Source of the DNA: Cystobacterineae bacterium
Lineage (GTDB): Bacteria; Myxococcota; Myxococcia; Myxococcales; Myxococcaceae
Reading direction: 5' to 3'
Assembly: GCA_009782175.1 (NCBI GenBank)
Contig: WRKR01000003.1
Location: 1 to 64,000 of the forward strand
Length of the DNA stretch: 64,000 nucleotides
The position numbers were made by a program, and so were the translations under genes. Shown here one piece after another: positions 1 to 64,000 of this stretch; the stretch's first letter is position 1; each line of letters begins with the position of its first letter. The notes beneath the pieces were generated by a model, which saw nothing but the letters and a program-made list of their open reading frames with translations, was not told where the DNA came from and made no database searches.

Positions 1-243
1 TTATGGAGGGGGGGGGGTGGGGGGGGGCTTTAGCTCCCCTTTAAAAAGTGACTTGCCGAAGGCAAGCCGCGCCCGCAGGGCGAAAAAACCCTTCGCCGGA
101 GGCGACCCCCCCCCCCCCCGGAGGGAAAAAAACAACCCCCCCCCCACAAAAAAACTTTTTCCTTTGAAAACAGCCGGGCCGCAGGCCCACTCTGAAAAAC
201 AAACCCTGCCCGGGAGGGCAAATAAAACCCTTTAAAATCGGTT
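1..243. repeat. GC-rich hairpin array with G and C homopolymer runs
   Basis: No gene is seen here. The stretch holds two long G runs (about 7-27), C runs near 106-119 and 136-146, A-rich linkers, and at least five short perfect hairpins with 3-4 nt loops: CTTGCC/GGCAAG (51-65), CGCCC/GGGCG (about 70-82), TCGCC/GGCGA (about 93-105), GGGCC/GGCCC (about 177-189) and TGCCC/GGGCA (207-220). The one nearest queG, followed by T-rich sequence on the minus strand, could be its terminator. The rest are unexplained, and the left edge is cut by the window. Homopolymers of this length are also prone to sequencing error. Confidence 0.6.
195..220 (-). terminator. Possible intrinsic terminator after queG
   Basis: On the minus strand, 24 bases beyond the queG stop, a 5-bp stem TGCCC/GGGCA with a 4-nt loop is followed by GGGTTTGTTTTT. 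The stem is short but GC-only apart from one pair, and the T-rich tail is in the right place for Rho-independent termination. Further hairpins lie beyond it. Confidence 0.4.
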
Positions 244-1161
244 TTAGGGTTTCTCCTCCTGAGCTATAGGGTTTTCGGACAAAGCATAGGCGGCGTTGCG
301 GCGAAGGCCTTCGGCTTTGGCGCGCATAAGGGAGGTGCCCAGCAGCTGGGCATGCTCTGCCTCTCCCAGCTCCAAAAAGCGCTGCAGGGGCCAAAGCGCA
401 AAGGGCCGCGGTGCAAAAGCGGCATGCCCTGGCTTGGCCTTGCGGTTGTGGGGGCATACCTCCTGGCAACTGTCACAGCCAAATACCCACTTGCCCGACC
501 GGCCGCGCAAAGCCTCAGGCCAGGCCCCTCTGTTTTCTATGGTGTGGAAACTCAGGCAAAGGCGCGCGTCCACACGTCTGCCCTCTAAAATGGCGCCTGT
601 GGGGCAAGCCTCTATGCAGGCGCGGCAGTTGCCGCAAGCCTCCTTCAGGGGCTGGCCCACGCTGTCTGCGGGCTCATCCAAAAGCAAACTCGCCAGCAAA
701 AGCCAGGAGCCTTTGCCCGGGTGTATAAGGCAACCGTTTTTGCCCACAAAACCCAGGCCTGCTTTGGCGGCCCATACTTTTTCGAGCACCGGGCCACTGT
801 CCACAAAAGCCCGCATGCCCATGCCCGGGTAGGCCTCCCGCAAACAGGCCATCAGCTGCTTCAACCAGCCCTTAAACGTTTTGTGGTAATCCCTGCTGCG
901 CGCAAAACGCGCTACCACAGAGGGGGGGTGGGGGTGGAAATAAGGGCAAGCCAACACCACCACCGTTTGCGCCCTGGGCAACAGGCTTTGCACATTTAAA
1001 CGCACATCTGCCGTCTCCTTCAGCCAGGGCATGCCCTCCCCCAGGCCCTCTTCCAGCCATTGCCGCAAAAAACCGCCCTCCAAAGGCTCGGCTGCGGCAA
1101 AGCCACACAACTCAAAACCTATTTTTTGTGCGCACGCGGCAATGTAGGCGGTGTTAACCAA
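244..1161 (-). CDS. queG: Epoxyqueuosine reductase QueG
   Basis: This enzyme reduces epoxyqueuosine to queuosine in tRNA, the last step of Q biosynthesis, using a cobalamin cofactor and two [4Fe-4S] clusters in the cytoplasm. Seen in the 305 residues: the VDSGPVLEK segment with the probable catalytic Asp near 121, the first ferredoxin-like motif with Cys 176, 179, 182 and 186, and the second set at Cys 229, 232 and 236 with an additional Cys 202 in the CLSFHTIENRG segment. Length is slightly below the usual 310-380. The start is TTG (no ATG before residue 44) and lacks a clear Shine-Dalgarno site. It follows the cobalamin adenosyltransferase gene by 14 bases on the same strand, so the two are probably cotranscribed; both concern cobalamin chemistry. 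Confidence 0.9.
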   Translation of the reverse strand: MVNTAYIAACAQKIGFELCGFAAAEPLEGGFLRQWLEEGLGEGMPWLKETADVRLNVQSLLPRAQTVVVLACPYFHPHPPSVVARFARSRDYHKTFKGWLKQLMACLREAYPGMGMRAFVDSGPVLEKVWAAKAGLGFVGKNGCLIHPGKGSWLLLASLLLDEPADSVGQPLKEACGNCRACIEACPTGAILEGRRVDARLCLSFHTIENRGAWPEALRGRSGKWVFGCDSCQEVCPHNRKAKPGHAAFAPRPFALWPLQRFLELGEAEHAQLLGTSLMRAKAEGLRRNAAYALSENPIAQEEKP

Positions 1162-1175
1162 GGGAGGTATGGGGG

Positions 1176-1736
1176 CTATAAAGTATTTTTGGCTATGGGG
1201 AAAGAGGCCTCTTCCCCCTGGGCCTCAAGGTTTGCTGCGCGTGCCATGAGGAAAAGCATGTCCGAGAGGCGGTTTAAATAGGTCAGCAGCTCCTGGGGTA
1301 CCTCCTCTTGCCCAGAGAGGGCCACCACCTTGCGCTCGGCCCGCCGCGCTACAGCCCGGGCCATGTGCAAGGCGGCGCTTGGCTGTGGGCCTCCTGGCAA
1401 AATAAACTGCCTTAAGGGAGGCAGCTGCCGCTCAAAGGCTGCTATTTCTGCCTCCAGTTGCATAACCCAGGCCGGAGGGAGCGGCGCCACCCTGGCCGCC
1501 GCAGGGCTTTGGGGAGGGGAGGCCAAAACAGCCCCCACCGTCAACAGCTCCGTCTGTATACGCAGCACGGTTTCTTCTGCCGCTAGCCCAAGGCCCAAAC
1601 TCCTCGCAAAACCCAAAACACTGCTTAACTCATCTATGTCCCCATAGGCCTCCACACGCGCGGCATTTTTGGGCACGCGCATACCCCCATAGAGGGAGGT
1701 TTGGCCCCCATCCCCTTTTTTGGTGGTTATACTCAC
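1176..1736 (-). CDS. PduO-type ATP:cob(I)alamin adenosyltransferase
   Basis: It transfers the 5'-deoxyadenosyl group of ATP to cob(I)alamin, making adenosylcobalamin. Visible family motifs are the N-terminal ATP-binding TKKGDGGQTSLYGG, then RVEAYGDIDELSS, and near the C-terminus RAVARRAERKVVAL and YLNRLSDMLFLMAR. I chose the GTG at 1736 because AGGAG lies five bases upstream and the protein then begins directly before the ATP-binding motif; an ATG at 1766 would add ten residues without a ribosome site. The gene probably forms an operon with queG. Upstream lies a (GGGCT)n tract that may sit in its promoter. Family assignment is firm; which corrinoid pathway it serves cannot be told from this window. 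Confidence 0.88.
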   Translation of the reverse strand: MSITTKKGDGGQTSLYGGMRVPKNAARVEAYGDIDELSSVLGFARSLGLGLAAEETVLRIQTELLTVGAVLASPPQSPAAARVAPLPPAWVMQLEAEIAAFERQLPPLRQFILPGGPQPSAALHMARAVARRAERKVVALSGQEEVPQELLTYLNRLSDMLFLMARAANLEAQGEEASFPIAKNTL

Positions 1737-1777
1737 AAAAGCTCCTGTTTTTTTAAATGCCTTCAAAATATAAAAAA

Positions 1778-1810
1778 CCCAGCCCAGCCCAGCCCAGCCC
1801 AGCCCAGCCC
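1778..1810 (-). repeat. (GGGCT)n pentanucleotide repeat, G-quadruplex motif
   Basis: Seven GGG tracts separated by CT on the minus strand, immediately followed by TTTTTTATATTTTG, which contains a TATATT box-like sequence. The tract lies about 40-75 bases upstream of the adenosyltransferase start, where the -35 region or 5' leader would be. Copy-number slippage or quadruplex formation could affect expression; this is inference. Confidence 0.85.
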
Positions 1811-1858
1811 ACGCCAGGCCATGGGCAAGTTTTGCCTCTTTAAGCTTAACCCCTCGCC

Positions 1859-3469
1859 TTAAATTTGCCGTTTATAAGCTTCCAGGGGCAACTCCCATAC
1901 GTGTATGCCGCAAAACCTTGCACCTTCGGGGCACAGGGGGGAGAGGCCCCCCCACTTCCTCAGTGTGCAAGGGGGGGCCATCCACTGTGCCAGTTGAGGG
2001 TGTATTTTCCCCAGTTGCAGCACTTCCTCTTTGGAGCTTTGCCAAATTTCCTCTTGTGCGAGGTAGCACAGGCGTTGTGTCCATTTGTGTTTAAAATAGG
2101 GCAAGGCGCCGGATTCCACAAAGCGTATAGGGAAGGCGTTGGGCAAAAGCAGGAGGGCCGTTTCAGGGCTTATGTTGGCTTCCAACAAGGCCTCTATGCT
2201 GTGCCAGAGGGTATTGGCCACCTTATAAAAGGCCTCTTCTGCCTGGGGCAGGGCTTTAATGAGGTTGGGCACTATAATATCCACGTGGCCCGGCACAAAA
2301 TGGGTATGCAGCCAGGGCCTGGAGGCGCCCAGGGTGCGGTGGCGTTGGTTTTGGCTGTCCGCGGCATGGGAGAGTTTCTTTTTAAAGCTATAGTGTGCAT
2401 GCAGCAGGCACCGGCCCAGGTGGCTGAAGCTGTCCAAGTTCAGCGTTTGTGTCAGCAGGGGGTTTTTTTCAGGGGAGAGCAGCAGGCGCCAGGCCTCGGG
2501 GTTGGGCAGGGCTGTGGGGCACAGGCCTAAAGTGGTACGCAGGGCTTCGGCCAGCAGTGTGGGGGCTTGAGGGCTGAAGCCGACGAGGCGGGAGGAGAGG
2601 CCGTCCAACTCCGCATCAAAGGCCTCGAGGAAGGCATGGGTACCGAGGCGGGCATGGGGGCCAGAGGCCAAATAAGGCCACTCGGGTGTTTGGTCGAGGG
2701 GCAATGGGTCCTCAATGGTGTTAAAAAACTCCGCATCCTCCGCGCGCACGCATTGCAGCATGGCTTGCACCACATAGGCCACCTCGGCCGGCACATCGGC
2801 ATGCTGGCAAATGCGCGCATAGCGGTGCAGCGTCAGCGCTGAAACCGTATGGTAAAGCTGTGCCAGCGTGCCCAGCGGCAGCACATAGCGCGCGGCCTCC
2901 TGGGCCTTTTTTTGTATTTCCCCTTGCCATTGAGGGGCCTTGGCTTTGCGTGCGGGGAAAACGCGAAAAAAGGCCTCTGAGGCGACGGGGAGCAGCAAGG
3001 TGCACAGTTGGCTATAGCCCTCCATGGCTGTTTGCACGGCTTGGTGCCAGAGGTTTAAGCATGTGGGGGGGAGGGCGGGGGTTATCATGTTTTCGGGTTT
3101 TATGTGCACATAGCGTTGGCTCACCTGCTCTGAGTTATAAAAGGGGTGGGCGTGGAAAAAGCACCAGAGGGCCTGTCGGCTAATGTTTTCAATGGCAAAT
3201 TGGAAGTGGGCGTGTTGCCAGAGGGTATGGTGGCCTGCGCGGAAGGTGCTTTGGGCCAACCTATCCCTCTGTTGGAGGGAGGCCTGGGAGTGGGCCACCT
3301 CTTCCTCTTCCACCAGTTGAGGGGAATAGCAGCTGCGTGCAGCGGCAATGGCATTGTTGAGGGCCTTGGGCCCGAAGCTACGTATAAGCCTCACCCTGGG
3401 GGGCGCAGAAAGGTATGGGGGGTGCACAGAGGCGGGTTTAAAGCAAAATGCATTTTTCGCCCAATACAT
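1859..3469 (-). CDS. Two-domain ThyX-like (FAD-dependent thymidylate synthase family) protein
   Basis: ThyX proteins methylate dUMP using methylene-folate and FAD. This 536-residue protein, about twice the usual 220-250, appears to hold two copies of the fold. The first (about 25-260) shows the ThyX signature context: GHHTLWQHAHFQFAIENISR followed by SEQVSQRY (113-120), and later ARYVLPLGTLAQL. The usual RHRxxS signature is replaced by HAHPFYNS (106-113). The second half (about 335-536) contains DSQNQRHRTLGASRP, where RHR is present at 376-378. Long ThyX-related proteins of this kind are, as far as I recall, found in deltaproteobacterial lineages; whether they make dTMP is uncertain. The ATG at 3469 has no ribosome site; a GTG at about 3394, just before the conserved start of the domain, is an alternative. 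Confidence 0.7.
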   Translation of the reverse strand: MYWAKNAFCFKPASVHPPYLSAPPRVRLIRSFGPKALNNAIAAARSCYSPQLVEEEEVAHSQASLQQRDRLAQSTFRAGHHTLWQHAHFQFAIENISRQALWCFFHAHPFYNSEQVSQRYVHIKPENMITPALPPTCLNLWHQAVQTAMEGYSQLCTLLLPVASEAFFRVFPARKAKAPQWQGEIQKKAQEAARYVLPLGTLAQLYHTVSALTLHRYARICQHADVPAEVAYVVQAMLQCVRAEDAEFFNTIEDPLPLDQTPEWPYLASGPHARLGTHAFLEAFDAELDGLSSRLVGFSPQAPTLLAEALRTTLGLCPTALPNPEAWRLLLSPEKNPLLTQTLNLDSFSHLGRCLLHAHYSFKKKLSHAADSQNQRHRTLGASRPWLHTHFVPGHVDIIVPNLIKALPQAEEAFYKVANTLWHSIEALLEANISPETALLLLPNAFPIRFVESGALPYFKHKWTQRLCYLAQEEIWQSSKEEVLQLGKIHPQLAQWMAPPCTLRKWGGLSPLCPEGARFCGIHVWELPLEAYKRQI

Positions 3470-3542
3470 TTAGCGCCTTATTTAATAGCGCCTTATTGAA
3501 GGGGAGCGGGTTTAAGGGGAGTGGGGGGAAACAACACCCCAC

Positions 3543-5099
3543 TCAAAGCCCCAACCAGTTGCGTCTGTCTATAACTCGGCAGCTGATGGCAAAGCGCATA
3601 TCGCTTTCTTGTATATCCCCATGGTTTTCCAGGTCAGCGCGTGTCCTGGCCAAGCGCAAAATCCGGTCATGCGCTCTGGCGGAGAGGCCGAAGTGGCGCA
3701 CAGCGCGCTCCAAGTCTTCCCTGGCGCGCCCGGTTGTTTGGCAATGTGCTGCAAGCAGCTTGGGCCCCATTTGCGCATTGAGGCGTATAGAGGGCGTTTC
3801 TACAAAGCGTGCCTGTTGCCTCTGCCTGGCGGCGGCAATGCGCTCCTGGTAATAGGAGGAGGGTTTTTCTTTCAGCTCCAAAGCCAGTATTTTTTGTGCA
3901 TCCACGGGGCGTGTTTCCAGGGTTGCATCAATTCTGTCCAAAAAGGGGCCTGAGAGGCGGGCGTGGTATTCCAAAACCCTTCTGGGTGGACAGCGGCACT
4001 CTCTGTCTTTCACGTTAAAATAGCCACAGGGGCATGGGTTCATCGCGGCAACCAGCATAAAGAGGCAAGGGTAGTTAATGCGTTGGTTGGCGCGTGCAAG
4101 CCTGACGGTGCCTTCTTCCAGGGGTTGGCGGAGCACCTCGAGTACATGCTTTTTAAATTCTGGAAGCTCATCCAAAAAGAGGAGGCCGTTGTGCGCGAGG
4201 GAAAGTTCTCCTGGGCGGGTTTGGGAGCCACCGCCTACCATTCCCGCATCCGTAATGGTGTGGTGTGGAGCTCGGAAAGGGCGTTCTGTCATCAGCGCAT
4301 TCTCCCGGCGGAGCATGCCGGCGACGGAATAAATTTTTGTCACCTCCAAAGCCTCTTCAAAACCCATGGGGGGGAGCAAGCCGGGCATTCTCTTGGCCAG
4401 CATGGTTTTTCCGGAGCCTGGTGGGCCGCACATTAACACGTTGTGTCCACCCGCTGCGGCGACCTCCAGCGCATCTTTAATTTCGGATTGGCCGCGCACC
4501 TCACTCATGTCCACCCCACAAGCGTAGGGTGTTGCCGTTTGTTCCCTCAGGGTGTGCATGGTTTGGGGGGCATAGGCTTCCAAGGGTTTTTCATGGGAGA
4601 GGTGTTGTATAACTTCTCTTAAGTGGTGGGCGCCAAAAACCTGTATATGGTCAACCAAAGCCGCTTCTGCTGCATTGGCATGGGGGACAACAATGGCCTG
4701 CATGCGGTGGTTGCGTGCGGCTATGGCCAGGGAGAGTACGCCGCGTATAGGCTTGAGAGCGCCATCCAGGGAGAGCTCTCCGCCAAACACAAAGCGGCAG
4801 AGTTGTTGGTTGGAAAACAAGCCAAAGGCGGAGAGCACCCCCAAAGCAATGGGCAACTCAAAAGTGGCACTGTCCTTGCGCAAATCCGCAGGCGCCAGGT
4901 TCACCGTAATGCGTTTTTGTGGAATCTCAAAACCGGCATTTTTGACGGCTGAAGCCACGCGCACTTTGCTCTCTTTGGCAGCCCCTTCCGTCAGCCCGAC
5001 CACATTAAAAAACGGAAGCCCCAGGCTGACGTCAACTTCGGCCTCCACCAATACAGCATCAATCCCCACAAGGGCTGCAGAAAACACCTTCGCCAACAT
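3543..5099 (-). CDS. comM: YifB/ComM family Mg-chelatase-like AAA+ ATPase
   Basis: ComM is a hexameric helicase that extends branch migration during natural transformation in some bacteria; the family is widespread and its role elsewhere is less certain. The protein (about 518 residues, family size about 500) begins MLAKVFSAALVGI, typical of YifB, with the N-terminal ChlI-like domain, the ATPase core with Walker A GPPGSGKT (about residue 225), Walker B GLLFLDELPEF, a Cys-rich CPCGYFNVKDRECRC insert, and the C-terminal Mg-chelatase lid. ATG 5099 is preferred over an in-frame GTG at 5105 because GAGGTGGGA precedes it. It is followed, 73 bases on, by the ThyX-like gene on the same strand. No other competence gene is in the window. 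Confidence 0.92.
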   Translation of the reverse strand: MLAKVFSAALVGIDAVLVEAEVDVSLGLPFFNVVGLTEGAAKESKVRVASAVKNAGFEIPQKRITVNLAPADLRKDSATFELPIALGVLSAFGLFSNQQLCRFVFGGELSLDGALKPIRGVLSLAIAARNHRMQAIVVPHANAAEAALVDHIQVFGAHHLREVIQHLSHEKPLEAYAPQTMHTLREQTATPYACGVDMSEVRGQSEIKDALEVAAAGGHNVLMCGPPGSGKTMLAKRMPGLLPPMGFEEALEVTKIYSVAGMLRRENALMTERPFRAPHHTITDAGMVGGGSQTRPGELSLAHNGLLFLDELPEFKKHVLEVLRQPLEEGTVRLARANQRINYPCLFMLVAAMNPCPCGYFNVKDRECRCPPRRVLEYHARLSGPFLDRIDATLETRPVDAQKILALELKEKPSSYYQERIAAARQRQQARFVETPSIRLNAQMGPKLLAAHCQTTGRAREDLERAVRHFGLSARAHDRILRLARTRADLENHGDIQESDMRFAISCRVIDRRNWLGL

Positions 5100-5201
5100 T
5101 CCCACCTCACGCGCGCTTCAACATGTACATAGCCACCCTAGCCCATTTTTTGCCCGCCGGCTTGAAAAATAAAGCCCCTGTTTAAAATATACCAGGAGGC
5201 C

Positions 5202-5681
5202 CTAGGGCAGGGGCATGCTTTCTTCTGTGGGAGGTACGGGGGTATTTTCCAGGGGGGCTACAAGCAAGCCCAAAGCCAGGGCGCCGGCTTGCCTGGCCCC
5301 ATCCAAGGCGAAAACAACTCTTTCATAACCGGCTTGGCCGTCTATGGAAAAAAAAACAACACGCTCAGCGTGGTTGTTTTTGGCAGCCAGCACTCTGCTT
5401 AACTTGTGGACATAGTCACCTTCTGGGAGGCTTTGCTGGTTTAAATAGAGTGTACCTGTTTTGTCCACGGAAACGACCAGCTGTCCTTGGGGCATTTCTT
5501 CTATGTTGTCCACCCAGTTGTCCTCGGGCAGGTGGATGGCAATGGTTTTCTCCAGCAGGGGGGCAAGCACCATAAAAACAATCAGCAGCACCAGCACCAC
5601 ATCCACCAAAGGGGCAACATTAATGCTGGAGTGGGGGGGGTTGAGTTGAGCTGGCAAAATGCGTGTTTTTTTGTGGCGCAT
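5202..5681 (-). CDS. exbD: ExbD/TolR family protein (second copy)
   Basis: An inner-membrane partner of ExbB that uses the proton gradient to drive TonB or a Tol-like system. The 159 residues have a short cytoplasmic N-terminus, one transmembrane segment (about 26-46) carrying the conserved Asp 27 in the NVAPLVDVVLVLL motif, and a periplasmic domain. Its ATG shares a base with the stop of the preceding exbD (TAATG), so translation is coupled. Two non-identical ExbD proteins behind one ExbB suggest a mixed stator, a common arrangement in deltaproteobacterial TonB clusters. The hydrophilic C-terminus is family-typical. Confidence 0.9.
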   Translation of the reverse strand: MRHKKTRILPAQLNPPHSSINVAPLVDVVLVLLIVFMVLAPLLEKTIAIHLPEDNWVDNIEEMPQGQLVVSVDKTGTLYLNQQSLPEGDYVHKLSRVLAAKNNHAERVVFFSIDGQAGYERVVFALDGARQAGALALGLLVAPLENTPVPPTEESMPLP

Positions 5682-6103
5682 TAACTTCCTTTTCTCTCTT
5701 CAACAGCCAGAGCAATGTGTTTAAAGCCTGTCTGTTGGAGTGCCTCCAGGAGGGGGCGTATTTCTTCAAAGGGAAGCGTTTTGTCTCCTTTGAGGAGAAT
5801 TTCCTTTAAGCCTTGAGTGCTCAGCTGTTGTTGTATTTCCTTGGCGAGGGCCTTTTTGGAAAGCTGTTTCTCATTGAAAAAAATGGCTTTGTCCTGGCGT
5901 ATGGAAATAACCCAAGGCTCAGGTTTTGGGGTGCTTGTTTTTTCATGGGCATGGGGGGTTGCCTGAGGGAGTGCCACGGCTTTTCCCTTTTGCAACAGAG
6001 GTGCAACCACCATAAAAATAATCAGCAACACCAACACCACATCCACCAGGGGCGTAATGTTTATTTCAGTTTTCACCGCGCTTTTCGGGTTGAGCACCGG
6101 CAT
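5681..6103 (-). CDS. exbD: ExbD/TolR family protein (first copy)
   Basis: Same family as its downstream neighbour: one transmembrane helix with the proton-relay Asp 21 in NITPLVDVVLVLLIIFM, then a periplasmic domain (140 residues in all). A longer reading frame extends to 6208, but ATG 6103 is chosen because AAAGGAG lies about six bases upstream and the protein then starts just before the membrane helix, as ExbD proteins do. The start lies inside the end of exbB (38-base overlap), so the two are probably translationally coupled. Confidence 0.9.
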   Translation of the reverse strand: MPVLNPKSAVKTEINITPLVDVVLVLLIIFMVVAPLLQKGKAVALPQATPHAHEKTSTPKPEPWVISIRQDKAIFFNEKQLSKKALAKEIQQQLSTQGLKEILLKGDKTLPFEEIRPLLEALQQTGFKHIALAVEERKGS

Positions 6104-6791
6104 GCCGCCTTTCTCCTTTCTCCAGGGTGGCTTGGCTTTCCAAAAAGAGGGCAATGCCGTCGAGAAACTCATTGGAGGCCTCGGCAATGTCCACAGCCCG
6201 CGCCTCAACCCATGCTTGCAAATAGTTATAGGCCATGAGGGTGGGAATGGCTACAAGCAAGCCCAAAGCCGTCGTCACCAAAGCCTCAGCAATGCCGGCA
6301 GAAACGGTGTCCAGCCCGCCTCCCCCTTTTTGGGCCATTAACTCAAAGGCCGTCACAATGCCCATAACCGTCCCCATCAACCCAACAAAAGGCGCTGTGG
6401 AAGCCACCGTGGCCAGCCACCCCAACCCGCGCTTCATCTGTTGAATTTCTCGAGCGCCTTGCCGCTCCAGGCTGCGGGCGATGGACTCTAGCGCCATGTC
6501 CGGACGCTGGGCTCTGCTTTTAAAAACTTTAAAACCCAGGCTGAGTATACGCCCCACATGCCCCAACGCTTCTCCATAGTGGGCTTGGGCAGCCCCATGG
6601 AAGCCACCTCTTTCCAGGTTTTTTTCCAGGGCGGACAAAAAACGCAGAGAGTGGCGCTTGCTGGTGAAGAAGACCATGAGGCGCTCCACAAAAACCAGCA
6701 AGCTGCCCAAGGACATGAGCAGCAGAATGACAACAACCGTTTTAGCGAAGGGCCCCATTTGGGCCCACAACTGTGTTAGAGAAAAATCCAT
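6066..6791 (-). CDS. exbB: ExbB/TolQ/MotA proton channel protein
   Basis: The channel subunit of the ExbBD motor in the inner membrane; it would power the TonB protein encoded upstream. The 241 residues show an N-terminal transmembrane segment (about 15-33), a cytoplasmic loop, and two C-terminal helices with GLGWLATVASTAPFVGLMGT and the GLGLLVAIPTLMAYNYL segment, both hallmarks of the MotA/TolQ/ExbB domain. It heads the run exbB-exbD-exbD. tonB lies 185 bases upstream on the same strand, so they may share a transcript or have separate promoters. Confidence 0.93.
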   Translation of the reverse strand: MDFSLTQLWAQMGPFAKTVVVILLLMSLGSLLVFVERLMVFFTSKRHSLRFLSALEKNLERGGFHGAAQAHYGEALGHVGRILSLGFKVFKSRAQRPDMALESIARSLERQGAREIQQMKRGLGWLATVASTAPFVGLMGTVMGIVTAFELMAQKGGGGLDTVSAGIAEALVTTALGLLVAIPTLMAYNYLQAWVEARAVDIAEASNEFLDGIALFLESQATLEKGERRHAGAQPEKRGEN

Positions 6792-6830
6792 CCTTGCGCG
6801 TGCCTTTGCTGCTTAAAGAGGGAAGCGGCC

Positions 6831-6907
6831 TAGAGCGCCTCCACGGTGCGGTGTTCCTTCGTCAGGTTTCATTTTTGCCTAAGCTCGCCTCCATTGAAAC
6901 CGCTCTA
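6831..6907. repeat. Possible degenerate palindromic element (TAGAGCG termini)
   Basis: The gap between tonB and exbB holds TAGAGCG at its left and CGCTCTA at its right, with GAAAC next to the right end, resembling the TAGACCG...GAAACGGTCTA ends of the elements at 23162 and 50959. The arms are not complementary beyond about seven bases, so this is at best a decayed relative. Confidence 0.25.
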
Positions 6908-6976
6908 TAGCTCCATTTAACCCTCCTTCGGTATATGCATGTGTACAACAGTTTGGGGAACGGTTTAGAGGACGGT

Positions 6977-7762
6977 TTAGGGGAGTTTAAGGCGAATGTG
7001 GATGTTATAGTCCACGGCAATGGGTTTGCCCTGAAAGGTGCTGGGTGCATATTGGCGCATATAAAGGTAGCTCAAAATGGCCTCATCCATATAGGGCAGC
7101 CTCTGTATAAAGCGGCAGTTTTCAACATTCCCCTCCACCGTAATGGTGCAGCGCACCACCGCCAGCCCCTCAATGCGCGCCCTTAAAGCCTCTTGGCTAT
7201 ATACCACCTCCGCAGGGTTTTTCATCAGCTTCGGGCGGAGCATGCCCTCACCAAAAGGAATAACCCCCGCAGCGGAGCCCTCCATAACAGGGCTGCCTAT
7301 GGGGCCAGGCTTCCCATGGAGCGTAGGGTCAAAATGCGTATGAGGGTTTCCACCTTCCACACCATATGCCTCACTGTGAGGGTGGGCCAACGCGCTGCTC
7401 TGCTCAGGCATCTCTTCAGGCGCGCTTTCAGGCGGCTCTTCTGAGGGAATGGCCAGGGGCTTCACCATCCTCTTTTTCTGAAGTGCGGATGTCCGTGGCT
7501 GTGGTTTCTCCTGCGGTGGTGGCGGTGGCGGTGGTGGCGCTTCTATGGCTATAGGCGGCTGCGCCCTGCTTGGGGGCAAGCTGTTATAGAGGATGACTTC
7601 CACGTGGGTGCTTTCTGGCAGAGGCTTGGTTTGCCCTACATGTTGGGTTGAAAACCACAAGGCCCCCAGGAGGGCCGCCGCATGCACGGCGAGGGCAATG
7701 CAAAGCCCGACGCCATATTGGGGTTTTGGCAAAGTGTTTCGTTTGAGTATGGAATCGAACAT
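6977..7762 (-). CDS. tonB: TonB family energy transducer
   Basis: TonB spans the periplasm and passes energy from ExbBD to outer-membrane receptors. The 261-residue protein has a short cytoplasmic N-terminus, one transmembrane helix (about 20-40, GLCIALAVHAAALLGALWF), a proline-rich stretch with eight consecutive prolines (about 72-79), and a C-terminal TonB domain with RIEGLAVVRCTITVEGNVEN and a terminal VDYNIHIRLKLP strand. It is divergent from the TonB-dependent receptor 108 bases away, which is its likely partner, and is upstream of exbB-exbD-exbD on the same strand. Confidence 0.92.
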   Translation of the reverse strand: MFDSILKRNTLPKPQYGVGLCIALAVHAAALLGALWFSTQHVGQTKPLPESTHVEVILYNSLPPSRAQPPIAIEAPPPPPPPPQEKPQPRTSALQKKRMVKPLAIPSEEPPESAPEEMPEQSSALAHPHSEAYGVEGGNPHTHFDPTLHGKPGPIGSPVMEGSAAGVIPFGEGMLRPKLMKNPAEVVYSQEALRARIEGLAVVRCTITVEGNVENCRFIQRLPYMDEAILSYLYMRQYAPSTFQGKPIAVDYNIHIRLKLP

Positions 7763-7870
7763 GAAACTTTAACCCACCGCTTGCGACATGTTTTTTTAAC
7801 AATAAAGCTTCCACCTGAAGAATCTAAAAAGTAGCTTAGCCCAATCCCCCTATCACTCGGAGGTTTCTTC

Positions 7871-10800
7871 GTGCATCACACTTTGTTGCGTTGGGCGCGT
7901 TGGGCACTGCTCGCTTTTGTTGCTCAGGCCGGTGTTGCCTGGGCGCAAAGCAGCTCTGTCTTTGTTGGAACAGTGCGAGATGCTCTGAATAAGGAGCCGG
8001 TGTCGGATGTCATTGTTATAGTAACGGCGCCTGAAAAACTGGGGGAAGAAATTGTGGTGACGGATGACACGGGAAGCTATCGCGTTTCGCAATTGCCTCC
8101 AGGTACCTACAAACTTCGCTTTGAGAAAGAAAACTATAGGAGCTTTGAGCGTGAAGGTGTTTTGTTGGACTCTCACAAAACCTTGCGCGTCAACATTGAG
8201 ATGGCGCCTTCGGCCATCGATGCCGAAGAAGAGGTGGTGGTGGGGCGCACCCCTGTCATTGACGTGGGCTCCGCAACGGTAGGCATGGTTGCAAACGAGG
8301 AGTTTTTTAGAAAAATACCGCTGACACGGCCTGCCTATAACTTTTCGGGGGCAACCGTTTTTGATGCTGCTGCCGAAGCAACCCCTGGCGTGCGGAATGA
8401 CGCTTTGGGCTATTCCATTGCGGGCACAACCTCGCCGGAAAATGCCGTTTTTGTGGATGGCTTGTCGGTTGCAAACCCGGGCACAGGTGTGTTGGGCACC
8501 TTTTTCTCTGCAGAATTTATGCAGGATGTGAGCGTTATTTCCGGTGGCTTCATGCCTGAATATGGCCGCACGACAGGCGGCATTATTTCGGGGACCACCA
8601 AGTCAGGCTCCAATGAGTTGCGTGGCTCTATATTTTCCACTTTTTCTCCGGGCTTTCTCACGGGGAACAGACAGTCCATTGACAACCTGGCTTCTCAATA
8701 TGGCTCTCGCAACAAACTGCTCTATTCTGGAGAATTCGGTTTTGACTTGGGTGGCCCCATTATTAAAGACAAGCTTTGGTTTTATGTGGGTTTTGCACCT
8801 TCGATGGTTAAATATAACATAAACACCTGGTATTCCCGGTTTGACAGCGAGAGGAGCACCGAGGATTTTCCTGTGTTTGAGCGCCTGCAAAGCTCTGTGA
8901 GAGACCATCAACGTGCGGACAACCGCACCTATTCCTATATTGCCAAGCTCAGCTATCAGCCTGCAAGCAACCACAACCTCAGTTTGCAAATTTTTGGGGC
9001 CCCCTCAGAAGCAGGCGGCTATGGGCGTTGGCCTGCAGCCCTGGGAGATTGGAGTTTCCCCTATGGCGCTTATCAAGACAGCATAACCATGGGCCGCGTG
9101 CAGGAGGATTCTAGAGACCTGCTCCTCAAATATGCAGGCTCCTTTTGGAACAAACAATTTTTGGTGGATGCCCACCTCGGCTGGCACCATCAGCGAAACC
9201 GCTTCTTTCCGGATGACAACTCTAAAATTGGCGCCACCTCAGGCATGTCCAGCCAGCCACAAGTATGGGTTAACGAAGACATAGAAATGACGAGGTTGGC
9301 GGAGTGGGGCCACATCTATCTCTCTGAAGACGACAGAAGGCTGTGCCAAAACAACCCTGGCACCTGCGTTGTGGATGGTTTCTGGTTTGGAGGGATAGCA
9401 CCTTCAGACACAAAATTGGATAGGGTTTCTGCAAAAGCCATGGGGACGCTGCTTTTTCAAGCGGCAGGCCACCATGTGATGAAAGCCGGACTGAATGTGG
9501 ACTTTCTCTTGATGGATTCCCTCTATGCCATTCCTGGAGGAAGAGATGTCCGTGGCACCTATGGCCATGACGGAACAGATTATTATTATTATTATTATGA
9601 CGCTTATCGCTATGGCGTGTTGATAGGGCCTGATTATTTCCGGGAAGACCCTTATTCCCGAAGCCAACCCAAAAGCCTCACCTATGGGGCTTTCATTCAA
9701 GACAGCTGGTCCATTTTTGACAAGGTGACTTTGAATGTGGGGGTGCGTTGGGATCAACAACAGCTTTATGACTCCAGCAACAAGCTTGCACTCGTCATCG
9801 CCAACCAATGGTCTCCTCGCGCAGGGCTGGTTTATGACTTTATGCAAAATGGCAAATCCAAAATTTTTGCCAACTATGCTCGCCTCTATGAGACCGTGCC
9901 CTTGAGCATTATTGAGAACTCTTTTCCAGGTCGCCGCCGGGGAGGCTATTATTATTATAACCCCTCAGACTGTGACTTTGCCAACGAGGATGTGCGCGAG
10001 GCCTTTGGCCGATGCGTGCGTGCAGAAAACCGCTATAGCATGTCCGGTGGAGCGCCGAACCCCAGCCAATATGCTTTTGCCGCAAACAACCAATCCACAC
10101 TCGTGGACCCCAACCTGAAAGCGCAGAGCACCGACGAAATTGTGGCAGGCATTGAATATGAAGTGTTTGACAATGCAAGCCTGGGCTTTAGTTATACGCG
10201 GCGCTATATGAACCATGTCATCGAGGACATGAGCCGCGATGATGGGTATACTTATTTTATAGGAAACCCAGGCGATGGCATTGCCAAGGAGTTTCCCAAG
10301 GCAGTCCGCAACTATAACGCGTTTACGCTGAATTTTCGAAAAGTGTTTTCAGGCCTGTGGTTTGCCCAGGCAAGCTATACCTATGCGACACTCAAAGGGA
10401 ATTATTCAGGCTTGTTTAAACCGGAAACCAGTGAACTCAACCCCAATGCAACCACCGACTTTGACTATTTGGTGCTGAGCGCCAATAGAAATGGATACCT
10501 CCCCTTGGATTTGCGCCATAACATTCGAGCTCAAGTGGCCAAGGAGTTTGAACTTTCAAAGAAGATGAGTTTGGGTTTGAGCTTGAGCTATTATGGCATA
10601 TCCGGCGCTCCCACCAATGCTTTTGGCACCTATAAAGACAATTGGGGCCAAGTATTCATCACCCCACGCGCTTCAGGAGAGCGTTTGCCCTGGCAACACA
10701 GCATTAACGCGGGGCTGAAATTCAACGTCCGCCTTGACAAAGAGAGGGTGCTCAGCATTGGCGGCACCGTGTTTAACGTTTTCAACTTTAAGGCGGTGAC

Positions 10801-11023
10801 TTCCATTGACGAGCAATTCACCTATTATAACGTGTTCCCCAGCGGAGCGAAGACGCCTGGAGATATTTGTTTTGCGGATACATGCACAGCCGACAACCCC
10901 AATGCACTTCGCGGAACGGATGGAGAGGTGCTGCCCAGCTCAGTGAAGAATAAAAACTTCGGCCGCCCCACAAGTTACCAGGTCCCCATTTCTGCCCGGC
11001 TTGAAGCCCGCGTTACTTTTTGA
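7871..11023 (+). CDS. TonB-dependent receptor with N-terminal carboxypeptidase-regulatory-like domain (Oar-like)
   Basis: An outer-membrane gated channel or secretion-linked receptor energised by TonB. The 1050 residues comprise a signal peptide (cut near AWA-QS, about 25), a beta-sandwich CarboxypepD_reg-like domain (about 29-105), a plug (about 130-230, with EAVFVDGLSVANPG-like context and GGFMPEYGRTTGGIISGTTK), and a C-terminal 22-strand barrel ending in ARLEARVTF with the aromatic last residue expected of outer-membrane proteins. The GTG start is set by GGAGG nine bases upstream. Two Tyr runs (571-576 and about 693-696) are encoded by TAT repeats. It is followed after 45 bases by a lipoprotein, a likely surface partner. 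Substrate is unknown; Oar of Myxococcus is the nearest named relative by architecture. Confidence 0.9.
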   Translation: MHHTLLRWARWALLAFVAQAGVAWAQSSSVFVGTVRDALNKEPVSDVIVIVTAPEKLGEEIVVTDDTGSYRVSQLPPGTYKLRFEKENYRSFEREGVLLDSHKTLRVNIEMAPSAIDAEEEVVVGRTPVIDVGSATVGMVANEEFFRKIPLTRPAYNFSGATVFDAAAEATPGVRNDALGYSIAGTTSPENAVFVDGLSVANPGTGVLGTFFSAEFMQDVSVISGGFMPEYGRTTGGIISGTTKSGSNELRGSIFSTFSPGFLTGNRQSIDNLASQYGSRNKLLYSGEFGFDLGGPIIKDKLWFYVGFAPSMVKYNINTWYSRFDSERSTEDFPVFERLQSSVRDHQRADNRTYSYIAKLSYQPASNHNLSLQIFGAPSEAGGYGRWPAALGDWSFPYGAYQDSITMGRVQEDSRDLLLKYAGSFWNKQFLVDAHLGWHHQRNRFFPDDNSKIGATSGMSSQPQVWVNEDIEMTRLAEWGHIYLSEDDRRLCQNNPGTCVVDGFWFGGIAPSDTKLDRVSAKAMGTLLFQAAGHHVMKAGLNVDFLLMDSLYAIPGGRDVRGTYGHDGTDYYYYYYDAYRYGVLIGPDYFREDPYSRSQPKSLTYGAFIQDSWSIFDKVTLNVGVRWDQQQLYDSSNKLALVIANQWSPRAGLVYDFMQNGKSKIFANYARLYETVPLSIIENSFPGRRRGGYYYYNPSDCDFANEDVREAFGRCVRAENRYSMSGGAPNPSQYAFAANNQSTLVDPNLKAQSTDEIVAGIEYEVFDNASLGFSYTRRYMNHVIEDMSRDDGYTYFIGNPGDGIAKEFPKAVRNYNAFTLNFRKVFSGLWFAQASYTYATLKGNYSGLFKPETSELNPNATTDFDYLVLSANRNGYLPLDLRHNIRAQVAKEFELSKKMSLGLSLSYYGISGAPTNAFGTYKDNWGQVFITPRASGERLPWQHSINAGLKFNVRLDKERVLSIGGTVFNVFNFKAVTSIDEQFTYYNVFPSGAKTPGDICFADTCTADNPNALRGTDGEVLPSSVKNKNFGRPTSYQVPISARLEARVTF
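9581..9598 (+). repeat. (TAT)6 trinucleotide repeat inside the receptor gene
   Basis: Six consecutive TAT codons give Tyr 571-576 in a probable extracellular loop; four more occur at about 9947-9958. Slippage by whole units would keep the frame and change only loop length. Confidence 0.9.
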
Positions 11024-11068
11024 GCCTGCTTTCATTGGTGGGCCTGCATTTGTTGGAGAGGATGTGAC

Positions 11069-11881
11069 ATGCATATAAAACCATTCATTTATGTTTTGCT
11101 TTGCGGCGGCTTGCTTGGGGTGCTTGCTTGCACAAGCCAACCTCAAGGCCATTGCCAAGTAGCTCAAAAACTCGGCGAGGCGCATTTTGCGGTTTATACT
11201 CCCCTGACACCCATGGAAGGGGCGGCCTGCGCAGACAAAGAATTAAAAGCCGAGCGCATCGGCTTTGAAACCTACCAATTGCCGGGCCAAAGCCAAATAG
11301 GCATTGCCTGGCGTACCGAAACCCTGCAGCAGCGTTTTGATGCTGCAGTAGAGGCCCACGTGTGGAGCGCCGAAAAGGCACAAGAAGAGTCCATCTCCTT
11401 GAATGTGGTGGCCGATTATTCCAGCAAGCCCGACGCAGAAAACCGCTGCTATGTTTTTGATGATAACAACCCGGCGGACCCTCGGAGCTTTGGGCTTGTG
11501 AAGGAATTTGTGGATGATGGGGTTTCCCCCACCACCACCTATGTATATGAATGGAGAGATGTTGTCGTCTATAGCCTGCCCGCTTCCCCCGGTCAGCTGG
11601 TGGAGGGTGAAGTGAGCTATAGCATGAGGGAAGAAGGAGGCTCCACATGTACAGGCGTATATAGCTTTGTTGCCTTGTGGCCGGCTTATGGCTGCAATAG
11701 CGATGAGGATTGTGAGCCCTCAGTGAGAGGACAAGCAGGCTCCCCCATAAACCCGGACTTTGCAGGCTCCCTGCAGTGCCACCTCCTGAAAGCCGTTGAA
11801 GGGCTGCCAAAAGAAGAGAAAGCAGGCTATTGCACCATTGTTGGCTCTGCCGAGGCACTCATTCAAAAACTCGCAGAATAA
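11069..11881 (+). CDS. Predicted lipoprotein downstream of the TonB-dependent receptor
   Basis: I do not recognise a named family. The 270-residue product has a clear lipoprotein signal: short basic start, hydrophobic core and LGVLAC lipobox with Cys 21. The mature part is hydrophilic with several spaced cysteines (among them Cys near 53, 129, 190, 209, 216, 237 and 254), suggesting disulfides in an exported domain. GGAGAGGATG just upstream sets the ATG start. It sits 45 bases after the receptor gene, so a role as a surface-exposed partner that captures the same ligand is plausible but is inferred only from position. No paralogue is seen in the window. Confidence 0.72.
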   Translation: MHIKPFIYVLLCGGLLGVLACTSQPQGHCQVAQKLGEAHFAVYTPLTPMEGAACADKELKAERIGFETYQLPGQSQIGIAWRTETLQQRFDAAVEAHVWSAEKAQEESISLNVVADYSSKPDAENRCYVFDDNNPADPRSFGLVKEFVDDGVSPTTTYVYEWRDVVVYSLPASPGQLVEGEVSYSMREEGGSTCTGVYSFVALWPAYGCNSDEDCEPSVRGQAGSPINPDFAGSLQCHLLKAVEGLPKEEKAGYCTIVGSAEALIQKLAE

Positions 11882-11882
11882 A

Positions 11883-13412
11883 GTGAGCGCCACGCGACAC
11901 CAACTGCTTTTGCACGCGAAGGCTTTGTTGAAAGCAGAACAAGGCACACTCTTTAAACAAGGCGCTTTAGGCGTGGCCTTGTGTTACCCCAGCCCCTACC
12001 ACGTGGGCATGAGCTCCCTGGGCTTCCAAACCATTTATAGAAAAATTAACGCCCTGCCTTTTGCCTTTGCTGAGCGCGCTTTTTTGCCGGATGACGAGGC
12101 TCTCATGCGGCGCTTGCGCATGCCGCTGTTCAGCCTGGAAACACAGCGCCCCGTGTCCGAGTTTTCAGTGCTGGCTTTTTCTGTGGCCTATGAGTTGGAG
12201 CTTTCAGGTGTGCTGTCCATGCTGGCGCTTTCAGGGCTTGCTTGCCTCAGCACGGAGCGGCCCCCACATGCGCCTTTGGTGGTGGCGGGGGGCCCTTTAA
12301 GCTTTTCAAACGCGGCCCCATTGGAGCCTTTTGTGGATGTGGTGGTGCAAGGAGAAGCCGAGGCGTTAATAGAGGTGCTGTTGAGGGCCTGTGAGGCCTA
12401 TGCTACCAAAGCAGCGTTGCTTGGCGCTTTGGCCAAGCAGCCCGGTTTTTTTGTGCCCGGCATTTCAGAAGCGCAGAAACGTTTTAACATATGCAAGGCC
12501 GAAGACGCACAGCTTCCCGCCTACTCCCAGGTACTGACGCCCCATACCGAGTTGTCCTCCATGTTTCTCGTGGAAACAGGCCGCGGTTGCTCCCGCAGCT
12601 GCCACTATTGCGTCATGCGCAGGACAACCAACGCTGGGCTGCGCCTGGTCCCCAAACAGCTTATTTTAGAAAGGATACCCCCTTGGGCCCAGCGCGTGGG
12701 CTTTGTGGGGGCAGCCGTGACAGACCACCCCAAGCTGATAGAGTTGTTGGAAGAAAGCACCTTGGCAGGCAGGGAGGTGGGGGTTTCTTCTCTGCGGGCA
12801 GACCGCCTCAGCCTGCGCTTGGTGCAGGCGCTGCGCGCAGGCGGTGCTCAGCTGCTCACCGTGGCCATGGACGGCGCCTCTCAGCGCCTGCGCAACCTCC
12901 TGGAGCGCCGGCATACGGAGGAGCATGTTTTTCAGGCAGCCCAGTGGGCCAAGGCCTGCGGCATGCGCCACCTTAAACTTTATGTTATGCTGGGGCTGCC
13001 CACAGAAGAAGAAGCCGACATGGAGGAGTTGGCTGGCTTTGTGGCAAAACTCTCCAAACAGCTTCCCGTGGTTTTGGGCATTTCCCCCTTTGTCGCCAAG
13101 CGCCACACCCCCATGGACGGTGCTCCTTTTGCCGGCATAGCCACCCTGGAAGCCCGTTTGCACTTTTTGCGCACGCGCCTTCGCGGAAAAACCCAGCTGA
13201 GAGCTGCCAGCCCCCGCTGGGCTTTTGTGGAATATATGCTGGCCCAGTGTGGCCCAGAAGCAGGCCTCTCAGCCCTTGAGGCTTGGCAAAAAGGAGGAAA
13301 ATTTGCCCACTGGAGCGCAGCTTTTGCAAACCATGCCCTCAAGCCTTTTTTGGCCTGCCGCACAAGAGAGCCTTCAGCCGCAGCTTGTTGGCCACAAGTG
13401 GAAGGCCCTTAA
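11883..13412 (+). CDS. B12-binding-type radical SAM protein
   Basis: Radical SAM enzymes cleave S-adenosylmethionine with a [4Fe-4S] cluster. The cluster motif CxxxCxxC is at Cys 236, 240 and 243 (GRGCSRSCHYCVMRRTT), followed by the usual barrel segments. The N-terminal 170 residues contain GVALCYPSPYHVGMSSLGF, typical of the COG1032 group that often carries a cobalamin-binding fold; the DxHxxG cobalamin motif itself is not evident, so cobalamin binding is uncertain. An upstream ATG at 11796 would overlap the lipoprotein gene by 86 bases; the GTG at 11883 directly after its stop is preferred, though its ribosome site is weak. The reaction is unknown; related proteins are often annotated only as radical SAM. 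Confidence 0.82.
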   Translation: MSATRHQLLLHAKALLKAEQGTLFKQGALGVALCYPSPYHVGMSSLGFQTIYRKINALPFAFAERAFLPDDEALMRRLRMPLFSLETQRPVSEFSVLAFSVAYELELSGVLSMLALSGLACLSTERPPHAPLVVAGGPLSFSNAAPLEPFVDVVVQGEAEALIEVLLRACEAYATKAALLGALAKQPGFFVPGISEAQKRFNICKAEDAQLPAYSQVLTPHTELSSMFLVETGRGCSRSCHYCVMRRTTNAGLRLVPKQLILERIPPWAQRVGFVGAAVTDHPKLIELLEESTLAGREVGVSSLRADRLSLRLVQALRAGGAQLLTVAMDGASQRLRNLLERRHTEEHVFQAAQWAKACGMRHLKLYVMLGLPTEEEADMEELAGFVAKLSKQLPVVLGISPFVAKRHTPMDGAPFAGIATLEARLHFLRTRLRGKTQLRAASPRWAFVEYMLAQCGPEAGLSALEAWQKGGKFAHWSAAFANHALKPFLACRTREPSAAACWPQVEGP

Positions 13413-13432
13413 GCCAACAGCCCTTCCTGGAG

Positions 13433-14167
13433 CTACACTTTGGGGAGTTTGTTTTTGCTATAGCTGGACCATTTTTTTTCCAAGGCCACTTTGTCTTCGG
13501 CGAGGGTTTTGAGGCGCTCTTTTTCCGCTTTGAGCCTGGCACGCTGTTGTTTGTGGCCCCGAAGGCTCATCTGGAGCAGGGTGCCGGCAATGGCGAGGAA
13601 GGCAATGGCACCTAAAATGGCCCATGGAGAGTCCAGCACGCTGTTGGAAATCCACCCCAGGCCATAGAGGGTGGACAATATGCCCAGCACCAACATCCAC
13701 GCACCTAAAGCGGATGCAACAAAAGCGCGTATATGGTGCTCCAAAATTAACCCAATGGCGCCCCCCACCAAAAAAGCAGGGACAAAACCCAGCAAAGGGT
13801 TTTTAAGCCCAGAATAAGTTAAACAGGCAAAGGCCGCAGGAATGGCCAAAACGAGGAATAATATGGCTGCGGGTATGCTCAGGCCAATGACGCCCAACAC
13901 GGCAGCATATACCTGCTCGCTGCCTGCAAAATCAGGCAAAGCCAGTTGCACAATAACGGGTTTGCTCCACGCAAGGCCGATGACGGCACCCATGAGGGCG
14001 GCGACACAGCGGAATGCCACCCCCTGGCCTATGGTGAGAAAGCAAAGCCCTGTAGCAATGGCAAGGCCAGCGCCCCACAGAGGCCAATAAAACAAAGTTT
14101 CCAGCCAGGCTTGCAAATTCCATTGGCCATAATTGGACACCCATTGAAACCAGGGAGAAGGAGACAT
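13433..14167 (-). CDS. Hypothetical multi-pass membrane protein with basic C-terminal tail
   Basis: Not recognised. The 244-residue product has about six or seven hydrophobic segments (for example LAIATGLCFLTIGQGVAF, LSIPAAILFLVLAIPAAFA, LGAWMLVLGILSTLYGLGW, ILGAIAFLAIAGTLLQMSL) and ends in a charged, probably coiled-coil cytoplasmic tail rich in Lys, Arg and Glu. A longer frame extends to 14344, but ATG 14167 is preferred because GAGGAG lies eight or nine bases upstream. It begins five bases after the stop of the small gene upstream, so the two form an operon and may be partners. It converges with the radical SAM gene, with only 20 bases between them. Confidence 0.65.
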   Translation of the reverse strand: MSPSPWFQWVSNYGQWNLQAWLETLFYWPLWGAGLAIATGLCFLTIGQGVAFRCVAALMGAVIGLAWSKPVIVQLALPDFAGSEQVYAAVLGVIGLSIPAAILFLVLAIPAAFACLTYSGLKNPLLGFVPAFLVGGAIGLILEHHIRAFVASALGAWMLVLGILSTLYGLGWISNSVLDSPWAILGAIAFLAIAGTLLQMSLRGHKQQRARLKAEKERLKTLAEDKVALEKKWSSYSKNKLPKV

Positions 14168-14172
14168 GCGGC

Positions 14173-14517
14173 CTAACTCCTCAAAAAAATGCCAAGGGCC
14201 AACAATGCAGCAACGGCAATGCACACCAAAGCATAGGCATAAGCCGAAGGGGGTGGCCTCATATGTGCCAGCAAAGCTTGTGCTACAACTTGGCCAGAAG
14301 GGAGAGGAGAGGGCAAAGGAGAAGGCCACAGCTTGGCCACCCACGCAGAGTCCACCGCCAAGCCCACCGCCAAGCCTTCAGGGGCTTTTTGGACAAAAGC
14401 CTTGGCTTGCGCACGCGCGGCAACAATATTTCCTGCCTCATAGAGAAAAAAGGCTGCTTCCAAGTGAGAAAGCGAGGTGTTTTTTGCTGCACCATGCTTT
14501 TTAGAGGACTTTGCCAT
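14173..14517 (-). CDS. Small protein with TPR-like N-terminus and C-terminal membrane helix
   Basis: Not recognised. In 114 residues: a Lys/Ser-rich start, a helix pair resembling one tetratricopeptide unit (LSHLEAAFFLYEAGNIVAAR), a Pro-rich linker, and a C-terminal hydrophobic segment (about 93-112, ALVCIAVAALLALGIFL) that would anchor it as a tail-anchored protein. It is translated just ahead of the multi-pass membrane protein. It is divergent from the DUF4159 gene, 32 bases away. Confidence 0.6.
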   Translation of the reverse strand: MAKSSKKHGAAKNTSLSHLEAAFFLYEAGNIVAARAQAKAFVQKAPEGLAVGLAVDSAWVAKLWPSPLPSPLPSGQVVAQALLAHMRPPPSAYAYALVCIAVAALLALGIFLRS

Positions 14518-14549
14518 AACTTTCCTATAACGGTTTTTTTAAAAGGAAT

Positions 14550-15311
14550 GTGGTGAAAAGTGCCTTGTCCCTCAGCCGTCGACAATTGCTAAACCTTTTG
14601 GGCTCAGCTTTTTTGGCCTCCAGCTTGCCTTCCAGGGCATGGGCCTTTGGAGAAAGCTCCCGCTGGGTGCCGGCCATTGCACAATACCCAGGCCAATGGG
14701 AGTTGAGGCGCTCTGCGCTGCGCCGCTTTTCCTATGAGCTCCAACGGCGTACCGCAACAGAAGTGGTGTTGGAGCCCATACCCATACAACTGGAGAGTCC
14801 ACGTTTATTTGAGTTTCCTTTGCTCTATTTTGGCGGGCAAGGCGGCTTTGCCCCACTGCCCCAGGCCGCACGGCAAAACCTGCGTCGCTACCTCGAGTTT
14901 GGTGGGTTTATTCTCGCTGACGCCCATGGGGGAGAAGGTTTTGAAGAAAGCTTTAAGCGAGAAATTTCCCTTATATTGCCCCACTCCCCCCTGGTTTTGC
15001 TGGAGGCTGAGCACGTTTTGTTTAAAAGTTTTTATATGCTGCACTCGGCCGCAGGTCGAGCGGGTGTGAGCACCTCCCTGGAGGCTTGCCTCCTGGGGCG
15101 CCGGGTGGCTGTGGTGTTTATGCCCAACGACCTGCTGGGGGCTTTCGCACGCGATGAGGCAGGAGGTTTTGAATACCCTGTTGTGCCCGGAGGAGAGCGC
15201 CAGCGCGAAATGGCCATTCGCCTGGGCATTAACCTGGTTATATATGCCCTTTGCCTGGATTATAAGGATGATGCGGCACACCTCCCGGCATTAATGAGGC
15301 GGCGGCGTTGA
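14550..15311 (+). CDS. DUF4159 domain protein with twin-arginine-like signal
   Basis: DUF4159 proteins resemble glutamine-amidotransferase-like folds and are usually encoded among MoxR/DUF58/VWA genes; their biochemical role is not known. The 253 residues start with a signal that carries SRRQLL before a hydrophobic stretch (twin-arginine-like), then FSYELQRRT, FPLLYFGGQGGFAPLP, LRRYLEFGGFILADAHGG and GVSTSLEACLLGRRVAVVFMPNDL, all DUF4159-like. GTG 14550 is the only reasonable start. Its last codons overlap the next gene (TTGA), coupling the two. The usual MoxR and DUF58 genes are not adjacent. Confidence 0.82.
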   Translation: MVKSALSLSRRQLLNLLGSAFLASSLPSRAWAFGESSRWVPAIAQYPGQWELRRSALRRFSYELQRRTATEVVLEPIPIQLESPRLFEFPLLYFGGQGGFAPLPQAARQNLRRYLEFGGFILADAHGGEGFEESFKREISLILPHSPLVLLEAEHVLFKSFYMLHSAAGRAGVSTSLEACLLGRRVAVVFMPNDLLGAFARDEAGGFEYPVVPGGERQREMAIRLGINLVIYALCLDYKDDAAHLPALMRRRR

Positions 15312-17581
15312 AGGAGCCTTCTCCCCTGCATAGCTTGGAGTGGCTCAGCCTTTCCCCTCTGCCCACCTGGCTATGCTGGGCCGCACTCCTCGCATTGTTG
15401 GCTTTGTTGGTTTTCCATTATAGGGGCCTTCTCGAAGAGCGAAATGCCTCCATGCGCCGTTTGCTGTGGGGACTTCGCCTGCTTGCCGCAGCCATGTTGT
15501 TGCTGTTTGTTGTGGAGCCAGGTCGGCGCAGCAGGACATTGGCCCATGTGCCGGGGCGCATTGCCGTGCTTGTGGACCAGACAGCCTCCATGCAATTGCC
15601 CACGCGCCCTGGCGCAGAAACACGCGCCGCTGAAGCAGCCAAGGTGGTGCAGACTTTGTTGGAGCAAAGCGGCGAGCGCCCCGAGCGTGTGGAGTTGTTT
15701 GCTTTGGGCGAAAGCCTAAGGCCTGTTACACTGGCCTCATTGAAAGAAGAAACCCCCCAAGCCGAACATACGGATTTGCTGGCAGGGCTTCAAGCACTTC
15801 AGCAGGCAACCCAGGGCAGCAAAGCATTGCTGGGGGTGGTGTTGCTCTCCGACGGTGCAGACAATACCCGTTTGCGCCATGGCCTGAGCGCCCAAGCTGA
15901 AGCGTTTTTAAAGAGCCTCAAAATTCCTGTCTCCACCGTGTTAATAGGCGAAGAAAACCTCAAGGACATTGCCATTGAGCGCATTCACTCCGACGGCTTT
16001 GCCTTTGTCCGCAGCAAGCTGCAGGTGGATGCGAGCGTGCGTATACGCGGCTTTCGAGGAAAGAAATTTAACCTCATGCTCAAAAGCGAAGGGCAGGTGC
16101 TTGCCAGCAAGGAAATGGAGGCAGAGCTTGAAGACGAGTTGCAAACCATTTCTTTCGAAGTGGTGCCTGACAGGACGGGACGCTTTGTTTATACGGTGGC
16201 AGCCGAGGTTTTTCCAGAAGAGGTGTTGACGGACAACAACGAGCGCTCCTTCAGCCTCAAAATAATGAGGGATCGCATTCGCGTTTTGCTGGTGTCAGGC
16301 CGCCCCTCCTGGGAAGGACGTTTTTTGCGCGGGCTTTTGAAGGAGGACTCCAACATTGAGTTGATCAGCTTTTATATACTCCGCAACCATGACGACCCGA
16401 CGGAAGTGAGTGATGAAAGCCAGGAGATGTCGCTGATCCCCTTCCCCATGCGCGACATTTTTGATGAGCAGCTGCTGAGTTTTGACGTGGTGGTTTTTCA
16501 AAATTTTGGCTATAATGAGCCCCAGCTGATGGTTTCAGTTTATGAGGGCAACTTAGAGAGATACCTCTTTCGCGGAGGTGCATTTTTGTTGATGGGAGGG
16601 GACCGCTCCCTGGGTGAGTCCAAACAGGGCTTTCAGGAGTTGGCCCGCGCACTCCCCGTGGAAGCCACAGGCAAGGCGGATTTGCAGAAGTTTAACCCGA
16701 AGCTGACCCCCAAAGCTTTGCGCCACCCCATTATGGCCTATGGGAAAAACAACGAAGAGACGAAGCACTTGTGGGCCCAACTGCCCCCCCTGCAGGGCAT
16801 AAACCGCACACGCGCGAAAAAAACAGCGACAGTGCTTTTAGAGCACCCCACCCTTTATACGGGGGAACAGAAACTCCCGGTGTTTGCCCTGTGGGAATAT
16901 GGCCGCGGCCGAGTGGCAGCCCTCATGGTGGACTCGACGTGGCACTGGGCTTTTAGGGCACACTCCACAGGAGCGCCTTCCCATAATTATGAGCGTTTTT
17001 TCAAAAACACCCTGCGCTGGCTGAGCAGAGACCCGGATTTGATGCCATTGCAAATTTCAGCGGATGCACCGCGCTTCTCCACAGGAAAAACCGTTGGAGC
17101 CACCCTCAAAACCCGGACGGCGGATTATGCACCCGCACCGCACACACGCGTGAGTGTAGAATTGCTTTCCTCGGAAAAACAACAGCAGATACAAAAACTT
17201 GAGGTGGAGACCGACACGGAGGGGCATGCACACCTGGAATTCCATGGGCTCGATAAAGGGGCTTATACCCTGTGGGCACGCAGCGTTGTGGCCGCGGAAC
17301 AAGAAAGCCAAGATGCTTTTATTATAGAGCCTTTGGGTGAAGAGCTTTTAAGTGCGAGGACTTCGGCAGCACTTTTGAAAGCCCTTGCGGAAGCCACCCA
17401 AGGACGTTTTTTCAAAAGCCATTCCGTTTCCTTCAAAGACATTCCACTCCATAAGCCCACACCCGTGGAAATGGGCCGCTCCAGAGACGAGCCCCAATGG
17501 GACAAATGGTATTTTTTCCTTTTATTTGTTGTGTGTTGTGTGTTGGAGTGGGCTCTGAGACGAAGCCTAGGCTATGTCTAA
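15308..17581 (+). CDS. Large membrane VWA protein of the DUF4159/MoxR-associated type
   Basis: The 757 residues carry two N-terminal transmembrane segments (about 18-37 and 47-68), a von Willebrand factor A domain beginning RIAVLVDQTASM where the metal-site motif DxSxS reads DxTxS, a long periplasmic region including a glutamine-amidotransferase-like part (IRVLLVSGRPSWEGRFLRGL and RGGAFLLMGGDRSLG), a beta-sandwich region, and a last transmembrane helix (about 733-750). Proteins with this layout accompany DUF4159 in many bacteria; the function is unknown but a periplasmic scaffold served by a MoxR-type ATPase is the common guess. The TTG start overlaps the DUF4159 stop by three bases, so it depends on translational coupling. 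Confidence 0.82.
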   Translation: MKEPSPLHSLEWLSLSPLPTWLCWAALLALLALLVFHYRGLLEERNASMRRLLWGLRLLAAAMLLLFVVEPGRRSRTLAHVPGRIAVLVDQTASMQLPTRPGAETRAAEAAKVVQTLLEQSGERPERVELFALGESLRPVTLASLKEETPQAEHTDLLAGLQALQQATQGSKALLGVVLLSDGADNTRLRHGLSAQAEAFLKSLKIPVSTVLIGEENLKDIAIERIHSDGFAFVRSKLQVDASVRIRGFRGKKFNLMLKSEGQVLASKEMEAELEDELQTISFEVVPDRTGRFVYTVAAEVFPEEVLTDNNERSFSLKIMRDRIRVLLVSGRPSWEGRFLRGLLKEDSNIELISFYILRNHDDPTEVSDESQEMSLIPFPMRDIFDEQLLSFDVVVFQNFGYNEPQLMVSVYEGNLERYLFRGGAFLLMGGDRSLGESKQGFQELARALPVEATGKADLQKFNPKLTPKALRHPIMAYGKNNEETKHLWAQLPPLQGINRTRAKKTATVLLEHPTLYTGEQKLPVFALWEYGRGRVAALMVDSTWHWAFRAHSTGAPSHNYERFFKNTLRWLSRDPDLMPLQISADAPRFSTGKTVGATLKTRTADYAPAPHTRVSVELLSSEKQQQIQKLEVETDTEGHAHLEFHGLDKGAYTLWARSVVAAEQESQDAFIIEPLGEELLSARTSAALLKALAEATQGRFFKSHSVSFKDIPLHKPTPVEMGRSRDEPQWDKWYFFLLFVVCCVLEWALRRSLGYV

Positions 17582-17634
17582 AGTTGTTTTGGCAAACGAA
17601 ACACAGGTGGGTTGCCAAGAGGGAGATGTAAAAG

Positions 17635-18063
17635 ATGACAAAGGAAGAGGCTTGCTCCTTGCTGGCTTTTTTGGGCATACGGACGGGGATGACGCTCTCT
17701 TTGCGCAATATCCCCCTGGAATTTCAAGAGAAACTTCTCCCCCTCCTGGAAGGTGTCCATGTGCTGGAGGTGTGCAAAACCGGCGTAGATATGACTTTAT
17801 TCTTTGCTGAGAGCCAAAAGGAGTTGGTGAAGCATTTGCCCGAGCTCTCCAGGAGGATGTCCGTCAACGGAAAAATTTGGGTATTTTTTCATATAGATAT
17901 GGCAATTGAAGGGGGTTTAAGTGAGGATTTTGTTCGTCTAACGGCTTTGCATGTGGGTTTGACGGATGATAGGTATTGCCCACAGGTGTTGGGGTGGTTG
18001 GGGCTGAGGCTTCGTTGGCGGCCTCGCTCAAAACGTTTAGAGAAACCAAGTTTTTGTTGTTGA
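17635..18063 (+). CDS. DUF3052-like small protein
   Basis: A 142-residue protein resembling DUF3052: an N-terminal LAFLGIRTGMTLSLRNIP segment (as in LGIKxGxxVxxxxxP), a central DMTLFFAESQKELVKHLPEL, then NGKIWVFFHIDMAIEGGLSEDFVR and a terminal GLTDDRY...WLGLRLRWRPR, matching the order of conserved blocks in that family. No signal peptide or membrane segment. The family has no assigned function. It begins 53 bases after the VWA gene on the same strand and may be in its operon. Confidence 0.68.
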   Translation: MTKEEACSLLAFLGIRTGMTLSLRNIPLEFQEKLLPLLEGVHVLEVCKTGVDMTLFFAESQKELVKHLPELSRRMSVNGKIWVFFHIDMAIEGGLSEDFVRLTALHVGLTDDRYCPQVLGWLGLRLRWRPRSKRLEKPSFCC

Positions 18064-18346
18064 AGTCTTTACAGCGGGGGGAACTTCTGAAAGCCTAGGC
18101 TTGTCTTCGAGTTTGACGGGAGAGGCTCACATAAGGTTTTGCTTTTGCAATAGCAGGCTTTTGAGGGGCCATAGAGTGGGGATGCTGTCCCCGGGAGCTA
18201 TATGAGCTGGCATTGTCGTTTAGAAAAATGTGAAGAGAAGCTTTTAAGCTCTGCCACCCAATTCTTTAAGTGCAGTACGGGCCGAGCCCTTTGTGTTTCC
18301 CGTCCAGAGTGGCTTCGTAGCAACAGGCTGCAAGTAGGAACTCAAC
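18064..18346 (+). other. Leader region of the RNase E/G gene
   Basis: No gene is seen. The 283 bases contain small hairpins (GGGG..CCCC near 18178-18192, AAGCTT-centred near 18235-18251). In enterobacteria rne is autoregulated through a long structured leader; whether that applies here is unknown. TAGGAACTCAAC precedes the rne ATG as its ribosome site. Confidence 0.4.
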
Positions 18347-20599
18347 ATGAGCAGTATTCTTATCATCAACGCGACGGGACGCGAGACGCGCGTTGCATTG
18401 GTGGAGAATGGGCATATTTCGGAGTTTTATTTAGAGCGTAAAAAAGACAAAGGAATTGTCGGAAATATTTATAAAGGCAAAGTGACGCGCGTGCTTCCGG
18501 GCATGCAAGCGGCATTTGTGGACATAGGCCTGGGCAAGGCTGCGTTTTTATATGTCAGCGATGTTTTTTATGATCCGGAGTTTTCAAAATTCCACTATGA
18601 GCTGACCGAGGGGGAGAACGACGAGGAGGCGGCAGACGTACCCGAGGAGCCCGAAGAGTTAACTCAAGAAGAAACAGCGCCCTTCGCGATGGAGCTTTCT
18701 TTTGAAGAGGGGCCCGCCGATCAGCCCAAGCCAGCAGCTTTGTTGACAGAGGGTTTGGGGGTGGAGGGCTTGCCTGAAGACATTTTGCCTTCTTCTTCAG
18801 AGCGTGCGCCCGTGGTGTCGGCCTCATTGTTGTTGCCTGCGGAGTTTCCGCCGGCCTTGTTGGTGTCAGGGGCGGGGCCATCTGAAGAGGAGGGGGCTGA
18901 TGGCACAGCAGGAGGGGACACTGAAGCGATGGGAGGGGCTGAAGCCGGGGAGGGTGCCAGGGAGGCCGCTGTAGAAAGGGTTTTTTCTGGAGGGGCCGTG
19001 CCCACGGGGGCCGAGGTGATTGCGGCCACGCTGGGGGATGTGCCCATATTGAGTGAAGAAGAGACTCAGCTTCGAGCACTGGAGCGTCGTGCCGGTTTGC
19101 GTTGGTTTGAAGACAAGCGCAACAAGCGTACAGCCAAAATTGAGGAGCTTTTGCAGGTTGGACAGGAAGTTTTGGTGCAGATTTCTAAAGATCCGATAGG
19201 CAGCAAGGGTGCGCGTTTAACTTCCCATATTTCCATTCCAGGCCGTCATTTGGTTTTCATGCCAACCGTAGACCATGTGGGCATTAGCCGACGCATTGGC
19301 AACGACAAGGAGCGCCGGCGTTTGCGTGAGATTGTCGAGCGGTTGAGGCCACCTGGGACCGGCTTTATTGTACGCACGGTTGCTGAAAACGTCACTCAAG
19401 AAAAGCTGGAGGCCGACATCCGTTTCCTTCTGGAGGTTTGGAAGGAGACTTTGCGCGAGAACGAAGCACGCAAGACGCCGGGACTGGTTCATCCGGATTT
19501 GGATTTGATTTTGCGAGCGACGAGAGACTTGTTTGCCAGAGATGTTGAGCGTTTGGTGATTGATGACCGCGATGAATATATGCGCGTTTTGAATTTTGTC
19601 TCTGCGCAGGATTTTTCACTCAAAGAGCGCGTCTCTTTGCATGAGAATGGGGAGCCCATTTTTGATGCCTATGGCATTGAAGAAGAGGTGAAGCGTGCAC
19701 AGCAGCGCAAGGTTTGGCTGAAGAGTGGTGGCTATCTTATTTTCGATCAGGCGGAGGCATTGACGGCCATAGACGTCAACTCAGGCCGTTATGTTGGGAA
19801 GAAGAGCCTTGAGGAGACCATTACAAAAATAAACATAGAGGCGGCCAGGGAGATAGTTTATCAGCTGAGGCTGCGCAACATTGGTGGAATTATTATTTGT
19901 GACTTTATTGATATGGAGAAGTCGCAAAACCGCGACAAAGTGTTTAAGGCGCTCCAGGAGGCATTGGGCAGAGACAAGGCAAAAACCAACGTATTGCGCA
20001 TTTCAGAGTTGGGGCTGGTGGAGATGACGCGCAAGCGTGTGCGCGAGTCCATTGGTCGAGTGGTTTATGAGGACTGTGGTTATTGTGATGGCCAGGGCTA
20101 TGTGAAAACCATTACGACGGTGGCCTATGAGATTTTTCGGGAGTTACGTCGCTCAGCCAGTGCATTGAAAGATCCAACGCTCGTCATCCACTGCAACATG
20201 GACGTTGCGAGTTTGCTTTTGGGAGAGGAGCGAGGGGAATTGCGGCACCTCATGGACAGGCTTAACAAGTCCATTTATGTACGTGGACAACACAATTATC
20301 ACCGCGAGCAATATGACATTTATGCCCGCTCCACCCTGGGCCCTGAACACAGAATAGCCTCCTCAAGAGAACACTCTGAGGCCGTCAGCAACTATGGCTC
20401 CCCCAAAACCCAAGGACGCTCCTCAGAGGGGCATGAGCGCAGCCCCAAACAAAGCCGCCCCAACCGCGAAAGGTCGCGCAGAGATACCAAAAAACCTTCG
20501 CGACGCCCCGGGGAAGGCCGAGCTGCTGCACAGACGCGAGAGCCACTTGAACGCGCAGGAGAGCGCATGCCCATAGACGAGCCTGGCGACGCCTCATAG
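18347..20599 (+). CDS. rne: Rne/Rng family ribonuclease (RNase E/G) with large S1 insert
   Basis: An endoribonuclease for mRNA decay and rRNA/tRNA maturation. Seen: the split S1 domain starting GIVGNIYKGKVTRVLPGMQA, the 5'-sensor/RNase H region, catalytic Asp 476 in AIDVNSGRYVG and Asp 519 in ICDFIDM, and the zinc-link Cys 577 and 580 (DCGYCDGQGYV). The S1 domain is interrupted at about residues 80-255 by roughly 170 residues rich in Glu, Ala, Gly and Pro, then resumes with QVGQEVLVQISKDPIGSKGARLT. The C-terminal tail (about 675-750) is Arg/Ser/Pro-rich and probably disordered, which is where RNase E recruits partners. AGGA precedes the ATG. Assignment to the family is firm; E versus G is not. 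Confidence 0.92.
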   Translation: MSSILIINATGRETRVALVENGHISEFYLERKKDKGIVGNIYKGKVTRVLPGMQAAFVDIGLGKAAFLYVSDVFYDPEFSKFHYELTEGENDEEAADVPEEPEELTQEETAPFAMELSFEEGPADQPKPAALLTEGLGVEGLPEDILPSSSERAPVVSASLLLPAEFPPALLVSGAGPSEEEGADGTAGGDTEAMGGAEAGEGAREAAVERVFSGGAVPTGAEVIAATLGDVPILSEEETQLRALERRAGLRWFEDKRNKRTAKIEELLQVGQEVLVQISKDPIGSKGARLTSHISIPGRHLVFMPTVDHVGISRRIGNDKERRRLREIVERLRPPGTGFIVRTVAENVTQEKLEADIRFLLEVWKETLRENEARKTPGLVHPDLDLILRATRDLFARDVERLVIDDRDEYMRVLNFVSAQDFSLKERVSLHENGEPIFDAYGIEEEVKRAQQRKVWLKSGGYLIFDQAEALTAIDVNSGRYVGKKSLEETITKINIEAAREIVYQLRLRNIGGIIICDFIDMEKSQNRDKVFKALQEALGRDKAKTNVLRISELGLVEMTRKRVRESIGRVVYEDCGYCDGQGYVKTITTVAYEIFRELRRSASALKDPTLVIHCNMDVASLLLGEERGELRHLMDRLNKSIYVRGQHNYHREQYDIYARSTLGPEHRIASSREHSEAVSNYGSPKTQGRSSEGHERSPKQSRPNRERSRRDTKKPSRRPGEGRAAAQTREPLERAGERMPIDEPGDAS

Positions 20600-20669
20600 A
20601 AAGAGCTTTGAAGCGTTGCGCCCACCCTATTTAAAGCGGCAACAGACCTTGCCAGGGTCCTGGCCTTTC

Positions 20670-20790
20670 TTTGCCATCGTCTTTGCCATTGTCCTTGCCA
20701 TCGTCTTTGCCATCGTCTTTGTTTTTGCCGTTGTCTTTGTCCGTGCCGTTGCTTTGTCCGTGTCTTTGTCTTTGGTGTTGGTGTTGTCCT
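20670..20790 (+). repeat. 12-bp tandem repeat tract (TTTGCCATCGTC) between rne and yihY
   Basis: Four copies of a 12-bp unit, three of them differing by at most one base, run from 20670 to 20717, then decay into TTTGTC/CTTTGT-like hexamers to about 20790. The unit length is a multiple of three, and the frame upstream of yihY stays open through it, encoding LPSS-like repeats. No ribosome site supports a start in it, so it is treated as noncoding. Confidence 0.85.
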
Positions 20791-20811
20791 TCTTTTTTCC
20801 AGGAGGGGAGT

Positions 20812-22035
20812 GTGTTCGTTGAAGTCCGGAAGTTTATTCGTGCTTTAAGAGAAGGTCCTTTTGAGCGAGGCATACACGGCATGGTGGTTTCTGCTGGCCA
20901 CCTCACCTTCATTTCGCTGATGTCGTTGATGCCTCTTTTGGGAGTGGCTTTAGGCATCATCCAATGGTTTTATGGGCCACGGTTTTCTTTGTGGTTTATG
21001 CACCTGGTGCAAGAGGCGGTTGCACCGGGAATGCACGCAAAATCAGAGGCCATTTTGCAGCAGTTTTTTTCGGCTTTTTCCTCCGTGGCCATGGGCTCTT
21101 TGTCGTTTTTCTTTTTGTTTTTGTCCGCCGTGGCTCTGTTGCAACACCTGGGAGCTGCATTCAACGACAGTTGGGGCATACCCAAGCCTAAAAACCATTT
21201 TAAAAGAGGGCTTTCCTATGCAGCCGTGTTGTTGCTGGGGCCCGTTGCTTTGGGGTTTTTGCTTTCAGGAAGCCTTCTCATTCAACGCTTGTTGGTAAAA
21301 TGGGATGGTCCCTGGCTTTCCCTTTTAGGTTGGGTTGTTTCCGCTCTACTCGTTTTTAGCGGTTTGGCATTGCTCTATAGGCTTTTGCCTCAGGCCGCCG
21401 TTTCATGGAAGGCCGCATTGTGGGGAGCCCTGGGCGCAGGGGTTTTGTGGGAGTTGGCTCGCCACCTCTACCAAAATGTGGCCCGCTCCTTTTTCCAAAC
21501 CAATGCCGTATGGGGTGCCTTGGGAGCATTGCCCTTGTTTTTAATGTGGCTTTATCTCTCATGGTATATCGTCCTCCTCGGAGCACGCTTTGCCTATGCC
21601 TGGGACCACCGGAATTTCCAGGAAGCCTTTAAACGCCTTCATACGCACCCACGCGCCTATGAGTTGATCGGCGCGAGAATTGCAAAAGAATTTTCAATGG
21701 TTGACGCTGATGAGCCTCAGGTGTTAACCTCGAGCATATTGGCCAAGCGTCTGCAACTTCCGCGTCAAAGGGTTGAAGAGGTGGTAGAGCTTCTTTTGAA
21801 GGCGGAGCTGCTTGAGTTGGGGCAAAAAGCAGGACTTTTGCCTACCAAACCCCTGACAGAGTTGACTTTAGCTGATATTAGTTTGGCGGTTGGAGCCATG
21901 CCTTCCTTGTATAGACATGTTTCAGGTGAAACACAGCCTTCGCTTGTAGAAATAGAAAAGCTGTTTTTTTCAATGGATGAAGACAGCCTAAGTCGGCTAA
22001 GAGGCATGAATTGGGCGGCTTTGGCGAGTTTATGA
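20812..22035 (+). CDS. YihY/BrkB family inner-membrane protein
   Basis: A multi-pass membrane protein of the YihY/BrkB family (once misannotated as RNase BN); the function is not established. The 407 residues show about six membrane helices, with GHLTFISLMSLMPLLGVALG, FFFLFLSAVALLQHLGAAFND and FQTNAVWGALGALPLFLMWLYLSWYIVLLGA-like segments typical of the family, and a C-terminal cytoplasmic winged-helix-like part. The frame is open back to 20671, but the GTG at 20812 is chosen because AGGAGG lies at 20801-20806, five bases upstream, and the conserved protein begins there. Confidence 0.87.
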   Translation: MFVEVRKFIRALREGPFERGIHGMVVSAGHLTFISLMSLMPLLGVALGIIQWFYGPRFSLWFMHLVQEAVAPGMHAKSEAILQQFFSAFSSVAMGSLSFFFLFLSAVALLQHLGAAFNDSWGIPKPKNHFKRGLSYAAVLLLGPVALGFLLSGSLLIQRLLVKWDGPWLSLLGWVVSALLVFSGLALLYRLLPQAAVSWKAALWGALGAGVLWELARHLYQNVARSFFQTNAVWGALGALPLFLMWLYLSWYIVLLGARFAYAWDHRNFQEAFKRLHTHPRAYELIGARIAKEFSMVDADEPQVLTSSILAKRLQLPRQRVEEVVELLLKAELLELGQKAGLLPTKPLTELTLADISLAVGAMPSLYRHVSGETQPSLVEIEKLFFSMDEDSLSRLRGMNWAALASL

Positions 22036-22099
22036 AAGCTTTTTTAGGGGCTTTCGTTCAGGTTTAATGAGTGTTTTGGAAACCCAGTGAGAAATAGCA

Positions 22100-22405
22100 A
22101 TGCTTAAATCCGATATTGTCAACAAATTGGTAGAAAACCGGAAGATGACTTTGAAACAAGCGGAGGCCACCGTCGAGACGATTTTTGGCTCGATGCAAGA
22201 CGCCTTAATCCGCAGTGAAAACATTGAAATTCGAGGTTTTGGTGCATTCCATACCAAAGAATATGGCGGCTACCAGGGGCGCAACCCCAAAACCGGCGAA
22301 ACCATTCCTGTTAAGCCCAAGCGAGGCCTCTTGTTTCGCACGGGCAAGGAGCTGAAAGAGCGCATCAACAAAGCAGGTGCCTTGAGGGACGCCTCAGAAG
22401 AATAA
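22100..22405 (+). CDS. HU/IHF family DNA-bending protein
   Basis: A 101-residue histone-like protein that bends DNA as a dimer. The N-terminal helices (LKSDIVNKLVENRKMTLKQA) are followed by the beta-arm with IEIRGFGAFHTKEYGGYQGR, then NPKTGETIPVKPKRGLLF and the last helix TGKELKERIN. The arm tip RNPKTGE and its proline-bearing segment are intact. It looks more like integration host factor than HU because of the IRGFGxF block, but alpha and beta subunits cannot be told apart here. Confidence 0.9.
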   Translation: MLKSDIVNKLVENRKMTLKQAEATVETIFGSMQDALIRSENIEIRGFGAFHTKEYGGYQGRNPKTGETIPVKPKRGLLFRTGKELKERINKAGALRDASEE

Positions 22406-22795
22406 GAGAGGCCTCTCAACACGCGTTTTTTATGTCTTTTCCGTTGCCGGCCTTCAGCAGCGTGCCGAAGGCCCAGCTCATCTGCTCGCCGGTGTCTCCT
22501 TTTGCCTGGGTAGGCCTTAAGGCTTATTTGTGCTCAAGCCATGCCGCACTTAAAATAGAGCGGGGGGAATGAAGCCAGCATGCTTTGTCGCTTCATTCCC
22601 ACAGCGCGTTGGGCGAGCTGTGAAGGGCGCTCATGCCCATGTATAACGCGAAACCATCTCCATCATTTCAGCTATTCCGGCCACCCCACGCAAGGCTTTG
22701 CTCTTGGGGGGGACGCTGAAATTTTTGCTCCATTTGTCGGAAAATTTGAATTGTTTGGGTGGCAGGCCATACTTGGGTTTTGAAAGGGGACAAGC
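22406..22795. other. Intergenic region with an 11-bp hairpin
   Basis: No gene is seen in these 390 bases. A perfect 11-bp stem GGGAATGAAGC/GCTTCATTCCC with a 14-nt loop lies at 22565-22600. It has no T tract, so it is not a classical intrinsic terminator. AAAGGGGA just before 22796 is the ribosome site of the PilZ gene. Confidence 0.45.
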
Positions 22796-23113
22796 ATGTT
22801 GCAACCGACAGCAGGGCCTCGACGTTATCATCCGCGGGTAGTTTCTCGTTTGACGGCGAAGCTTTGGATAGGCTCTCACTGCTCTGTGGTGAGAATTCTC
22901 AACTTGTCCATGGCCGGTGTCTGCGTGGTGGGGAGTTTACCGGACTACATGGAGCGAGTCCACGTATGCATTGGCTTGCCCCATGGCTTTGAGTTGAAGG
23001 TATTTGCAAAAGTGAAGCGACAAGAGCAAGGCCTGCTTGCCTTGGAGTTTGAGACTTTGGACTGGGATGCGTTAATTGCGTTGGCGCGTTATTTACACCC
23101 TCGCTTTAGCTAG
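22796..23113 (+). CDS. PilZ domain protein
   Basis: PilZ domains bind cyclic di-GMP. The 105-residue protein is little more than one domain: an N-terminal GPRRYHPRVVSRLTAKL resembling the RxxxR c-di-GMP-binding motif, and RILNLSMAGVCVVG resembling [D/N]xSxxGxxx. The second motif begins with Asn instead of Asp, so ligand binding is likely but not assured. It stands alone, 49 bases before the palindromic element at 23162. Single-domain PilZ proteins often regulate motility or exopolysaccharide; nothing nearby tells the target. Confidence 0.72.
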   Translation: MLQPTAGPRRYHPRVVSRLTAKLWIGSHCSVVRILNLSMAGVCVVGSLPDYMERVHVCIGLPHGFELKVFAKVKRQEQGLLALEFETLDWDALIALARYLHPRFS

Positions 23114-23161
23114 CGTGTTTTTATGTTGAAGCGAGACTCAAGTGGAAACGCTTTGGACATT

Positions 23162-23344
23162 TAGACCGTTTCTAAGTTGAATTGATTCGCTGCGCCCCAC
23201 ATTTTTCGGCATATTCCCGCGCTTCCTCCTTCGGCCGTCCTCGACGTGCCTCAGGCACGCCTGCGGGGTCCTCAGTCCGGGCCGCGTGAATCTGCTCGAA
23301 AACTGTGAGGCTCGCTAGAATCACTTCAACTTAGAAACGGTCTA
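23162..23344. repeat. 183-bp palindromic element with TAGACCG termini (element A)
   Basis: The ends are a 27-base inverted repeat with one mismatch: TAGACCGTTTCTAAGTTGAA at the left (extending to 23188) and its complement at 23318-23344. The interior is an imperfect palindrome around the loop CGTGCCTCAGGCACG near 23250, so the transcript can fold into one long hairpin. It encodes nothing. It separates the PilZ gene and the convergent Bat gene; the stop codon of the latter (TAG) is the first three bases of the right terminus. A relative is at 50959-51218. The layout resembles a MITE or a large REP element. Confidence 0.78.
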
Positions 23345-24082
23345 GAGCATGCCCAGAGACTGAAGGTTTATCCACGCTTCTTGTCCATTGGCCGTGCGTA
23401 TTTTGGCAAACTGCCCCGTGCGCTCCAGAATGCGGACTTTGAGGCCAGCATGAAGCTCAAAGAGTTGTTGGGCCTGTGCTGTGGGGAGTTGCAGTGCGGA
23501 AGCCTTTGCAGGCAGGACAATGCCTTCTTCCCATTGAGAGGGGGTATACCATTTGGCCGCGAAGGTGAAGGCACAAAGGGCAAATGAAACCCAGAGGATG
23601 AAGTCCGTGGCTTGAAACAGGCGTGTGGGTTTGAGGGAAATTTGACGACACACAAAGCACAGCAGAAGGGCCCAAGCGCACCCCAACAAAGCCCACGTCA
23701 AAAATGTATGAGAGGTATTGCGCAGCGCCCTATAGAAGAACGGTGTTTCCACGGAAGGCACAGAGTCCAGTTGCTCAGAGCGTGCCAAAGCCAGATTGAA
23801 ATGGATGTCTTTTGCATTGGGAGAAAGGTGGCTGGCTTTTTCTAAATTCCAAATGGCGCAGCCGAGCTCTTTAAGCTCCAAGCAGGTTGTTCCAAGGTTA
23901 TAGTGAAGCTCTGCTCCCACAAGGTTTTCGTCGAGCAGTTTTTGATAGCCTTCTTTGGCTTGGACATGGTTTTGAGCAGCAAAAGCCAGGTTGGCTTGCT
24001 CAAAAATGGCTTGTGCTTCTTGTGGACTAAAGCTGCCCAGAAGGCTTAGGGCCAACATGGAGCTCAACACAGAAAAAGTCAT
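23342..24082 (-). CDS. batE: BatE-like TPR and SH3 protein
   Basis: Last gene of the Bat operon. The 246 residues have a signal segment, three tetratricopeptide-like repeats (about 25-130, including ELHYNLGTTCLELKELGCAI and IHFNLALARSEQL), two membrane helices (about 145-165 and 175-195) and a C-terminal bacterial SH3 domain ending EAWINLQSLGML. BatE proteins are thought to bind the VWA partners in the periplasm. ATG 24082 forms an ATGA overlap with the batD stop and has AAGGAG upstream; a GTG six bases earlier is less likely. The stop codon lies in the terminal repeat of element A. Confidence 0.8.
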   Translation of the reverse strand: MTFSVLSSMLALSLLGSFSPQEAQAIFEQANLAFAAQNHVQAKEGYQKLLDENLVGAELHYNLGTTCLELKELGCAIWNLEKASHLSPNAKDIHFNLALARSEQLDSVPSVETPFFYRALRNTSHTFLTWALLGCAWALLLCFVCRQISLKPTRLFQATDFILWVSFALCAFTFAAKWYTPSQWEEGIVLPAKASALQLPTAQAQQLFELHAGLKVRILERTGQFAKIRTANGQEAWINLQSLGML

Positions 24083-25833
24083 GGCCACTCCTTGAGGACA
24101 TGAAGCATGGCTGCGAGGACTTTATCCGGGCTAGGGGGGCCATGCCCAAACTGTATAGCGTCACACTCAGCCAGGACATAGAGGATTTGTTTGCATAGGG
24201 ATTCAGAAAGGCCCTGTGCTTGCATTTTGGCGTGGAGGTGCTCTCGCCTCAGCCCTTGGATAGAAGAGCCGAGTTTGAGCTCCAACAATGCCATGAGATT
24301 TTTGCCAAGGTTTGAGAATGAAGCAGCGTTGGGGTTTGCTTCCAACTCGCCAAGCAAGCTTTCAATGGTGTTGATGGTGGATTTTTCTCGTTTGCGTTGT
24401 TGTTGTTTCTCAGAGGAGCCCATTTTAGAGAATGCAAAGCGAAGGAGCCTTCCCAAAAAACGCAGAGCAATGGGCAAAGCGACCAACAGCCAATAAATGC
24501 TTTTTTGTGTCAGAGGGGCAAGAGGAGGGGCAAGCTGAGCTTTGTGTCGAATGGGATGGATTTTTTGCTCAGGGAGCTCTGCGTTGGGAGCCATGCTCAG
24601 AGGCATATTTCCCGCTGCATGGTCTGCAGCATGGCCTGCAGTTCCGGGGAGCACCACCAGCGACAGAGGGAGCGTGTGGGCTGAATCTAGGGTTTCTGTT
24701 TCCGGGTTGAAATGGTCGAATTTCACCGCAGGCACGGTGAAGTTTCCAGCCTCTTGTGGAATAACGACATATTGCATCGTTCGTTTCCCAAGCAATTTAT
24801 TATCCAAAACCTGTGTAGTGTTTTGAATGGTGGGTTGAAAGGTTTTGAATGTTTTGGGGAACTGCAACTCCAGAGGCGGCACATTTTTGATGTTGCCTAT
24901 GCCTTGAAGTGTCAAATTGAATTCAACAGGTTGGCCTGCCGAAGAGGGGCTTTGAGGGGTTTGAAGCTCCAACGTCCATTGGCCTATGGGAAGTTTTTCA
25001 GCAAAGCTGGGAAGCGCTTTTATTTCAAGTGTCAAGGCATTGCTTTTGCGGAGCACCTTGCGTCCTCTGAAGAGCTGTCCCATGGTGAAGTCTACGGTTG
25101 CCGGCTCGACAGTATAGCTTCCGGGTTGGATGGCAAAGAGAGCTTGTTGTTTGAGAATTGTGACATAATAGCTCACACCATCAACGGTTTTTCGCTCTGC
25201 GGGCAATGGCCAGTTCAGCGCAAAGTCTTCATTGAAGAAGCCATTCAGGGTGGGCATTGAAATGGATTGAAGGGTGATGTTGGTTGTTCGAGAATAAACC
25301 TGCAAGGTCAACAAAACTTGTTCTCCCACATATGCAGAGGGTTTGTTGAGCGTCATTTGGACGAACAAGTCCGAGTCTGAGCGAGGGATGAGCGGGGTGT
25401 TGGTTGGGCTGCTGCCTTGGGAAAGGTTTGCTCTGGGAGAAGAGGCGTTGGCCGTTTGGCTTCGAATAACATCAATGGCCACAGTTTCTGTTTTATAGGT
25501 GGTTTTTTCTGTTTTTAAGAGTGCTGCGGGAATAAGCAGCCGCCCTTCTTTTTTCGCGCGCAAAATGAGGAGGTGGCGAAGCTCTGTCTGGGTTTTTCTG
25601 CCCCTGTGGTGAAGAAGCTGACTTTCATGAAAGCGTTGGAGGATTTCGAAGTCATGGCTGGAAGGCAGCTCCAGTTGAGCATTGGGGGGTGGATTAACAA
25701 CAACAATGCTGAGTTGAAAGGTTTCTTCAAGGCCAACCCTGCTCCTGTCGGCGGACTGAGAGAACTCCATTTCCGCCCACGCTGAGAATGAGCAAAGGAG
25801 GAAAGGGAGAAAGTACCTACCAATCTTGCTCAT
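24079..25833 (-). CDS. batD: BatD-like oxygen tolerance protein
   Basis: The large periplasmic Bat component. The 584 residues begin with a signal peptide (SKIGRYFLPFLLCSFSAWA), followed by repeated Ig-like beta domains with features of the BatD family such as RSRVGLEETFQLSIVV, NKPSAYVGEQVLLTLQVYSR and AGQPVEFNLTLQGIGNIKNV, then one transmembrane helix (about 450-470) and a cytoplasmic helical part. The frame is open back to 26001, but ATG 25833 is chosen because GGAAGG lies upstream and the signal peptide then starts the protein. It overlaps batC by 17 bases and batE by 4. Confidence 0.85.
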   Translation of the reverse strand: MSKIGRYFLPFLLCSFSAWAEMEFSQSADRSRVGLEETFQLSIVVVNPPPNAQLELPSSHDFEILQRFHESQLLHHRGRKTQTELRHLLILRAKKEGRLLIPAALLKTEKTTYKTETVAIDVIRSQTANASSPRANLSQGSSPTNTPLIPRSDSDLFVQMTLNKPSAYVGEQVLLTLQVYSRTTNITLQSISMPTLNGFFNEDFALNWPLPAERKTVDGVSYYVTILKQQALFAIQPGSYTVEPATVDFTMGQLFRGRKVLRKSNALTLEIKALPSFAEKLPIGQWTLELQTPQSPSSAGQPVEFNLTLQGIGNIKNVPPLELQFPKTFKTFQPTIQNTTQVLDNKLLGKRTMQYVVIPQEAGNFTVPAVKFDHFNPETETLDSAHTLPLSLVVLPGTAGHAADHAAGNMPLSMAPNAELPEQKIHPIRHKAQLAPPLAPLTQKSIYWLLVALPIALRFLGRLLRFAFSKMGSSEKQQQRKREKSTINTIESLLGELEANPNAASFSNLGKNLMALLELKLGSSIQGLRREHLHAKMQAQGLSESLCKQILYVLAECDAIQFGHGPPSPDKVLAAMLHVLKEWP

Positions 25834-26692
25834 ATTGCCAACCTTCCGCAGGCGGTTTTTTCTGAAGGCGCCAGGGCTCATAACTTTTCTCATCCATTCC
25901 AAAGGCATCCAAAATTCTATCTGCATCTTCTTTGCGGAGCCGTTTTTCCCGTTGTTGAGGCAAGCTGTTTTCTTGCCTGTTTCTGTCTGCCGTTTCTGCA
26001 CCTGAGGGGTTCTTCATGGGGGAGTTGTTGTCGGGTGTTGTGTTTTGGGGTGTTGGGGAAACATTCTCCTGGCTTTCTGTGTTTTCATGGCCACCTGTTT
26101 CATGCTCAGAAGGCGTTGAAGTTGTTTTGTTGTCCTGAGGTTTTTGTGGAGAAGAAGGGTTTTTCTCAGGCTCTAAATCAAGGGGCTCAGAGGGGTTTTT
26201 TCCTTCGGGGTCATCATTGTTTTTGGGGTTATTTTGAAGTTTGTCCTGAGGTGGCGCTGGAGGCTGATGGAGCAAAAACTCCATGTTTTGTCTTGCCATG
26301 GTGTCTTGAGGGTTAAGCCTCAAAGCTTGGCGATAAGAGGCAATGGCATCCGCAATATTGCCCATGGCTGCATAGGTGTTTCCCATGTTATAGAAAATAT
26401 CGCCGCGGAGTTTGCCATTATCCAGCTCCCGAGCGCGGTTGAGCGCGTTGAGAGCATTGTCATATTGCCCTTGCTTATAATAGGTAGTGCCTTGGTTGAA
26501 TTCGAGCTGAGCATTTGAAGGCATTTGGGTTTTGGCTTCTTCAAAGGCAGAATGGGCATCCTCGAAACGCTCTGTCTGATAAGCCTCTATCCCCTGTTTG
26601 ACGTTGGGTGGAATTTTTTGGAAGAGGTGTTGTGCGAAGGCAAAAGGGGAAAAGGCAAGGCCAAGCCAAAACAAAAACGGAAACCCAGTCAT
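25817..26692 (-). CDS. batC: BatC-like TPR protein
   Basis: A periplasmic, probably membrane-linked TPR protein of the Bat complex. The 291 residues have a signal peptide (cut after FAFA, about 20), at least three TPR units (about 30-135, for example AQLEFNQGTTYYKQGQYDNA and FYNMGNTYAAMGNIADAIAS), then a long disordered stretch rich in Pro, Asn, Glu and Lys (about 145-255), and a short charged end with RKEDADRILDAFGMDEKSYE. AAGGAG precedes the ATG, which overlaps the batB stop (ATGA). Confidence 0.84.
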   Translation of the reverse strand: MTGFPFLFWLGLAFSPFAFAQHLFQKIPPNVKQGIEAYQTERFEDAHSAFEEAKTQMPSNAQLEFNQGTTYYKQGQYDNALNALNRARELDNGKLRGDIFYNMGNTYAAMGNIADAIASYRQALRLNPQDTMARQNMEFLLHQPPAPPQDKLQNNPKNNDDPEGKNPSEPLDLEPEKNPSSPQKPQDNKTTSTPSEHETGGHENTESQENVSPTPQNTTPDNNSPMKNPSGAETADRNRQENSLPQQREKRLRKEDADRILDAFGMDEKSYEPWRLQKKPPAEGWQYEQDW

Positions 26693-27735
26693 GGCGCTCT
26701 CCTTGAGGAGGGTGGCAAAAACATTCCCGACAACAAGAACAGAATTCCGAGCGCAGCAAAGGGTTGAAACATTTCTCCATAGCGGACAGAGACGCGAGAC
26801 TCGAATTCTTCTTTTTGCATGGCGTCAATGCGTGCGCCTACGAGGTTTGCTGCAACGCCCATAGGCTCATAAAAAAACTCTCCTCCTGTGGCGTTGGCGA
26901 TGTTTTCCAGAAGTTGTTTGTTGAGGCGGGAGATGACGGTTTTGTCTTGCGCGTCTTTGATATAACCCACAATGTTTCCCGTTGCGTCATATTTAGGGAT
27001 GGGTTCTCCTATTTCGCTGCCAATGCCAACGGCAAGCACTTGAGCGCCTGTGGCTTTGAGCTCGCGAATGCCACTTTCCATTTCGCCCAAAAGGTCTTCC
27101 CCATCAGAAAGCAAAACGACGACACGGCTTTTGGAGCCTGTGCCTGCATCTGCCAACAGCTTCGCTGAGAGTTTGAGTGCGGCACCTATATGGGTTGGGC
27201 CAGGAGGAAAGGAGTCCACGCGAATGCTGTTTAAAAAAAGTTGTACCGCTCCATAATCACTGGTTAATGGGCATTGCACAAAGGCCGAGTTTGAAAAAAC
27301 CACAATGGCGATGCGGTCACCTTTGAGTTGCTCTATCAAATGAAAAAATTCCAATTTTGCGCGCTCTAAGCGGCTGGGCAAAACATCTTGTGCGAGCATG
27401 GATTTTGAAACGTCAATGGCCAGCACAATATCGACACCGCGACGTTTGACAATTTCGGTTTGGTTTCCGCACTGTGGTTGGCTCAAAGCGACTATAAAAA
27501 AACCCAACCCCAAAAAAGAGAAGAGGGTTTGATAAAAGGGTTGTGTTTTGGAAAGCCCAGGCACCAGCGTTTTTAGCAAGTGTGGAGCTGCGAGGGTGCT
27601 GGCCTTTTGAAGGCGCTGCAATGCATTCCGCATGCTCCACAAACTCAACGTTATGAGCAGCAAAAGCCAAAGCAACATCCACGGCTGGTTGACATGGATG
27701 GGATAGCCCAGAAAATGGAATTGCCAGGGAGTCAT
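26689..27735 (-). CDS. batB: BatB-like VWA membrane protein
   Basis: The 348 residues have two N-terminal membrane helices (about 18-38 and 65-85), a VWA domain with an intact metal-site motif DVSKS (VLAIDVSKSM) and VVLLSDGEDLLGEME, and a last membrane helix near the C-terminus (about 325-342). BatA and BatB are paralogous VWA proteins that are thought to form a membrane complex. ATG 27735 overlaps the batA stop (ATGA); a longer reading to 27783 has no support. Confidence 0.87.
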   Translation of the reverse strand: MTPWQFHFLGYPIHVNQPWMLLWLLLLITLSLWSMRNALQRLQKASTLAAPHLLKTLVPGLSKTQPFYQTLFSFLGLGFFIVALSQPQCGNQTEIVKRRGVDIVLAIDVSKSMLAQDVLPSRLERAKLEFFHLIEQLKGDRIAIVVFSNSAFVQCPLTSDYGAVQLFLNSIRVDSFPPGPTHIGAALKLSAKLLADAGTGSKSRVVVLLSDGEDLLGEMESGIRELKATGAQVLAVGIGSEIGEPIPKYDATGNIVGYIKDAQDKTVISRLNKQLLENIANATGGEFFYEPMGVAANLVGARIDAMQKEEFESRVSVRYGEMFQPFAALGILFLLSGMFLPPSSRRAP

Positions 27736-28739
27736 GGGAGCACACGCAAAGGGCCATTTTGAAGAATCATCTGAATAACCCACAGAAGAAAAGCGGCGAG
27801 CAAAAAGCCGCCGAACAATTCTCTATAGTTGGACTCGGGTGTGCCATCCAGCAGCTTAGAGCGCTCAAAGGTGTTGAGTGCGCTTTGCAGTCCTTGCTCG
27901 AGGGATTGTTTGTCGGTGGAGATATAGGCATTTCCGCCAGAAATAGCGGACACCTCTTCGAGCAATTCTGAGTTGATGGGAATGTCTATTTCAATCCATT
28001 CAATGACGCCAAACAAAGGGTCGTTCCTTGGGAAGGGGACTTTTCCGCCTTTGCCGACCAGAATGGTATAGATGGGAATGTTATAGCTTGCAGCAATGTG
28101 TGCTGCATCCAAGGGCGATAAGAGGCCTGCATTGTTTTCGCCATCGGTAATGAGGACAATGACTTTGCTTTTGGCTTCGGAGTTGCGCAGGCGAAGCAAT
28201 GCGCTGGCCAAGGCGTCGCCGATGGCCGTTCCATCTTGAATTATCCCTGTTTTCAGTTGCCCCACAACTTGTTTGAGAATGCCATAATCCAAAGTGAGCG
28301 GCACCTGCGTATAAGCAAGCCCGGCAAAGACGACGAGGCCAATTCTGTCATTGCCTCGTTGCTCAATGAATTCAGCAAGCACTTGTTTGGCGACATTCAT
28401 TCGGTTGAGGGGTTTGAAATCCGCTGCTTCCATGGAGGTGGACAAGTCAAGCGCAATCATAATGTCGATGCCTTCGACAGTATGTTTTCTCGTATAACGC
28501 TCCTGGATTTGAGGGCGGGCCAAAGCCACAATGGCCAGAAAGAGGCCCAGCATTTTGAGGATGGGAATGAGCCACAGGAGCTGAGCCCGCATGCCTCGGT
28601 TTTGTGCTGAGAAGAGGGCCGTGGATGCAAAGCGCAATGCAGCACGCCTTCGTTGGTGGCGAATGCTGAAGGCGAGGGCGATTGGCAAGAGGGCCAAGAG
28701 CCATAGTGCGAATGGACTATGGAAATGGAGGTTGGGCAT
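27732..28739 (-). CDS. batA: BatA-like VWA membrane protein
   Basis: The 335 residues start with a membrane helix (FALWLLALLPIALAF), a second at about 52-72, a VWA domain with metal site DLSTS (MIALDLSTSM) and VIVLITDGENNAG, and a C-terminal helix (about 312-330). The start is uncertain: ATG 28739 or 28748, or an unlikely TTG at 28802; none has a clear ribosome site, but all overlap the end of the upstream gene, so translation is probably coupled. Role as for BatB. Confidence 0.86.
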   Translation of the reverse strand: MPNLHFHSPFALWLLALLPIALAFSIRHQRRRAALRFASTALFSAQNRGMRAQLLWLIPILKMLGLFLAIVALARPQIQERYTRKHTVEGIDIMIALDLSTSMEAADFKPLNRMNVAKQVLAEFIEQRGNDRIGLVVFAGLAYTQVPLTLDYGILKQVVGQLKTGIIQDGTAIGDALASALLRLRNSEAKSKVIVLITDGENNAGLLSPLDAAHIAASYNIPIYTILVGKGGKVPFPRNDPLFGVIEWIEIDIPINSELLEEVSAISGGNAYISTDKQSLEQGLQSALNTFERSKLLDGTPESNYRELFGGFLLAAFLLWVIQMILQNGPLRVLP

Positions 28740-29682
28740 GGCAAGCATCGACGGTGGACGGTTCGTCGGTTGGGGAGGTGTTGTCAACCAGCTGATAGGC
28801 AAATTCCCAGTCTATATCGCACTTGGCGATGTCGGCATTTCCCTTTGCATATTTAATAAAGTCAGATTCATAAGAAAACTGAGCCAGGGCCTTTATGGGG
28901 AGTTGGGTGGAGTGCAGTTGTTGAAGGGAAGCCAGAAACTCTGTGGTCGTCGACTCTAAAGCATCAAACTGGTGAAGCTCGCCTACATAGCCGCGAATAA
29001 TTTCAGAGAGCATAAAATAATATTCACGTGTTTTGCCTTGGGCAGGAAGTGCTTGAGCCCGGAGTGCATTCAGCGCTTCTTTTGTTCTGTCGGCAAGAGG
29101 CCTTTCAGGGACAATGGGGGGGGCTTTTTTTCTTTGGCGCAGCCACATTCGAAGGAGGAGAAAAGCCAAAGCGATGGCCACAACAGCAGCGCCCCAATAG
29201 AGCACCGTATAGCTGGGTATAAAGACAGGGGCGGGAGGGCGTACATCTTCAAGCTGTGAAGGTGTTTGGGCGTGGGCGGTGACGACAGAAATGGTATTTT
29301 TGGGCAAGGTGAAGGAGCCCATTTGCGTAGGTGTTGTTATTTCAAATTGGAATTGTGGAAGCTCAAGCGTACCCAACTCAAAGGCAGCCATTTGAAAGGA
29401 GAAGGTGGTTGTGCTCTCTTGAGCATCATCCTTGCGGCTACGTGTTTTCGAGAGGACATCAAAGCTTAAGTTGCCAGGGAGCGTGGGCATTTCAAAGCGA
29501 AAATGTTTGGGGTGTTTGAGCGTCACGTGGAGTGAAAAAGGTTGCCCCAGTTGAACCGTTTGAGGGTTGATATGCATTTCAACGGCCTCAGGTGCCAAGT
29601 CCGGCTGGGGTGTTGTTTCGGCAGACGCTTCTTTCAAGGCAATGGGGCTCCGCTCAAGGGGATAAGAGGATACTGCTGACAT
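28717..29682 (-). CDS. BatD-like/DUF4381-like membrane protein, first gene of the Bat operon
   Basis: The 321 residues hold an N-terminal beta domain (about 35-150, VEMHINPQTVQLGQPFSLHV and FSFQMAAFELGTLELPQFQF), one transmembrane helix (about 160-182, VLYWGAAVVAIALAFLLL) and a cytoplasmic helical region (REYYFMLSEIIRGYVGELHQ) resembling DUF4381 proteins, which sit between DUF58 and batA in typical Bat operons. No signal peptide is visible at the chosen ATG although the beta domain should be periplasmic; the start has no ribosome site and may be wrong. No moxR or DUF58 gene precedes it; a divergent gene begins 118 bases away. Confidence 0.7.
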   Translation of the reverse strand: MSAVSSYPLERSPIALKEASAETTPQPDLAPEAVEMHINPQTVQLGQPFSLHVTLKHPKHFRFEMPTLPGNLSFDVLSKTRSRKDDAQESTTTFSFQMAAFELGTLELPQFQFEITTPTQMGSFTLPKNTISVVTAHAQTPSQLEDVRPPAPVFIPSYTVLYWGAAVVAIALAFLLLRMWLRQRKKAPPIVPERPLADRTKEALNALRAQALPAQGKTREYYFMLSEIIRGYVGELHQFDALESTTTEFLASLQQLHSTQLPIKALAQFSYESDFIKYAKGNADIAKCDIDWEFAYQLVDNTSPTDEPSTVDACHAQPPFP

Positions 29683-29800
29683 AGCTGTGCTGGCGGACTT
29701 TGCATGAGTTTGTTTGAACGTTCAAGTGGACAAGCTGGTAAAAGCTTGTGAAATTAAGGTGTGTTTATACCTCTCAACATAGGCGACTCACATTTCTTCT

Positions 29801-31201
29801 ATGGTTTTCTTTTTTAGCATTGCCCTAGGGCTGGCCCATATAGCTTTTGCGGCAGAGGAGCATAACCCTGCTGCTCCCCAAGTCCTTTTGGCGACATTTG
29901 GGCCTGGCGATGAAATTCCCGCATGGTGGGGGCATATTGCTTTTGTGGTTGAGGAGCCCAAGCGCGGGAACAGCCAGATGTATAACTATGGTACTTTTGA
30001 TTTTAACGACCCGATGATGTTGTCTCATTTTGTCATGGGGCGCTTGAAGTTTTGGCTTGAAGCTTCTCCTGCGGTACCTGTTTTAGAGTTATATGCTCAA
30101 GAGGACAGACATGTACGCTTGTCCCTGTTTAAGCTGACACCCGAGGAAGCCAGAGGCATGGCTTTTGCGCTGGAAGAGAATGCTTTGCCTCAAAACCGCA
30201 GCTATTTATACCACCACTACCACGACAATTGCGCGACGCGTATAAGGGATGTTTTGGACCAAGTGGTGGGTGGACAATTTTCTGCCTGGCTTAAAGAGCA
30301 ACCCGCGCGCATGAGCATACGCGAGCATACACGGCGTTATTCCGCGGTTAACCCGGCCATGTCGTTTCTTTTGGATTTTCTGCAGAATGATCAGCTTGAC
30401 AAGAAGATTACGGCTTATGAGGAGGCTTTTTTACCCGACGAGTTGGAAAAGCGCATTTTGCAATTTTCAGTATATAGAGGAGGGCTGCAGGGGCCTCTGG
30501 TTTCAAAAACATGGGATTTTTTTAGAAACAAAGCGCGGCCGGACGCTCGCGAGTTTCCTCCCAGGCCTGAGCTTCCATGCCTGGGCATAGGCGTTGGTTT
30601 TGCTTTTCTGGTGGGGGCGCTGGGGCATGGGGCCTCCCAAAGGCGAAGGTGGGCACGCTTAGGGCTTGGCCTGTTTGGCCTGCTGTGGTTTGTGCTGTGG
30701 GGGTTTTTGGGAACCACCTTGGCGGCCATGGAGTTGACGAACCATACGGTGACGCATGGGAATGAGAACCTCTTTTTGGCAAACCCACTTTTGCTGTTGG
30801 GTTGTGTTTGGGCATGGCCTTTTATGCGCAAAGGCACCCAGCGCTCCATGGGGCGCCTTGCGTGCTTGTGTTGCTGCATTGCGGCCATTTCCTGGCTGGG
30901 GCTTGGGCTGAAACTGTTGCCTGTGTTTGAACAAAACAATTGGAATGTGCTTGCGCTGATGTTGCCTGTGCACAGCGCCTTGGCACTTGTTTTTGTGGCG
31001 CTGGCACGCAAAAAACACCCACACGGCAAAGCGGCTGTGCCCGCTCAAGAGCAGACAACCCCCCAAGCTGCATTGCCCTCAGACAAAATGGAAACGCCCG
31101 CGAGCACAACAGAAGCGCCCGCGAAAAAAACGGAAGCAGCGAAAAAAACGGAAGCGGCGAAAAAGACGAGCAAGCGGCGAAAAAAACGCGCAGGCCACTA
31201 A
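29801..31201 (+). CDS. DUF4105 (Lnb-like) membrane protein with Lys/Ala-rich tail
   Basis: DUF4105 proteins carry a periplasmic domain with conserved His residues, and the family includes the lipoprotein remodelling protein Lnb. The 466 residues show a signal segment (about 1-18), the domain with PAWWGHIAFVVEEP, MYNYGTFDFNDP and the YLYHHYHDNCATRIRD block (about 131-146), then about four membrane helices (about 263-400), and a C-terminal tail of Ala, Lys, Thr and Glu (about 418-466) with repeated KKTEAA. Note HYHDNCATR, a strong family marker. It is divergent from the Bat operon. Whether it transfers acyl chains as Lnb does is not shown. Confidence 0.82.
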   Translation: MVFFFSIALGLAHIAFAAEEHNPAAPQVLLATFGPGDEIPAWWGHIAFVVEEPKRGNSQMYNYGTFDFNDPMMLSHFVMGRLKFWLEASPAVPVLELYAQEDRHVRLSLFKLTPEEARGMAFALEENALPQNRSYLYHHYHDNCATRIRDVLDQVVGGQFSAWLKEQPARMSIREHTRRYSAVNPAMSFLLDFLQNDQLDKKITAYEEAFLPDELEKRILQFSVYRGGLQGPLVSKTWDFFRNKARPDAREFPPRPELPCLGIGVGFAFLVGALGHGASQRRRWARLGLGLFGLLWFVLWGFLGTTLAAMELTNHTVTHGNENLFLANPLLLLGCVWAWPFMRKGTQRSMGRLACLCCCIAAISWLGLGLKLLPVFEQNNWNVLALMLPVHSALALVFVALARKKHPHGKAAVPAQEQTTPQAALPSDKMETPASTTEAPAKKTEAAKKTEAAKKTSKRRKKRAGH

Positions 31202-31229
31202 AACAGCGGACAAGCCATGAGGCTGCATG

Positions 31230-31297
31230 GAGGTTGCATTATTGAGGTTGCATTATTGAGGTTGCATTATTGAGGTTGCATTATTGAGGTTGCATTG
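31230..31297. repeat. 14-bp tandem repeat, about 4.9 copies
   Basis: The unit GAGGTTGCATTATT occurs four times in perfect head-to-tail array, with a fifth copy cut at 12 bases (GAGGTTGCATTG). It fills the gap between the convergent DUF4105 and sodB genes. The units are identical, which points to recent slippage. There are no spacers, so it is not a CRISPR. Confidence 0.95.
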
Positions 31298-31309
31298 TCC
31301 AAAAACAGC

Positions 31310-31897
31310 TCAACCGGGTGAAACAAAATTGGCTAGAGCAAAGTCCCAGTTGGCCAAGTGTTTCAAAAAAGTTTCCACATATTTAGCGCGCAGGTTGCGG
31401 TAGTCCACATAATAGGCATGCTCCCAAACATCACAGGTGAGCAGACATTTTTGCCCGTGTTTCAGCGGCGTATCCGCGTTGCTTGTCGTCACAATTTTTA
31501 AAGCTCCATTCTCCAGAACAAGCCAAGCCCAACCCGAGCCGAATTGAGTTGTTGCCGCGCTGGCGAATTGAGTGGAGAATTCCGCGAAGCTTTTAAAATC
31601 CCTGGCAATGGCTTTGGCGAGCTCCCCTTGAGGCTCCCCTCCGCCTTGGGGCTTCATGGATTTCCAATAAAAGTCATGGTTCCACACTTGGGCTGCGTTG
31701 TTGAAAACAGCACCCAGAGAGGTTTTGACAATTTCTTCAAGAGAGAGCTCCGCTTCAGGTTTTCCCTGCAGCAGGTTTTTTAAATTGTTTAAATAAGCCT
31801 GGTGGTGCTTCTCATGGTGGAAGCTTAAAGTTTCTTCAGACAAATGGGGTGAGAGGGCTTCTTTGGAATAGGGAAGAGCGTCAAGTTCGAACTTCAA
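31310..31897 (-). CDS. sodB: Fe/Mn superoxide dismutase
   Basis: It converts superoxide to oxygen and peroxide in the cytoplasm. The 195 residues match the family closely: metal ligands His 27, His 74, Asp 156 and His 160 (DVWEHAYYVDYRN), with GAVFNNAAQVWNHDFYW and FGSGWAWLVL. Gln 70 in NNAAQVWNH is the residue position typical of the iron enzyme, so the Fe form is favoured. The start is TTG, set by a perfect AGGAGG five bases upstream. A promoter-like sequence lies 27-54 bases upstream. Confidence 0.95.
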   Translation of the reverse strand: MKFELDALPYSKEALSPHLSEETLSFHHEKHHQAYLNNLKNLLQGKPEAELSLEEIVKTSLGAVFNNAAQVWNHDFYWKSMKPQGGGEPQGELAKAIARDFKSFAEFSTQFASAATTQFGSGWAWLVLENGALKIVTTSNADTPLKHGQKCLLTCDVWEHAYYVDYRNLRAKYVETFLKHLANWDFALANFVSPG

Positions 31898-31923
31898 AAT
31901 ATCCTCCTTTTTTGTTTGAAAGA

Positions 31924-31951
31924 CTTATAACGCCGAGAGGGCCATTGTCAG
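31924..31951 (-). promoter_or_regulatory. Candidate sigma-70-like promoter of sodB
   Basis: On the minus strand CTGACA (-35-like) and TATAAG (-10-like) are separated by 16 bases, about 27 bases upstream of the start codon and 15 bases upstream of its AGGAGG site. Positions and spacing fit; the exact start of transcription is not known. Confidence 0.45.
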
Positions 31952-32035
31952 GCTTTGCTTGAGGCCAGGGTTAAAAATTTATTAGAGAGTGCCTTGAGGT
32001 GTATGTCATTCTCGCATGAATGGAGACTGAAACGG

Positions 32036-33161
32036 ATGAGTAGCATAAACGCAGTGGAATTGAGTTTGGTGGAATTAGAAGAGCGTCTCCAGGGACTTCG
32101 GAGGAGTCTTTGACGTAGAGCGCAAGCGCTCGGAAATTTCGCGCATTGAGCAAGAGGCCTCGCTTCCGGGTTTTTGGGATGCGCCGGTGCAAGCTCAACA
32201 TGTGCTCAAGCAGAAGACAGAGCTTGAGCATGTTGTTAAAACCATGGACGAGGCGGGGCGAGCGTTGGATGACGCGAAGGTTTTGTGGGAGTTGGGCCAG
32301 GAAGCGGGTGATGCTTCAACGCTGGAAGAGGCGGGCGTTGTTGCTGGCCAGCTGGAAGAGCGCATTCGCGGTTTGGAACTTCGGCGCATGCTTTCGGAGA
32401 AGACGGACCGCCTCAATTGCTTCATGGAAATTAATGCCGGGGCGGGGGGGACGGAGTCCATGGATTGGGCCTCCATGTTGATGCGCATGTATATGCGTTA
32501 TTGTGAGCAGCGCGGCTGGAAAATAGAAGTGAGCGACAGGGTAGAAGGCGAGGAGGCAGGCTATAAAAACGTCTCACTGCGCGTGGAGGGGGACTTTGCC
32601 TATGGATACCTCAAAGCGGAAATTGGCATCCACCGCCTGGTGCGGATCAGCCCCTTTGACTCGAATGCGCGCCGCCACACCTCCTTTGCAGCCGTGGATG
32701 TTTATCCGGAGTTGGATGATGAAATTCGCGTGGACATTCCCGAGAAGGATGTTGAGCTGAAATTCATCCGCGGCGGAGGAGCAGGAGGGCAGAAGGTGAA
32801 CAAAACTTCCTCAACGGCCCAGTTGCGTCACTTGCCCACAGGCATGGTGATTACTTGCCAGACGGAGCGCTCTCAAAACGCCAACAGAGAGATGGCATTC
32901 AAAATTCTCAAAGCGCGCCTTTATGACGTGGAGATGAAGAAGCGCCAGGAGGCCAAAGACGCTGCTGAAGCAGCCAAGGCAGACATTGCCTTCGGCTCGC
33001 AAATACGAAGCTATGTGCTGGCACCCTATCGCCTGGTGAAGGATTTGAGGACAGGCGTGGAAACAGGCAATGTCGACAAAGTATTGGATGGAGACTTGGA
33101 TGCCTTCATTGTTGCGCAGCTGATGGGCGTCAAAAACCCCAGCCGTACACCGACTGACTAA
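32036..33161 (+). CDS. prfB: Peptide chain release factor 2 with programmed +1 frameshift
   Basis: RF2 reads UAA and UGA and releases the peptide from the ribosome. Frame 1 runs from ATG 32036 for 25 codons to an in-frame TGA at 32111; reading continues in the +1 frame at GAC 32112. The joined protein is about 374 residues. After joining, SPF lies at 205-207 and GGQ at 250-252, the positions of E. coli RF2. The frameshift signal is intact (see the separate entry). This is a normal regulatory feature, not a broken gene: low RF2 lets the ribosome pause at UGA and slip, so the factor controls its own synthesis. It is divergent from sodB. Confidence 0.96.
32101..32114 (+). promoter_or_regulatory. 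Programmed +1 frameshift site of prfB
   Basis: The sequence GAGGAGTCTTTGAC contains a Shine-Dalgarno-like AGGAG, then CTT TGA C, the slippery codon followed by the UGA stop and C that is conserved in bacterial prfB genes. The spacing (one base between AGGAG-T and CTT) matches that of E. coli (AGGGGG-TAT-CTT-TGAC) within a couple of bases. Confidence 0.93.
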
Positions 33162-33319
33162 CACTAGACATGTTTTGGGTGATGGAGCTATGCCTTGGCC
33201 TATTGAAGGTGGAGGCATTCTCTGTGTGTAGAGGTCGACCATTTTGGCAGAGGAGAGAGAAAGCACAACTCAACAGATGGAGTTGGGGTTGGTTCATATG
33301 AAAGCAAGAGAGGTAAAAA

Positions 33320-36208
33320 ATGGGAGGTTTGGAGTTTTTAATTCTCTTTATTGGTGTGCTTTTGCTCACCGTTCCCATTGGGTTGATTGTGGTGTGGGTG
33401 TCCATTTCTGGCCTGAAGAAAAGAATTCTCCACCTTGAATATACCGCGGATGAGTTGCGCAGTGTGCAGAGACACTCTTCTTTGGCCATTTTAGAAATGC
33501 AGCGCTCCTCTTCGGGGGCACCTCAACCCGCAATGGTGCCCAAAGCACAGCCGGGTGCACAGACGGTGGTTTTCGAAAAGACGCCGGAAACGCAGCCTCA
33601 GGCCATGCAAGAAACACAGCTTCCGGTGATGCAAGAAACACAGCCGGAGACAGCAGCGGAGACCACAGCCCAAGCGCGGGAAGAAAGCATGGCTGAGCTC
33701 CCCAGTGCTGCTTTGCTCAGCGAAGCGGAGCCGCTTAAAGCTGCTCCTCACGCATTGGGCTCTGCGGATTTTCGCGTGGAGCTTCCAACGCAGACTCCAA
33801 GGCTTTCCTCCACAGCGGAGGATGTTTCCCCCGGGGTTTTTCCCAACAAGGCAGTGGAAGAAGAGGCGCATGTTGCCCAGGCACCCTCACCGGATTTTGT
33901 GGAAAAAACCCTTCGCTTGCTCAAGCGGTGGTTTAGCGAAGGCAATGTGCCGGTGAAAATTGGCATTTTGGTTTTTCTCGCGGGCGTGGCGGCTTTGCTC
34001 AAATATGCGATAGACCAGGAGTGGATTGTTTTCCCCATGGAATTTCGTCTGGCAAGCATTGCAGCGTTGAGTTTGGGTGGCTTGGTATTTGCCTGGAAAA
34101 AGCGGGAAAGCCGCCGCGTATTTGCGCTGAGTTTGCAAGGTGGCTGCATGGGTGTGCTGCTGTTGACGGTGTTTGCCGCCTATAAGTGGTATGGAATGTT
34201 GCCCTCATTCCTGGCCTTGGCCTTGTCAGTTGCACTCATTGCGGGTGTTGGCATATTGGCTGTCATTCAAAACGCAAAGGCGTTGGCTGTGTTTGCCATT
34301 ATGTCGGGCTTTATGGCGCCCATTTGGCTTTCCACAGGAAGCGACAACCACGTGGCCTTGTTTTCCTATTATGCCTTGTTGAATGCAGCCATTTTCGGCA
34401 TTGCCTGGCACCGCTCATGGCGTGGGCTGAATGTGCTGGGTTTTGTCTTCACCTTCGGCATGGGGTGGGCCTGGGGCGTCAGCGGTTATTTTCCAGAAAA
34501 ATTTTTCAGCACAGAGCCTTTTTTGGTGTTGTTTTTCCTTTTCTATTTGCTGCTCCCCATCCTCTATGCGCGCAAGCGTGCGGCAAGCCGCAAAGACATA
34601 TTGGATGGCAGTTTGTTGTTTGGCACGCCGCTTATTGTTTTCATTTTGCAGGCGGGCCTTTTGGCGTTTGAGAAGTTGCCTGTGGCCTTTTGCGCCTTGG
34701 CTTTGGGTATACTCTATGCAGTGCTGGCGGCGACCTTCATAAAAAGAAAAAACTTTGTTGCCCTCGGAGAGGTATATGCCCTTCTCGCCGTAGGCTTTGC
34801 CACGTTGGCTGTGCCCCTGGCCTTGTCGGCGCAAAGCACGGCGTGCATTTTTGCTTTGGAAGGCGCAGGGCTCCTCTGGTTGGGTTTTCGACAAAAGCGA
34901 AAGCTGCCTCAATGGACAGGCGTGGGCTTGCAGTTGCTTGCGGGCTTTGTGGTTTTTTCCGGAGCAACGAGAGGGCGCTTTTCCATTGATGAAAGCATGC
35001 TGTTTGCCAACGCCGCGTTTATGAGTGCGTTGGTGGTTGCTTTGGCAGGTTTTGCCAGCGCCGGGTGTTGCTACAAAGCCAAGCGAAGAGTGCCGGCCGT
35101 TCTGTTTTATGGGTGGGGCCTGGCCTGGTGGTGTAGCAATGCCCTTCAGGAGTTGGGCCTTTTTATTCCATACTTGTATTTAGCGGATGCCCTGTTGGTG
35201 TTTGCCATTTTGACAGGGTGGGTGGCCGCTGAAATATACCGCCGCCGGCCATGGGTCGAGTTGGGCCTCACCACGCTGTTGGCTTGGGTGGGGGTGCTGC
35301 CTTTGTTAGGTTGGCAGGTGGCTGTGCACGCGCACCCCTTTGCGGGCCATGGCCTTTGGGCGTGGGGAGTGTTTGCTGTTTTGGGTTTTCGCAGTTTATG
35401 GTGCTTGAGAGACGGAGGAGGGCGCATGGCTGCATGGACACAAAGCCTATGGTGGGTTATTTGGATGGTGGCCATTTCCAGCATGTTGCGGTGGCTGGGG
35501 GCACATTTTTATTTAGGGGAGGGTTGGCAGATAGCGGGAGTTATTTTCCCGTGGTTTTTGCTTGCCGCAGTCAGCATGTTTCGCTGGGGATGGTTGTCTT
35601 TTCCGCAGCGAGCCTCTTTCCACAAAGCGCGTCCTGTATTTCAAACATGCCTGTTTGCGGTGTTGGCGCTCTGGTGGTTATATGCTTTGTTTTCCCGGGC
35701 GGACAGTGCCCCGCTGCCGTGGATTCCACTCCTCAACCCTCTGGAGTTAGCCCAAATAGGTGTTTTTCTGTTGGCCATGCATGGGCTGGGGCAAAAGCGG
35801 ATAAGTGGCGCCCCTTCCCTCTATTGGAATGTGCTGTCCATTGTGGGGTTTATTTTTATCAGCGTTGCTGTTTTGCGCATGGGCCACCATTGGGGAGGTG
35901 CGAGATGGGACCTCTATGCTTTGTTGAAAGACAAATATACAGAAACCAGTTTGACGGTTGTCTGGAGCATATTGGGCGTATTAGGGTGGATAATGGGCTC
36001 ACGCAAGAGGTTGTGGAAGCTATGGCTCATGGGCGCCCTGTTGATGGGGGTGGTGTTGGCGAAGCTGGTGCTCATTGACAGAGCAAACCTCGGAGACATG
36101 TTTGGCATTTTGTCATTCATCGTCTATGGCATTTTATGCATAGCGACGGGTTATTTTGCGCCTGCTCCCCCCCGTCGCCCCAAGGAAGAAGAGGAACGCC
36201 TCCCATGA
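33320..36208 (+). CDS. DUF2339 multi-pass membrane protein
   Basis: A very hydrophobic 962-residue protein. It starts with one membrane helix (about 5-27), has a hydrophilic linker rich in Pro, Ala, Glu and Gln (about 60-190, with repeated MQETQ), then about 24 membrane helices from about 210 to 935. DUF2339 features include the start of the membrane part, VKIGILVFLAGVAALLKYAI, and GGLVFAWKKRES. The family is predicted to sit in the inner membrane; its function is unknown. GAGAGGTAAAAA precedes the ATG. Its stop overlaps the DUF3999 start (ATGA), and the two families are commonly paired, so they probably form one complex. Confidence 0.85.
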   Translation: MGGLEFLILFIGVLLLTVPIGLIVVWVSISGLKKRILHLEYTADELRSVQRHSSLAILEMQRSSSGAPQPAMVPKAQPGAQTVVFEKTPETQPQAMQETQLPVMQETQPETAAETTAQAREESMAELPSAALLSEAEPLKAAPHALGSADFRVELPTQTPRLSSTAEDVSPGVFPNKAVEEEAHVAQAPSPDFVEKTLRLLKRWFSEGNVPVKIGILVFLAGVAALLKYAIDQEWIVFPMEFRLASIAALSLGGLVFAWKKRESRRVFALSLQGGCMGVLLLTVFAAYKWYGMLPSFLALALSVALIAGVGILAVIQNAKALAVFAIMSGFMAPIWLSTGSDNHVALFSYYALLNAAIFGIAWHRSWRGLNVLGFVFTFGMGWAWGVSGYFPEKFFSTEPFLVLFFLFYLLLPILYARKRAASRKDILDGSLLFGTPLIVFILQAGLLAFEKLPVAFCALALGILYAVLAATFIKRKNFVALGEVYALLAVGFATLAVPLALSAQSTACIFALEGAGLLWLGFRQKRKLPQWTGVGLQLLAGFVVFSGATRGRFSIDESMLFANAAFMSALVVALAGFASAGCCYKAKRRVPAVLFYGWGLAWWCSNALQELGLFIPYLYLADALLVFAILTGWVAAEIYRRRPWVELGLTTLLAWVGVLPLLGWQVAVHAHPFAGHGLWAWGVFAVLGFRSLWCLRDGGGRMAAWTQSLWWVIWMVAISSMLRWLGAHFYLGEGWQIAGVIFPWFLLAAVSMFRWGWLSFPQRASFHKARPVFQTCLFAVLALWWLYALFSRADSAPLPWIPLLNPLELAQIGVFLLAMHGLGQKRISGAPSLYWNVLSIVGFIFISVAVLRMGHHWGGARWDLYALLKDKYTETSLTVVWSILGVLGWIMGSRKRLWKLWLMGALLMGVVLAKLVLIDRANLGDMFGILSFIVYGILCIATGYFAPAPPRRPKEEEERLP

Positions 36209-37683
36209 AGAAGACAGGTGCAAAAGGTTTCAGCTTTCTCATGCTTTTGTGTGCCGTGCATGCACACGCAGGCACGCGTGAAGACTATGCACAGCAGTGG
36301 ACGCTCCACCTTCCCCATGCCGAAGGCGGAATTTATCAGGTTATGCTCAACCCGGAGGTTTACCAAAAGCTCCAAAGCCCCGGGCTTTTGGATTTGGAAG
36401 TTTTCAATGCGAAGGGGCAACCCCTTCCTGCCGCCTTGTTAAAGCCTGCCTTTGAGGTGGAGACTTCTTCCAAAACCGTCTCCTTGCCTTGGTTTGCCTT
36501 GCCGCCAAGCGCCGCCAAAGAAAGCCAAGCCCAAGAGGGCGAGGAGCTTGCCATGTGGATAACGCGCAACACAGACGGCAGTGTGAGGTTGTTGAAGGCG
36601 CAAAGCCCTTCAGCAGGGGATGTTGTTTTGCCTTCGAGTTGGTTGGTGGATGTTGGCAGCACGCGTGAAACTTTGCAGGTGTTGATTGTGGACTGGGCGG
36701 AAGATGCGGAGCCGTTTGAGCAACATGTGGATGTTGAGGGGAGTGATGATTTGCGCCAATGGCAGCTGCTGATTGCCAAGGCACCCCTCTTGCATTTGCC
36801 CAATGCGCCCAATGTGTCCAAAGAAGGGCAGGCGTTGCGCCACAACCGCATAGAGCTCAACAGCAACCACCGTTATTTGCGTTTAAAGTTGACGGCTACC
36901 CACCGAGGACTTCCTTTGACGGGGGTGCGTGCGGAGTTTGTGTTGCAGGTGACAGCCCCTCAAAATTGGCAATGGGTAGATTTGCCTGGCAAGCGTATAA
37001 AGGAGCAAGGGCAAAGCTATTTTGCCTTTGAGCTTGGAGGTAGATTTCCCATAGAGCGCGTGGATGTGCTTGCAGGGAACAATGAGACTCAAAAATGGGT
37101 GCTGCAAAGTGCTGACGTAGCCGAAGGTGTTTGGCGCACGCGCACAGCAGCATGGCTGGCCTATGTTGTGCACATGGGGGGAACAGAAATCCGCTCCAGC
37201 GCACAGCCTTTGAATGGTGTTTATCGCGACCGTTATTGGCGCCTTGTGCCGGACACCCCTGTGCCGGACACCCCTGTGCCGGATACCCCTGTACCTGACA
37301 ACTTTGCGGTGCCGACGTTGAGGCTTTTTTATAGGCCGGAAACTTTGGCCTTCATGCTGCAAGGTGAAGCCCCCTATGCTTTGGCTGCCGGCAGCACCAA
37401 AGCTGTGCGCCTCTCCTCCGCTTTGCTGCAAACCCTTGAAGCCTTGCGTCAGCAGAAAGGCGAGAGTTGGCAACCTGCCATGGCGGAACTTAGGCACGTT
37501 GAAACCTTGGCAGGGGATGATGCGCTCAAACCGGTGCCTATACCGAGGGAAGACTTAGAGCCGGCATATGATTGGAAAACATGGCTGTTATGGGGCATTT
37601 TGGCAGCAGGGGCGGTGTTGGTGCTTGTTTTCGCTTTCAGTTTATTAAGAGCTAACCGAGGAAATGGAACGCCTCCCACCTGA
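36205..37683 (+). CDS. DUF3999 family periplasmic membrane-anchored protein
   Basis: The 492 residues have a signal peptide (cut near AHA-G, about 23), long beta-rich periplasmic domains (PEVYQKLQSPGLLDLEVFNA, LLIVDWAEDAEPFEQHVDVE-like blocks of DUF3999), a Pro-rich spacer with VPDTP repeated three to four times (about 348-367) encoded by a 15-bp repeat, and a C-terminal membrane helix (about 463-483) with a short cytoplasmic end. The frame is open to 36136, but ATG 36205 fits the signal peptide and the ATGA overlap. It works presumably with the DUF2339 protein; no function is established. Confidence 0.82.
   Translation: MKKTGAKGFSFLMLLCAVHAHAGTREDYAQQWTLHLPHAEGGIYQVMLNPEVYQKLQSPGLLDLEVFNAKGQPLPAALLKPAFEVETSSKTVSLPWFALPPSAAKESQAQEGEELAMWITRNTDGSVRLLKAQSPSAGDVVLPSSWLVDVGSTRETLQVLIVDWAEDAEPFEQHVDVEGSDDLRQWQLLIAKAPLLHLPNAPNVSKEGQALRHNRIELNSNHRYLRLKLTATHRGLPLTGVRAEFVLQVTAPQNWQWVDLPGKRIKEQGQSYFAFELGGRFPIERVDVLAGNNETQKWVLQSADVAEGVWRTRTAAWLAYVVHMGGTEIRSSAQPLNGVYRDRYWRLVPDTPVPDTPVPDTPVPDNFAVPTLRLFYRPETLAFMLQGEAPYALAAGSTKAVRLSSALLQTLEALRQQKGESWQPAMAELRHVETLAGDDALKPVPIPREDLEPAYDWKTWLLWGILAAGAVLVLVFAFSLLRANRGNGTPPT
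37246..37305 (+). repeat. 15-bp in-frame repeat in the DUF3999 gene
   Basis: Three copies of GTGCCGGACACCCCT (the third with one change) and a degenerate fourth encode VPDTP. The unit is in frame, so copy changes would only lengthen the spacer. Confidence 0.92.
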
Positions 37684-37808
37684 AAACCCAAAGTTTTATG
37701 AGGGCAGCTGCAGGGTTTGAGGGCCATGTGTGGGGCCTATGAGAGACATATTCCCCGCGCTTTGCCTTTGGACTTGCAACCTTGTGACAATTCAGCTCTA
37801 TCGCTTTC

Positions 37809-39317
37809 ATGTCGGAAGAAGGACTCAAAGAGCAGGAGCTTTATCATCAGCGTTTGTGTTCAGCAGAAAAATGGCGCGAGTTGGGAGTCCACCCTTGGGG
37901 AAATGGCTTTAAGCCTTCGCACAGCATTGCTCAAGTGCTTGCGTGTTGTGCAGGTGTTGAAGCCGAGGCATTGCGGCAAAAGGTTGACAGCTACCGTATA
38001 GCGGGGCGGGTGGTGAGTTTGCGCTCCTTTGGCAAGGCCGCCTTTGTGGTGCTTTCCGACAGGAGCGGGAGGATTCAGCTGCATGTGAAGAAAGAGGCCC
38101 TGGGTGAGGGTTTTGAGAAGTTTCGGCAATTGGACCTGGGGGATTTTATAGGCGTGGAAGGAGCGCCCTTCATTTCCAAGACGGGGGAGTTGACGCTGGC
38201 GGTTGCAACGCTATGTCCGCTGACGAAGGCTTTGCGTCCATTGCCTGCCAAGTGGCATGGCCTTGCAGATGTGGAGTTGCGCTACCGCCAACGTTATTTG
38301 GATTTGATTGCCAACCCCGAAGTCCGCGAGACTTTTTTGCGCAGGACACGTTTGGTGAAATTTATCCGGCAGTTTTTGGATGCGCGCGACTATATAGAAG
38401 TTGAAACGCCGATGATGCACCCTTTGGTGTCCGGCGCCGCCGCCAAGCCTTTTCTAACCCACCACAACAGCCTGGACATGCGTTTGTTTTTGCGTATTGC
38501 CCCTGAGCTTTATTTAAAGCGCCTGGTGGTGGGTGGTTTTGAGCGTGTTTATGAGTTGAACCGCAATTTCCGCAATGAGGGTTTGTCCACGCGACACAAC
38601 CCTGAGTTTACCATGTTGGAATTTTATGAAGCCTTCGCCACCTATGAAGACTTTATGGCGTTAACAGAAGAAATGCTTTCAGAAGCCGCCCAATACGTAA
38701 CCGGCAGCACCACCGTTCCTTTTGGCGAGCACCGGCTTTCTTTTGCCAAAGGCTACACGCGCATTTCCATGGCCGAGTCCATTGTGGCTCACCTCAAGGA
38801 GCTGCGACCGGAGGAACTCGAAGACGCGGACAAGCTGCGGTTTTTGGCGGCCAAAAAATTGCCTCCGGCCGCACGAGCGGGGCTTAAGGCGTTGGATGCT
38901 TTTGAGCTTTGGGGCATTTTGTTTGAAGCCTATGTGGAGGCAGAGCTGGTGCAGCCCACCTTTGTGACAGGCTTTCCTGTGGCTTTAAGTCCACTGGCTC
39001 GAAGGAGCGAAGGCAACCCCAACCTGACGGACCGTTTTGAGTTGTTTGTGGCGGGCCGGGAAATTGCGAATGCCTTTTCTGAGTTGAACGACCCGGTGGA
39101 CCAGCGCGAGCGTTTTTTGGCACAACTTAAAGCCAAGGAGCGCGGCCAGGAAGAGACGATGGATTTTGATGAGGACTATTTGCGGGCTTTGGAGCATGGT
39201 TTGCCGCCTACAGCGGGAGAGGGCATAGGGATAGACAGGCTGGCCATGTTGCTGAGCAACGCGGCTTCCATTCGAGATGTTATTTTGTTTCCGTTGCTAA
39301 GGTTTTCTTCGAAATGA
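37809..39317 (+). CDS. lysS: Lysyl-tRNA synthetase, class II
   Basis: It charges tRNA-Lys. The 502 residues contain the N-terminal OB anticodon-binding fold (RIAGRVVSLRSFGKAAFVVL), the class II core with motif 1 (LDARDYIEVETPMM), motif 2 (FERVYELNRNFRNEGLSTRH with NPEFTMLEFYEAF) and motif 3 (GIGIDRLAMLLSN). Length is normal. No clear Shine-Dalgarno site precedes the ATG, which is otherwise supported by the alignment of the N-terminal helix. Its stop overlaps the lolC/E start (ATGA), the first step of the lysS-lolC-lolD-bamA order seen in many deltaproteobacteria. Confidence 0.96.
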   Translation: MSEEGLKEQELYHQRLCSAEKWRELGVHPWGNGFKPSHSIAQVLACCAGVEAEALRQKVDSYRIAGRVVSLRSFGKAAFVVLSDRSGRIQLHVKKEALGEGFEKFRQLDLGDFIGVEGAPFISKTGELTLAVATLCPLTKALRPLPAKWHGLADVELRYRQRYLDLIANPEVRETFLRRTRLVKFIRQFLDARDYIEVETPMMHPLVSGAAAKPFLTHHNSLDMRLFLRIAPELYLKRLVVGGFERVYELNRNFRNEGLSTRHNPEFTMLEFYEAFATYEDFMALTEEMLSEAAQYVTGSTTVPFGEHRLSFAKGYTRISMAESIVAHLKELRPEELEDADKLRFLAAKKLPPAARAGLKALDAFELWGILFEAYVEAELVQPTFVTGFPVALSPLARRSEGNPNLTDRFELFVAGREIANAFSELNDPVDQRERFLAQLKAKERGQEETMDFDEDYLRALEHGLPPTAGEGIGIDRLAMLLSNAASIRDVILFPLLRFSSK

Positions 39318-41686
39318 AGTTGCGTGTTTGGCTCAGCCGTTTGGGGATGTTGTTTGCAGCCACTGGCCTTGTGGGCACAGTTATATGTTTGCTCCAACGG
39401 GAGTTGCTGGGCACATGGTTGGCACAGCTGGGCATATACCTGGTGGGTTTTGGCCCATGGGTGGAGTTTTTTTGGAGTGGGAGCCAGCTTTGGGGCACGC
39501 CGCTTTCGCTTGCTTGGAATGTGGAAGTGCTGTGGGTGGTGTTGATGTGTGGTGGACTTGTGCTGTGGGCTGCCACGGCCTCCTCTCTGGCTTCTTCCTC
39601 TAAAATACCGGCCTCAACCACCGACATGGGCCATGTAGGGCTTTTGCGGTTTAGAGATTTTCATTGGAAGACTTTTCTGGTTTATGCAGCAGGCATTTTG
39701 TTGGCTGAGTTGTGTTTTGTGGTGCTTTATATTGAATGGGTAGCCGGCGAGAGTGGAGGAGGCATTGCTGCGTGGACACCCCTTGCAGCCTTAAGCCTTG
39801 CGGGCGCTGTGGCATTTGCGGTGGTTTTTGCAGCAGGCATTTGGGGTGCTGTGGTGGCCAGGCAGTTTGCCATTCCGGAAGCAACCCTTGCCATTGTCTA
39901 CTTAGGGCTTCCTTTGCCTTTGTTTCTCATCCGTTTGCATACGGATGCTTTTTGGTTGCCAAGCTGGAAACTCCGTTTGCGCGAGCTGATGCACCTGGCC
40001 AGTTTGTTAGGAGAAGAGGGTGCGGCAGCAAGCTCAAGCTATTTGCTGGGTTTTGCTGTTTTGCTGGTGGGTTTTTTCTTTGGCATATGCGTGGGCTTTG
40101 TCGTTGCCTCCTCAGGGAAATGGGATGCGCGGTTGGGCTTTGAGTTTTTTGTCGCATCCAAGCACCTGCAAGTGTTTAAGCCTCGTGCCTTGTTGAGGGT
40201 TTTGGTGTTGTTGTTGATGGGCATTTTCCCCCCTTTGCTCATTTGGTGGATAGTGACTGCGGCTGAGTCTCGTGTGGAGTTAGCGCGCATAAAAAAACTG
40301 GGGAGAACAAACCCCTTGGCGGCAGAAGAAGCTTTGGCCAAGCGCAAGCTTGAGCAAGGGAAGCCTTCAGAGTTGATGGCCTCTTTGGCTGTTGGCGGTG
40401 TTGGTGTAGGGGTGATGGCGCTCATTATTGTTTTGTCCGTTATGAGTGGTTTTTCGAATGACATGCGCAAAAAAATTCTGGGGACGAATGCGCATGGCAT
40501 GGTGACGGTGTCCGGGGCTGACATGCCCCATGCAGCCGGGGTTATGGAGCAAGTGGCAACAGTTCCTGGTGTGACGGGTTTAACACCGTTTATTTTCCGT
40601 GAAGTGATGGTTTCCTCTCAGGCCAGCATTGCTGGGGCTCTGATTAAAGGCATTGAGCCTCAAAGCATTGGAAGCGTGACAGACTTGCCTGAATACATGC
40701 TGCATGGCGCCAGCGTGGATGTTTTGCTGCACCCTGAAAACCTCTTAAGCAATGCGGGAGGGCGGTTACCGTTGTTTTCTGGGGCTTCGGGGGTTTCTGG
40801 GGTTTCGGGGTTTTCTGGAGTTGTGGATGTGTTGCCCAAGGAGTTGGAGGAAGGCGGGCTTATTGAAATGTCGAAAACAGCACCCAAGGTGGTTCTTCCC
40901 GGCATTATTTTGGGGCGGGAGATGGCAACGCAATTGCGTGTCATGGTTGGGGATAGGATTAACGTTGTCTCTCCGTTGGGAGGCGAGTTGGGGCCGCAAG
41001 GCCCCATGCCCAAGAGCCGTGCTTTTCGCGTCGCAGGCTTATTCCATTCGGGCATGTATGACTATGACTCGAAGATGGTGTATATTGAGCTTAAGGAGGC
41101 GGCGGACTTTTTTAATATAAAGGGGGCCACGGGTTTAGAGTTTAAGGTGAAGGATGTGGATGATGCGCGTCGCATTGCGAAGAAAATAGGCGCGGCATTG
41201 GGGGGCTATCCTTATGTTGCCCGCGATTGGGGAGAGATGAACCGCTCCTTGTTTTCAGCCCTTCGGCTTGAGAAACTCGTTATGGGCATCATCCTTTCCA
41301 TTATTGTGGTGGTGGCGGTGGGTTTGATTGTGGCGACGATGATTATGCTTGGCCTTGAGAAGCGCAAAGAGCTTTCTGTGTTGAAGGCCCTGGGTGTTCC
41401 GAATGGCGGCATTGTGAAGTTGTTTATGTTGCAAGGGTTGCAGATTGGTATCACCGGCGGCGTATTGGGTTTAATTTCGGGAGTTGCCTGGTGTTTGGCG
41501 ATTGAGGGTATTGAGCTGCCGTTGGACCCTAAAATTTATTATATCAAATCCCTACCCGTGCACCTTGACGGTGTTCAAGTATTTTTGGCCTTTGTCATTG
41601 CTGTGCTGGTGACGTTTTTGGCCTCTGTTTATCCAGCCATTAAAGCTTCGCAGGTGGAGCCAGCCCAGGGGTTAAAATCCGAGTGA
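39314..41686 (+). CDS. LolC/LolE-type lipoprotein-releasing permease with extended membrane N-terminus
   Basis: The permease of the Lol system, which extracts lipoproteins from the inner membrane. Residues from about 355 onward match LolC/E: GVGVGVMALIIVLSVMSGFS as first helix, a MacB-like periplasmic domain (about 390-650) and three C-terminal helices with LGLEKRKELSVLKALGVPNG (the coupling region). The first roughly 340 residues are additional: about eight membrane helices followed by a charged segment, with WDARLGFEFFVASKHL near 275-290 looking like the usual LolC N-terminus displaced. A Gly/Ser repeat (GASGVSGVSGFSG, about 492-504) interrupts the periplasmic domain. Overlaps of 4 bases on both sides couple it to lysS and lolD. 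A single gene suggests a homodimeric LolF-like transporter. Confidence 0.82.
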   Translation: MKLRVWLSRLGMLFAATGLVGTVICLLQRELLGTWLAQLGIYLVGFGPWVEFFWSGSQLWGTPLSLAWNVEVLWVVLMCGGLVLWAATASSLASSSKIPASTTDMGHVGLLRFRDFHWKTFLVYAAGILLAELCFVVLYIEWVAGESGGGIAAWTPLAALSLAGAVAFAVVFAAGIWGAVVARQFAIPEATLAIVYLGLPLPLFLIRLHTDAFWLPSWKLRLRELMHLASLLGEEGAAASSSYLLGFAVLLVGFFFGICVGFVVASSGKWDARLGFEFFVASKHLQVFKPRALLRVLVLLLMGIFPPLLIWWIVTAAESRVELARIKKLGRTNPLAAEEALAKRKLEQGKPSELMASLAVGGVGVGVMALIIVLSVMSGFSNDMRKKILGTNAHGMVTVSGADMPHAAGVMEQVATVPGVTGLTPFIFREVMVSSQASIAGALIKGIEPQSIGSVTDLPEYMLHGASVDVLLHPENLLSNAGGRLPLFSGASGVSGVSGFSGVVDVLPKELEEGGLIEMSKTAPKVVLPGIILGREMATQLRVMVGDRINVVSPLGGELGPQGPMPKSRAFRVAGLFHSGMYDYDSKMVYIELKEAADFFNIKGATGLEFKVKDVDDARRIAKKIGAALGGYPYVARDWGEMNRSLFSALRLEKLVMGIILSIIVVVAVGLIVATMIMLGLEKRKELSVLKALGVPNGGIVKLFMLQGLQIGITGGVLGLISGVAWCLAIEGIELPLDPKIYYIKSLPVHLDGVQVFLAFVIAVLVTFLASVYPAIKASQVEPAQGLKSE

Positions 41687-42375
41687 GCCAGGAAATACCG
41701 CTATTAACCGTGCGCAACGTTTGCAAGTCCTATTTTATGAACGAAAGGTGCATTGAGGTGTTGAGTGGCGTGCATTTGTCTATTTGCCGAGGGCAGATGT
41801 TGTCGTTGATTGGGAGCTCTGGTTCTGGCAAGAGCACGCTTTTGCACATTTTGGGAGCGTTGGACATGCCGACAACCGGGGAAGTGGAATGCCTCGGGAA
41901 GTCCGTTTTCATGCTGAATGATGCTGAGTTAGCCGAGTTTCGCAACAGCACCATTGGCTTTGTTTTTCAGGCACACCATTTGTTGCCGGAGTTTACGGCG
42001 CTGGAGAATGTTGCGATGCCGGCGCTCATTCGCAGGGATGACAGGCAAAAAGCCCTTGCAAGAGCGAAGCATTTGCTCAAGAAGGTATACCTGGAAGACA
42101 GGTGTGAGCATAAACCCGGGGAGTTGTCGGGCGGAGAATCTCAGCGAGTGGCCTTGGCCCGTGCGCTCATGTTGGAGCCTGCGTTGCTTTTGGCCGATGA
42201 GCCGACGGGAAATTTAGATCCGCGGACAGGTTTTGGAATTATGGAGCTTTTGCATGAGCTCAATAGGGAGTTGGGCATTGCTGCTCTCGTGGTGACGCAC
42301 AACGAGGTTTCGGCGAAGGCGATGCCTTGTCGCCTTCGGTTGCATGAAGGGCGGGTTTTGCCTTGTGAAGAGTGA
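41683..42375 (+). CDS. lolD: LolD lipoprotein-releasing ABC ATPase
   Basis: The ATPase of the Lol transporter. The 230 residues show Walker A GSSGSGKST (44-52), Q-loop VFQAHHLLPEFTALENV with the LolD-type segment, signature LSGGESQRVALARAL, Walker B LLLADEPTGNLD and the switch His in VVTHN. The GTG start overlaps the lolC/E stop (GTGA). It is followed 69 bases later by bamA, so the operon links lipoprotein export with outer-membrane assembly. Confidence 0.95.
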   Translation: MSQEIPLLTVRNVCKSYFMNERCIEVLSGVHLSICRGQMLSLIGSSGSGKSTLLHILGALDMPTTGEVECLGKSVFMLNDAELAEFRNSTIGFVFQAHHLLPEFTALENVAMPALIRRDDRQKALARAKHLLKKVYLEDRCEHKPGELSGGESQRVALARALMLEPALLLADEPTGNLDPRTGFGIMELLHELNRELGIAALVVTHNEVSAKAMPCRLRLHEGRVLPCEE

Positions 42376-42444
42376 GGATTTTTTTTGTGTTGAGGTGGGG
42401 CAGCCAGTTTCCCCAAGCGATGGCTCAACCGAAGGTGGAGTTTT

Positions 42445-44832
42445 GTGAAGTCGTCCTTATTGAGATATGCGAGTTTGCTTTTGGCATTGTGGCCAACCTC
42501 CTTTGCGTGGGCCGAAGACTTTCAAGCGCCCCCAGCCACTGCGCTTCCGGCGGATTTGCCTTTGGAAGCGGATTTGCCTTTGGGAAGCATTGTGGAGATG
42601 CGCTTTGAAGGCCTAAGGCGTGTAGAACCCGAAGCCGTGCGTCGAGTATTGCGCCAACAGCGCGGGGATGTTTTCGAGCCCAGCAAGACGACGGAGGACA
42701 TGAATGCCATTTGGGCATTGGGTTATTTTGAAGATGTGCAGCTGTTTATTGAGAAGTTGGCCAATGGCCAACAGGTTTATGTGGTGAAGCTCAAAGAGCG
42801 GCCCACCATTCGCGAGGTGCGTTATGAGGGGAATGAAGAGCTTTCTGCGGATGACTTTAAGGAGCTGATGACCTTCAAGGCCTTGTCGATTTTGGATTTG
42901 GCAGCCGTGCAGAAGAGCGCCAAAAAAATTCAGGAGAAATATGTCGAAAAAGGTTTTTTCTTAGCGGACATTCAACACCGCTTAGAGCCTGTGGGCACTG
43001 AGGGCATGGAGGTGGATGTTGTTTTTGTCATTGCGGAGCATGCCAAGGTGATGGTGAAGCAAATTCAATTTTTCGGTGTACAGAAAGTTCCGGAAGCTGA
43101 ATTGCGCTCCGTCATGGTGACGCGTGAAGGCAGTTTTTTGTCATTTTTGACGAGCATGGGGATTTTTCGCGACGATGGATTTCAGCATGATCTACAGATG
43201 ATTCAAGCTGTGTATTATGATCATGGCTTTATCAACGTTCGCGTTGAGAGCCCTCAAGTCAGCATGTCCGCAGACAAGCGCCATGTTTTTATCAGCTTGC
43301 GCGTTGAAGAAGGCCTTCCTTTTGACATAGGCAAGTTGGATTTTTCAGGGGACAGCTTGGTTCCTTTTTCGGAACTGCGCAAAAAGCTGAAATCTCTCTC
43401 CGGCCAGCGCTTTAACCGCTCCTCCATGGCGGAAGACATTCAAAACATCAGCGATGCTTATTATGACTTGGGCTATGCCTATGCCAACGTTAACCCGCTG
43501 ACGAATTTGGATGTTGAGAACAAAATTGTCGACGTTGTTTTTGACATCCAAAAAGGCGAACGCGTCAAAATTGGGCGAATTGATATTATAGGCAACACGA
43601 GGACACGCGACAAAGCGATTCGCCGGGAAATGCGTGTTTATGAGGGGGAATTTTTTAGTGGAACAGGCATGAAGAGGAGCAAGGAGCGCGTGACGGCTTT
43701 GGGCTATTTTGAGAAAGTTGAAGTCACACACCGCCCCGGGAGCAGGCCTGATGAGGTTATTGTTTCAGTCGAAGTGAAAGAAAAGCAGACAGGCTCCTTT
43801 AATTTGAGTTTAGGTTTTTCTTCTTATGAAAACCTGATGTTCCAAATGCAGGTGCAAGAATACAACTTTTTGGGTTGGGGGCAGAGTTTGATGGCGGTGT
43901 TTATGGTTTCTTCTTTGCGCCAACACATTCAGCTGGCCTATTTTCACCCTCATTTTTTGGATACGAAATTTAATTTGTCGGCAGACGCATTCCGCACAGA
44001 ATTCGACTATTGGGGTTTTTTGCGCAACTCCTGGGGGGGAAATATAAGCCTGGGCTATTATTTGTGGGAGGATTTTACGGTTGACCTGGGCTATGGTTTC
44101 GAGTGGGTGAAGGTGGAGAGAGGATATAACTCTTCGGCAACCATTCCTTTTGCAAGCCAATACCTCACGGGAACATTGTCGATGATCCGCTTAAAAGCCC
44201 AGTGGGACAAGCGCGACAACCGTCTTTATCCGACCAAAGGTTTTTTGCAGCATATTTCAGCGGACTTGGGCCCGCGCTTTTTGGGAGGCTCTTTTGTCCT
44301 CAACCGCTATACGGCTTATTCCAGGTGGTACTTCCCGCTGTTTTGGGGACTGGTGCTCAAGACGAATGCACGCATCGGCTATATTCAGCAGTTGAATTCC
44401 AGCCGCCCCATTCCCATTTCTGAGCGTTATTTTTTAGGCGGCATTGACTCGGTGCGCGGTTATTATTTGCGCTCCATTTCCCCGCATGTGTTGGTGCCTT
44501 CCAACAATCGCCCGGATGCTGGAACGACGCGCTTTGCCGTCGGTGGCAACAAAGAATTTATTTTCAATTTGGAATTGGAATTCCCCATTTTGCCTCAAGC
44601 GAACATTCGCGGTGTTGTTTTTTATGATGCGGGAAATGCCTTTGCGATGGATGCGAAGTTTTTTCAAGACAAGCAAAACAAATTGCCGCTCCATTTATTC
44701 CATTCCGTGGGTTTTGGATTCCGTTGGATTTCCCCTGTGGGGCCACTGCGTTTTGAATGGGGCATTCCTCTAAACCGCCGCCCAGACGACGACAGCATTG
44801 CCTTTGAGTTTAATATTGGAAACTCTTTTTAG
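42445..44832 (+). CDS. bamA: BamA outer-membrane assembly factor
   Basis: BamA inserts beta-barrel proteins into the outer membrane. The 795 residues start with a signal peptide (cut near WAE, about 23), then five POTRA domains (about 45-430, e.g. GSIVEMRFEGLRRVEPEAVR and RVKIGRIDIIGNTRTRDKAI), and a C-terminal barrel with the VRGY motif of loop 6 (GGIDSVRGYYLRS, about 667-679) and a final strand ending FEFNIGNSF. GGTGGAG upstream supports the GTG start. Gene order after bamA differs from the usual ompH-lpxD-fabZ; an unrelated deaminase follows. Confidence 0.95.
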   Translation: MKSSLLRYASLLLALWPTSFAWAEDFQAPPATALPADLPLEADLPLGSIVEMRFEGLRRVEPEAVRRVLRQQRGDVFEPSKTTEDMNAIWALGYFEDVQLFIEKLANGQQVYVVKLKERPTIREVRYEGNEELSADDFKELMTFKALSILDLAAVQKSAKKIQEKYVEKGFFLADIQHRLEPVGTEGMEVDVVFVIAEHAKVMVKQIQFFGVQKVPEAELRSVMVTREGSFLSFLTSMGIFRDDGFQHDLQMIQAVYYDHGFINVRVESPQVSMSADKRHVFISLRVEEGLPFDIGKLDFSGDSLVPFSELRKKLKSLSGQRFNRSSMAEDIQNISDAYYDLGYAYANVNPLTNLDVENKIVDVVFDIQKGERVKIGRIDIIGNTRTRDKAIRREMRVYEGEFFSGTGMKRSKERVTALGYFEKVEVTHRPGSRPDEVIVSVEVKEKQTGSFNLSLGFSSYENLMFQMQVQEYNFLGWGQSLMAVFMVSSLRQHIQLAYFHPHFLDTKFNLSADAFRTEFDYWGFLRNSWGGNISLGYYLWEDFTVDLGYGFEWVKVERGYNSSATIPFASQYLTGTLSMIRLKAQWDKRDNRLYPTKGFLQHISADLGPRFLGGSFVLNRYTAYSRWYFPLFWGLVLKTNARIGYIQQLNSSRPIPISERYFLGGIDSVRGYYLRSISPHVLVPSNNRPDAGTTRFAVGGNKEFIFNLELEFPILPQANIRGVVFYDAGNAFAMDAKFFQDKQNKLPLHLFHSVGFGFRWISPVGPLRFEWGIPLNRRPDDDSIAFEFNIGNSF

Positions 44833-45012
44833 AAGGCTAGACCGCTTCCACTGAAGGCACCCGTGTGAGCGTTTCCGGCCTTCGCATGTATGCCCCAGGC
44901 AGCAGCTTCCAGGGCTTTTGGGGCAGGTGTTTTTTTTGCCTACAAATAAGTTTGCTCAAAGGAAGAGAGTGTTGAATGCTCAGCTAAGCAAACTTTCTCA
45001 TTGGGGATGGCC
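44833..45012. other. Intergenic region with a single TAGACCG terminus
   Basis: No gene is seen. TAGACCGCTTCCA at 44838-44850, six bases after the bamA stop, matches the left end of the palindromic elements at 23162 and 50959, but no complementary right end is present before the next gene, so it is probably a remnant. Confidence 0.4.
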
Positions 45013-46362
45013 ATGCAACAAGCCGTTGAGCTCCTCATTTTTCCCCGCTGGCTGCTACCCATCATCCCCGCCGGCCTCGTGCTTGAGCGCCATGCGTTGG
45101 TGGTGGACAAGGGGCATATTGTGGCGGTGCTGCCTGCCCATGAAGCCCGGGAGCGTTTTGTTGCACGCGAAACAGAAACACTTGAAACGCATTTGTTGAT
45201 GCCGGGGTTGGTTAACCTGCATTGCCATGCGGCCATGAGCCTCTTGCGCGGCATTGCCGATGATTTGCCGTTGAGCACCTGGCTTTCGGAACATATTTGG
45301 CCCGCAGAAGCGAAACATGTTTCTCCTCGCTTTGTTTATGAGGGAACACTTTTGGCCTGTGCTGAAATGTTGCGTGGTGGGGTGACGTGTTTTAATGACA
45401 TGTATTTTTTCCCGGAGGCGGCAGCGGAAGCGGTGAGGGCTTCAGGAATTCGGGCGGTGCTGGGTTTAACGGTGCTTGACTTCCCCAGTGCCTATGCCAA
45501 AGAGGCAGAGGGCTATTTTGCCCAAGGCTTGGCCGCCCACAAAGCCTTGCGCGGCAGGCCGCAACTCTCCTTCTGCATGGCACCGCACGCGCCCTATTCC
45601 GTTTCCGACGGCAGCTTTAAACGGGCCGTGGCCTTGGCCAAGGAGCTGCATATGCCCTTGCACACGCACCTGCACGAGACACGCGACGAAATTAACCAAA
45701 GCCTGAAAGTGCATGGCGTGCGCCCGCTGGAGCGCCTGCACCAGCTTGGGCTGCTGGGGCCCAAGCTGATTGCAGTACATGCTGTGCACCTGAAAGCGCA
45801 GGAAATGGCGCTGTTGGCCTCATGCGGCGCTTCTGTGGCGCACTGCCCCACCTCCAACCTCAAACACGGCAGCGGCATTGCCCCTCTGGCCTCTTTGCTT
45901 GAGGCCGGCGTCAACGTCGGCCTGGGGACGGATGGCGCGGCCAGCAACAGCCGCTTTAACCTGTTTGAAGAGATGCGGCTGGCGGCGCTGTTGGCCAAGG
46001 GCAGCACGGAAAAGGCTTGTGTTGTTGAGGCACATAGCGCATTGGCCATGGCAACCATTGGCGGGGCACGGGCACTTGGGTTGGGAGATGACATAGGCTC
46101 GCTTGAAGCAGGCAAGGCCGCGGACTTATGCGCGGTGGACTTTTCTGCTTTGCATTTGTCTCCCTGCTATAACCCCGTCTCCCATTTGCTATATGCCACA
46201 GGTGGAGAAGCCATAAGCCACGTATGGGTGGAGGGGAAGGCGCAACTCAAAAAGGGTACACTTGTCCATGTGGAGGAGGAGGCACTTAAGGCAGCGGCAG
46301 CCGCGTGGCAGCAGGAAATAAAACCCAAGGCAACAAAGCAGGCGCCTTTGGCCTCGAGCTAA
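45013..46362 (+). CDS. mtaD: Amidohydrolase, 5-methylthioadenosine/S-adenosylhomocysteine deaminase type
   Basis: Such enzymes deaminate methylthioadenosine, S-adenosylhomocysteine or related compounds with a metal-dependent TIM barrel. Visible metal and catalytic residues: His 70 and His 72 (GLVNLHCHAAM), the THLHETRDE segment with a further His and Glu, VHAVHL, SVAHCPTSNLKHGSGIAPL and Asp 307 in GTDGAASNS, all typical of the MtaD/TrzN/AtzA group. Substrate cannot be fixed by sequence alone; MTA/SAH is the usual chromosomal one. ATG 45013 is preferred to the ATG at 45007 because GGGG is then six bases upstream. Confidence 0.83.
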   Translation: MQQAVELLIFPRWLLPIIPAGLVLERHALVVDKGHIVAVLPAHEARERFVARETETLETHLLMPGLVNLHCHAAMSLLRGIADDLPLSTWLSEHIWPAEAKHVSPRFVYEGTLLACAEMLRGGVTCFNDMYFFPEAAAEAVRASGIRAVLGLTVLDFPSAYAKEAEGYFAQGLAAHKALRGRPQLSFCMAPHAPYSVSDGSFKRAVALAKELHMPLHTHLHETRDEINQSLKVHGVRPLERLHQLGLLGPKLIAVHAVHLKAQEMALLASCGASVAHCPTSNLKHGSGIAPLASLLEAGVNVGLGTDGAASNSRFNLFEEMRLAALLAKGSTEKACVVEAHSALAMATIGGARALGLGDDIGSLEAGKAADLCAVDFSALHLSPCYNPVSHLLYATGGEAISHVWVEGKAQLKKGTLVHVEEEALKAAAAAWQQEIKPKATKQAPLASS

Positions 46363-46381
46363 GCGAGCTTTTAAGTTTGTT

Positions 46382-46792
46382 TTAGGGCGGATTTCTGGCA
46401 CCCACCTTTTTAAAGCTCCAAAAGCGATAGCCCACATAGCTTGCCGTCATGGTGACGGGCAAGGAGAGCACATAACTCCATATGCGGCCGCCGCCCAAGG
46501 AGGCGAGTATATACATGGTTATAAGGCCAAGCCCAAGGCTTGCCAGGTTGACACACACAAACCTGAGCAAGGGCGAAAACCCTGTGTCCGCCGCGCGAAA
46601 TGTCCAGGCCCTGTTCATAAAATAGCTGAACAAGCAAGCCAGGCTCCAAGAAAGGACATTGGACAGATAGATGCTGAGCACTGCGGAGAAAAGCATATAG
46701 AGGCCAAAGGCAATGGCCGTGTTGAGCAGGCCCACACAGCCAAACCTGAGCATGCGCCTAAGGCCTTCACGTCTGCATAGCCCAGCGAGCAT
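46382..46792 (-). CDS. GtrA-like small membrane protein
   Basis: GtrA proteins are four-helix membrane proteins thought to flip polyprenyl-phosphate-linked sugars for cell-surface glycosylation. The 136 residues show FGCVGLLNTAIAFGLYMLF, LSNVLSWSLACLFSYFMNRAWTF, FVCVNLASLGLGLITMYIL and a last helix ending SYVGYRFWSF, all matching the family. ATG 46792 is chosen because AAAGGA is about nine bases upstream; a TTG at 46825 would add eleven residues. It converges with the deaminase gene (19 bases between stops). Confidence 0.88.
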   Translation of the reverse strand: MLAGLCRREGLRRMLRFGCVGLLNTAIAFGLYMLFSAVLSIYLSNVLSWSLACLFSYFMNRAWTFRAADTGFSPLLRFVCVNLASLGLGLITMYILASLGGGRIWSYVLSLPVTMTASYVGYRFWSFKKVGARNPP

Positions 46793-46938
46793 GCGGCTTG
46801 TCCTTTCTTTCTCCACGAGCGGCAAGGCCTAAAAAGCGTTGAGGCGGATGGAAAAATTTTTCAACGAGGCGGGGAGTGCATAAAGCCTCTCCGCCTTTGT
46901 GAGGGGTTGAGCTGGGGGGGCCACCCCGGGGCCGGTTT

Positions 46939-48345
46939 TCATTTTTGAGGAGGTGGTTTTTTCAGTGCAGCCTCAATGGCTTCTTCAAACTTTGCTTGGG
47001 GCTGTGCGCCTGAAAGCGCTTGGCCGTTAATAATGAAAGTAGGCGTTCCCGTAATGGAATATGCGCTAGCGGTTGCCGAGTCCTGTTTGACATAATCGGC
47101 ATAGGTGCCTCTATCCAAGGCCTCTTGGAATTTTCTCACGTCCAAATTCAATTTTTGGGCATAGGAGATGAGAGAAGCCTCATCCAGGGCTTTTTGGTTT
47201 TGGAAGAGCAGGTCGTGCATTTCCCAAAACTTGCCTTGTGCATGAGCGGCCATGGTTGCCTCTGCAGCTTTTTGAGCGTTTTTGTGGAAATGCAGGGGGA
47301 GGTGCCTGAAAACAAACCTCACTTGGACAGCATATTTCTGCGCAAGTGCATGAAGTGTAGGGACGACTCTGGAACAATAAGGGCATTCAAAATCTGACCA
47401 AATAAGCATGGTGACGGGAGCATCCTGGGGCCCTTTGCTTGGAGCGTTGTTGGGAATGGGGATGTTGTCTTTGATGACGGGTTTTGGGGCCTCTGGTTTG
47501 GGGGCCTCTTCCAGAGCGGTTTCCAGAATTTTCTCATAGACTTTAGCTGCGCTTGTGCCCTGGCTGACCAGCTCCTGTGCTTTGAGCATTTCCTCGTTAA
47601 TGAGGGCTTCCAAATCCTCTTTGGGCCTGGCTCCAGAGACGAAGCGTCCGTTGAAAAACGAGCCCGGCGTTCCCCGTACACCCATTTTGAGGCCCAGCGC
47701 CATGTCCGCCTCTATTTGAGCTTCGAAGGTTGGGTTTTTCAAGCTTGCCTTGAATTTGAGCATGTTGAGGCCAAGCTGTGTGGCATAGCTTTGCAAGGAA
47801 GCCGCATCCAGGGCTCTCATGTTTTTGAAGAGCAACTCGTGCATTTGCCAATATTTGCCTTGAGCGCCCGCGGCCAAAGCGGCCATGGCTGCAGGCCTGG
47901 CTTCTTTGTGGAAGTCCAGAGGGAAGTGTTTGCTGACGATGCGAAAGGGTTTTCCTTTTTCGGCCATTTCTTGGTGGAGCTGCAAAAGCGTTCCATCCAA
48001 CCTTGCGCAGAAATGGCATTGATAATCCGAAAAAACGACGACAGTAACCAGAGCATCCATGGGGCCCAGGACGGGTGAATTCCCCACGGGGACTTTATAG
48101 CGGGTGTTGGGAATGGGCTGTGCTGGCCGAGGTAGCCTGGGTGCAGGCTGTGTGGGCTGAGAGGGTGGTTGAAGTTTGTTTTCTGGGGAGCGAGACGGCT
48201 GCTGGCCAAAATCCGTCCTTTTGCCGTCGACTTTTTTTATTTCTGCATGTGCAGGCGTTTTTTCCCCGAAGGGGCCCACCATGCTGCCCAGGGTGAAACC
48301 AAGGGCCAAGCCAACCACGAGAGCAACCACTGCGTTTGCCTTCAT
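46939..48345 (-). CDS. Membrane-anchored protein with two DsbA-type thioredoxin domains
   Basis: The 468 residues have an N-terminal signal anchor (about 3-27), a Pro/Gln-rich linker, a first DsbA-like domain with CHFC (110-113) and RGTPGSFFNGR (cis-Pro loop), a 30-residue Glu/Ala/Pro linker, and a second with CPYC (321-324) and TGTPTFIINGQ. The order FSDYQCHFCARLD and WSDFECPYCSRVV is typical of DsbA-family protein 4 (DUF-type thioredoxin_4). Tandem domains with different CxxC centres suggest one oxidase and one isomerase or a relay; which is which is not shown. ATG 48345 is preceded by GAGGACC. Confidence 0.85.
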   Translation of the reverse strand: MKANAVVALVVGLALGFTLGSMVGPFGEKTPAHAEIKKVDGKRTDFGQQPSRSPENKLQPPSQPTQPAPRLPRPAQPIPNTRYKVPVGNSPVLGPMDALVTVVVFSDYQCHFCARLDGTLLQLHQEMAEKGKPFRIVSKHFPLDFHKEARPAAMAALAAGAQGKYWQMHELLFKNMRALDAASLQSYATQLGLNMLKFKASLKNPTFEAQIEADMALGLKMGVRGTPGSFFNGRFVSGARPKEDLEALINEEMLKAQELVSQGTSAAKVYEKILETALEEAPKPEAPKPVIKDNIPIPNNAPSKGPQDAPVTMLIWSDFECPYCSRVVPTLHALAQKYAVQVRFVFRHLPLHFHKNAQKAAEATMAAHAQGKFWEMHDLLFQNQKALDEASLISYAQKLNLDVRKFQEALDRGTYADYVKQDSATASAYSITGTPTFIINGQALSGAQPQAKFEEAIEAALKKPPPQK

Positions 48346-48504
48346 AAGGTCCTCTGTCTTCAAAAAAATAGAATAGCCAAAGTATAATAGCCTTAGCGTT
48401 TTGTTTTGCAGTTTTTCAAAGCTGTTTTATTGGCTTTTGTTTGCAGGGAGAGCTTCTAGCAAATTGCCAAAAGCCTTGGCAAATGTATTTCCTCCCCGGG
48501 TATT

Positions 48505-49722
48505 TTAAGTGGGAGACTCTCCGACTGTTTTAGGGAGTGGGAGAGCCGGGTGGGTTGAGCTGGAGCTGGAAATGGGCATGGTGTCTGCGCTGTCGGACTG
48601 CAGGAATTTCACCCAACCTTTTTCCCAGAAGCGCTCAAAAAAGCTGATGGCCTCCACCTCACGCAGGGGGCTGACATAAATAATGGCCGACAAGCTGCGT
48701 TTTCCATCAATGCGTGAGAGGAGATAGCGCTCAGGTGGTGTCAGCGACAATTGTTTAATTTGCTCCACAGGGATGGTGAGGATGGGTGTACGTTTTTGTT
48801 CCAGCCATTTGGTGCGCAATTCATTGAGCAGGTGGCTTTCTGTGGATTGTGAGAGTGCCTGGGTTTCGGTTGTGGGCGTACGTGCATGGGCACGTTTGGC
48901 CAGCAAAGAGGCTTCGCGCAGCTCTCCTTCTTTGAGGCAGGACTGTGCCTGGAGGAGCAAGTCTTTGCTGGTGGAGACGGCTTCTTCTTCAGGCGTATTA
49001 AACAAGGGCTCATCCTTGGTTTTGGGGGTGAGAATGCCTGCTTGAATGAGTGCATAAATGTGTTGGAAGAGGAAGAAGTCCGTGGCATGCAGTTGCAGGG
49101 CAATTTCGGCGAGGTTGTGGTTTTCTTCTGCCAAGCGCACAATCCGCGAAACCAGAGAAGTTTTAAACAATATGTCTGAGAATTTTTCTTTGGAAACGCG
49201 AAAATGGATGTCTGTGGAAGGGAGCATTTGGCGGAAGGTTTTCCATTGCTCTTTTCTTTGCTTTCCATTGGCATACATTTCGAGCAGAGGCGCGGAGAGT
49301 TTCAATTCTGTTTGAGTGGCTTGTGCTTCTTCAGGAAGGAAAGCAAAGCTACCCTCTTCCCAGAGGAAGGCCTCAAAGAGGGTTTCGCGCATTTTGAGGT
49401 TGAGCACCGAGAGGAGCATTTCTTCGGTGACGGCCCCAATCATAATGAGAATGCGCCCTAAGAAAATTTTGGTTTGTTTTTGTGTTTCATAGGCGCGGTG
49501 AAATTGCTCCTCCGTAATATAGCCTAAGTTAATGAGGAACTGGCCGAGAAACTCGCGTGGATCATTCGAGCTTGCGTTGACAACCGTCCCCTTTTGCAGG
49601 CGCAACTGTTTGTGCATCCACGCGCGCTCAAGGTTAAGCGTTCCCGAGGCCTTTTGCTTGCCTAAATAGACAACCACTTCTTCTGTGGGCATCGTTTGCA
49701 AATCGCCGAACAAACCTTTCAT
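48505..49722 (-). CDS. DUF4388 domain protein
   Basis: DUF4388 is mostly seen in Myxococcota and related groups, often linked with gliding, chemosensory or signalling proteins; function is not defined. The 405 residues begin MKGLFGDLQTMPTEEVVVYL with the DUF4388 block (about 1-100, GKQKASGTLNLERAWMHKQL, GTVVNASSNDPREFLGQFLI), followed by helical repeats and a C-terminal part SRIDGKRSLSAIIYVSPLRE like a winged-helix. No signal or membrane segment. AAGG just before the ATG is the ribosome site. The first three residues after Met are the family's usual start. Confidence 0.83.
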   Translation of the reverse strand: MKGLFGDLQTMPTEEVVVYLGKQKASGTLNLERAWMHKQLRLQKGTVVNASSNDPREFLGQFLINLGYITEEQFHRAYETQKQTKIFLGRILIMIGAVTEEMLLSVLNLKMRETLFEAFLWEEGSFAFLPEEAQATQTELKLSAPLLEMYANGKQRKEQWKTFRQMLPSTDIHFRVSKEKFSDILFKTSLVSRIVRLAEENHNLAEIALQLHATDFFLFQHIYALIQAGILTPKTKDEPLFNTPEEEAVSTSKDLLLQAQSCLKEGELREASLLAKRAHARTPTTETQALSQSTESHLLNELRTKWLEQKRTPILTIPVEQIKQLSLTPPERYLLSRIDGKRSLSAIIYVSPLREVEAISFFERFWEKGWVKFLQSDSADTMPISSSSSTHPALPLPKTVGESPT

Positions 49723-50104
49723 CCTTAAGCTCCAAATAGTGGAAGTGCTTTTGTTGACTTAATGCATCATCCCCAACGTCCCCACGGGCCGGAGTTTTGC
49801 CGCTTTTGCTGTGTTGCCCTGTTGCCTTGTCGCTCTCTATTCCCCTGCTTTTTCCCCTCTTTGTTGATCGGCCTTTTAGTGTGTAATTTATAAATTGTAA
49901 ATATTCTCTGAGCACTCTAGCCGATTTTTTTCATCCCTTCAAATAGGGGTAGACGCCACCTGGCTACTCTGAGGCATGGCCCACAAAGGGGAGATGTTTT
50001 TTCTCACAGAGCCCAAGAAAGCTGTATCCTCAGTTTTGTTAGGTTTCTTTTGTTTTTATTGGTTTTTTAAGAGGCATTCACCTCTATGGAGCAGAGGCAG
50101 GCGC
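49723..50104. promoter_or_regulatory. Divergent regulatory region of DUF4388 and tyrA genes
   Basis: No gene is seen in these 382 bases. An AT-rich part at about 49880-49905 contains the perfect palindrome AATTTATAAATT (49885-49896), overlapped by TTGATC and TTATAA spaced by 18 bases, a possible promoter for tyrA or operator for either gene. The rest is pyrimidine-rich. A start for tyrA upstream of 50105 would add a hydrophobic extension with no ribosome site. Confidence 0.4.
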
Positions 50105-50956
50105 ATGCTAAAAAATTTGAGGAATATGGCTGTTGTTGGCACAGGCCTTATGGGGGCCTCATTGGGGTTGGCGGCCAAGAGGGCCTTTGCTCAACTCCGC
50201 ATATGGGGGGCGGATGACAAGCCTCAAGCGCTTGAGGAAGCGCTCCGCATAGGGGCCATAGACGAAGCAGTCCCCATGGGGAAGGTGGTGGAGGCGGATT
50301 TGTTGTGTTTGGCCATGCCCATGCGTTATTTGCCAAAAATACTTGAGCAGTTGGGGCCTGCCCTCAACCAGGGTGTGTTGTGGATGGATGTAGGGAGCAG
50401 CAAGCAGAATGTACTTGCGCAGGTGAAGGCATTTTTTGGGCATGTGCCGGCCCGTTTTGTCCCCTGTCACCCCATGGCGGGCAATGAGAGGACGGGGGCA
50501 CTTGCGGCGCGGGCGGATTTGTTTGCAGGCAGCAAGTTGTTGTTGGTTCCGCATGAAGGTTTGGCTGCGCAGGCCCGGGCGGAGGTGACGGCTTTTTGGC
50601 AAGCGCTGGGCTCCCAGGTGTTAGAAATGGAAGCCAAGGAGCATGACGAGGTTTTGGCTTTTACGAGTCATTTGCCTCACCTGTTGGCTTTTGCTTTGGC
50701 CAATGCTTTGGAGGGAGAGAGCCAGCGCTTGTGTGCGGGCATGGGGCCTGGGTTTTTTAGTTTCATGCGGCTTGCGAAGAGTGAGCCTTCGCTTTGGGAA
50801 GACATTTGCATGGCCAACAAAGAGGCGTTGCTTGGGGCCATGGAGCGCTATCAATCCGAGCTGTGTCGCCTGCGGGCAGCCTTGGAAGAAGAGCCCAAAG
50901 GCCAGGCTTTGCTCAAGCTGCTTGGGCAAGCCCACCAACGCAGGCAAGCCTGGTAA
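50105..50956 (+). CDS. tyrA: Prephenate dehydrogenase
   Basis: It makes 4-hydroxyphenylpyruvate from prephenate for tyrosine. The 283 residues start with the NAD(P)-binding motif VVGTGLMGASLG (about 9-20), then the prephenate-site pattern including DVGSSKQNVL, the CHPMAGNERTG block with the key His, and SHLPHLLAFALANAL in the dimer domain. No chorismate mutase or ACT domain is fused. ATG 50105 is set by GAGGCAGGCGC and the family start; a longer form from 49976 lacks support. It stands alone, ended by the palindromic element at 50959. Confidence 0.91.
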   Translation: MLKNLRNMAVVGTGLMGASLGLAAKRAFAQLRIWGADDKPQALEEALRIGAIDEAVPMGKVVEADLLCLAMPMRYLPKILEQLGPALNQGVLWMDVGSSKQNVLAQVKAFFGHVPARFVPCHPMAGNERTGALAARADLFAGSKLLLVPHEGLAAQARAEVTAFWQALGSQVLEMEAKEHDEVLAFTSHLPHLLAFALANALEGESQRLCAGMGPGFFSFMRLAKSEPSLWEDICMANKEALLGAMERYQSELCRLRAALEEEPKGQALLKLLGQAHQRRQAW

Positions 50957-50958
50957 GC

Positions 50959-51218
50959 TAGACCGCTTTCACTTTGACATGATCTCTTCGTGAGACGAGC
51001 TAAAGCTCGTCTACTCCACTCCGTGGATGATCTGAAAAAGCAAGCTTTTTCAGATCATCCCCTCCGTTCCGTTAGGGCTCCGGTTTCGCTCAGGTCATGC
51101 ACTTAAGTGCACTCCCATCGCGCCTGCCCCTCGGAATTGGGGCCTCGCCCGCCTCGACCTCATGTCAAATTGAAACCGGTCTGGATAATCAAATCAGTTT
51201 AACCTGAAACCGGTCTAT
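50959..51218. repeat. Palindromic element with TAGACCG termini (element B), possibly nested
   Basis: The left end TAGACCGCTTTCACTTTGAC (to 50984) pairs with GTCAAATTGAAACCGGTCTG ending at 51183; a second terminus GAAACCGGTCTA ends at 51218, suggesting a nested or repeated insertion. Inside is a perfect 17-bp inverted repeat with a 2-nt loop (51025-51060) and shorter hairpins such as AGACGAGC/GCTCGTCT (near 50992-51012). The middle has no coding capacity. It lies three bases after the tyrA stop. Confidence 0.75.
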
Positions 51219-51316
51219 GGGGCCTTCTTTTCCCCTCAGACAAGGAAGCCATGTTTTCTGTGAGGGGGTTGCACAGGCAACACCAGGGATGCCCGGTGAT
51301 GACAAAAGAAGGCCCC
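51219..51316. other. Multi-arm structured region between tyrA and ccmH
   Basis: A 13-bp perfect outer stem GGGGCCTTCTTTT/AAAAGAAGGCCCC (51219-51231 and 51304-51316) encloses a 7-bp arm CCCCTCA/TGAGGGG, a 5-bp arm GTTGC/GCAAC and a further imperfect arm ACCAGG/CCCGGT. All arms are nested in the outer stem, so the RNA of either strand can fold into a branched form. It could be a bidirectional terminator, part of the repeat element, or a small structured RNA. It is not a tRNA: no standard anticodon or T-arm pattern is seen. Confidence 0.5.
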
Positions 51317-51345
51317 CCCGGGTTGTTTAAAAAATGTTGTTTTTT

Positions 51346-52722
51346 TTAGGGGGTGGCATGGGTTGGCGGCAAGGCTTGAATTTCGGCAATCCATTCATCC
51401 AACTCGGGTGGCAACTCTTCCAGGGGGGCGCTCTCTTTGAAGGCTTGGAGCATGGCCAGGGCTTGGGGGTTGTCGCCCAGCACGCGGTAGAATGCGGCGG
51501 CCCAAAAGGCGGCCTCATAGGCCCCGTCATAGGTGGCAAAGAGCTTGGCCAACTCGTCCGCTCGTTCGCGTCTCAGGTTGGGCTGCATGCCTTCAAGCAC
51601 GCAGCGGTAAATGCGGAATGGCACATGGAGCGGATCCGCACTGGAGCCGGCTAAGACGAGTGTGGTGGCGGCATCCCATTGTCTGCGTTGAATGTGGAGT
51701 TTGGTTAAATAAGCAGCCCCGTCCAAATCAGCCGGGTTCATTCGAAAATATTCAAAGGCGGCCTTCAACGCTACATCTTCCCTATGAGCAGGGACATGTG
51801 GCATATCCTCCTGGGGAGAGGCAGGGGGAGAAAGCTTGGCTTGCTCAAACAATTGCATAGAGGCGAGGACGGCAAAGCAGCCGACGAGGAGGCCTCCCAC
51901 GGCGGCGAGCCACAGGCGTTGACGGGAAGAAGCGGAAGGGTTTTGGGGAGCCGGGGCTTGTTGTGTGCCGAAAGCAGCCGAGGCTTCATCGAGTTTTTTC
52001 AAGCAGCAGACAGCCTCTTCCAAAAGCCTCGCCTCTTCCTTGTCGGCCTCTGCTGTGGAGAGCAGGTGTCGCTCTTCACGTTGCTCTCGGAATTGCCCAA
52101 GCACATTTTCATAGCGTGCATAGAGGGCCATGGCCTCACCTCCTTGTGGTGGAGGCAGAGGAGGCGCATCCATGTCCAAAAGCACGCGTGCGGCATGGCT
52201 GTTTTCGGCAGTGGTATTTTCCGCGGCCTTATGTTCAGCAGGTGGCGAAGTGGCCTCAACGTTGAGGGCAAGAGGTGTGCCCATGTTTTCAACGGCAGTG
52301 TTGTTTTTGGAGCGCCTCAGGAAAACGAGGGCCAAGCCGAGGGCCAGCAAGGCGAAAGGCGACATATAGAGGATGAGGTTGAAGCCGCGTTTGGTGGGCT
52401 CCAGCAAAGCCCATTCTCCATAGCGGGAGACGAAAAATTCACGTATTTCCTCGTCGCTTTTATTTTGGCTCACCAACTCTCGGATTTTGTCCATTTGCGC
52501 GCGGGCGGAGGAGGAGGTGGAGTCCGCCACCGAGAGGCCCTGGCACATGGGGCAGCGTATTTCCTTGCCGAGTTTTTGGACACGCGCTTCCAATGCAGGT
52601 GCCAAGGGGGCCATACCTTCACGTGTGGGGGCGTGCCAGGGGCTTTCCACTTCGGGTGTTTGTGCTTGGGCGGTGGCAAGCCAGGCCCCGGCAAGGCATG
52701 CGCAGAGGGTAGGGGCATTCAT
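51346..52722 (-). CDS. ccmH: CcmH fused to a CcmI-like TPR region
   Basis: CcmH reduces apocytochrome c cysteines and guides them to CcmF. The 458 residues have a signal peptide (about 1-20), the CcmH domain with RCPMCQGLSVADS (Cys 57 and 60) and SRYGEWALLEP, a membrane helix (about 116-134), a charged linker, a second helix (about 270-290) and a C-terminal TPR part like CcmI (FEYFRMNPADLDGAAYLTKL). AAGGAG supports the ATG, which overlaps the ccmG stop. This gene is the end of the ccm operon; CcmH-CcmI fusions occur in other bacteria. Confidence 0.88.
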   Translation of the reverse strand: MNAPTLCACLAGAWLATAQAQTPEVESPWHAPTREGMAPLAPALEARVQKLGKEIRCPMCQGLSVADSTSSSARAQMDKIRELVSQNKSDEEIREFFVSRYGEWALLEPTKRGFNLILYMSPFALLALGLALVFLRRSKNNTAVENMGTPLALNVEATSPPAEHKAAENTTAENSHAARVLLDMDAPPLPPPQGGEAMALYARYENVLGQFREQREERHLLSTAEADKEEARLLEEAVCCLKKLDEASAAFGTQQAPAPQNPSASSRQRLWLAAVGGLLVGCFAVLASMQLFEQAKLSPPASPQEDMPHVPAHREDVALKAAFEYFRMNPADLDGAAYLTKLHIQRRQWDAATTLVLAGSSADPLHVPFRIYRCVLEGMQPNLRRERADELAKLFATYDGAYEAAFWAAAFYRVLGDNPQALAMLQAFKESAPLEELPPELDEWIAEIQALPPTHATP

Positions 52723-53351
52723 CAGGGGGCTCCTTGTGGTGGTGCAGGAGGTGGGGTGGGGGCCTCTTGGCGCAATTCCTCTTTGGAGAAGGCTTGTTGA
52801 AGCAAAACATCAAACTGCCGCAGCTCCCAAATGGGAGCTGCATGTTTGGCGACAATGGTGCCTTGCTTGTCGATGAAATAGGTTTCGGGGACACCTGTTA
52901 CGGCATAGTCAATGGCCATGGTAGAAATGGGTGAGAAGAGTTGTGGATAGCTGGCGGGGAATTGTCGCAGAAAGTTGCGTGCTTTGGCCTCAGAGTCCTC
53001 GAAGACGACGCCGAGGAAGGCCACGTGTTTGCCCCACTTTTTATAGGCCATTTCCAGCACAGCGGCTTCTTCAGCGCAAGGCCCGCACCAGCTGCTCCAG
53101 AAGTTGATGACGAGGGGGCGGCCGCGAAATTCCTCCAAGGTGCGTTGGCCTCCCTCAAGTGTAGGCATGGAGAAAGCGGGAGCGCTTTGGCCCAGCAATT
53201 TAAAGGGAACTTCCCGGGGGTTTTTTCCAAAGCCCTTGCGCATGGCGAAGACGAGGGTACCCGAGGCGGCGAGGACAATGAAGGCGGCGATGGCCACCCA
53301 GAGGGTTTGTTTTTCGAATTTTGGGGGGGTTGGGGGTTTGTTAGGTCTCAT
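52722..53351 (-). CDS. ccmG: CcmG/DsbE thioredoxin for cytochrome c maturation
   Basis: A membrane-anchored periplasmic thioredoxin that keeps the CcmH or apocytochrome thiols reduced. The 209 residues show one membrane helix (about 18-37), the thioredoxin fold with WCGPC (Cys 89 and 92), LEEFRGRPLVINFWSS, and GVPETYFIDKQGTIVAKHAA with the cis-Pro loop typical of DsbE. The tail is Pro-rich. It overlaps ccmF (ATGA) and ccmH (TGATG). Confidence 0.92.
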   Translation of the reverse strand: MRPNKPPTPPKFEKQTLWVAIAAFIVLAASGTLVFAMRKGFGKNPREVPFKLLGQSAPAFSMPTLEGGQRTLEEFRGRPLVINFWSSWCGPCAEEAAVLEMAYKKWGKHVAFLGVVFEDSEAKARNFLRQFPASYPQLFSPISTMAIDYAVTGVPETYFIDKQGTIVAKHAAPIWELRQFDVLLQQAFSKEELRQEAPTPPPAPPQGAP

Positions 53352-55324
53352 GGTTTTGTACCCGGGGAGCGTGTTTTGAGAGGCAGCAGGGCCCAGAGGC
53401 TGCCCAGGCTAAGGAGCAGCAGGGAATACCAAACCCATCCCACGAGGGGGAAAACCCAGGCGTTGAGGGTTGCCGACGGGGTTTTGTCATTGGTGGCCAC
53501 CAAGGAGACATAGACGTCGCGCCAAAGTCCATTGTGCACAGCGGGGGAGGCGATGGGCTCACTCATGCGAGCATAATAGTTAAGGCGGGGGCTTTTGGGG
53601 CCATGCATGAGGAGAGGGGGTGCATTTGAGGAGAGGAGGCTGATATTGGCACCCAGGAAGGAGTGGTTGCTTTCAAGGCCTTTGCTGAAGCCGTCAAAGC
53701 GTATTTGATAGGCACCCACTTGCAGGGTTTCTCCGGGTTTTAGGGTTGCTGCGCTGGATTTCTCATAGGCTGAAGAGGCGGCCACAGCGGCCATGCATAT
53801 GAGGAAGGAGATATGCGTGACAAAGCCACCAAAGCGCCGCGGTGCGCGCACGGCGCTTTGCCAGAGTGCGCCGAAGAAATTTTCTTTATGTTGGATACTT
53901 CGCGCCCAGGCCGGTGCCAGCAGTGCGTGCACGGTGACGGCGCCTGCGAAGGCGACGCAGCCGAACATGGTGAGGGACCAGGGCTCTCTGAGGTTAAAAA
54001 GCCAGCAAACCACCACCGTGGCGACGCCGAGCAGCAAAGACACCTTGAGGTGTTTGGGGATGGTTTTTTCTCCCCCTTTCCCCCAGGGCAGGGCGGGGCC
54101 AAGGCCCATGAGGAAGACGAGGGCAATGCCCAGGGGGAAGGCATATTGGTTAAAGAAGGGGGAGCCCACGCTGATTTTTGTATGGAGGAAGGCTTCGGTG
54201 AGGAGGGGGAAGACGGTGCCCAAAAGCACGGTGAAGGTGAGCACAATGAGGACGATGTTGGCCAGCAGCAAAGCCATTTCCCTGGAAAGCCAGGCGATGG
54301 AGCCTGCCGGGGAGACCAGGCGCGCGCTGCGCCAGGCCAGAAGGAGGACGGAGAAGACGCAGAGCACGGCGATGAAGCTCAGGAAAATGGGGCCTATGCT
54401 GGACTGGGTGAAGGAGTGCACCGAGTTGAAAACACCTGAGCGCGTCATAAAGGTGCCGAGGATGGTGAGGATGAAGCTGATCATGGCCAAGCTGAGAGTC
54501 CACATTTTGAGGCTGCGTTTGCGCTCCAGCACCAAGGTGGCATGCATATAGGCGGTGGCGGTGAGCCAGGGCAGCAGCGAGGCATTTTCGACGGGGTCCC
54601 ACGCCCAATAGCCCCCCCAGCCCAGGACGGCATAGGCCCACCACGCCCCCAATACAATGCCGATGGTGAGAAAGAGCCATGGAAACAAAGTCCACTGGCG
54701 CAGGGGTTTTACCCAGCTGTCGTCGAGGTTGCCGGAGAGGAGCGCCCCTGAAGCGATGCCGAAGGGCACCACCATACCCACATAGCCTATATAAAGCGTA
54801 GGGGGATGCAAAACCATCAACCAATGGTTTTGCAGGAGGGGGTTAGGCCCGGGCCCATCCAGGGGGATGGGGGAAATGGCCGTCCATGGGTTGGCGGGCC
54901 AGGCAATGAGGGCGGTGAAGAAGACGGAGACGGCGGCCATAATGCCGAGCGCCCAAACCCATTGCGTGCCGGCCTCTTTGCGTACTGTCCATGCGAAGGC
55001 GGCGATATAGGCACCGAGGACGCCGCCCCAGAAGAGGATGGAGCCCTCGAGGGCCGACCACAGGGACACCAGCGTAATATGCAAAGGTGTTTGTCGGCTT
55101 CCGACGAGGGCGACATATTTGACGGAGAAGTCATGCTCCACGAGGGCTTTTAGCATGAGGAGGTTAGAGAGGAGCATGCATGCGGCGAAGGCATAGAGGG
55201 CGCGGCGCACCCAGATGGCGAGGTGGGGTTTTGAGGCAGAGGCGCAGATGAAGGCGAGGGCGAAGGCTGCGAGGGCGAAGGCGAGGCCCAGGAGGACGCT
55301 GGAATAGCCGAGGAAGGAATTCAT
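53348..55324 (-). CDS. ccmF: CcmF heme lyase subunit
   Basis: CcmF with CcmH attaches heme to apocytochromes c at CxxCH. The 658 residues have about 14-15 membrane helices and the family motif WWAYAVLGWGGYWAWDPVEN (about 225-244, the WWD domain for heme), with HPPTLYIGYVGMVVPFGIAS and further conserved His in loops. The C-terminal part includes a periplasmic loop with YQIRFDGFSKG typical of CcmF. GAGG precedes the ATG. It sits between ccmE and ccmG as in other System I clusters. Confidence 0.95.
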   Translation of the reverse strand: MNSFLGYSSVLLGLAFALAAFALAFICASASKPHLAIWVRRALYAFAACMLLSNLLMLKALVEHDFSVKYVALVGSRQTPLHITLVSLWSALEGSILFWGGVLGAYIAAFAWTVRKEAGTQWVWALGIMAAVSVFFTALIAWPANPWTAISPIPLDGPGPNPLLQNHWLMVLHPPTLYIGYVGMVVPFGIASGALLSGNLDDSWVKPLRQWTLFPWLFLTIGIVLGAWWAYAVLGWGGYWAWDPVENASLLPWLTATAYMHATLVLERKRSLKMWTLSLAMISFILTILGTFMTRSGVFNSVHSFTQSSIGPIFLSFIAVLCVFSVLLLAWRSARLVSPAGSIAWLSREMALLLANIVLIVLTFTVLLGTVFPLLTEAFLHTKISVGSPFFNQYAFPLGIALVFLMGLGPALPWGKGGEKTIPKHLKVSLLLGVATVVVCWLFNLREPWSLTMFGCVAFAGAVTVHALLAPAWARSIQHKENFFGALWQSAVRAPRRFGGFVTHISFLICMAAVAASSAYEKSSAATLKPGETLQVGAYQIRFDGFSKGLESNHSFLGANISLLSSNAPPLLMHGPKSPRLNYYARMSEPIASPAVHNGLWRDVYVSLVATNDKTPSATLNAWVFPLVGWVWYSLLLLSLGSLWALLPLKTRSPGTKP

Positions 55325-55336
55325 AAAGGCCTCATG

Positions 55337-55804
55337 TTAGGGGGCGGTTTCCGAGACGGAGTTTTTCCAGTCGGCGGGTGGTTGTCCGTCGTGGGGAGCC
55401 TGATATTCGTTGGAGTGGTTAACCATGAGGCGTTTGGAGGAGAAGACGGCGTTTTTTCCCAAGTTACCTTCGATGACGACGCCGATGTGCTCTCTGAACA
55501 TTTGGGGGGGGACTTCGGTGGAGTGCACGGGGACGCAGGTTTTTTCCGGGGTAGCTTCACTGTCACAAACGCGGAAAGACAAGGTACCTTGGGCTTCATT
55601 CCATTGGATGGAGCCTCCCTCTACCACCCCCCCCAGGCGTATGGTGGGGCCGATGGCCACGCTGCCTTTGGCCAGCATTTCACTGGGTGTCCAATAATAA
55701 ATGAGGTTTTGGCCTATGCTGCTTTGTGTGACGAAAATGAGCGCGCCCGCGGCAATGGCCAGGGCGCCCGCGGCGAGGAGTTTGTTTTTGAGTTGAGGCG
55801 ACAT
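55337..55804 (-). CDS. ccmE: CcmE heme chaperone
   Basis: CcmE holds heme covalently in the periplasm before it is passed to CcmF. The 155 residues have an N-terminal membrane anchor (about 8-28) and a beta-barrel domain; the heme-binding His 130 and Tyr 134 (NHSNEYQAP) match the HxxxY motif, so this is the His type and not the Cys type of some sulfate reducers. RLGGVVEGGSIQW and GVVIEGNLGKNAVF are typical. The C-terminus beyond the heme site is short. Confidence 0.92.
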   Translation of the reverse strand: MSPQLKNKLLAAGALAIAAGALIFVTQSSIGQNLIYYWTPSEMLAKGSVAIGPTIRLGGVVEGGSIQWNEAQGTLSFRVCDSEATPEKTCVPVHSTEVPPQMFREHIGVVIEGNLGKNAVFSSKRLMVNHSNEYQAPHDGQPPADWKNSVSETAP

Positions 55805-55830
55805 AGAGGAATTCCAATAAGCTTAAGGGA

Positions 55831-56517
55831 CTAATCCCCTTCGACGACGTGGGGAAAAAGCAAGGTGCCCAAAACCCAATACACCAAGCAGAAGGCGGTG
55901 AGCAAAGCCAACCAGGAGGAGAGTTGTTGCATAGGGTCTGCCTCAACCACCAAGGTGGTGGCTTTGACGCAGGCCACGAGAGCGGGGACGAGGACGGGGA
56001 ACATGAGCAGGGGCAGGAGAATGTCTTTGGAGCGAGCGCCCAAGGCAATGGCGGCATAGAAGGTACCTGGGGCGGCAATGGCGGCAGCTCCTCCCAGCAA
56101 AACCAGCACGAGGAGAACCCAGCTACCCTGCAGCTCGACGTTATAGAGGGCGAAGGTGAGGGGGACGATGAGGAGGGAGAGGAGCCAGAGCAACAAGGTA
56201 TTGGCGATGGTTTTTCCCAGGAAGAAGGCTTTGAGGGAGGTGGGTGCGAGGCGAAGCCCCTCGAGGGCATGGTTTTCGCTTTCAATGCGGAAGGACTCTC
56301 CGAGGGAGAGGACGCTGGCGAAGAGGAGGCTGAGCCATATATAGGCAGCGGCGTGGGCGGCTTTGGACTCGACGTTGGGGCCCACGGCGAAGGAAAACAT
56401 CAGCAAGGTGGCAATGGAGAAGAAGAGGAGGGCATTGAGGCGGGCTTTGGTTTTCCACTCAATTTGAAAGTCCTTCAGGAGGACAGCCCACATGTTGTGG
56501 AGGAAGCCCGTTTTCAT
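55831..56517 (-). CDS. ccmB: CcmB membrane subunit
   Basis: The membrane partner of CcmA in the CcmABCD complex that releases holo-CcmE. The 228 residues carry six membrane helices, with KDFQIEWKTKARLNALLFFS at the start and SLGESFRIESENHALEGLRL, the conserved loop of the family. Its ATG overlaps the ccmA stop. Typically ccmC and ccmD follow ccmB; here ccmE follows after 26 bases and ccmC is absent. Confidence 0.92.
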   Translation of the reverse strand: MKTGFLHNMWAVLLKDFQIEWKTKARLNALLFFSIATLLMFSFAVGPNVESKAAHAAAYIWLSLLFASVLSLGESFRIESENHALEGLRLAPTSLKAFFLGKTIANTLLLWLLSLLIVPLTFALYNVELQGSWVLLVLVLLGGAAAIAAPGTFYAAIALGARSKDILLPLLMFPVLVPALVACVKATTLVVEADPMQQLSSWLALLTAFCLVYWVLGTLLFPHVVEGD

Positions 56518-57161
56518 GAGGCTTCCTCGATGCGTCCTTGGTTTAAGTGGAGGCGGGACTCGGTGAGGGAGAGGCCCTGCTCCACGAGGTGTGTAGCGAG
56601 GATGAGGGTGGTGCCCTGGGCTTTCAACTCGCGGATGAGGTTTTCCATGTCCACAATACCGGAAGGGTCCAACTCGCCGAAGGGCTCATCCAGCAAGGCG
56701 AGGCGAGGGGCTTTAAGGAGGAGGCGTGCGATGGCGAGGCGTTTGCGCATGCCGGCGGAAAATTGGCGTACCGGGCTTTGTTTGCGAGAAGAAAGCCCAA
56801 CGCGCTCCAGGAGGAGGGGGAGTTGAGCGGAGGGTTTTCCCAGGAGCCTGGCGAGGAGTTTGAGGTTTTGCTCTGCGCTCAAGTCCTCATAATGGTAGCT
56901 GGCATGCGAGAGGAGGGCCGTGTGTTGGCGGATGAGGGAGGTTTCTCGTTTGGCCGAAAAGCCCAGCACCTGAAGTTGGCCCAGCGTAGGTTGAATGGCC
57001 GTAGCCAGCAGGCGCAGGAGCGTGGTTTTGCCAGAGCCGTTGTGTCCAGTCAGCAAGAGGGAGCGTGCAGGGGGCAAGCCATAGTTAAGGTGAGCGAGCG
57101 CCCAATGGGTGCCAAACCGTTTGCTAATGTTGGAAAGCTCCAATGCGAAAGCGTCAGCCAC
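56514..57161 (-). CDS. ccmA: CcmA ABC ATPase of cytochrome c maturation
   Basis: The ATPase of the CcmAB complex, needed to free heme-loaded CcmE. The 215 residues show Walker A GHNGSGKT (39-46), the signature VRQFSAGMRKRLAIARLLL typical of CcmA, Walker B LALLDEPFGELD and the switch His in ATHL. GTG at 57161 has AGGT upstream. It is the first gene of the six-gene minus-strand operon ccmA-B-E-F-G-H. Confidence 0.93.
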   Translation of the reverse strand: MADAFALELSNISKRFGTHWALAHLNYGLPPARSLLLTGHNGSGKTTLLRLLATAIQPTLGQLQVLGFSAKRETSLIRQHTALLSHASYHYEDLSAEQNLKLLARLLGKPSAQLPLLLERVGLSSRKQSPVRQFSAGMRKRLAIARLLLKAPRLALLDEPFGELDPSGIVDMENLIRELKAQGTTLILATHLVEQGLSLTESRLHLNQGRIEEAS

Positions 57162-57295
57162 AAGCGACTACCTAACTCAGGGCGTGGAAAAAGGGGAAAA
57201 AAGAGGGGTGAGCGTTGAGGGGGCGCTGATATGCGGAGGAGAGGTGTGGGGTTTTTGAGTTTTTCTGTTTTTTCAATTTATGTTTGTTTGGTTTT

Positions 57296-57901
57296 TCACA
57301 AATGTGCAAGCAGGGCCTGGGCCGCTTGCAAGGGGTTGTGGTTTTGCCAGAGGGCGGAGATGGCGGCTATTCCTGCGAGTTGAGGGAGAGGCTTCAGTTG
57401 GAGCAGGCGCTCAAGGGTTATGCCGCCCAGGGCCCAGGCGGGGCATGGGAGTTGTTTGGCGAGTTGGAGGAAGCCATGAGGGCCCAGGGGAGCGCGCGTA
57501 TCTTCGGGTTTGGAGTTGGGTGGAAAAACAGGAGAGAGCAGGGCGAAGTTGGCTCCCTGGGCTTGTGAGGCCTCTTCTTCATTGTGGACGGAGACGGAAA
57601 TGAGTTGGTTTTGTGGCAACATGAGGCGTGCTTGCCGGGGGCTTAAGCCATAGCTGGGCAAGTGGAGGTGGGCATGGAGGGCCAGCGCAATATCCAGGCG
57701 GCGGTGGACGAAGAAGGCGACGTGGGAGGTGTGGCAGAGTTTTGCCAATTGCTGTGCCTGCTCAAAATAGCTTCGGGTATTGCTGGAGGTGTCGCGGTAT
57801 AAAAACCCCAGTTTGTCTCCGAGGTGCAAGAGTTGAGTCAGCTGGGGGAACCAAGCGTTGTCCAGGGGGCCTGGGCTAATGGCGAGGAGTTTAAACTTCA
57901 C
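57296..57901 (-). CDS. thiE: Thiamine-phosphate synthase family protein (ThiE/TenI)
   Basis: ThiE joins the thiazole and pyrimidine halves to give thiamine phosphate; TenI is a related thiazole tautomerase with the same fold. The 201 residues are the typical TIM-barrel size: [20 protein letters not shown] at the first phosphate side, [43 protein letters not shown] and [13 protein letters not shown] with the glycine-rich phosphate loop. Sequence divergence leaves ThiE versus TenI open. Its GTG overlaps the thiG stop (GTGA), so it is translated with thiS-thiG. Confidence 0.82.
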
Positions 57902-58746
57902 GTTGCCATGCCCAGAAGTCCACTCATGGGGCTGGAAGCTGAGCCATAAGCGCGCATGGGGATGCGTCCGGCCAAAAAAGCTTCGCGCCCTGCTTCTACG
58001 GCCAGGCGCATGGCTTGGGCCATGCGCGTGGGGTGTTTGGCCTCAGCAATGGCCGTATTCATGAGGATGGCATCGCAACCCAACTCCATGGCGAAAGCCG
58101 CGTCTGAGGCCGTGCCCACGCCTGCGTCGACAATAATGGGGACTTTGGCGGCTTCAACAATAAGGCGTATATTGTTGGGGTTGCGTATACCCAGGCCTGA
58201 GCCAATGGGTGCAGCGAGTGGCATAACGGCCGCGCAGCCCACGTCTTCGAGTTTTTTGCAGGCGACAGGGTCGTCCGTCACATAGGGGAGGATGGTGAAG
58301 CCTTCTTTAACGAGGAGGCGGGCGGCCTTGAGGGTTTCTTCAATGTCCGGGAGGAGGGTTTTTTTATCGCCTATAACTTCGAGTTTAATCCATTGAGAGA
58401 GGCCCAATTCTGCGGCGAGGTGGCAGGTGCGGATGGCTTCATCTGCGCAATAACAGCCAGCGGTATTGGGAAGCAGTTGTATTTTGTTTCTGTCAATCCA
58501 ATGCAGCAAAGCGTTTTCGCCTGAGGCCTTTAAGTCCAAGCGGCGCACCGCCACGGTGACCATTTGGGTTTCTGAAAACTCATGGCAGAGCTGCATGGTT
58601 TTAAAATCAGCATATTTGCCTGTGCCCACCAGGAGGCGCGACTGGAAGACGCGCTCGGCGATGCGCAGGGGTTTGTTTATAATGGTTTCCGTCTCATCTA
58701 CAGGAAGCAACTCTCCCAAAAGGGCTATATCCATGTCCATATTCAT
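57898..58746 (-). CDS. thiG: Thiazole synthase ThiG
   Basis: ThiG makes the thiamine thiazole from deoxyxylulose phosphate, dehydroglycine and the ThiS thiocarboxylate. The 282 residues include the Schiff-base Lys 121 in [46 protein letters not shown] and [20 protein letters not shown] with the phosphate site. About 25 extra residues precede the usual start, with several Met codons to choose from (first, third, fifth). The ATG overlaps the thiS stop (ATGA). Confidence 0.94.
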
Positions 58747-58943
58747 CCTCCTCCGACGAAGGTGACAATTTCGAGTGTGTCCCCTTCGCTCAGCTGGGTT
58801 GTGGCGTGGTTTTGTTTTTTGATAACTTGACCATTTAATTCAACAGCAACAGGTTGTTTTGCAAGAGCGAGCTCTAGCAGCAAAAGGGCCAATGAGCTAT
58901 TTTCTGGCAGAGTCCTCTTTTCGCCGTTGACAACAATTTCCAT
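58743..58943 (-). CDS. thiS: Sulfur carrier protein ThiS
   Basis: A 66-residue ubiquitin-like sulfur carrier whose C-terminal Gly is adenylated by an E1-like enzyme and then thiocarboxylated. The protein runs from [20 protein letters not shown] to [12 protein letters not shown], ending in the needed GG. It leads the thiS-thiG-thiE operon. ThiF, the adenylating enzyme, is not in this operon; an E1-like gene lies about 4 kb away at 62936. Confidence 0.93.
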
Positions 58944-59440
58944 GGTTGCCTGCTATAACTCAACCCCCTGGCTTGAGGTCAACAGCTTGTCGCCAACGGT
59001 TTATGGCCCCATGAGCGTTCAACAGCTCCTCTGGCCAGGCTTTTCGCGGCGGAGAGCCCCCTCACAGCTGTTTTTTCTCATGAAAAGCTTCAGCAGGGCA
59101 GAGCTCCAATAAGCGACTCTAATAACAGAGGTAGGCGAGAGAGCAGGAGGTAGCATTTTGCCTCCGGCATGCTCCAGCCCTGTGGCGAATATGTGCAAAC
59201 AAGGTGGCAGAGCAGCCAACGAGCCGGCAGATATTTCCCAAAAAGAGAGCGAAGAGAGGGCTTGGGTTTTTACATTTGCTGCATGGGTATTTGGATATTG
59301 AGGCTTGGAGGGCAGAAGAGGCACCAGGCTGAGGCAGTGTTTTGAGAGAGTGGCCTATGGGCAAGGGTTATTTTTGGAAGCCTGGAGAGAAGCATAGAGA
59401 GTGTTGGACTTGTATTGTTTCCAGGCCTAAAAGAAAATTT
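58944..59440. other. Intergenic region between thiS and the barrel protein
   Basis: These 497 bases hold no gene that I can support. I looked for a TPP riboswitch on the minus strand (CUGAGA and the CCNGAUCAGG-like core) and saw none. An open frame extends the barrel gene back to 59342, but without a signal peptide at its start. Confidence 0.5.
58953..58982 (-). promoter_or_regulatory. Possible promoter of thiS-thiG-thiE
   Basis: On the minus strand TTGACC and TTATAG are separated by 18 bases, and the latter lies nine bases from the thiS ATG. If this is the promoter, the transcript would be almost leaderless, which is unusual for an ordinary thi operon. No TPP riboswitch motif is seen upstream. 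Confidence 0.3.
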
Positions 59441-60925
59441 ATGCAGAAGAAAGCAGTTCTGTTTTTGTGGGTGATTGCTTTTTCAGCTTGGGCTCAACAA
59501 GAGGCCCACCCGGTGGTGGTGCTGGAGTTTCAAGCAGACCCTGGAATGCGTTTAAGCCGGCAAATTGAGAGTGCGATTGTGGAATATGCCGCGATGAAGC
59601 CGATGTCTCGACAGGGTTATGTGAAAGAGGCTTTTCGAGCGGGTGTTGTGGAGGCGCAAACGGCGGAGGGTTTTTCCAGAGTGGCTGTCCATTTGAAGGA
59701 GGTAGCCATTGCTGTATGGGGAAAAATAGAGGGGGAGAATGTGGAAATAACCCTTTTGGACAGAGCGGGCTCTCCCCTGTGGAAGCGTCGTTTGCCTCTG
59801 GAGAAGGGTTTGCTGACGCAAGCGCTTTCGCAGCGTTTGGCCAAAGCGGTTGCCGCCGCGGTTGACATACAAACCCGGAGTGGGGCTGCAAGAAAGGAGC
59901 GGGAGGCTCCCAGAGCCAAAGCAAAGCTTGCTTCTGCCAACCGGTCCACAAAGCAGGCGGGCTCCACGTTGCCCTCGGAAGCAACCCTTGCAGCGCAGAA
60001 GCGGGTGTTGGAAAGGAACATAAAGCCGCAGGCGACAGCCTCGCCGCCCGCTGAGCCCGTGGCCACAGGCCAGGAGGAGGTGCCGGGCCTTTTGTTTGCG
60101 GACCCCCTTCCCGCGGAGGCAAGGTCGCGGGTGACGGCTTCTTCTGCATTTTTGCGCATGGCTCTGTTGGGAGGTGTATCGTGGCATTCGTTATGTACAC
60201 GTCCTGGCACACATTCCTGCAGGGCTTTTGACAAGCTGCCTATGCCCAGGCCCACAGGCTCTACCGTAGAGTTTTCTGCCGGGGCTTATGGAGGCGCGCT
60301 TGTGCAAGTGGAATTTTTTCCACTGGCTTTGTTGACAGCTTCTCCTTGGAAGGGGCTGGGTGTCCGTCTGGAAGGAGGCGCTGGGCAAGCGACGAGGGAT
60401 TTTATGTCTGAGGCGAGTGTTTTTTTCCCTCAGCGCAGAATTCGAGAAATCCATTGGTCAGCTGAAGCCTTATATCGCCATTTTTTCCTGAAGCCTTCTG
60501 GGGGGGGCCTGGGGTTGCATGCTTCCTTGAGCCTTGGCTATGCGGGGAAAGACTTTTTGAGCAAGGACTTGCCTCCTGAGGATTTTCGCAGGCGTTATGC
60601 ACAGCTTGGCCTGGACACAGAGTTGAGTTTGCTGTCCTTTATGCGCCTTAGCCTATATGCCCATTTTTTTATTCAGCCCAAGCCGGGCAAAGTGGCTGCT
60701 CGTGCATATGGGGAGGCCAGCAGCATAGGCTACCAAGTAGGGGGAGCGGTTGGGGGAATGATATATGGCCCTCTGGGCTATAGGCTGGACGCCTCCTGGA
60801 ATTTTTTCAGAGACACTTTTTCGGGTGCCAGCCACAAGTGGCCTGTGTGCGACTTAAGCCAGTGTGGAGGTGTTGCAGAAGAAAGCTATTTTTCATTGAG
60901 AGGCGGGTTGGTGCTGGAGTTTTAG
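59441..60925 (+). CDS. Putative outer-membrane beta-barrel protein
   Basis: Not a recognised family. The 494 residues start with a signal peptide (QKKAVLFLWVIAFSAWAQ, cut near residue 17), a periplasmic domain (about 20-140) that resembles the beginning of myxobacterial-type proteins in which an ancient TolB-like fold precedes a barrel (VVVLEFQADPGMRLSRQIES), a charged linker rich in Ala, Lys and Arg, and a C-terminal region with alternating strands that ends GLVLEF, an aromatic terminus typical of outer-membrane barrels. Two Cys pairs lie in it (about 249-257 and 467-472). ATG 59441 fits the signal peptide. It converges with the response regulator gene and overlaps it by 4 bases. Confidence 0.65.
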   Translation: MQKKAVLFLWVIAFSAWAQQEAHPVVVLEFQADPGMRLSRQIESAIVEYAAMKPMSRQGYVKEAFRAGVVEAQTAEGFSRVAVHLKEVAIAVWGKIEGENVEITLLDRAGSPLWKRRLPLEKGLLTQALSQRLAKAVAAAVDIQTRSGAARKEREAPRAKAKLASANRSTKQAGSTLPSEATLAAQKRVLERNIKPQATASPPAEPVATGQEEVPGLLFADPLPAEARSRVTASSAFLRMALLGGVSWHSLCTRPGTHSCRAFDKLPMPRPTGSTVEFSAGAYGGALVQVEFFPLALLTASPWKGLGVRLEGGAGQATRDFMSEASVFFPQRRIREIHWSAEALYRHFFLKPSGGGLGLHASLSLGYAGKDFLSKDLPPEDFRRRYAQLGLDTELSLLSFMRLSLYAHFFIQPKPGKVAARAYGEASSIGYQVGGAVGGMIYGPLGYRLDASWNFFRDTFSGASHKWPVCDLSQCGGVAEESYFSLRGGLVLEF

Positions 60926-61593
60926 AGTTGGATGATGCCTTTGCGAAGCCCTTCCGTGACGGCTTCGACGCGGTTGGCGACTTCCAATTTTCTATAAATG
61001 TGCTCCAGGTGAGTCCGTATGGTGGCTTTGGAGAGATGGAGGAGTTTGGCTGCCTCTGCGTTGGAGACGCCTTTGGCAATGAGCAGGAGAATTTCCTGCT
61101 CTCTTTGGGTGAGGGAGGGTGTGTTGGGTGTTTCAGTTGGCTCTGAGGCGTTGTCCTTGTGGAAATGGCGCAGCAGTTTGCGTGCGAGGTTGGGTTGGAT
61201 GATGGTTCCGCCGGCATGCACCTCATGAATGGCTTCCAGGAGTTTTGTGGCGCCTGAAGCTTTAAGGAGATAGCCGGAGGCGCCGGCTTTGATGGCCTCG
61301 AGGACTTTTTCTTCATTGTCAAAGACGGTGAAAATGAGCACTTCCGCAGAGGGGCATGTGGTTTTAATTTCGCGGGTGACGGCAATGCCGTCCATGCGTG
61401 GAAGCTCCAAATCCAACAAGACGACATTGGGGTTGAGCTCAGGAATATCGACGACGGCGGACTCGCCGGAGAGTGCGGTGCCCACCAATTCAATGCCGCT
61501 TGAGTTGTTAAGGAGTTTGAGAAGGGATTTGAGGATTTGGATTTGGTCTTCGACGATATAGACGCTGATGGTTTTATTTGAAGGGGCATTCAT
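60922..61593 (-). CDS. NarL-family response regulator
   Basis: The output half of a two-component system. The 223 residues have a receiver domain (about 9-125) with the phospho-acceptor Asp 61 in VVLLDLELPRMDG, acidic Glu/Asp 15-16, and the conserved Lys in YLLKASG, then a LuxR-type helix-turn-helix (about 155-215, LTQREQEILLLIAKGVSNAE and LSKATIRTHLEHIYRKL). It follows the kinase gene by 19 bases. It should bind DNA; targets are unknown. Confidence 0.93.
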   Translation of the reverse strand: MNAPSNKTISVYIVEDQIQILKSLLKLLNNSSGIELVGTALSGESAVVDIPELNPNVVLLDLELPRMDGIAVTREIKTTCPSAEVLIFTVFDNEEKVLEAIKAGASGYLLKASGATKLLEAIHEVHAGGTIIQPNLARKLLRHFHKDNASEPTETPNTPSLTQREQEILLLIAKGVSNAEAAKLLHLSKATIRTHLEHIYRKLEVANRVEAVTEGLRKGIIQL

Positions 61594-61612
61594 AGCGAAA
61601 GGCCTGGGGGCA

Positions 61613-62890
61613 CTACGAGGAGGTGGAGAGGGGAAGGGAGAAGTGGATTTGAGTTCCTTGCTCTGGGGATGAGTGGATGTTGAAATTTCCGTCCAAGTTG
61701 AGGGCGCGCTCTCTAAGGTGTATCAGCCCATAGTGCCCCGGGACAGGTTGAGAAGGATTAAACCCTTTGCCGTCGTCGGTTACCGAGAGGGAGACGGTGT
61801 TTTCCAGAAAAAGCAACTCAACAATGACGGTTTGGGCCTGAGCATGTTTGGCGACATTGGAGAGAGATTCTTGAAGCACGCGAAAGAGGGCGAGCTGTGC
61901 TGAAGAAGAGAGGGGTTTTTCTATTCCATTTTTTTTAAATTGGATGTTGAGGCGGGAGCGCTCTGCAAAAGTTTGAGCATAATCCCCCAAGCTTTGTGTG
62001 AGGTTGAACTCCCCGCGCATCATTTTGACACTGCGGCGCAACTCTTCGATGGAATTTTCCGCCGTAGACTTAAGCTCGCTGATTTCGCGTGAGAGTTTTT
62101 CTTCCGTGCTAAGCTGCAGCAGATATTCGCTTTGGAAAATGAGGGAGCTGAGTGTGGCGCCCAAGCCGTCGTGAATTTCCCGGGCGAGCCTGTTGCGCTC
62201 TTCGGCGAGCGCATGTTTTTGGATGTTGTCCTGAAGCTGCACAATGGCTTTGTGTGCAAGGGTTTCGCGTCCATTGAGATAGACGAGGACATAGAGGATG
62301 ACGAAGTTTAAGGCGAGATACCAGAAGAGTGTCAGCACGTCGATGGCGTTAATTCCATGTTGAAGCAGTTGATCCAAGCGCAAGGTAATGGGCAAAACGA
62401 GCAGGGGCGGCAAAATAGAGATGGGTTTGGGAAACAGGAGGACAAAAAACATGGTGAACAGCAGTTGTGTTGCAAGCAGGGGATTTTCTAAGTTGCCTTT
62501 CCCGGATTGGACAAAGAGCAACACCATAAAGACAAGGTCCAAACACAAGGAGAGGTATGTGGAGATGCGGCCTGCCACGGGGTGGTGCAGAACGGTATAG
62601 TTGGCCAGGCTATAAAGCCACATACCCACATAAATGCCCAAGGCGATGGGGCTTGAGAGTTTGAAATATTGATTCCACGTGGGAACGATGAACATGAAGA
62701 ACACCATTCCAAGGAACAAAAGGCGAGCGAAGAACAGAGCGCGAGCCCTTGAGATGAAACGCTCATTGACCCAGCTGTCCGAAATTTCCTGTGAGGAGGG
62801 AAAAGGGTTAAGCCTCCATTGTTGGAAGGCGTCCAGGAGGTTTTGGGGGAGGGCGGACATTTTTCCGTTGCCATTTTTTGAAGGAAGCAT
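61613..62890 (-). CDS. Membrane sensor histidine kinase of the NarL/DesK type
   Basis: The sensor partner of the adjacent regulator. The 425 residues have about six membrane helices (about 52-205) without a large periplasmic domain, so it probably senses a membrane or intracellular signal. The HisKA_3 site is His 240 in LAREIHDGLGATLSSL, and the HATPase motifs VTDDGKGFNPSQP and YGLIHLRERALNLDGNFNIH are present. The ATG at 62890 has no strong ribosome site; an ATG at 62860 is an alternative. It is divergent from the E1-like gene with 45 bases between. Confidence 0.9.
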   Translation of the reverse strand: MLPSKNGNGKMSALPQNLLDAFQQWRLNPFPSSQEISDSWVNERFISRARALFFARLLFLGMVFFMFIVPTWNQYFKLSSPIALGIYVGMWLYSLANYTVLHHPVAGRISTYLSLCLDLVFMVLLFVQSGKGNLENPLLATQLLFTMFFVLLFPKPISILPPLLVLPITLRLDQLLQHGINAIDVLTLFWYLALNFVILYVLVYLNGRETLAHKAIVQLQDNIQKHALAEERNRLAREIHDGLGATLSSLIFQSEYLLQLSTEEKLSREISELKSTAENSIEELRRSVKMMRGEFNLTQSLGDYAQTFAERSRLNIQFKKNGIEKPLSSSAQLALFRVLQESLSNVAKHAQAQTVIVELLFLENTVSLSVTDDGKGFNPSQPVPGHYGLIHLRERALNLDGNFNIHSSPEQGTQIHFSLPLSTSS

Positions 62891-62935
62891 GTGGGTTGGG
62901 TTTATATGCTGGCTTTTGTTGAAAGTGGATGGCCT

Positions 62936-63598
62936 ATGAAGAAGAAGATTTCAGCCATGGTGGTGGGTGTGGGAGGCATAGGTTGTCCGGCCATACTCTC
63001 GTTGGCCCGCTCAGGTGTCAGCAAAATTTATATGGTGGATGATGATTATGTGGAAGCCTCCAATTTGCCCAGGCAACTTTGGCATTTGCCCGAGGATTTG
63101 GGCAAAGCCAAAGTGGACTCTGCCTATGAGAAGTTGAGCCCCCTTTTCCCCAAAGTTTCTTTTGAGCCATTGTTTTTAAGGGTGGATGAGCGGAATGCGG
63201 ACACCCTTTTTGCGGCCCAAGAGCTGATCCTCGACGGTACGGATTCTGCTGAGAGCAAATTGTTTTTTTCAGACGTGGCTGTGCGGCATGCACGCCTTTT
63301 GGTATCCGCCGGGGCAACGGGGTGGAAAGGGCAGCTGATGCGCATTGAGCCTGGAGGGCCCTGCCTGAGGTGTGCTTTTTCAGGGGATATGAAAGCGTGC
63401 GCCCCCCCCAGCCAGGTTGGCATATTGGGGCCCATGGCGGGGCTGCTGGGTTTTTGGGCAGCCGCCCTGGCGCAGGCTCCCTGCTCCTCTCAGGGCGCAG
63501 GGGCGCTATATTGGATAGATGCTCTGCGTTGGCGCACGGGGGTTTTGCACATAGAGAAAGACAAGCAATGTTGCTGCAATGAACATCCGCTTTTGTGA
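62936..63598 (+). CDS. ThiF/MoeB/HesA-family E1-like adenylyltransferase
   Basis: E1-like enzymes adenylate the C-terminal Gly of ThiS, MoaD or similar carriers. The 220 residues contain the nucleotide loop GVGGIG (11-16), DDDYVEASNLPRQ with the Arg finger-type residues, Asp 100 in ILDGTD, zinc Cys 143 and 146 (CLRC), a probable catalytic Cys 155 preceding QVGILGP, and a CCC cluster (212-214) that would complete the zinc site. The usual N-terminal helix beginning RYxRQ is missing, so the protein starts at the Rossmann fold. It might serve ThiS encoded at 58743, or a carrier outside the window. The ATG at 62936 lacks a strong ribosome site. Confidence 0.82.
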   Translation: MKKKISAMVVGVGGIGCPAILSLARSGVSKIYMVDDDYVEASNLPRQLWHLPEDLGKAKVDSAYEKLSPLFPKVSFEPLFLRVDERNADTLFAAQELILDGTDSAESKLFFSDVAVRHARLLVSAGATGWKGQLMRIEPGGPCLRCAFSGDMKACAPPSQVGILGPMAGLLGFWAAALAQAPCSSQGAGALYWIDALRWRTGVLHIEKDKQCCCNEHPLL

Positions 63599-63703
63599 GA
63601 GAGAGAAGGTTTTTTGCCCTGTTGTGGAGAGCAGAAGTTTTAGCAGGCGTTATGTGAGAGAAAGTTATTTGAATGGAGCGTGCTTTGAGCAGAAGGGAGC
63701 GCC

Positions 63704-64000
63704 ATGGATGAGCCTATGCGCTATTTGCGGCAACGTGTTTTGGAGGGTGTGGGCGAAGCGGGCCAGCAGCTTTTTTTCTCCACGGAAGTGGTGTGCGAAG
63801 GACAAAGCCCGGCTTTGCAGACGGCTGCGGCCTATATAGAGGCTGCGGGCTTTTGCCTCAACCGGCACGCCGTGCCTTTGCACCCCGGTTTTTGCCCTGT
63901 GGCATGGCAGGAGCCCAAGGGCGTTGAGCCCTGCAGCGCGCCCTTGCCTGCGTCGGCTGTGCGGCAGCGTGGTTTTTTGGGCCAGCTTCCATGCGCCTGT
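63704..64000 (+). CDS. Second E1-like protein with degenerate ATP loop (partial, runs off the window)
   Basis: The first 99 residues are visible. The start MRYLRQRVLEGVGEAGQQLF matches the N-terminal RYxRQxxLxxxGxxGQ segment of MoeB/ThiF, and VVCEGQSPALQTAAAYIEAA aligns with the ATP loop that normally reads VxGxGGxG, so the glycines are mostly lost. The acidic and Arg residues that bind ATP (DxDxVxxSNLxRQ) are also missing. It should not adenylate by itself. AAGGGAG precedes the ATG. It begins 105 bases after the intact E1-like gene, which lacks exactly this N-terminal helix; a heterodimer is possible but inferred. The C-terminus is not seen. Confidence 0.6.
   Translation, partial: MDEPMRYLRQRVLEGVGEAGQQLFFSTEVVCEGQSPALQTAAAYIEAAGFCLNRHAVPLHPGFCPVAWQEPKGVEPCSAPLPASAVRQRGFLGQLPCAC

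Follow-up and report, generated by a model that had tools for sequence, protein, structure and literature searches.

A predicted two-gene E1-like enzyme associated with a sulfur-carrier operon in Myxococcota

Introduction

In eukaryotic E1 enzymes an active half is paired with a dead one to give an asymmetric dimer, and MoeB and ThiF, the E1s that serve sulfur carriers in bacteria, form symmetric homodimers. In homodimeric MoeB and Uba4, and also in NAE, an arginine on the N-terminal helix of one subunit reaches across to complete the ATP site of the other. The mycobacterial cysteine pathway consists of CysO-CysM-Mec+ with MoeZ.

The ATP site of Uba4 takes Gly45, Arg77, Lys90 and Asp134 from one subunit and Arg18 from the second (PMC7527816). 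In NAE, Arg15 of the inactive APPBP1 is the sole ATP ligand outside UBA3, and the R15A substitution slows activation without abolishing conjugation (PMC6031683). In UBA1, Arg57 together with Arg515 holds the position of the gamma phosphate (PMC12355090). A bacterial E1 with both an inactive and an active adenylation domain is represented by BilD of the Bil system (PMC11354881). The type 4e operon, predicted by Iyer et al. (2006), combines genes for a ThiS/MoaD-like protein, JAB, an E1 without rhodanese, SirA/TusA, APS kinase and other sulfur genes (PMC1779556), and a link between CysO and MoeZ has been reported (PMC3227635).

Here we describe two adjacent genes, A and B, at the end of a 64,000-base stretch of DNA (the window), with which a 112,982-base contig in a 2.7 Mb genome begins. 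Based on comparative sequence analysis, A and B each probably supply one subunit of an asymmetric E1-like enzyme that has an arginine provided in trans and arose by duplication and complementary loss.

The putative catalytic half

Gene A has the following features; translation might alternatively begin at a GTG at 62891.

62936 to 63598, + strand: gene A, catalytic E1 half, 220 aa, ATG start; ThiF/MoeB adenylation domain without the N-terminal helix
62966 to 62983, + strand: GVGGIG nucleotide loop of A, residues 11-16; G11, G13, G14 and G16 invariant in 31 A proteins
63059 to 63076, + strand: SNLPRQ of A, residues 42-47 (R46 = MoeB R73); N43, R46 and Q47 invariant, R73 equivalent in 60/60
63233 to 63235, + strand: Asp100 of A (= MoeB D130); invariant, 60/60 A proteins
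63362 to 63373, + strand: CLRC zinc pair of A, Cys143 and Cys146, with C-terminal partners among Cys212-214; C143, C146, C212 and C214 invariant
63407 to 63409, + strand: Pro158 of A, occupying the site of the crossover cysteine conserved in E1s; 29/29 other aligned relatives have Cys here, both genomes of the genus Pro

An earlier note on this DNA described A as a protein of 220 residues with GVGGIG, SNLPRQ, Asp100 and the CLRC pair, all of which can be read from the sequence. The Pfam ThiF profile (PF00899) matches A at 147.8 bits (cut-off 28.1) over profile positions 20-199 of 238, leaving the N-terminal part unmatched, and the AlphaFold2 model (pLDDT 90.6, pTM 0.89) begins at beta-strand 1. 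As had been proposed, A starts directly at the Rossmann fold. The model aligns with E. coli ThiF from ThiF residue 21 onwards (Z 28.5, 214 residues, rmsd 2.0) and with MoeB from MoeB residue 24, and by fold it pairs with MoeB/ThiF, UBA3 and SAE2. A profile of the gene A family retrieves MoeB, ThiF and Uba4 first, and then the active halves UBA3 (4e-30) and SAE2 (1e-26). Based on PF00899, the GxGxxG loop and the equivalents of G41/D62/R73/K86/D130 (in 58-60 of 60 A proteins), we assign gene A as a ThiF/MoeB adenylation domain. It is not a canonical ThiF or MoeB, given that it falls below the NCBIfam equivalog cut-offs (TIGR02356, 133.5 of 275.25; TIGR02355, 97.7 of 376.55) and that the RYxRQ helix is absent.

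In E. coli MoeB numbering (MoeB sequence from the annotated MG1655 record), 60 A proteins retain G41 in 59 cases, D62 in 59, and N70, R73, K86 and D130 in all 60, and the zinc cysteines are kept. The crossover-loop cysteine (position of MoeB C187), which in the A proteins of relatives lies four residues ahead of the G in GVLG, is present in 58 of the 60; the exceptions are this genome and its sister, both with Pro. Cys155, which the earlier note listed among the features of A, is not this conserved cysteine: the corresponding position is Pro158, three residues downstream, and Cys155 is absent even in the sister genome.

The putative inactive half

Gene B follows on the same strand and crosses the edge of the window.

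63704 to 64264 (contig coordinates), + strand: gene B, pseudo-E1 half, 186 aa, ATG start; the window ends at 64000, after 99 aa
63719 to 63733, + strand: RYLRQ helix of B (R6 = MoeB R11; R9 = MoeB R14, predicted to be the one lent to the ATP site of the partner); R6 and R9 invariant, both arginines in 58/58 B proteins
63788 to 63817, + strand: degenerate ATP loop of B, VVCEGQSPAL; 0/58 B proteins with all five catalytic residues

The N-terminus of B (MDEPMRYLRQRVLEGVGEAGQ) opens with the RYxRQ helix and reads VVCEGQSPAL at the ATP loop, just as first noted. The last 264 bases, beyond the window edge, lead to the stop at contig position 64264 without entering an unrelated domain, and the model of the whole protein has an E1 fold. 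None of G41, D62, R73 and K86 is retained in 52 of the 58 B proteins. Because ATP-binding residues are missing, gene B is predicted not to be an active adenylating E1. The zinc cysteines are kept in 49 of the 58 and are missing in the window's B.

A single-sequence Pfam search with gene B gave no match, and the genome-wide Pfam ThiF scan also misses it. The B family profile, by comparison, matches ThiF (7e-20, positions 3-192 of 196), MoeB (5e-19), Uba4 (5e-13) and SAE1 (7e-5); its match to APPBP1 (0.4) is not significant. Together with the results for A, these profile searches bear out the relationship to ThiF and MoeB that had been suggested for both genes. An AlphaFold2 model built with an alignment of 28 sequences (pLDDT 84.8, pTM 0.83) begins with two helices and continues as a reduced Rossmann domain. 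The best ten Foldseek matches of this model are E. coli ThiF and MoeB (top ThiF, 5.8e-6), and VIA structure alignment gives SAE1 (Z 12.3, 170 aligned, rmsd 3.8), ThiF (Z 11.8, 171 aligned, rmsd 3.9) and APPBP1 (Z 11.7), which lie within Z 1 of one another, so that fold alone cannot separate inactive halves from ThiF. B therefore groups with the inactive halves through SAE1 by sequence, and by fold SAE1 and APPBP1 are tied with ThiF. Profile and model agree in indicating a ThiF fold over most of the length of B. Its origin appears to be displayed directly by less eroded B proteins of other families (RYARQLILPGVGEMGQERLRAARVKVYGAGPLAGPALIYLAESGVGAV in L073; RYARHILLQEVGGVGQEKILSSRIHVSGLGEVGCWAVTYLGLAGVGRL in L196), and the degree of decay of the dead half differs between families. 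Conservation and fold rule out B as a random ORF.

The RYxRQ helix motif was not found in frame upstream in any of 75 myxobacterial A proteins (75/75). Equivalents of both MoeB R11 and R14 are present in 58/58 B proteins and in 54/54 single E1s of other phyla; these single E1s hold the full set of residues. A 76th row (L079) was left out of the A count because it is a rhodanese-MoeB, and it was rejected as a natural A-B fusion for the same reason. Thus, the catalytic half lacks the arginine helix (0/75) and the inactive half carries it (58/58), the residue pattern expected of a heterodimeric E1. The suggestion that, like SAE1/UBA2, A and B pair a catalytic with a non-catalytic half of an E1 gains support from the comparative profiles and from the co-occurrence and adjacency described below. 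Since the arginine of APPBP1 is useful but dispensable in NAE, the conservation of R14 is by itself no proof of need.

From these observations we infer a physical dimer, the arginine in trans and the chemistry as follows. A would bind ATP and adenylate a ubiquitin-like sulfur carrier at its C-terminal Gly. As the second member of the E1 dimer, B, folded like A, would put the arginine of its RYxRQ helix into the ATP site of A, where this arginine would contact the gamma phosphate. Such a dimer would have one working site in place of two. Alternatively, A could be a homodimer without the arginine, and B a scaffold or adaptor that binds, instead of the dimer face of A, a different operon product such as the carrier or the JAB protease. 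B adjoins JAB, in a few genomes within the same frame (L065, L070), and the body of B shows little conservation, at a mean column identity of 37% in the 28-sequence alignment. However, conservation in B is highest precisely in the dimer-crossing RYxRQ..GQ helix, which A never has and in which R6, R9 and Q21 are invariant in the same alignment, and we consider the scaffold explanation unlikely. We also disfavour, as exceedingly improbable, the view that B is a decaying pseudogene without function. Its ATP site is lost, as are the zinc cysteines in the window's genus, but open B frames are kept in more than 100 genomes, the arginines are invariant and the fold is confident. Between the sister genomes dN/dS is 0.34/1.10 for B (about 0.3) and 0.23/1.21 for A, which indicates that both genes are under purifying selection. 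We thus retain the asymmetric A/B dimer as the preferred reading.

Operon context and distribution

The A/B pair heads an operon that continues just beyond the window. The stop of B overlaps the start region of a gene encoding a JAB metalloprotease (motif HSHPGGEAQLSPAD; Prok-JAB, 43.7 bits), and this is followed on the same strand by genes encoding an APS kinase (128.6 bits), LarE (TIGR00268, 245.7 bits; cut-off 150) and, further on, ClpX. In two relatives B and the JAB protease share one reading frame (L065 2799-4358; L070 6100-7236), a candidate natural B-JAB fusion. The APS kinase of the window's genus (contig C3 64788-65759; L004 9789-10760) has a tail of ~150 residues rich in Lys/Ala/Pro/Ser, like histone H1, and the APS kinase reading frames of most relatives are shorter.

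Across the Myxococcales the layout of the operon in relatives is E1-TusA-CysO-B-(CysM)-JAB-APS kinase-LarE. In most relatives two genes separate A from B; the product of one is TusA-like (ITREVCPMTYVRTKL...), and that of the other is a carrier of the MoaD/CysO kind with AGG at its C-terminus. Some relatives also have a CysM-like gene ahead of JAB. This order-wide arrangement points to a sulfur-carrier enzyme. By gene content, the window's operon appears to correspond in part to type 4e of Iyer et al., with an E1 without rhodanese, JAB and adenylylsulfate kinase; in the window's genus the A-B interval contains neither a ThiS/MoaD-like carrier nor a SirA/TusA gene. The link to thiamine drawn in the earlier note finds no support. 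ThiS/ThiG/ThiE are 4 kb off on the other strand, and the dedicated CysO-type carrier inside the operon of relatives argues against thiamine as the ancestral role of the pair, which we reject. A third E1, of the rhodanese-MoeB type, is available for ThiS/MoaD in this genome.

Besides A, the Pfam ThiF matches genome-wide are this rhodanese-MoeB (contig C24) and a TcdA type (C1). In the C24 protein (L005 5499-6650) the rhodanese domain precedes MoeB instead of trailing it; L005 6657-9062 encodes a protein of 801 residues in which a protein-kinase-like domain occurs twice, in nearly identical form. A could in principle partner the rhodanese-MoeB instead of B, since the C24 protein has its own N-terminal helix (RFERHIHLPEIGARGQ) and its relatives are widespread in the same genomes. 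However, it is also present in genomes without A, whereas B tracks A, and we regard this pairing as highly improbable.

According to a hand reading of the genome search tables, 46 of 60 genomes encode both A and B, 13 encode neither, and one, an 87% complete assembly, encodes B only. B adjoins A in every relative examined with enough sequence; the conserved adjacency that the earlier note proposed to look for in relatives is thus found across a bacterial order. A B-type match occurs in at least 112 genomes of the order (hand count), and named carriers of the pair include Myxococcus, Corallococcus, Pyxidicoccus and Archangium. Outside the order, one genome (G069) has an A-CysO-B-CysM-JAB operon. 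Some genomes of family f5 carry a further A/B pair that lies apart from the sulfur operon (G054:C1 3603063-3604420; L195), and G086 and G096 also have two B-type matches each.

Phylogenetic analysis places all A proteins in one clade and all B proteins in another (support 100/99 and 99/99). The A clade is nested among single E1s. B sits on a long branch with uncertain attachment, so the tree can neither place it nor settle whether it is the sister of A. Complete E1s beside similar sulfur genes are found in Methylomirabilota, Chloroflexi, Nitrospirae, Omnitrophota, Geobacter and Spirochaetes. Given these similar operons with one complete E1 in other phyla, the A/B pair looks like the product of duplication and then subfunctionalisation. 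The earlier note had held that a complete ThiF in place of the pair in relatives would count against it; such enzymes do occur, though only outside the group, and there we read them as the ancestral state. In Myxococcota, duplication of one complete E1, belonging to a sulfur-carrier cysteine operon, would have been followed by complementary loss. It is solid that B is E1-derived, has lost catalysis and has kept the dimer arginine helix, that A is the converse, and that both travel in a sulfur-carrier operon.

Candidate carriers in the window's genus

In the window's genus the operon is without TusA, CysO and CysM. A scan of the own genome found no CysO elsewhere, and the only ThiS/MoaD-family proteins it found were ThiS and a MoaD-MoaE fusion. 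A CysM-like enzyme is encoded on C6 and LarC on C37, and the single TusA domain elsewhere in the genome lies inside an 833-aa frame on C27. With the crossover cysteine of the E1 lost, and CysO, TusA and CysM gone from the operon, the enzyme of this genus probably only adenylates. Candidate present carriers are the MoaD domain of the MoaD-MoaE fusion and ThiS:

58743 to 58943, - strand: ThiS, weak candidate substrate; TIGR01683, 77 bits

The MoaD-MoaE fusion on contig C25 of this genome (G000; L103 5423-6109) occupies one frame with the MoaD Gly-Gly inside, and the same is seen in G016 (L109). A Deinococcus JAMM protease cleaves a MoaD-MoaE fusion (PMC8832034), so by analogy the fusion may be a reasonable partner of the operon's JAB. 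We give about even weight to the broader proposal that the two-gene E1 of Myxococcota evolved independently of eukaryotes and that, in the window's genus, the carrier, the sulfur donor gene and the crossover cysteine were lost and the enzyme was retargeted to another carrier.

Comparison with known systems

The operon type and the fold are already known, and so are fused active/inactive bacterial E1s (BilD). A literature search, with most subscription journals outside its coverage, turned up no previous account of a bacterial E1 encoded by two genes in a sulfur-carrier pathway. The operon of relatives shares E1, TusA, carrier, JAB and APS kinase with Iyer type 4e. That type has a single E1 with no split mentioned, whereas the myxobacterial operon has a split E1 and LarE; the window's genus differs further in that the carrier and TusA are missing from its operon. 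Like the mycobacterial CysO-CysM-Mec+ system, several relatives have a carrier, a cysteine synthase and JAB beside the E1. Mycobacterial MoeZ is one polypeptide with rhodanese, whereas here the E1 is split and CysM is missing from the window's operon.

Among solved structures, E. coli MoeB and ThiF come closest to A and to B alike in sequence-profile comparison. They are homodimers of identical, complete subunits with two active sites; in A/B the functions would be split over two genes. BilD, unlike A/B, is a single fused polypeptide with a Cys domain and belongs to a conjugation pathway. SAE1-SAE2 and APPBP1-UBA3 (NAE1-UBA3), the split E1s of the human SUMO and NEDD8 systems, resemble A/B in having one catalytic and one non-catalytic ThiF-fold subunit, and their N-terminal arginine comes from the non-catalytic subunit, as is predicted for B. 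Unlike them, A/B belongs to a sulfur-carrier operon, and the extras of canonical eukaryotic E1s, the catalytic Cys domain and the ubiquitin-fold domain (UFD), are absent from A (220 aa) and B (186 aa). As A is nested among bacterial single E1s, the split looks independent of the eukaryotic heterodimeric E1s. Myxobacteria thus seem to repeat the eukaryotic step to asymmetry with the simplest E1 and with no conjugation machinery in the operon. This makes the origin of E1 asymmetry experimentally accessible: both proteins are small, the type of carrier is known, and a single arginine is predicted to be critical.
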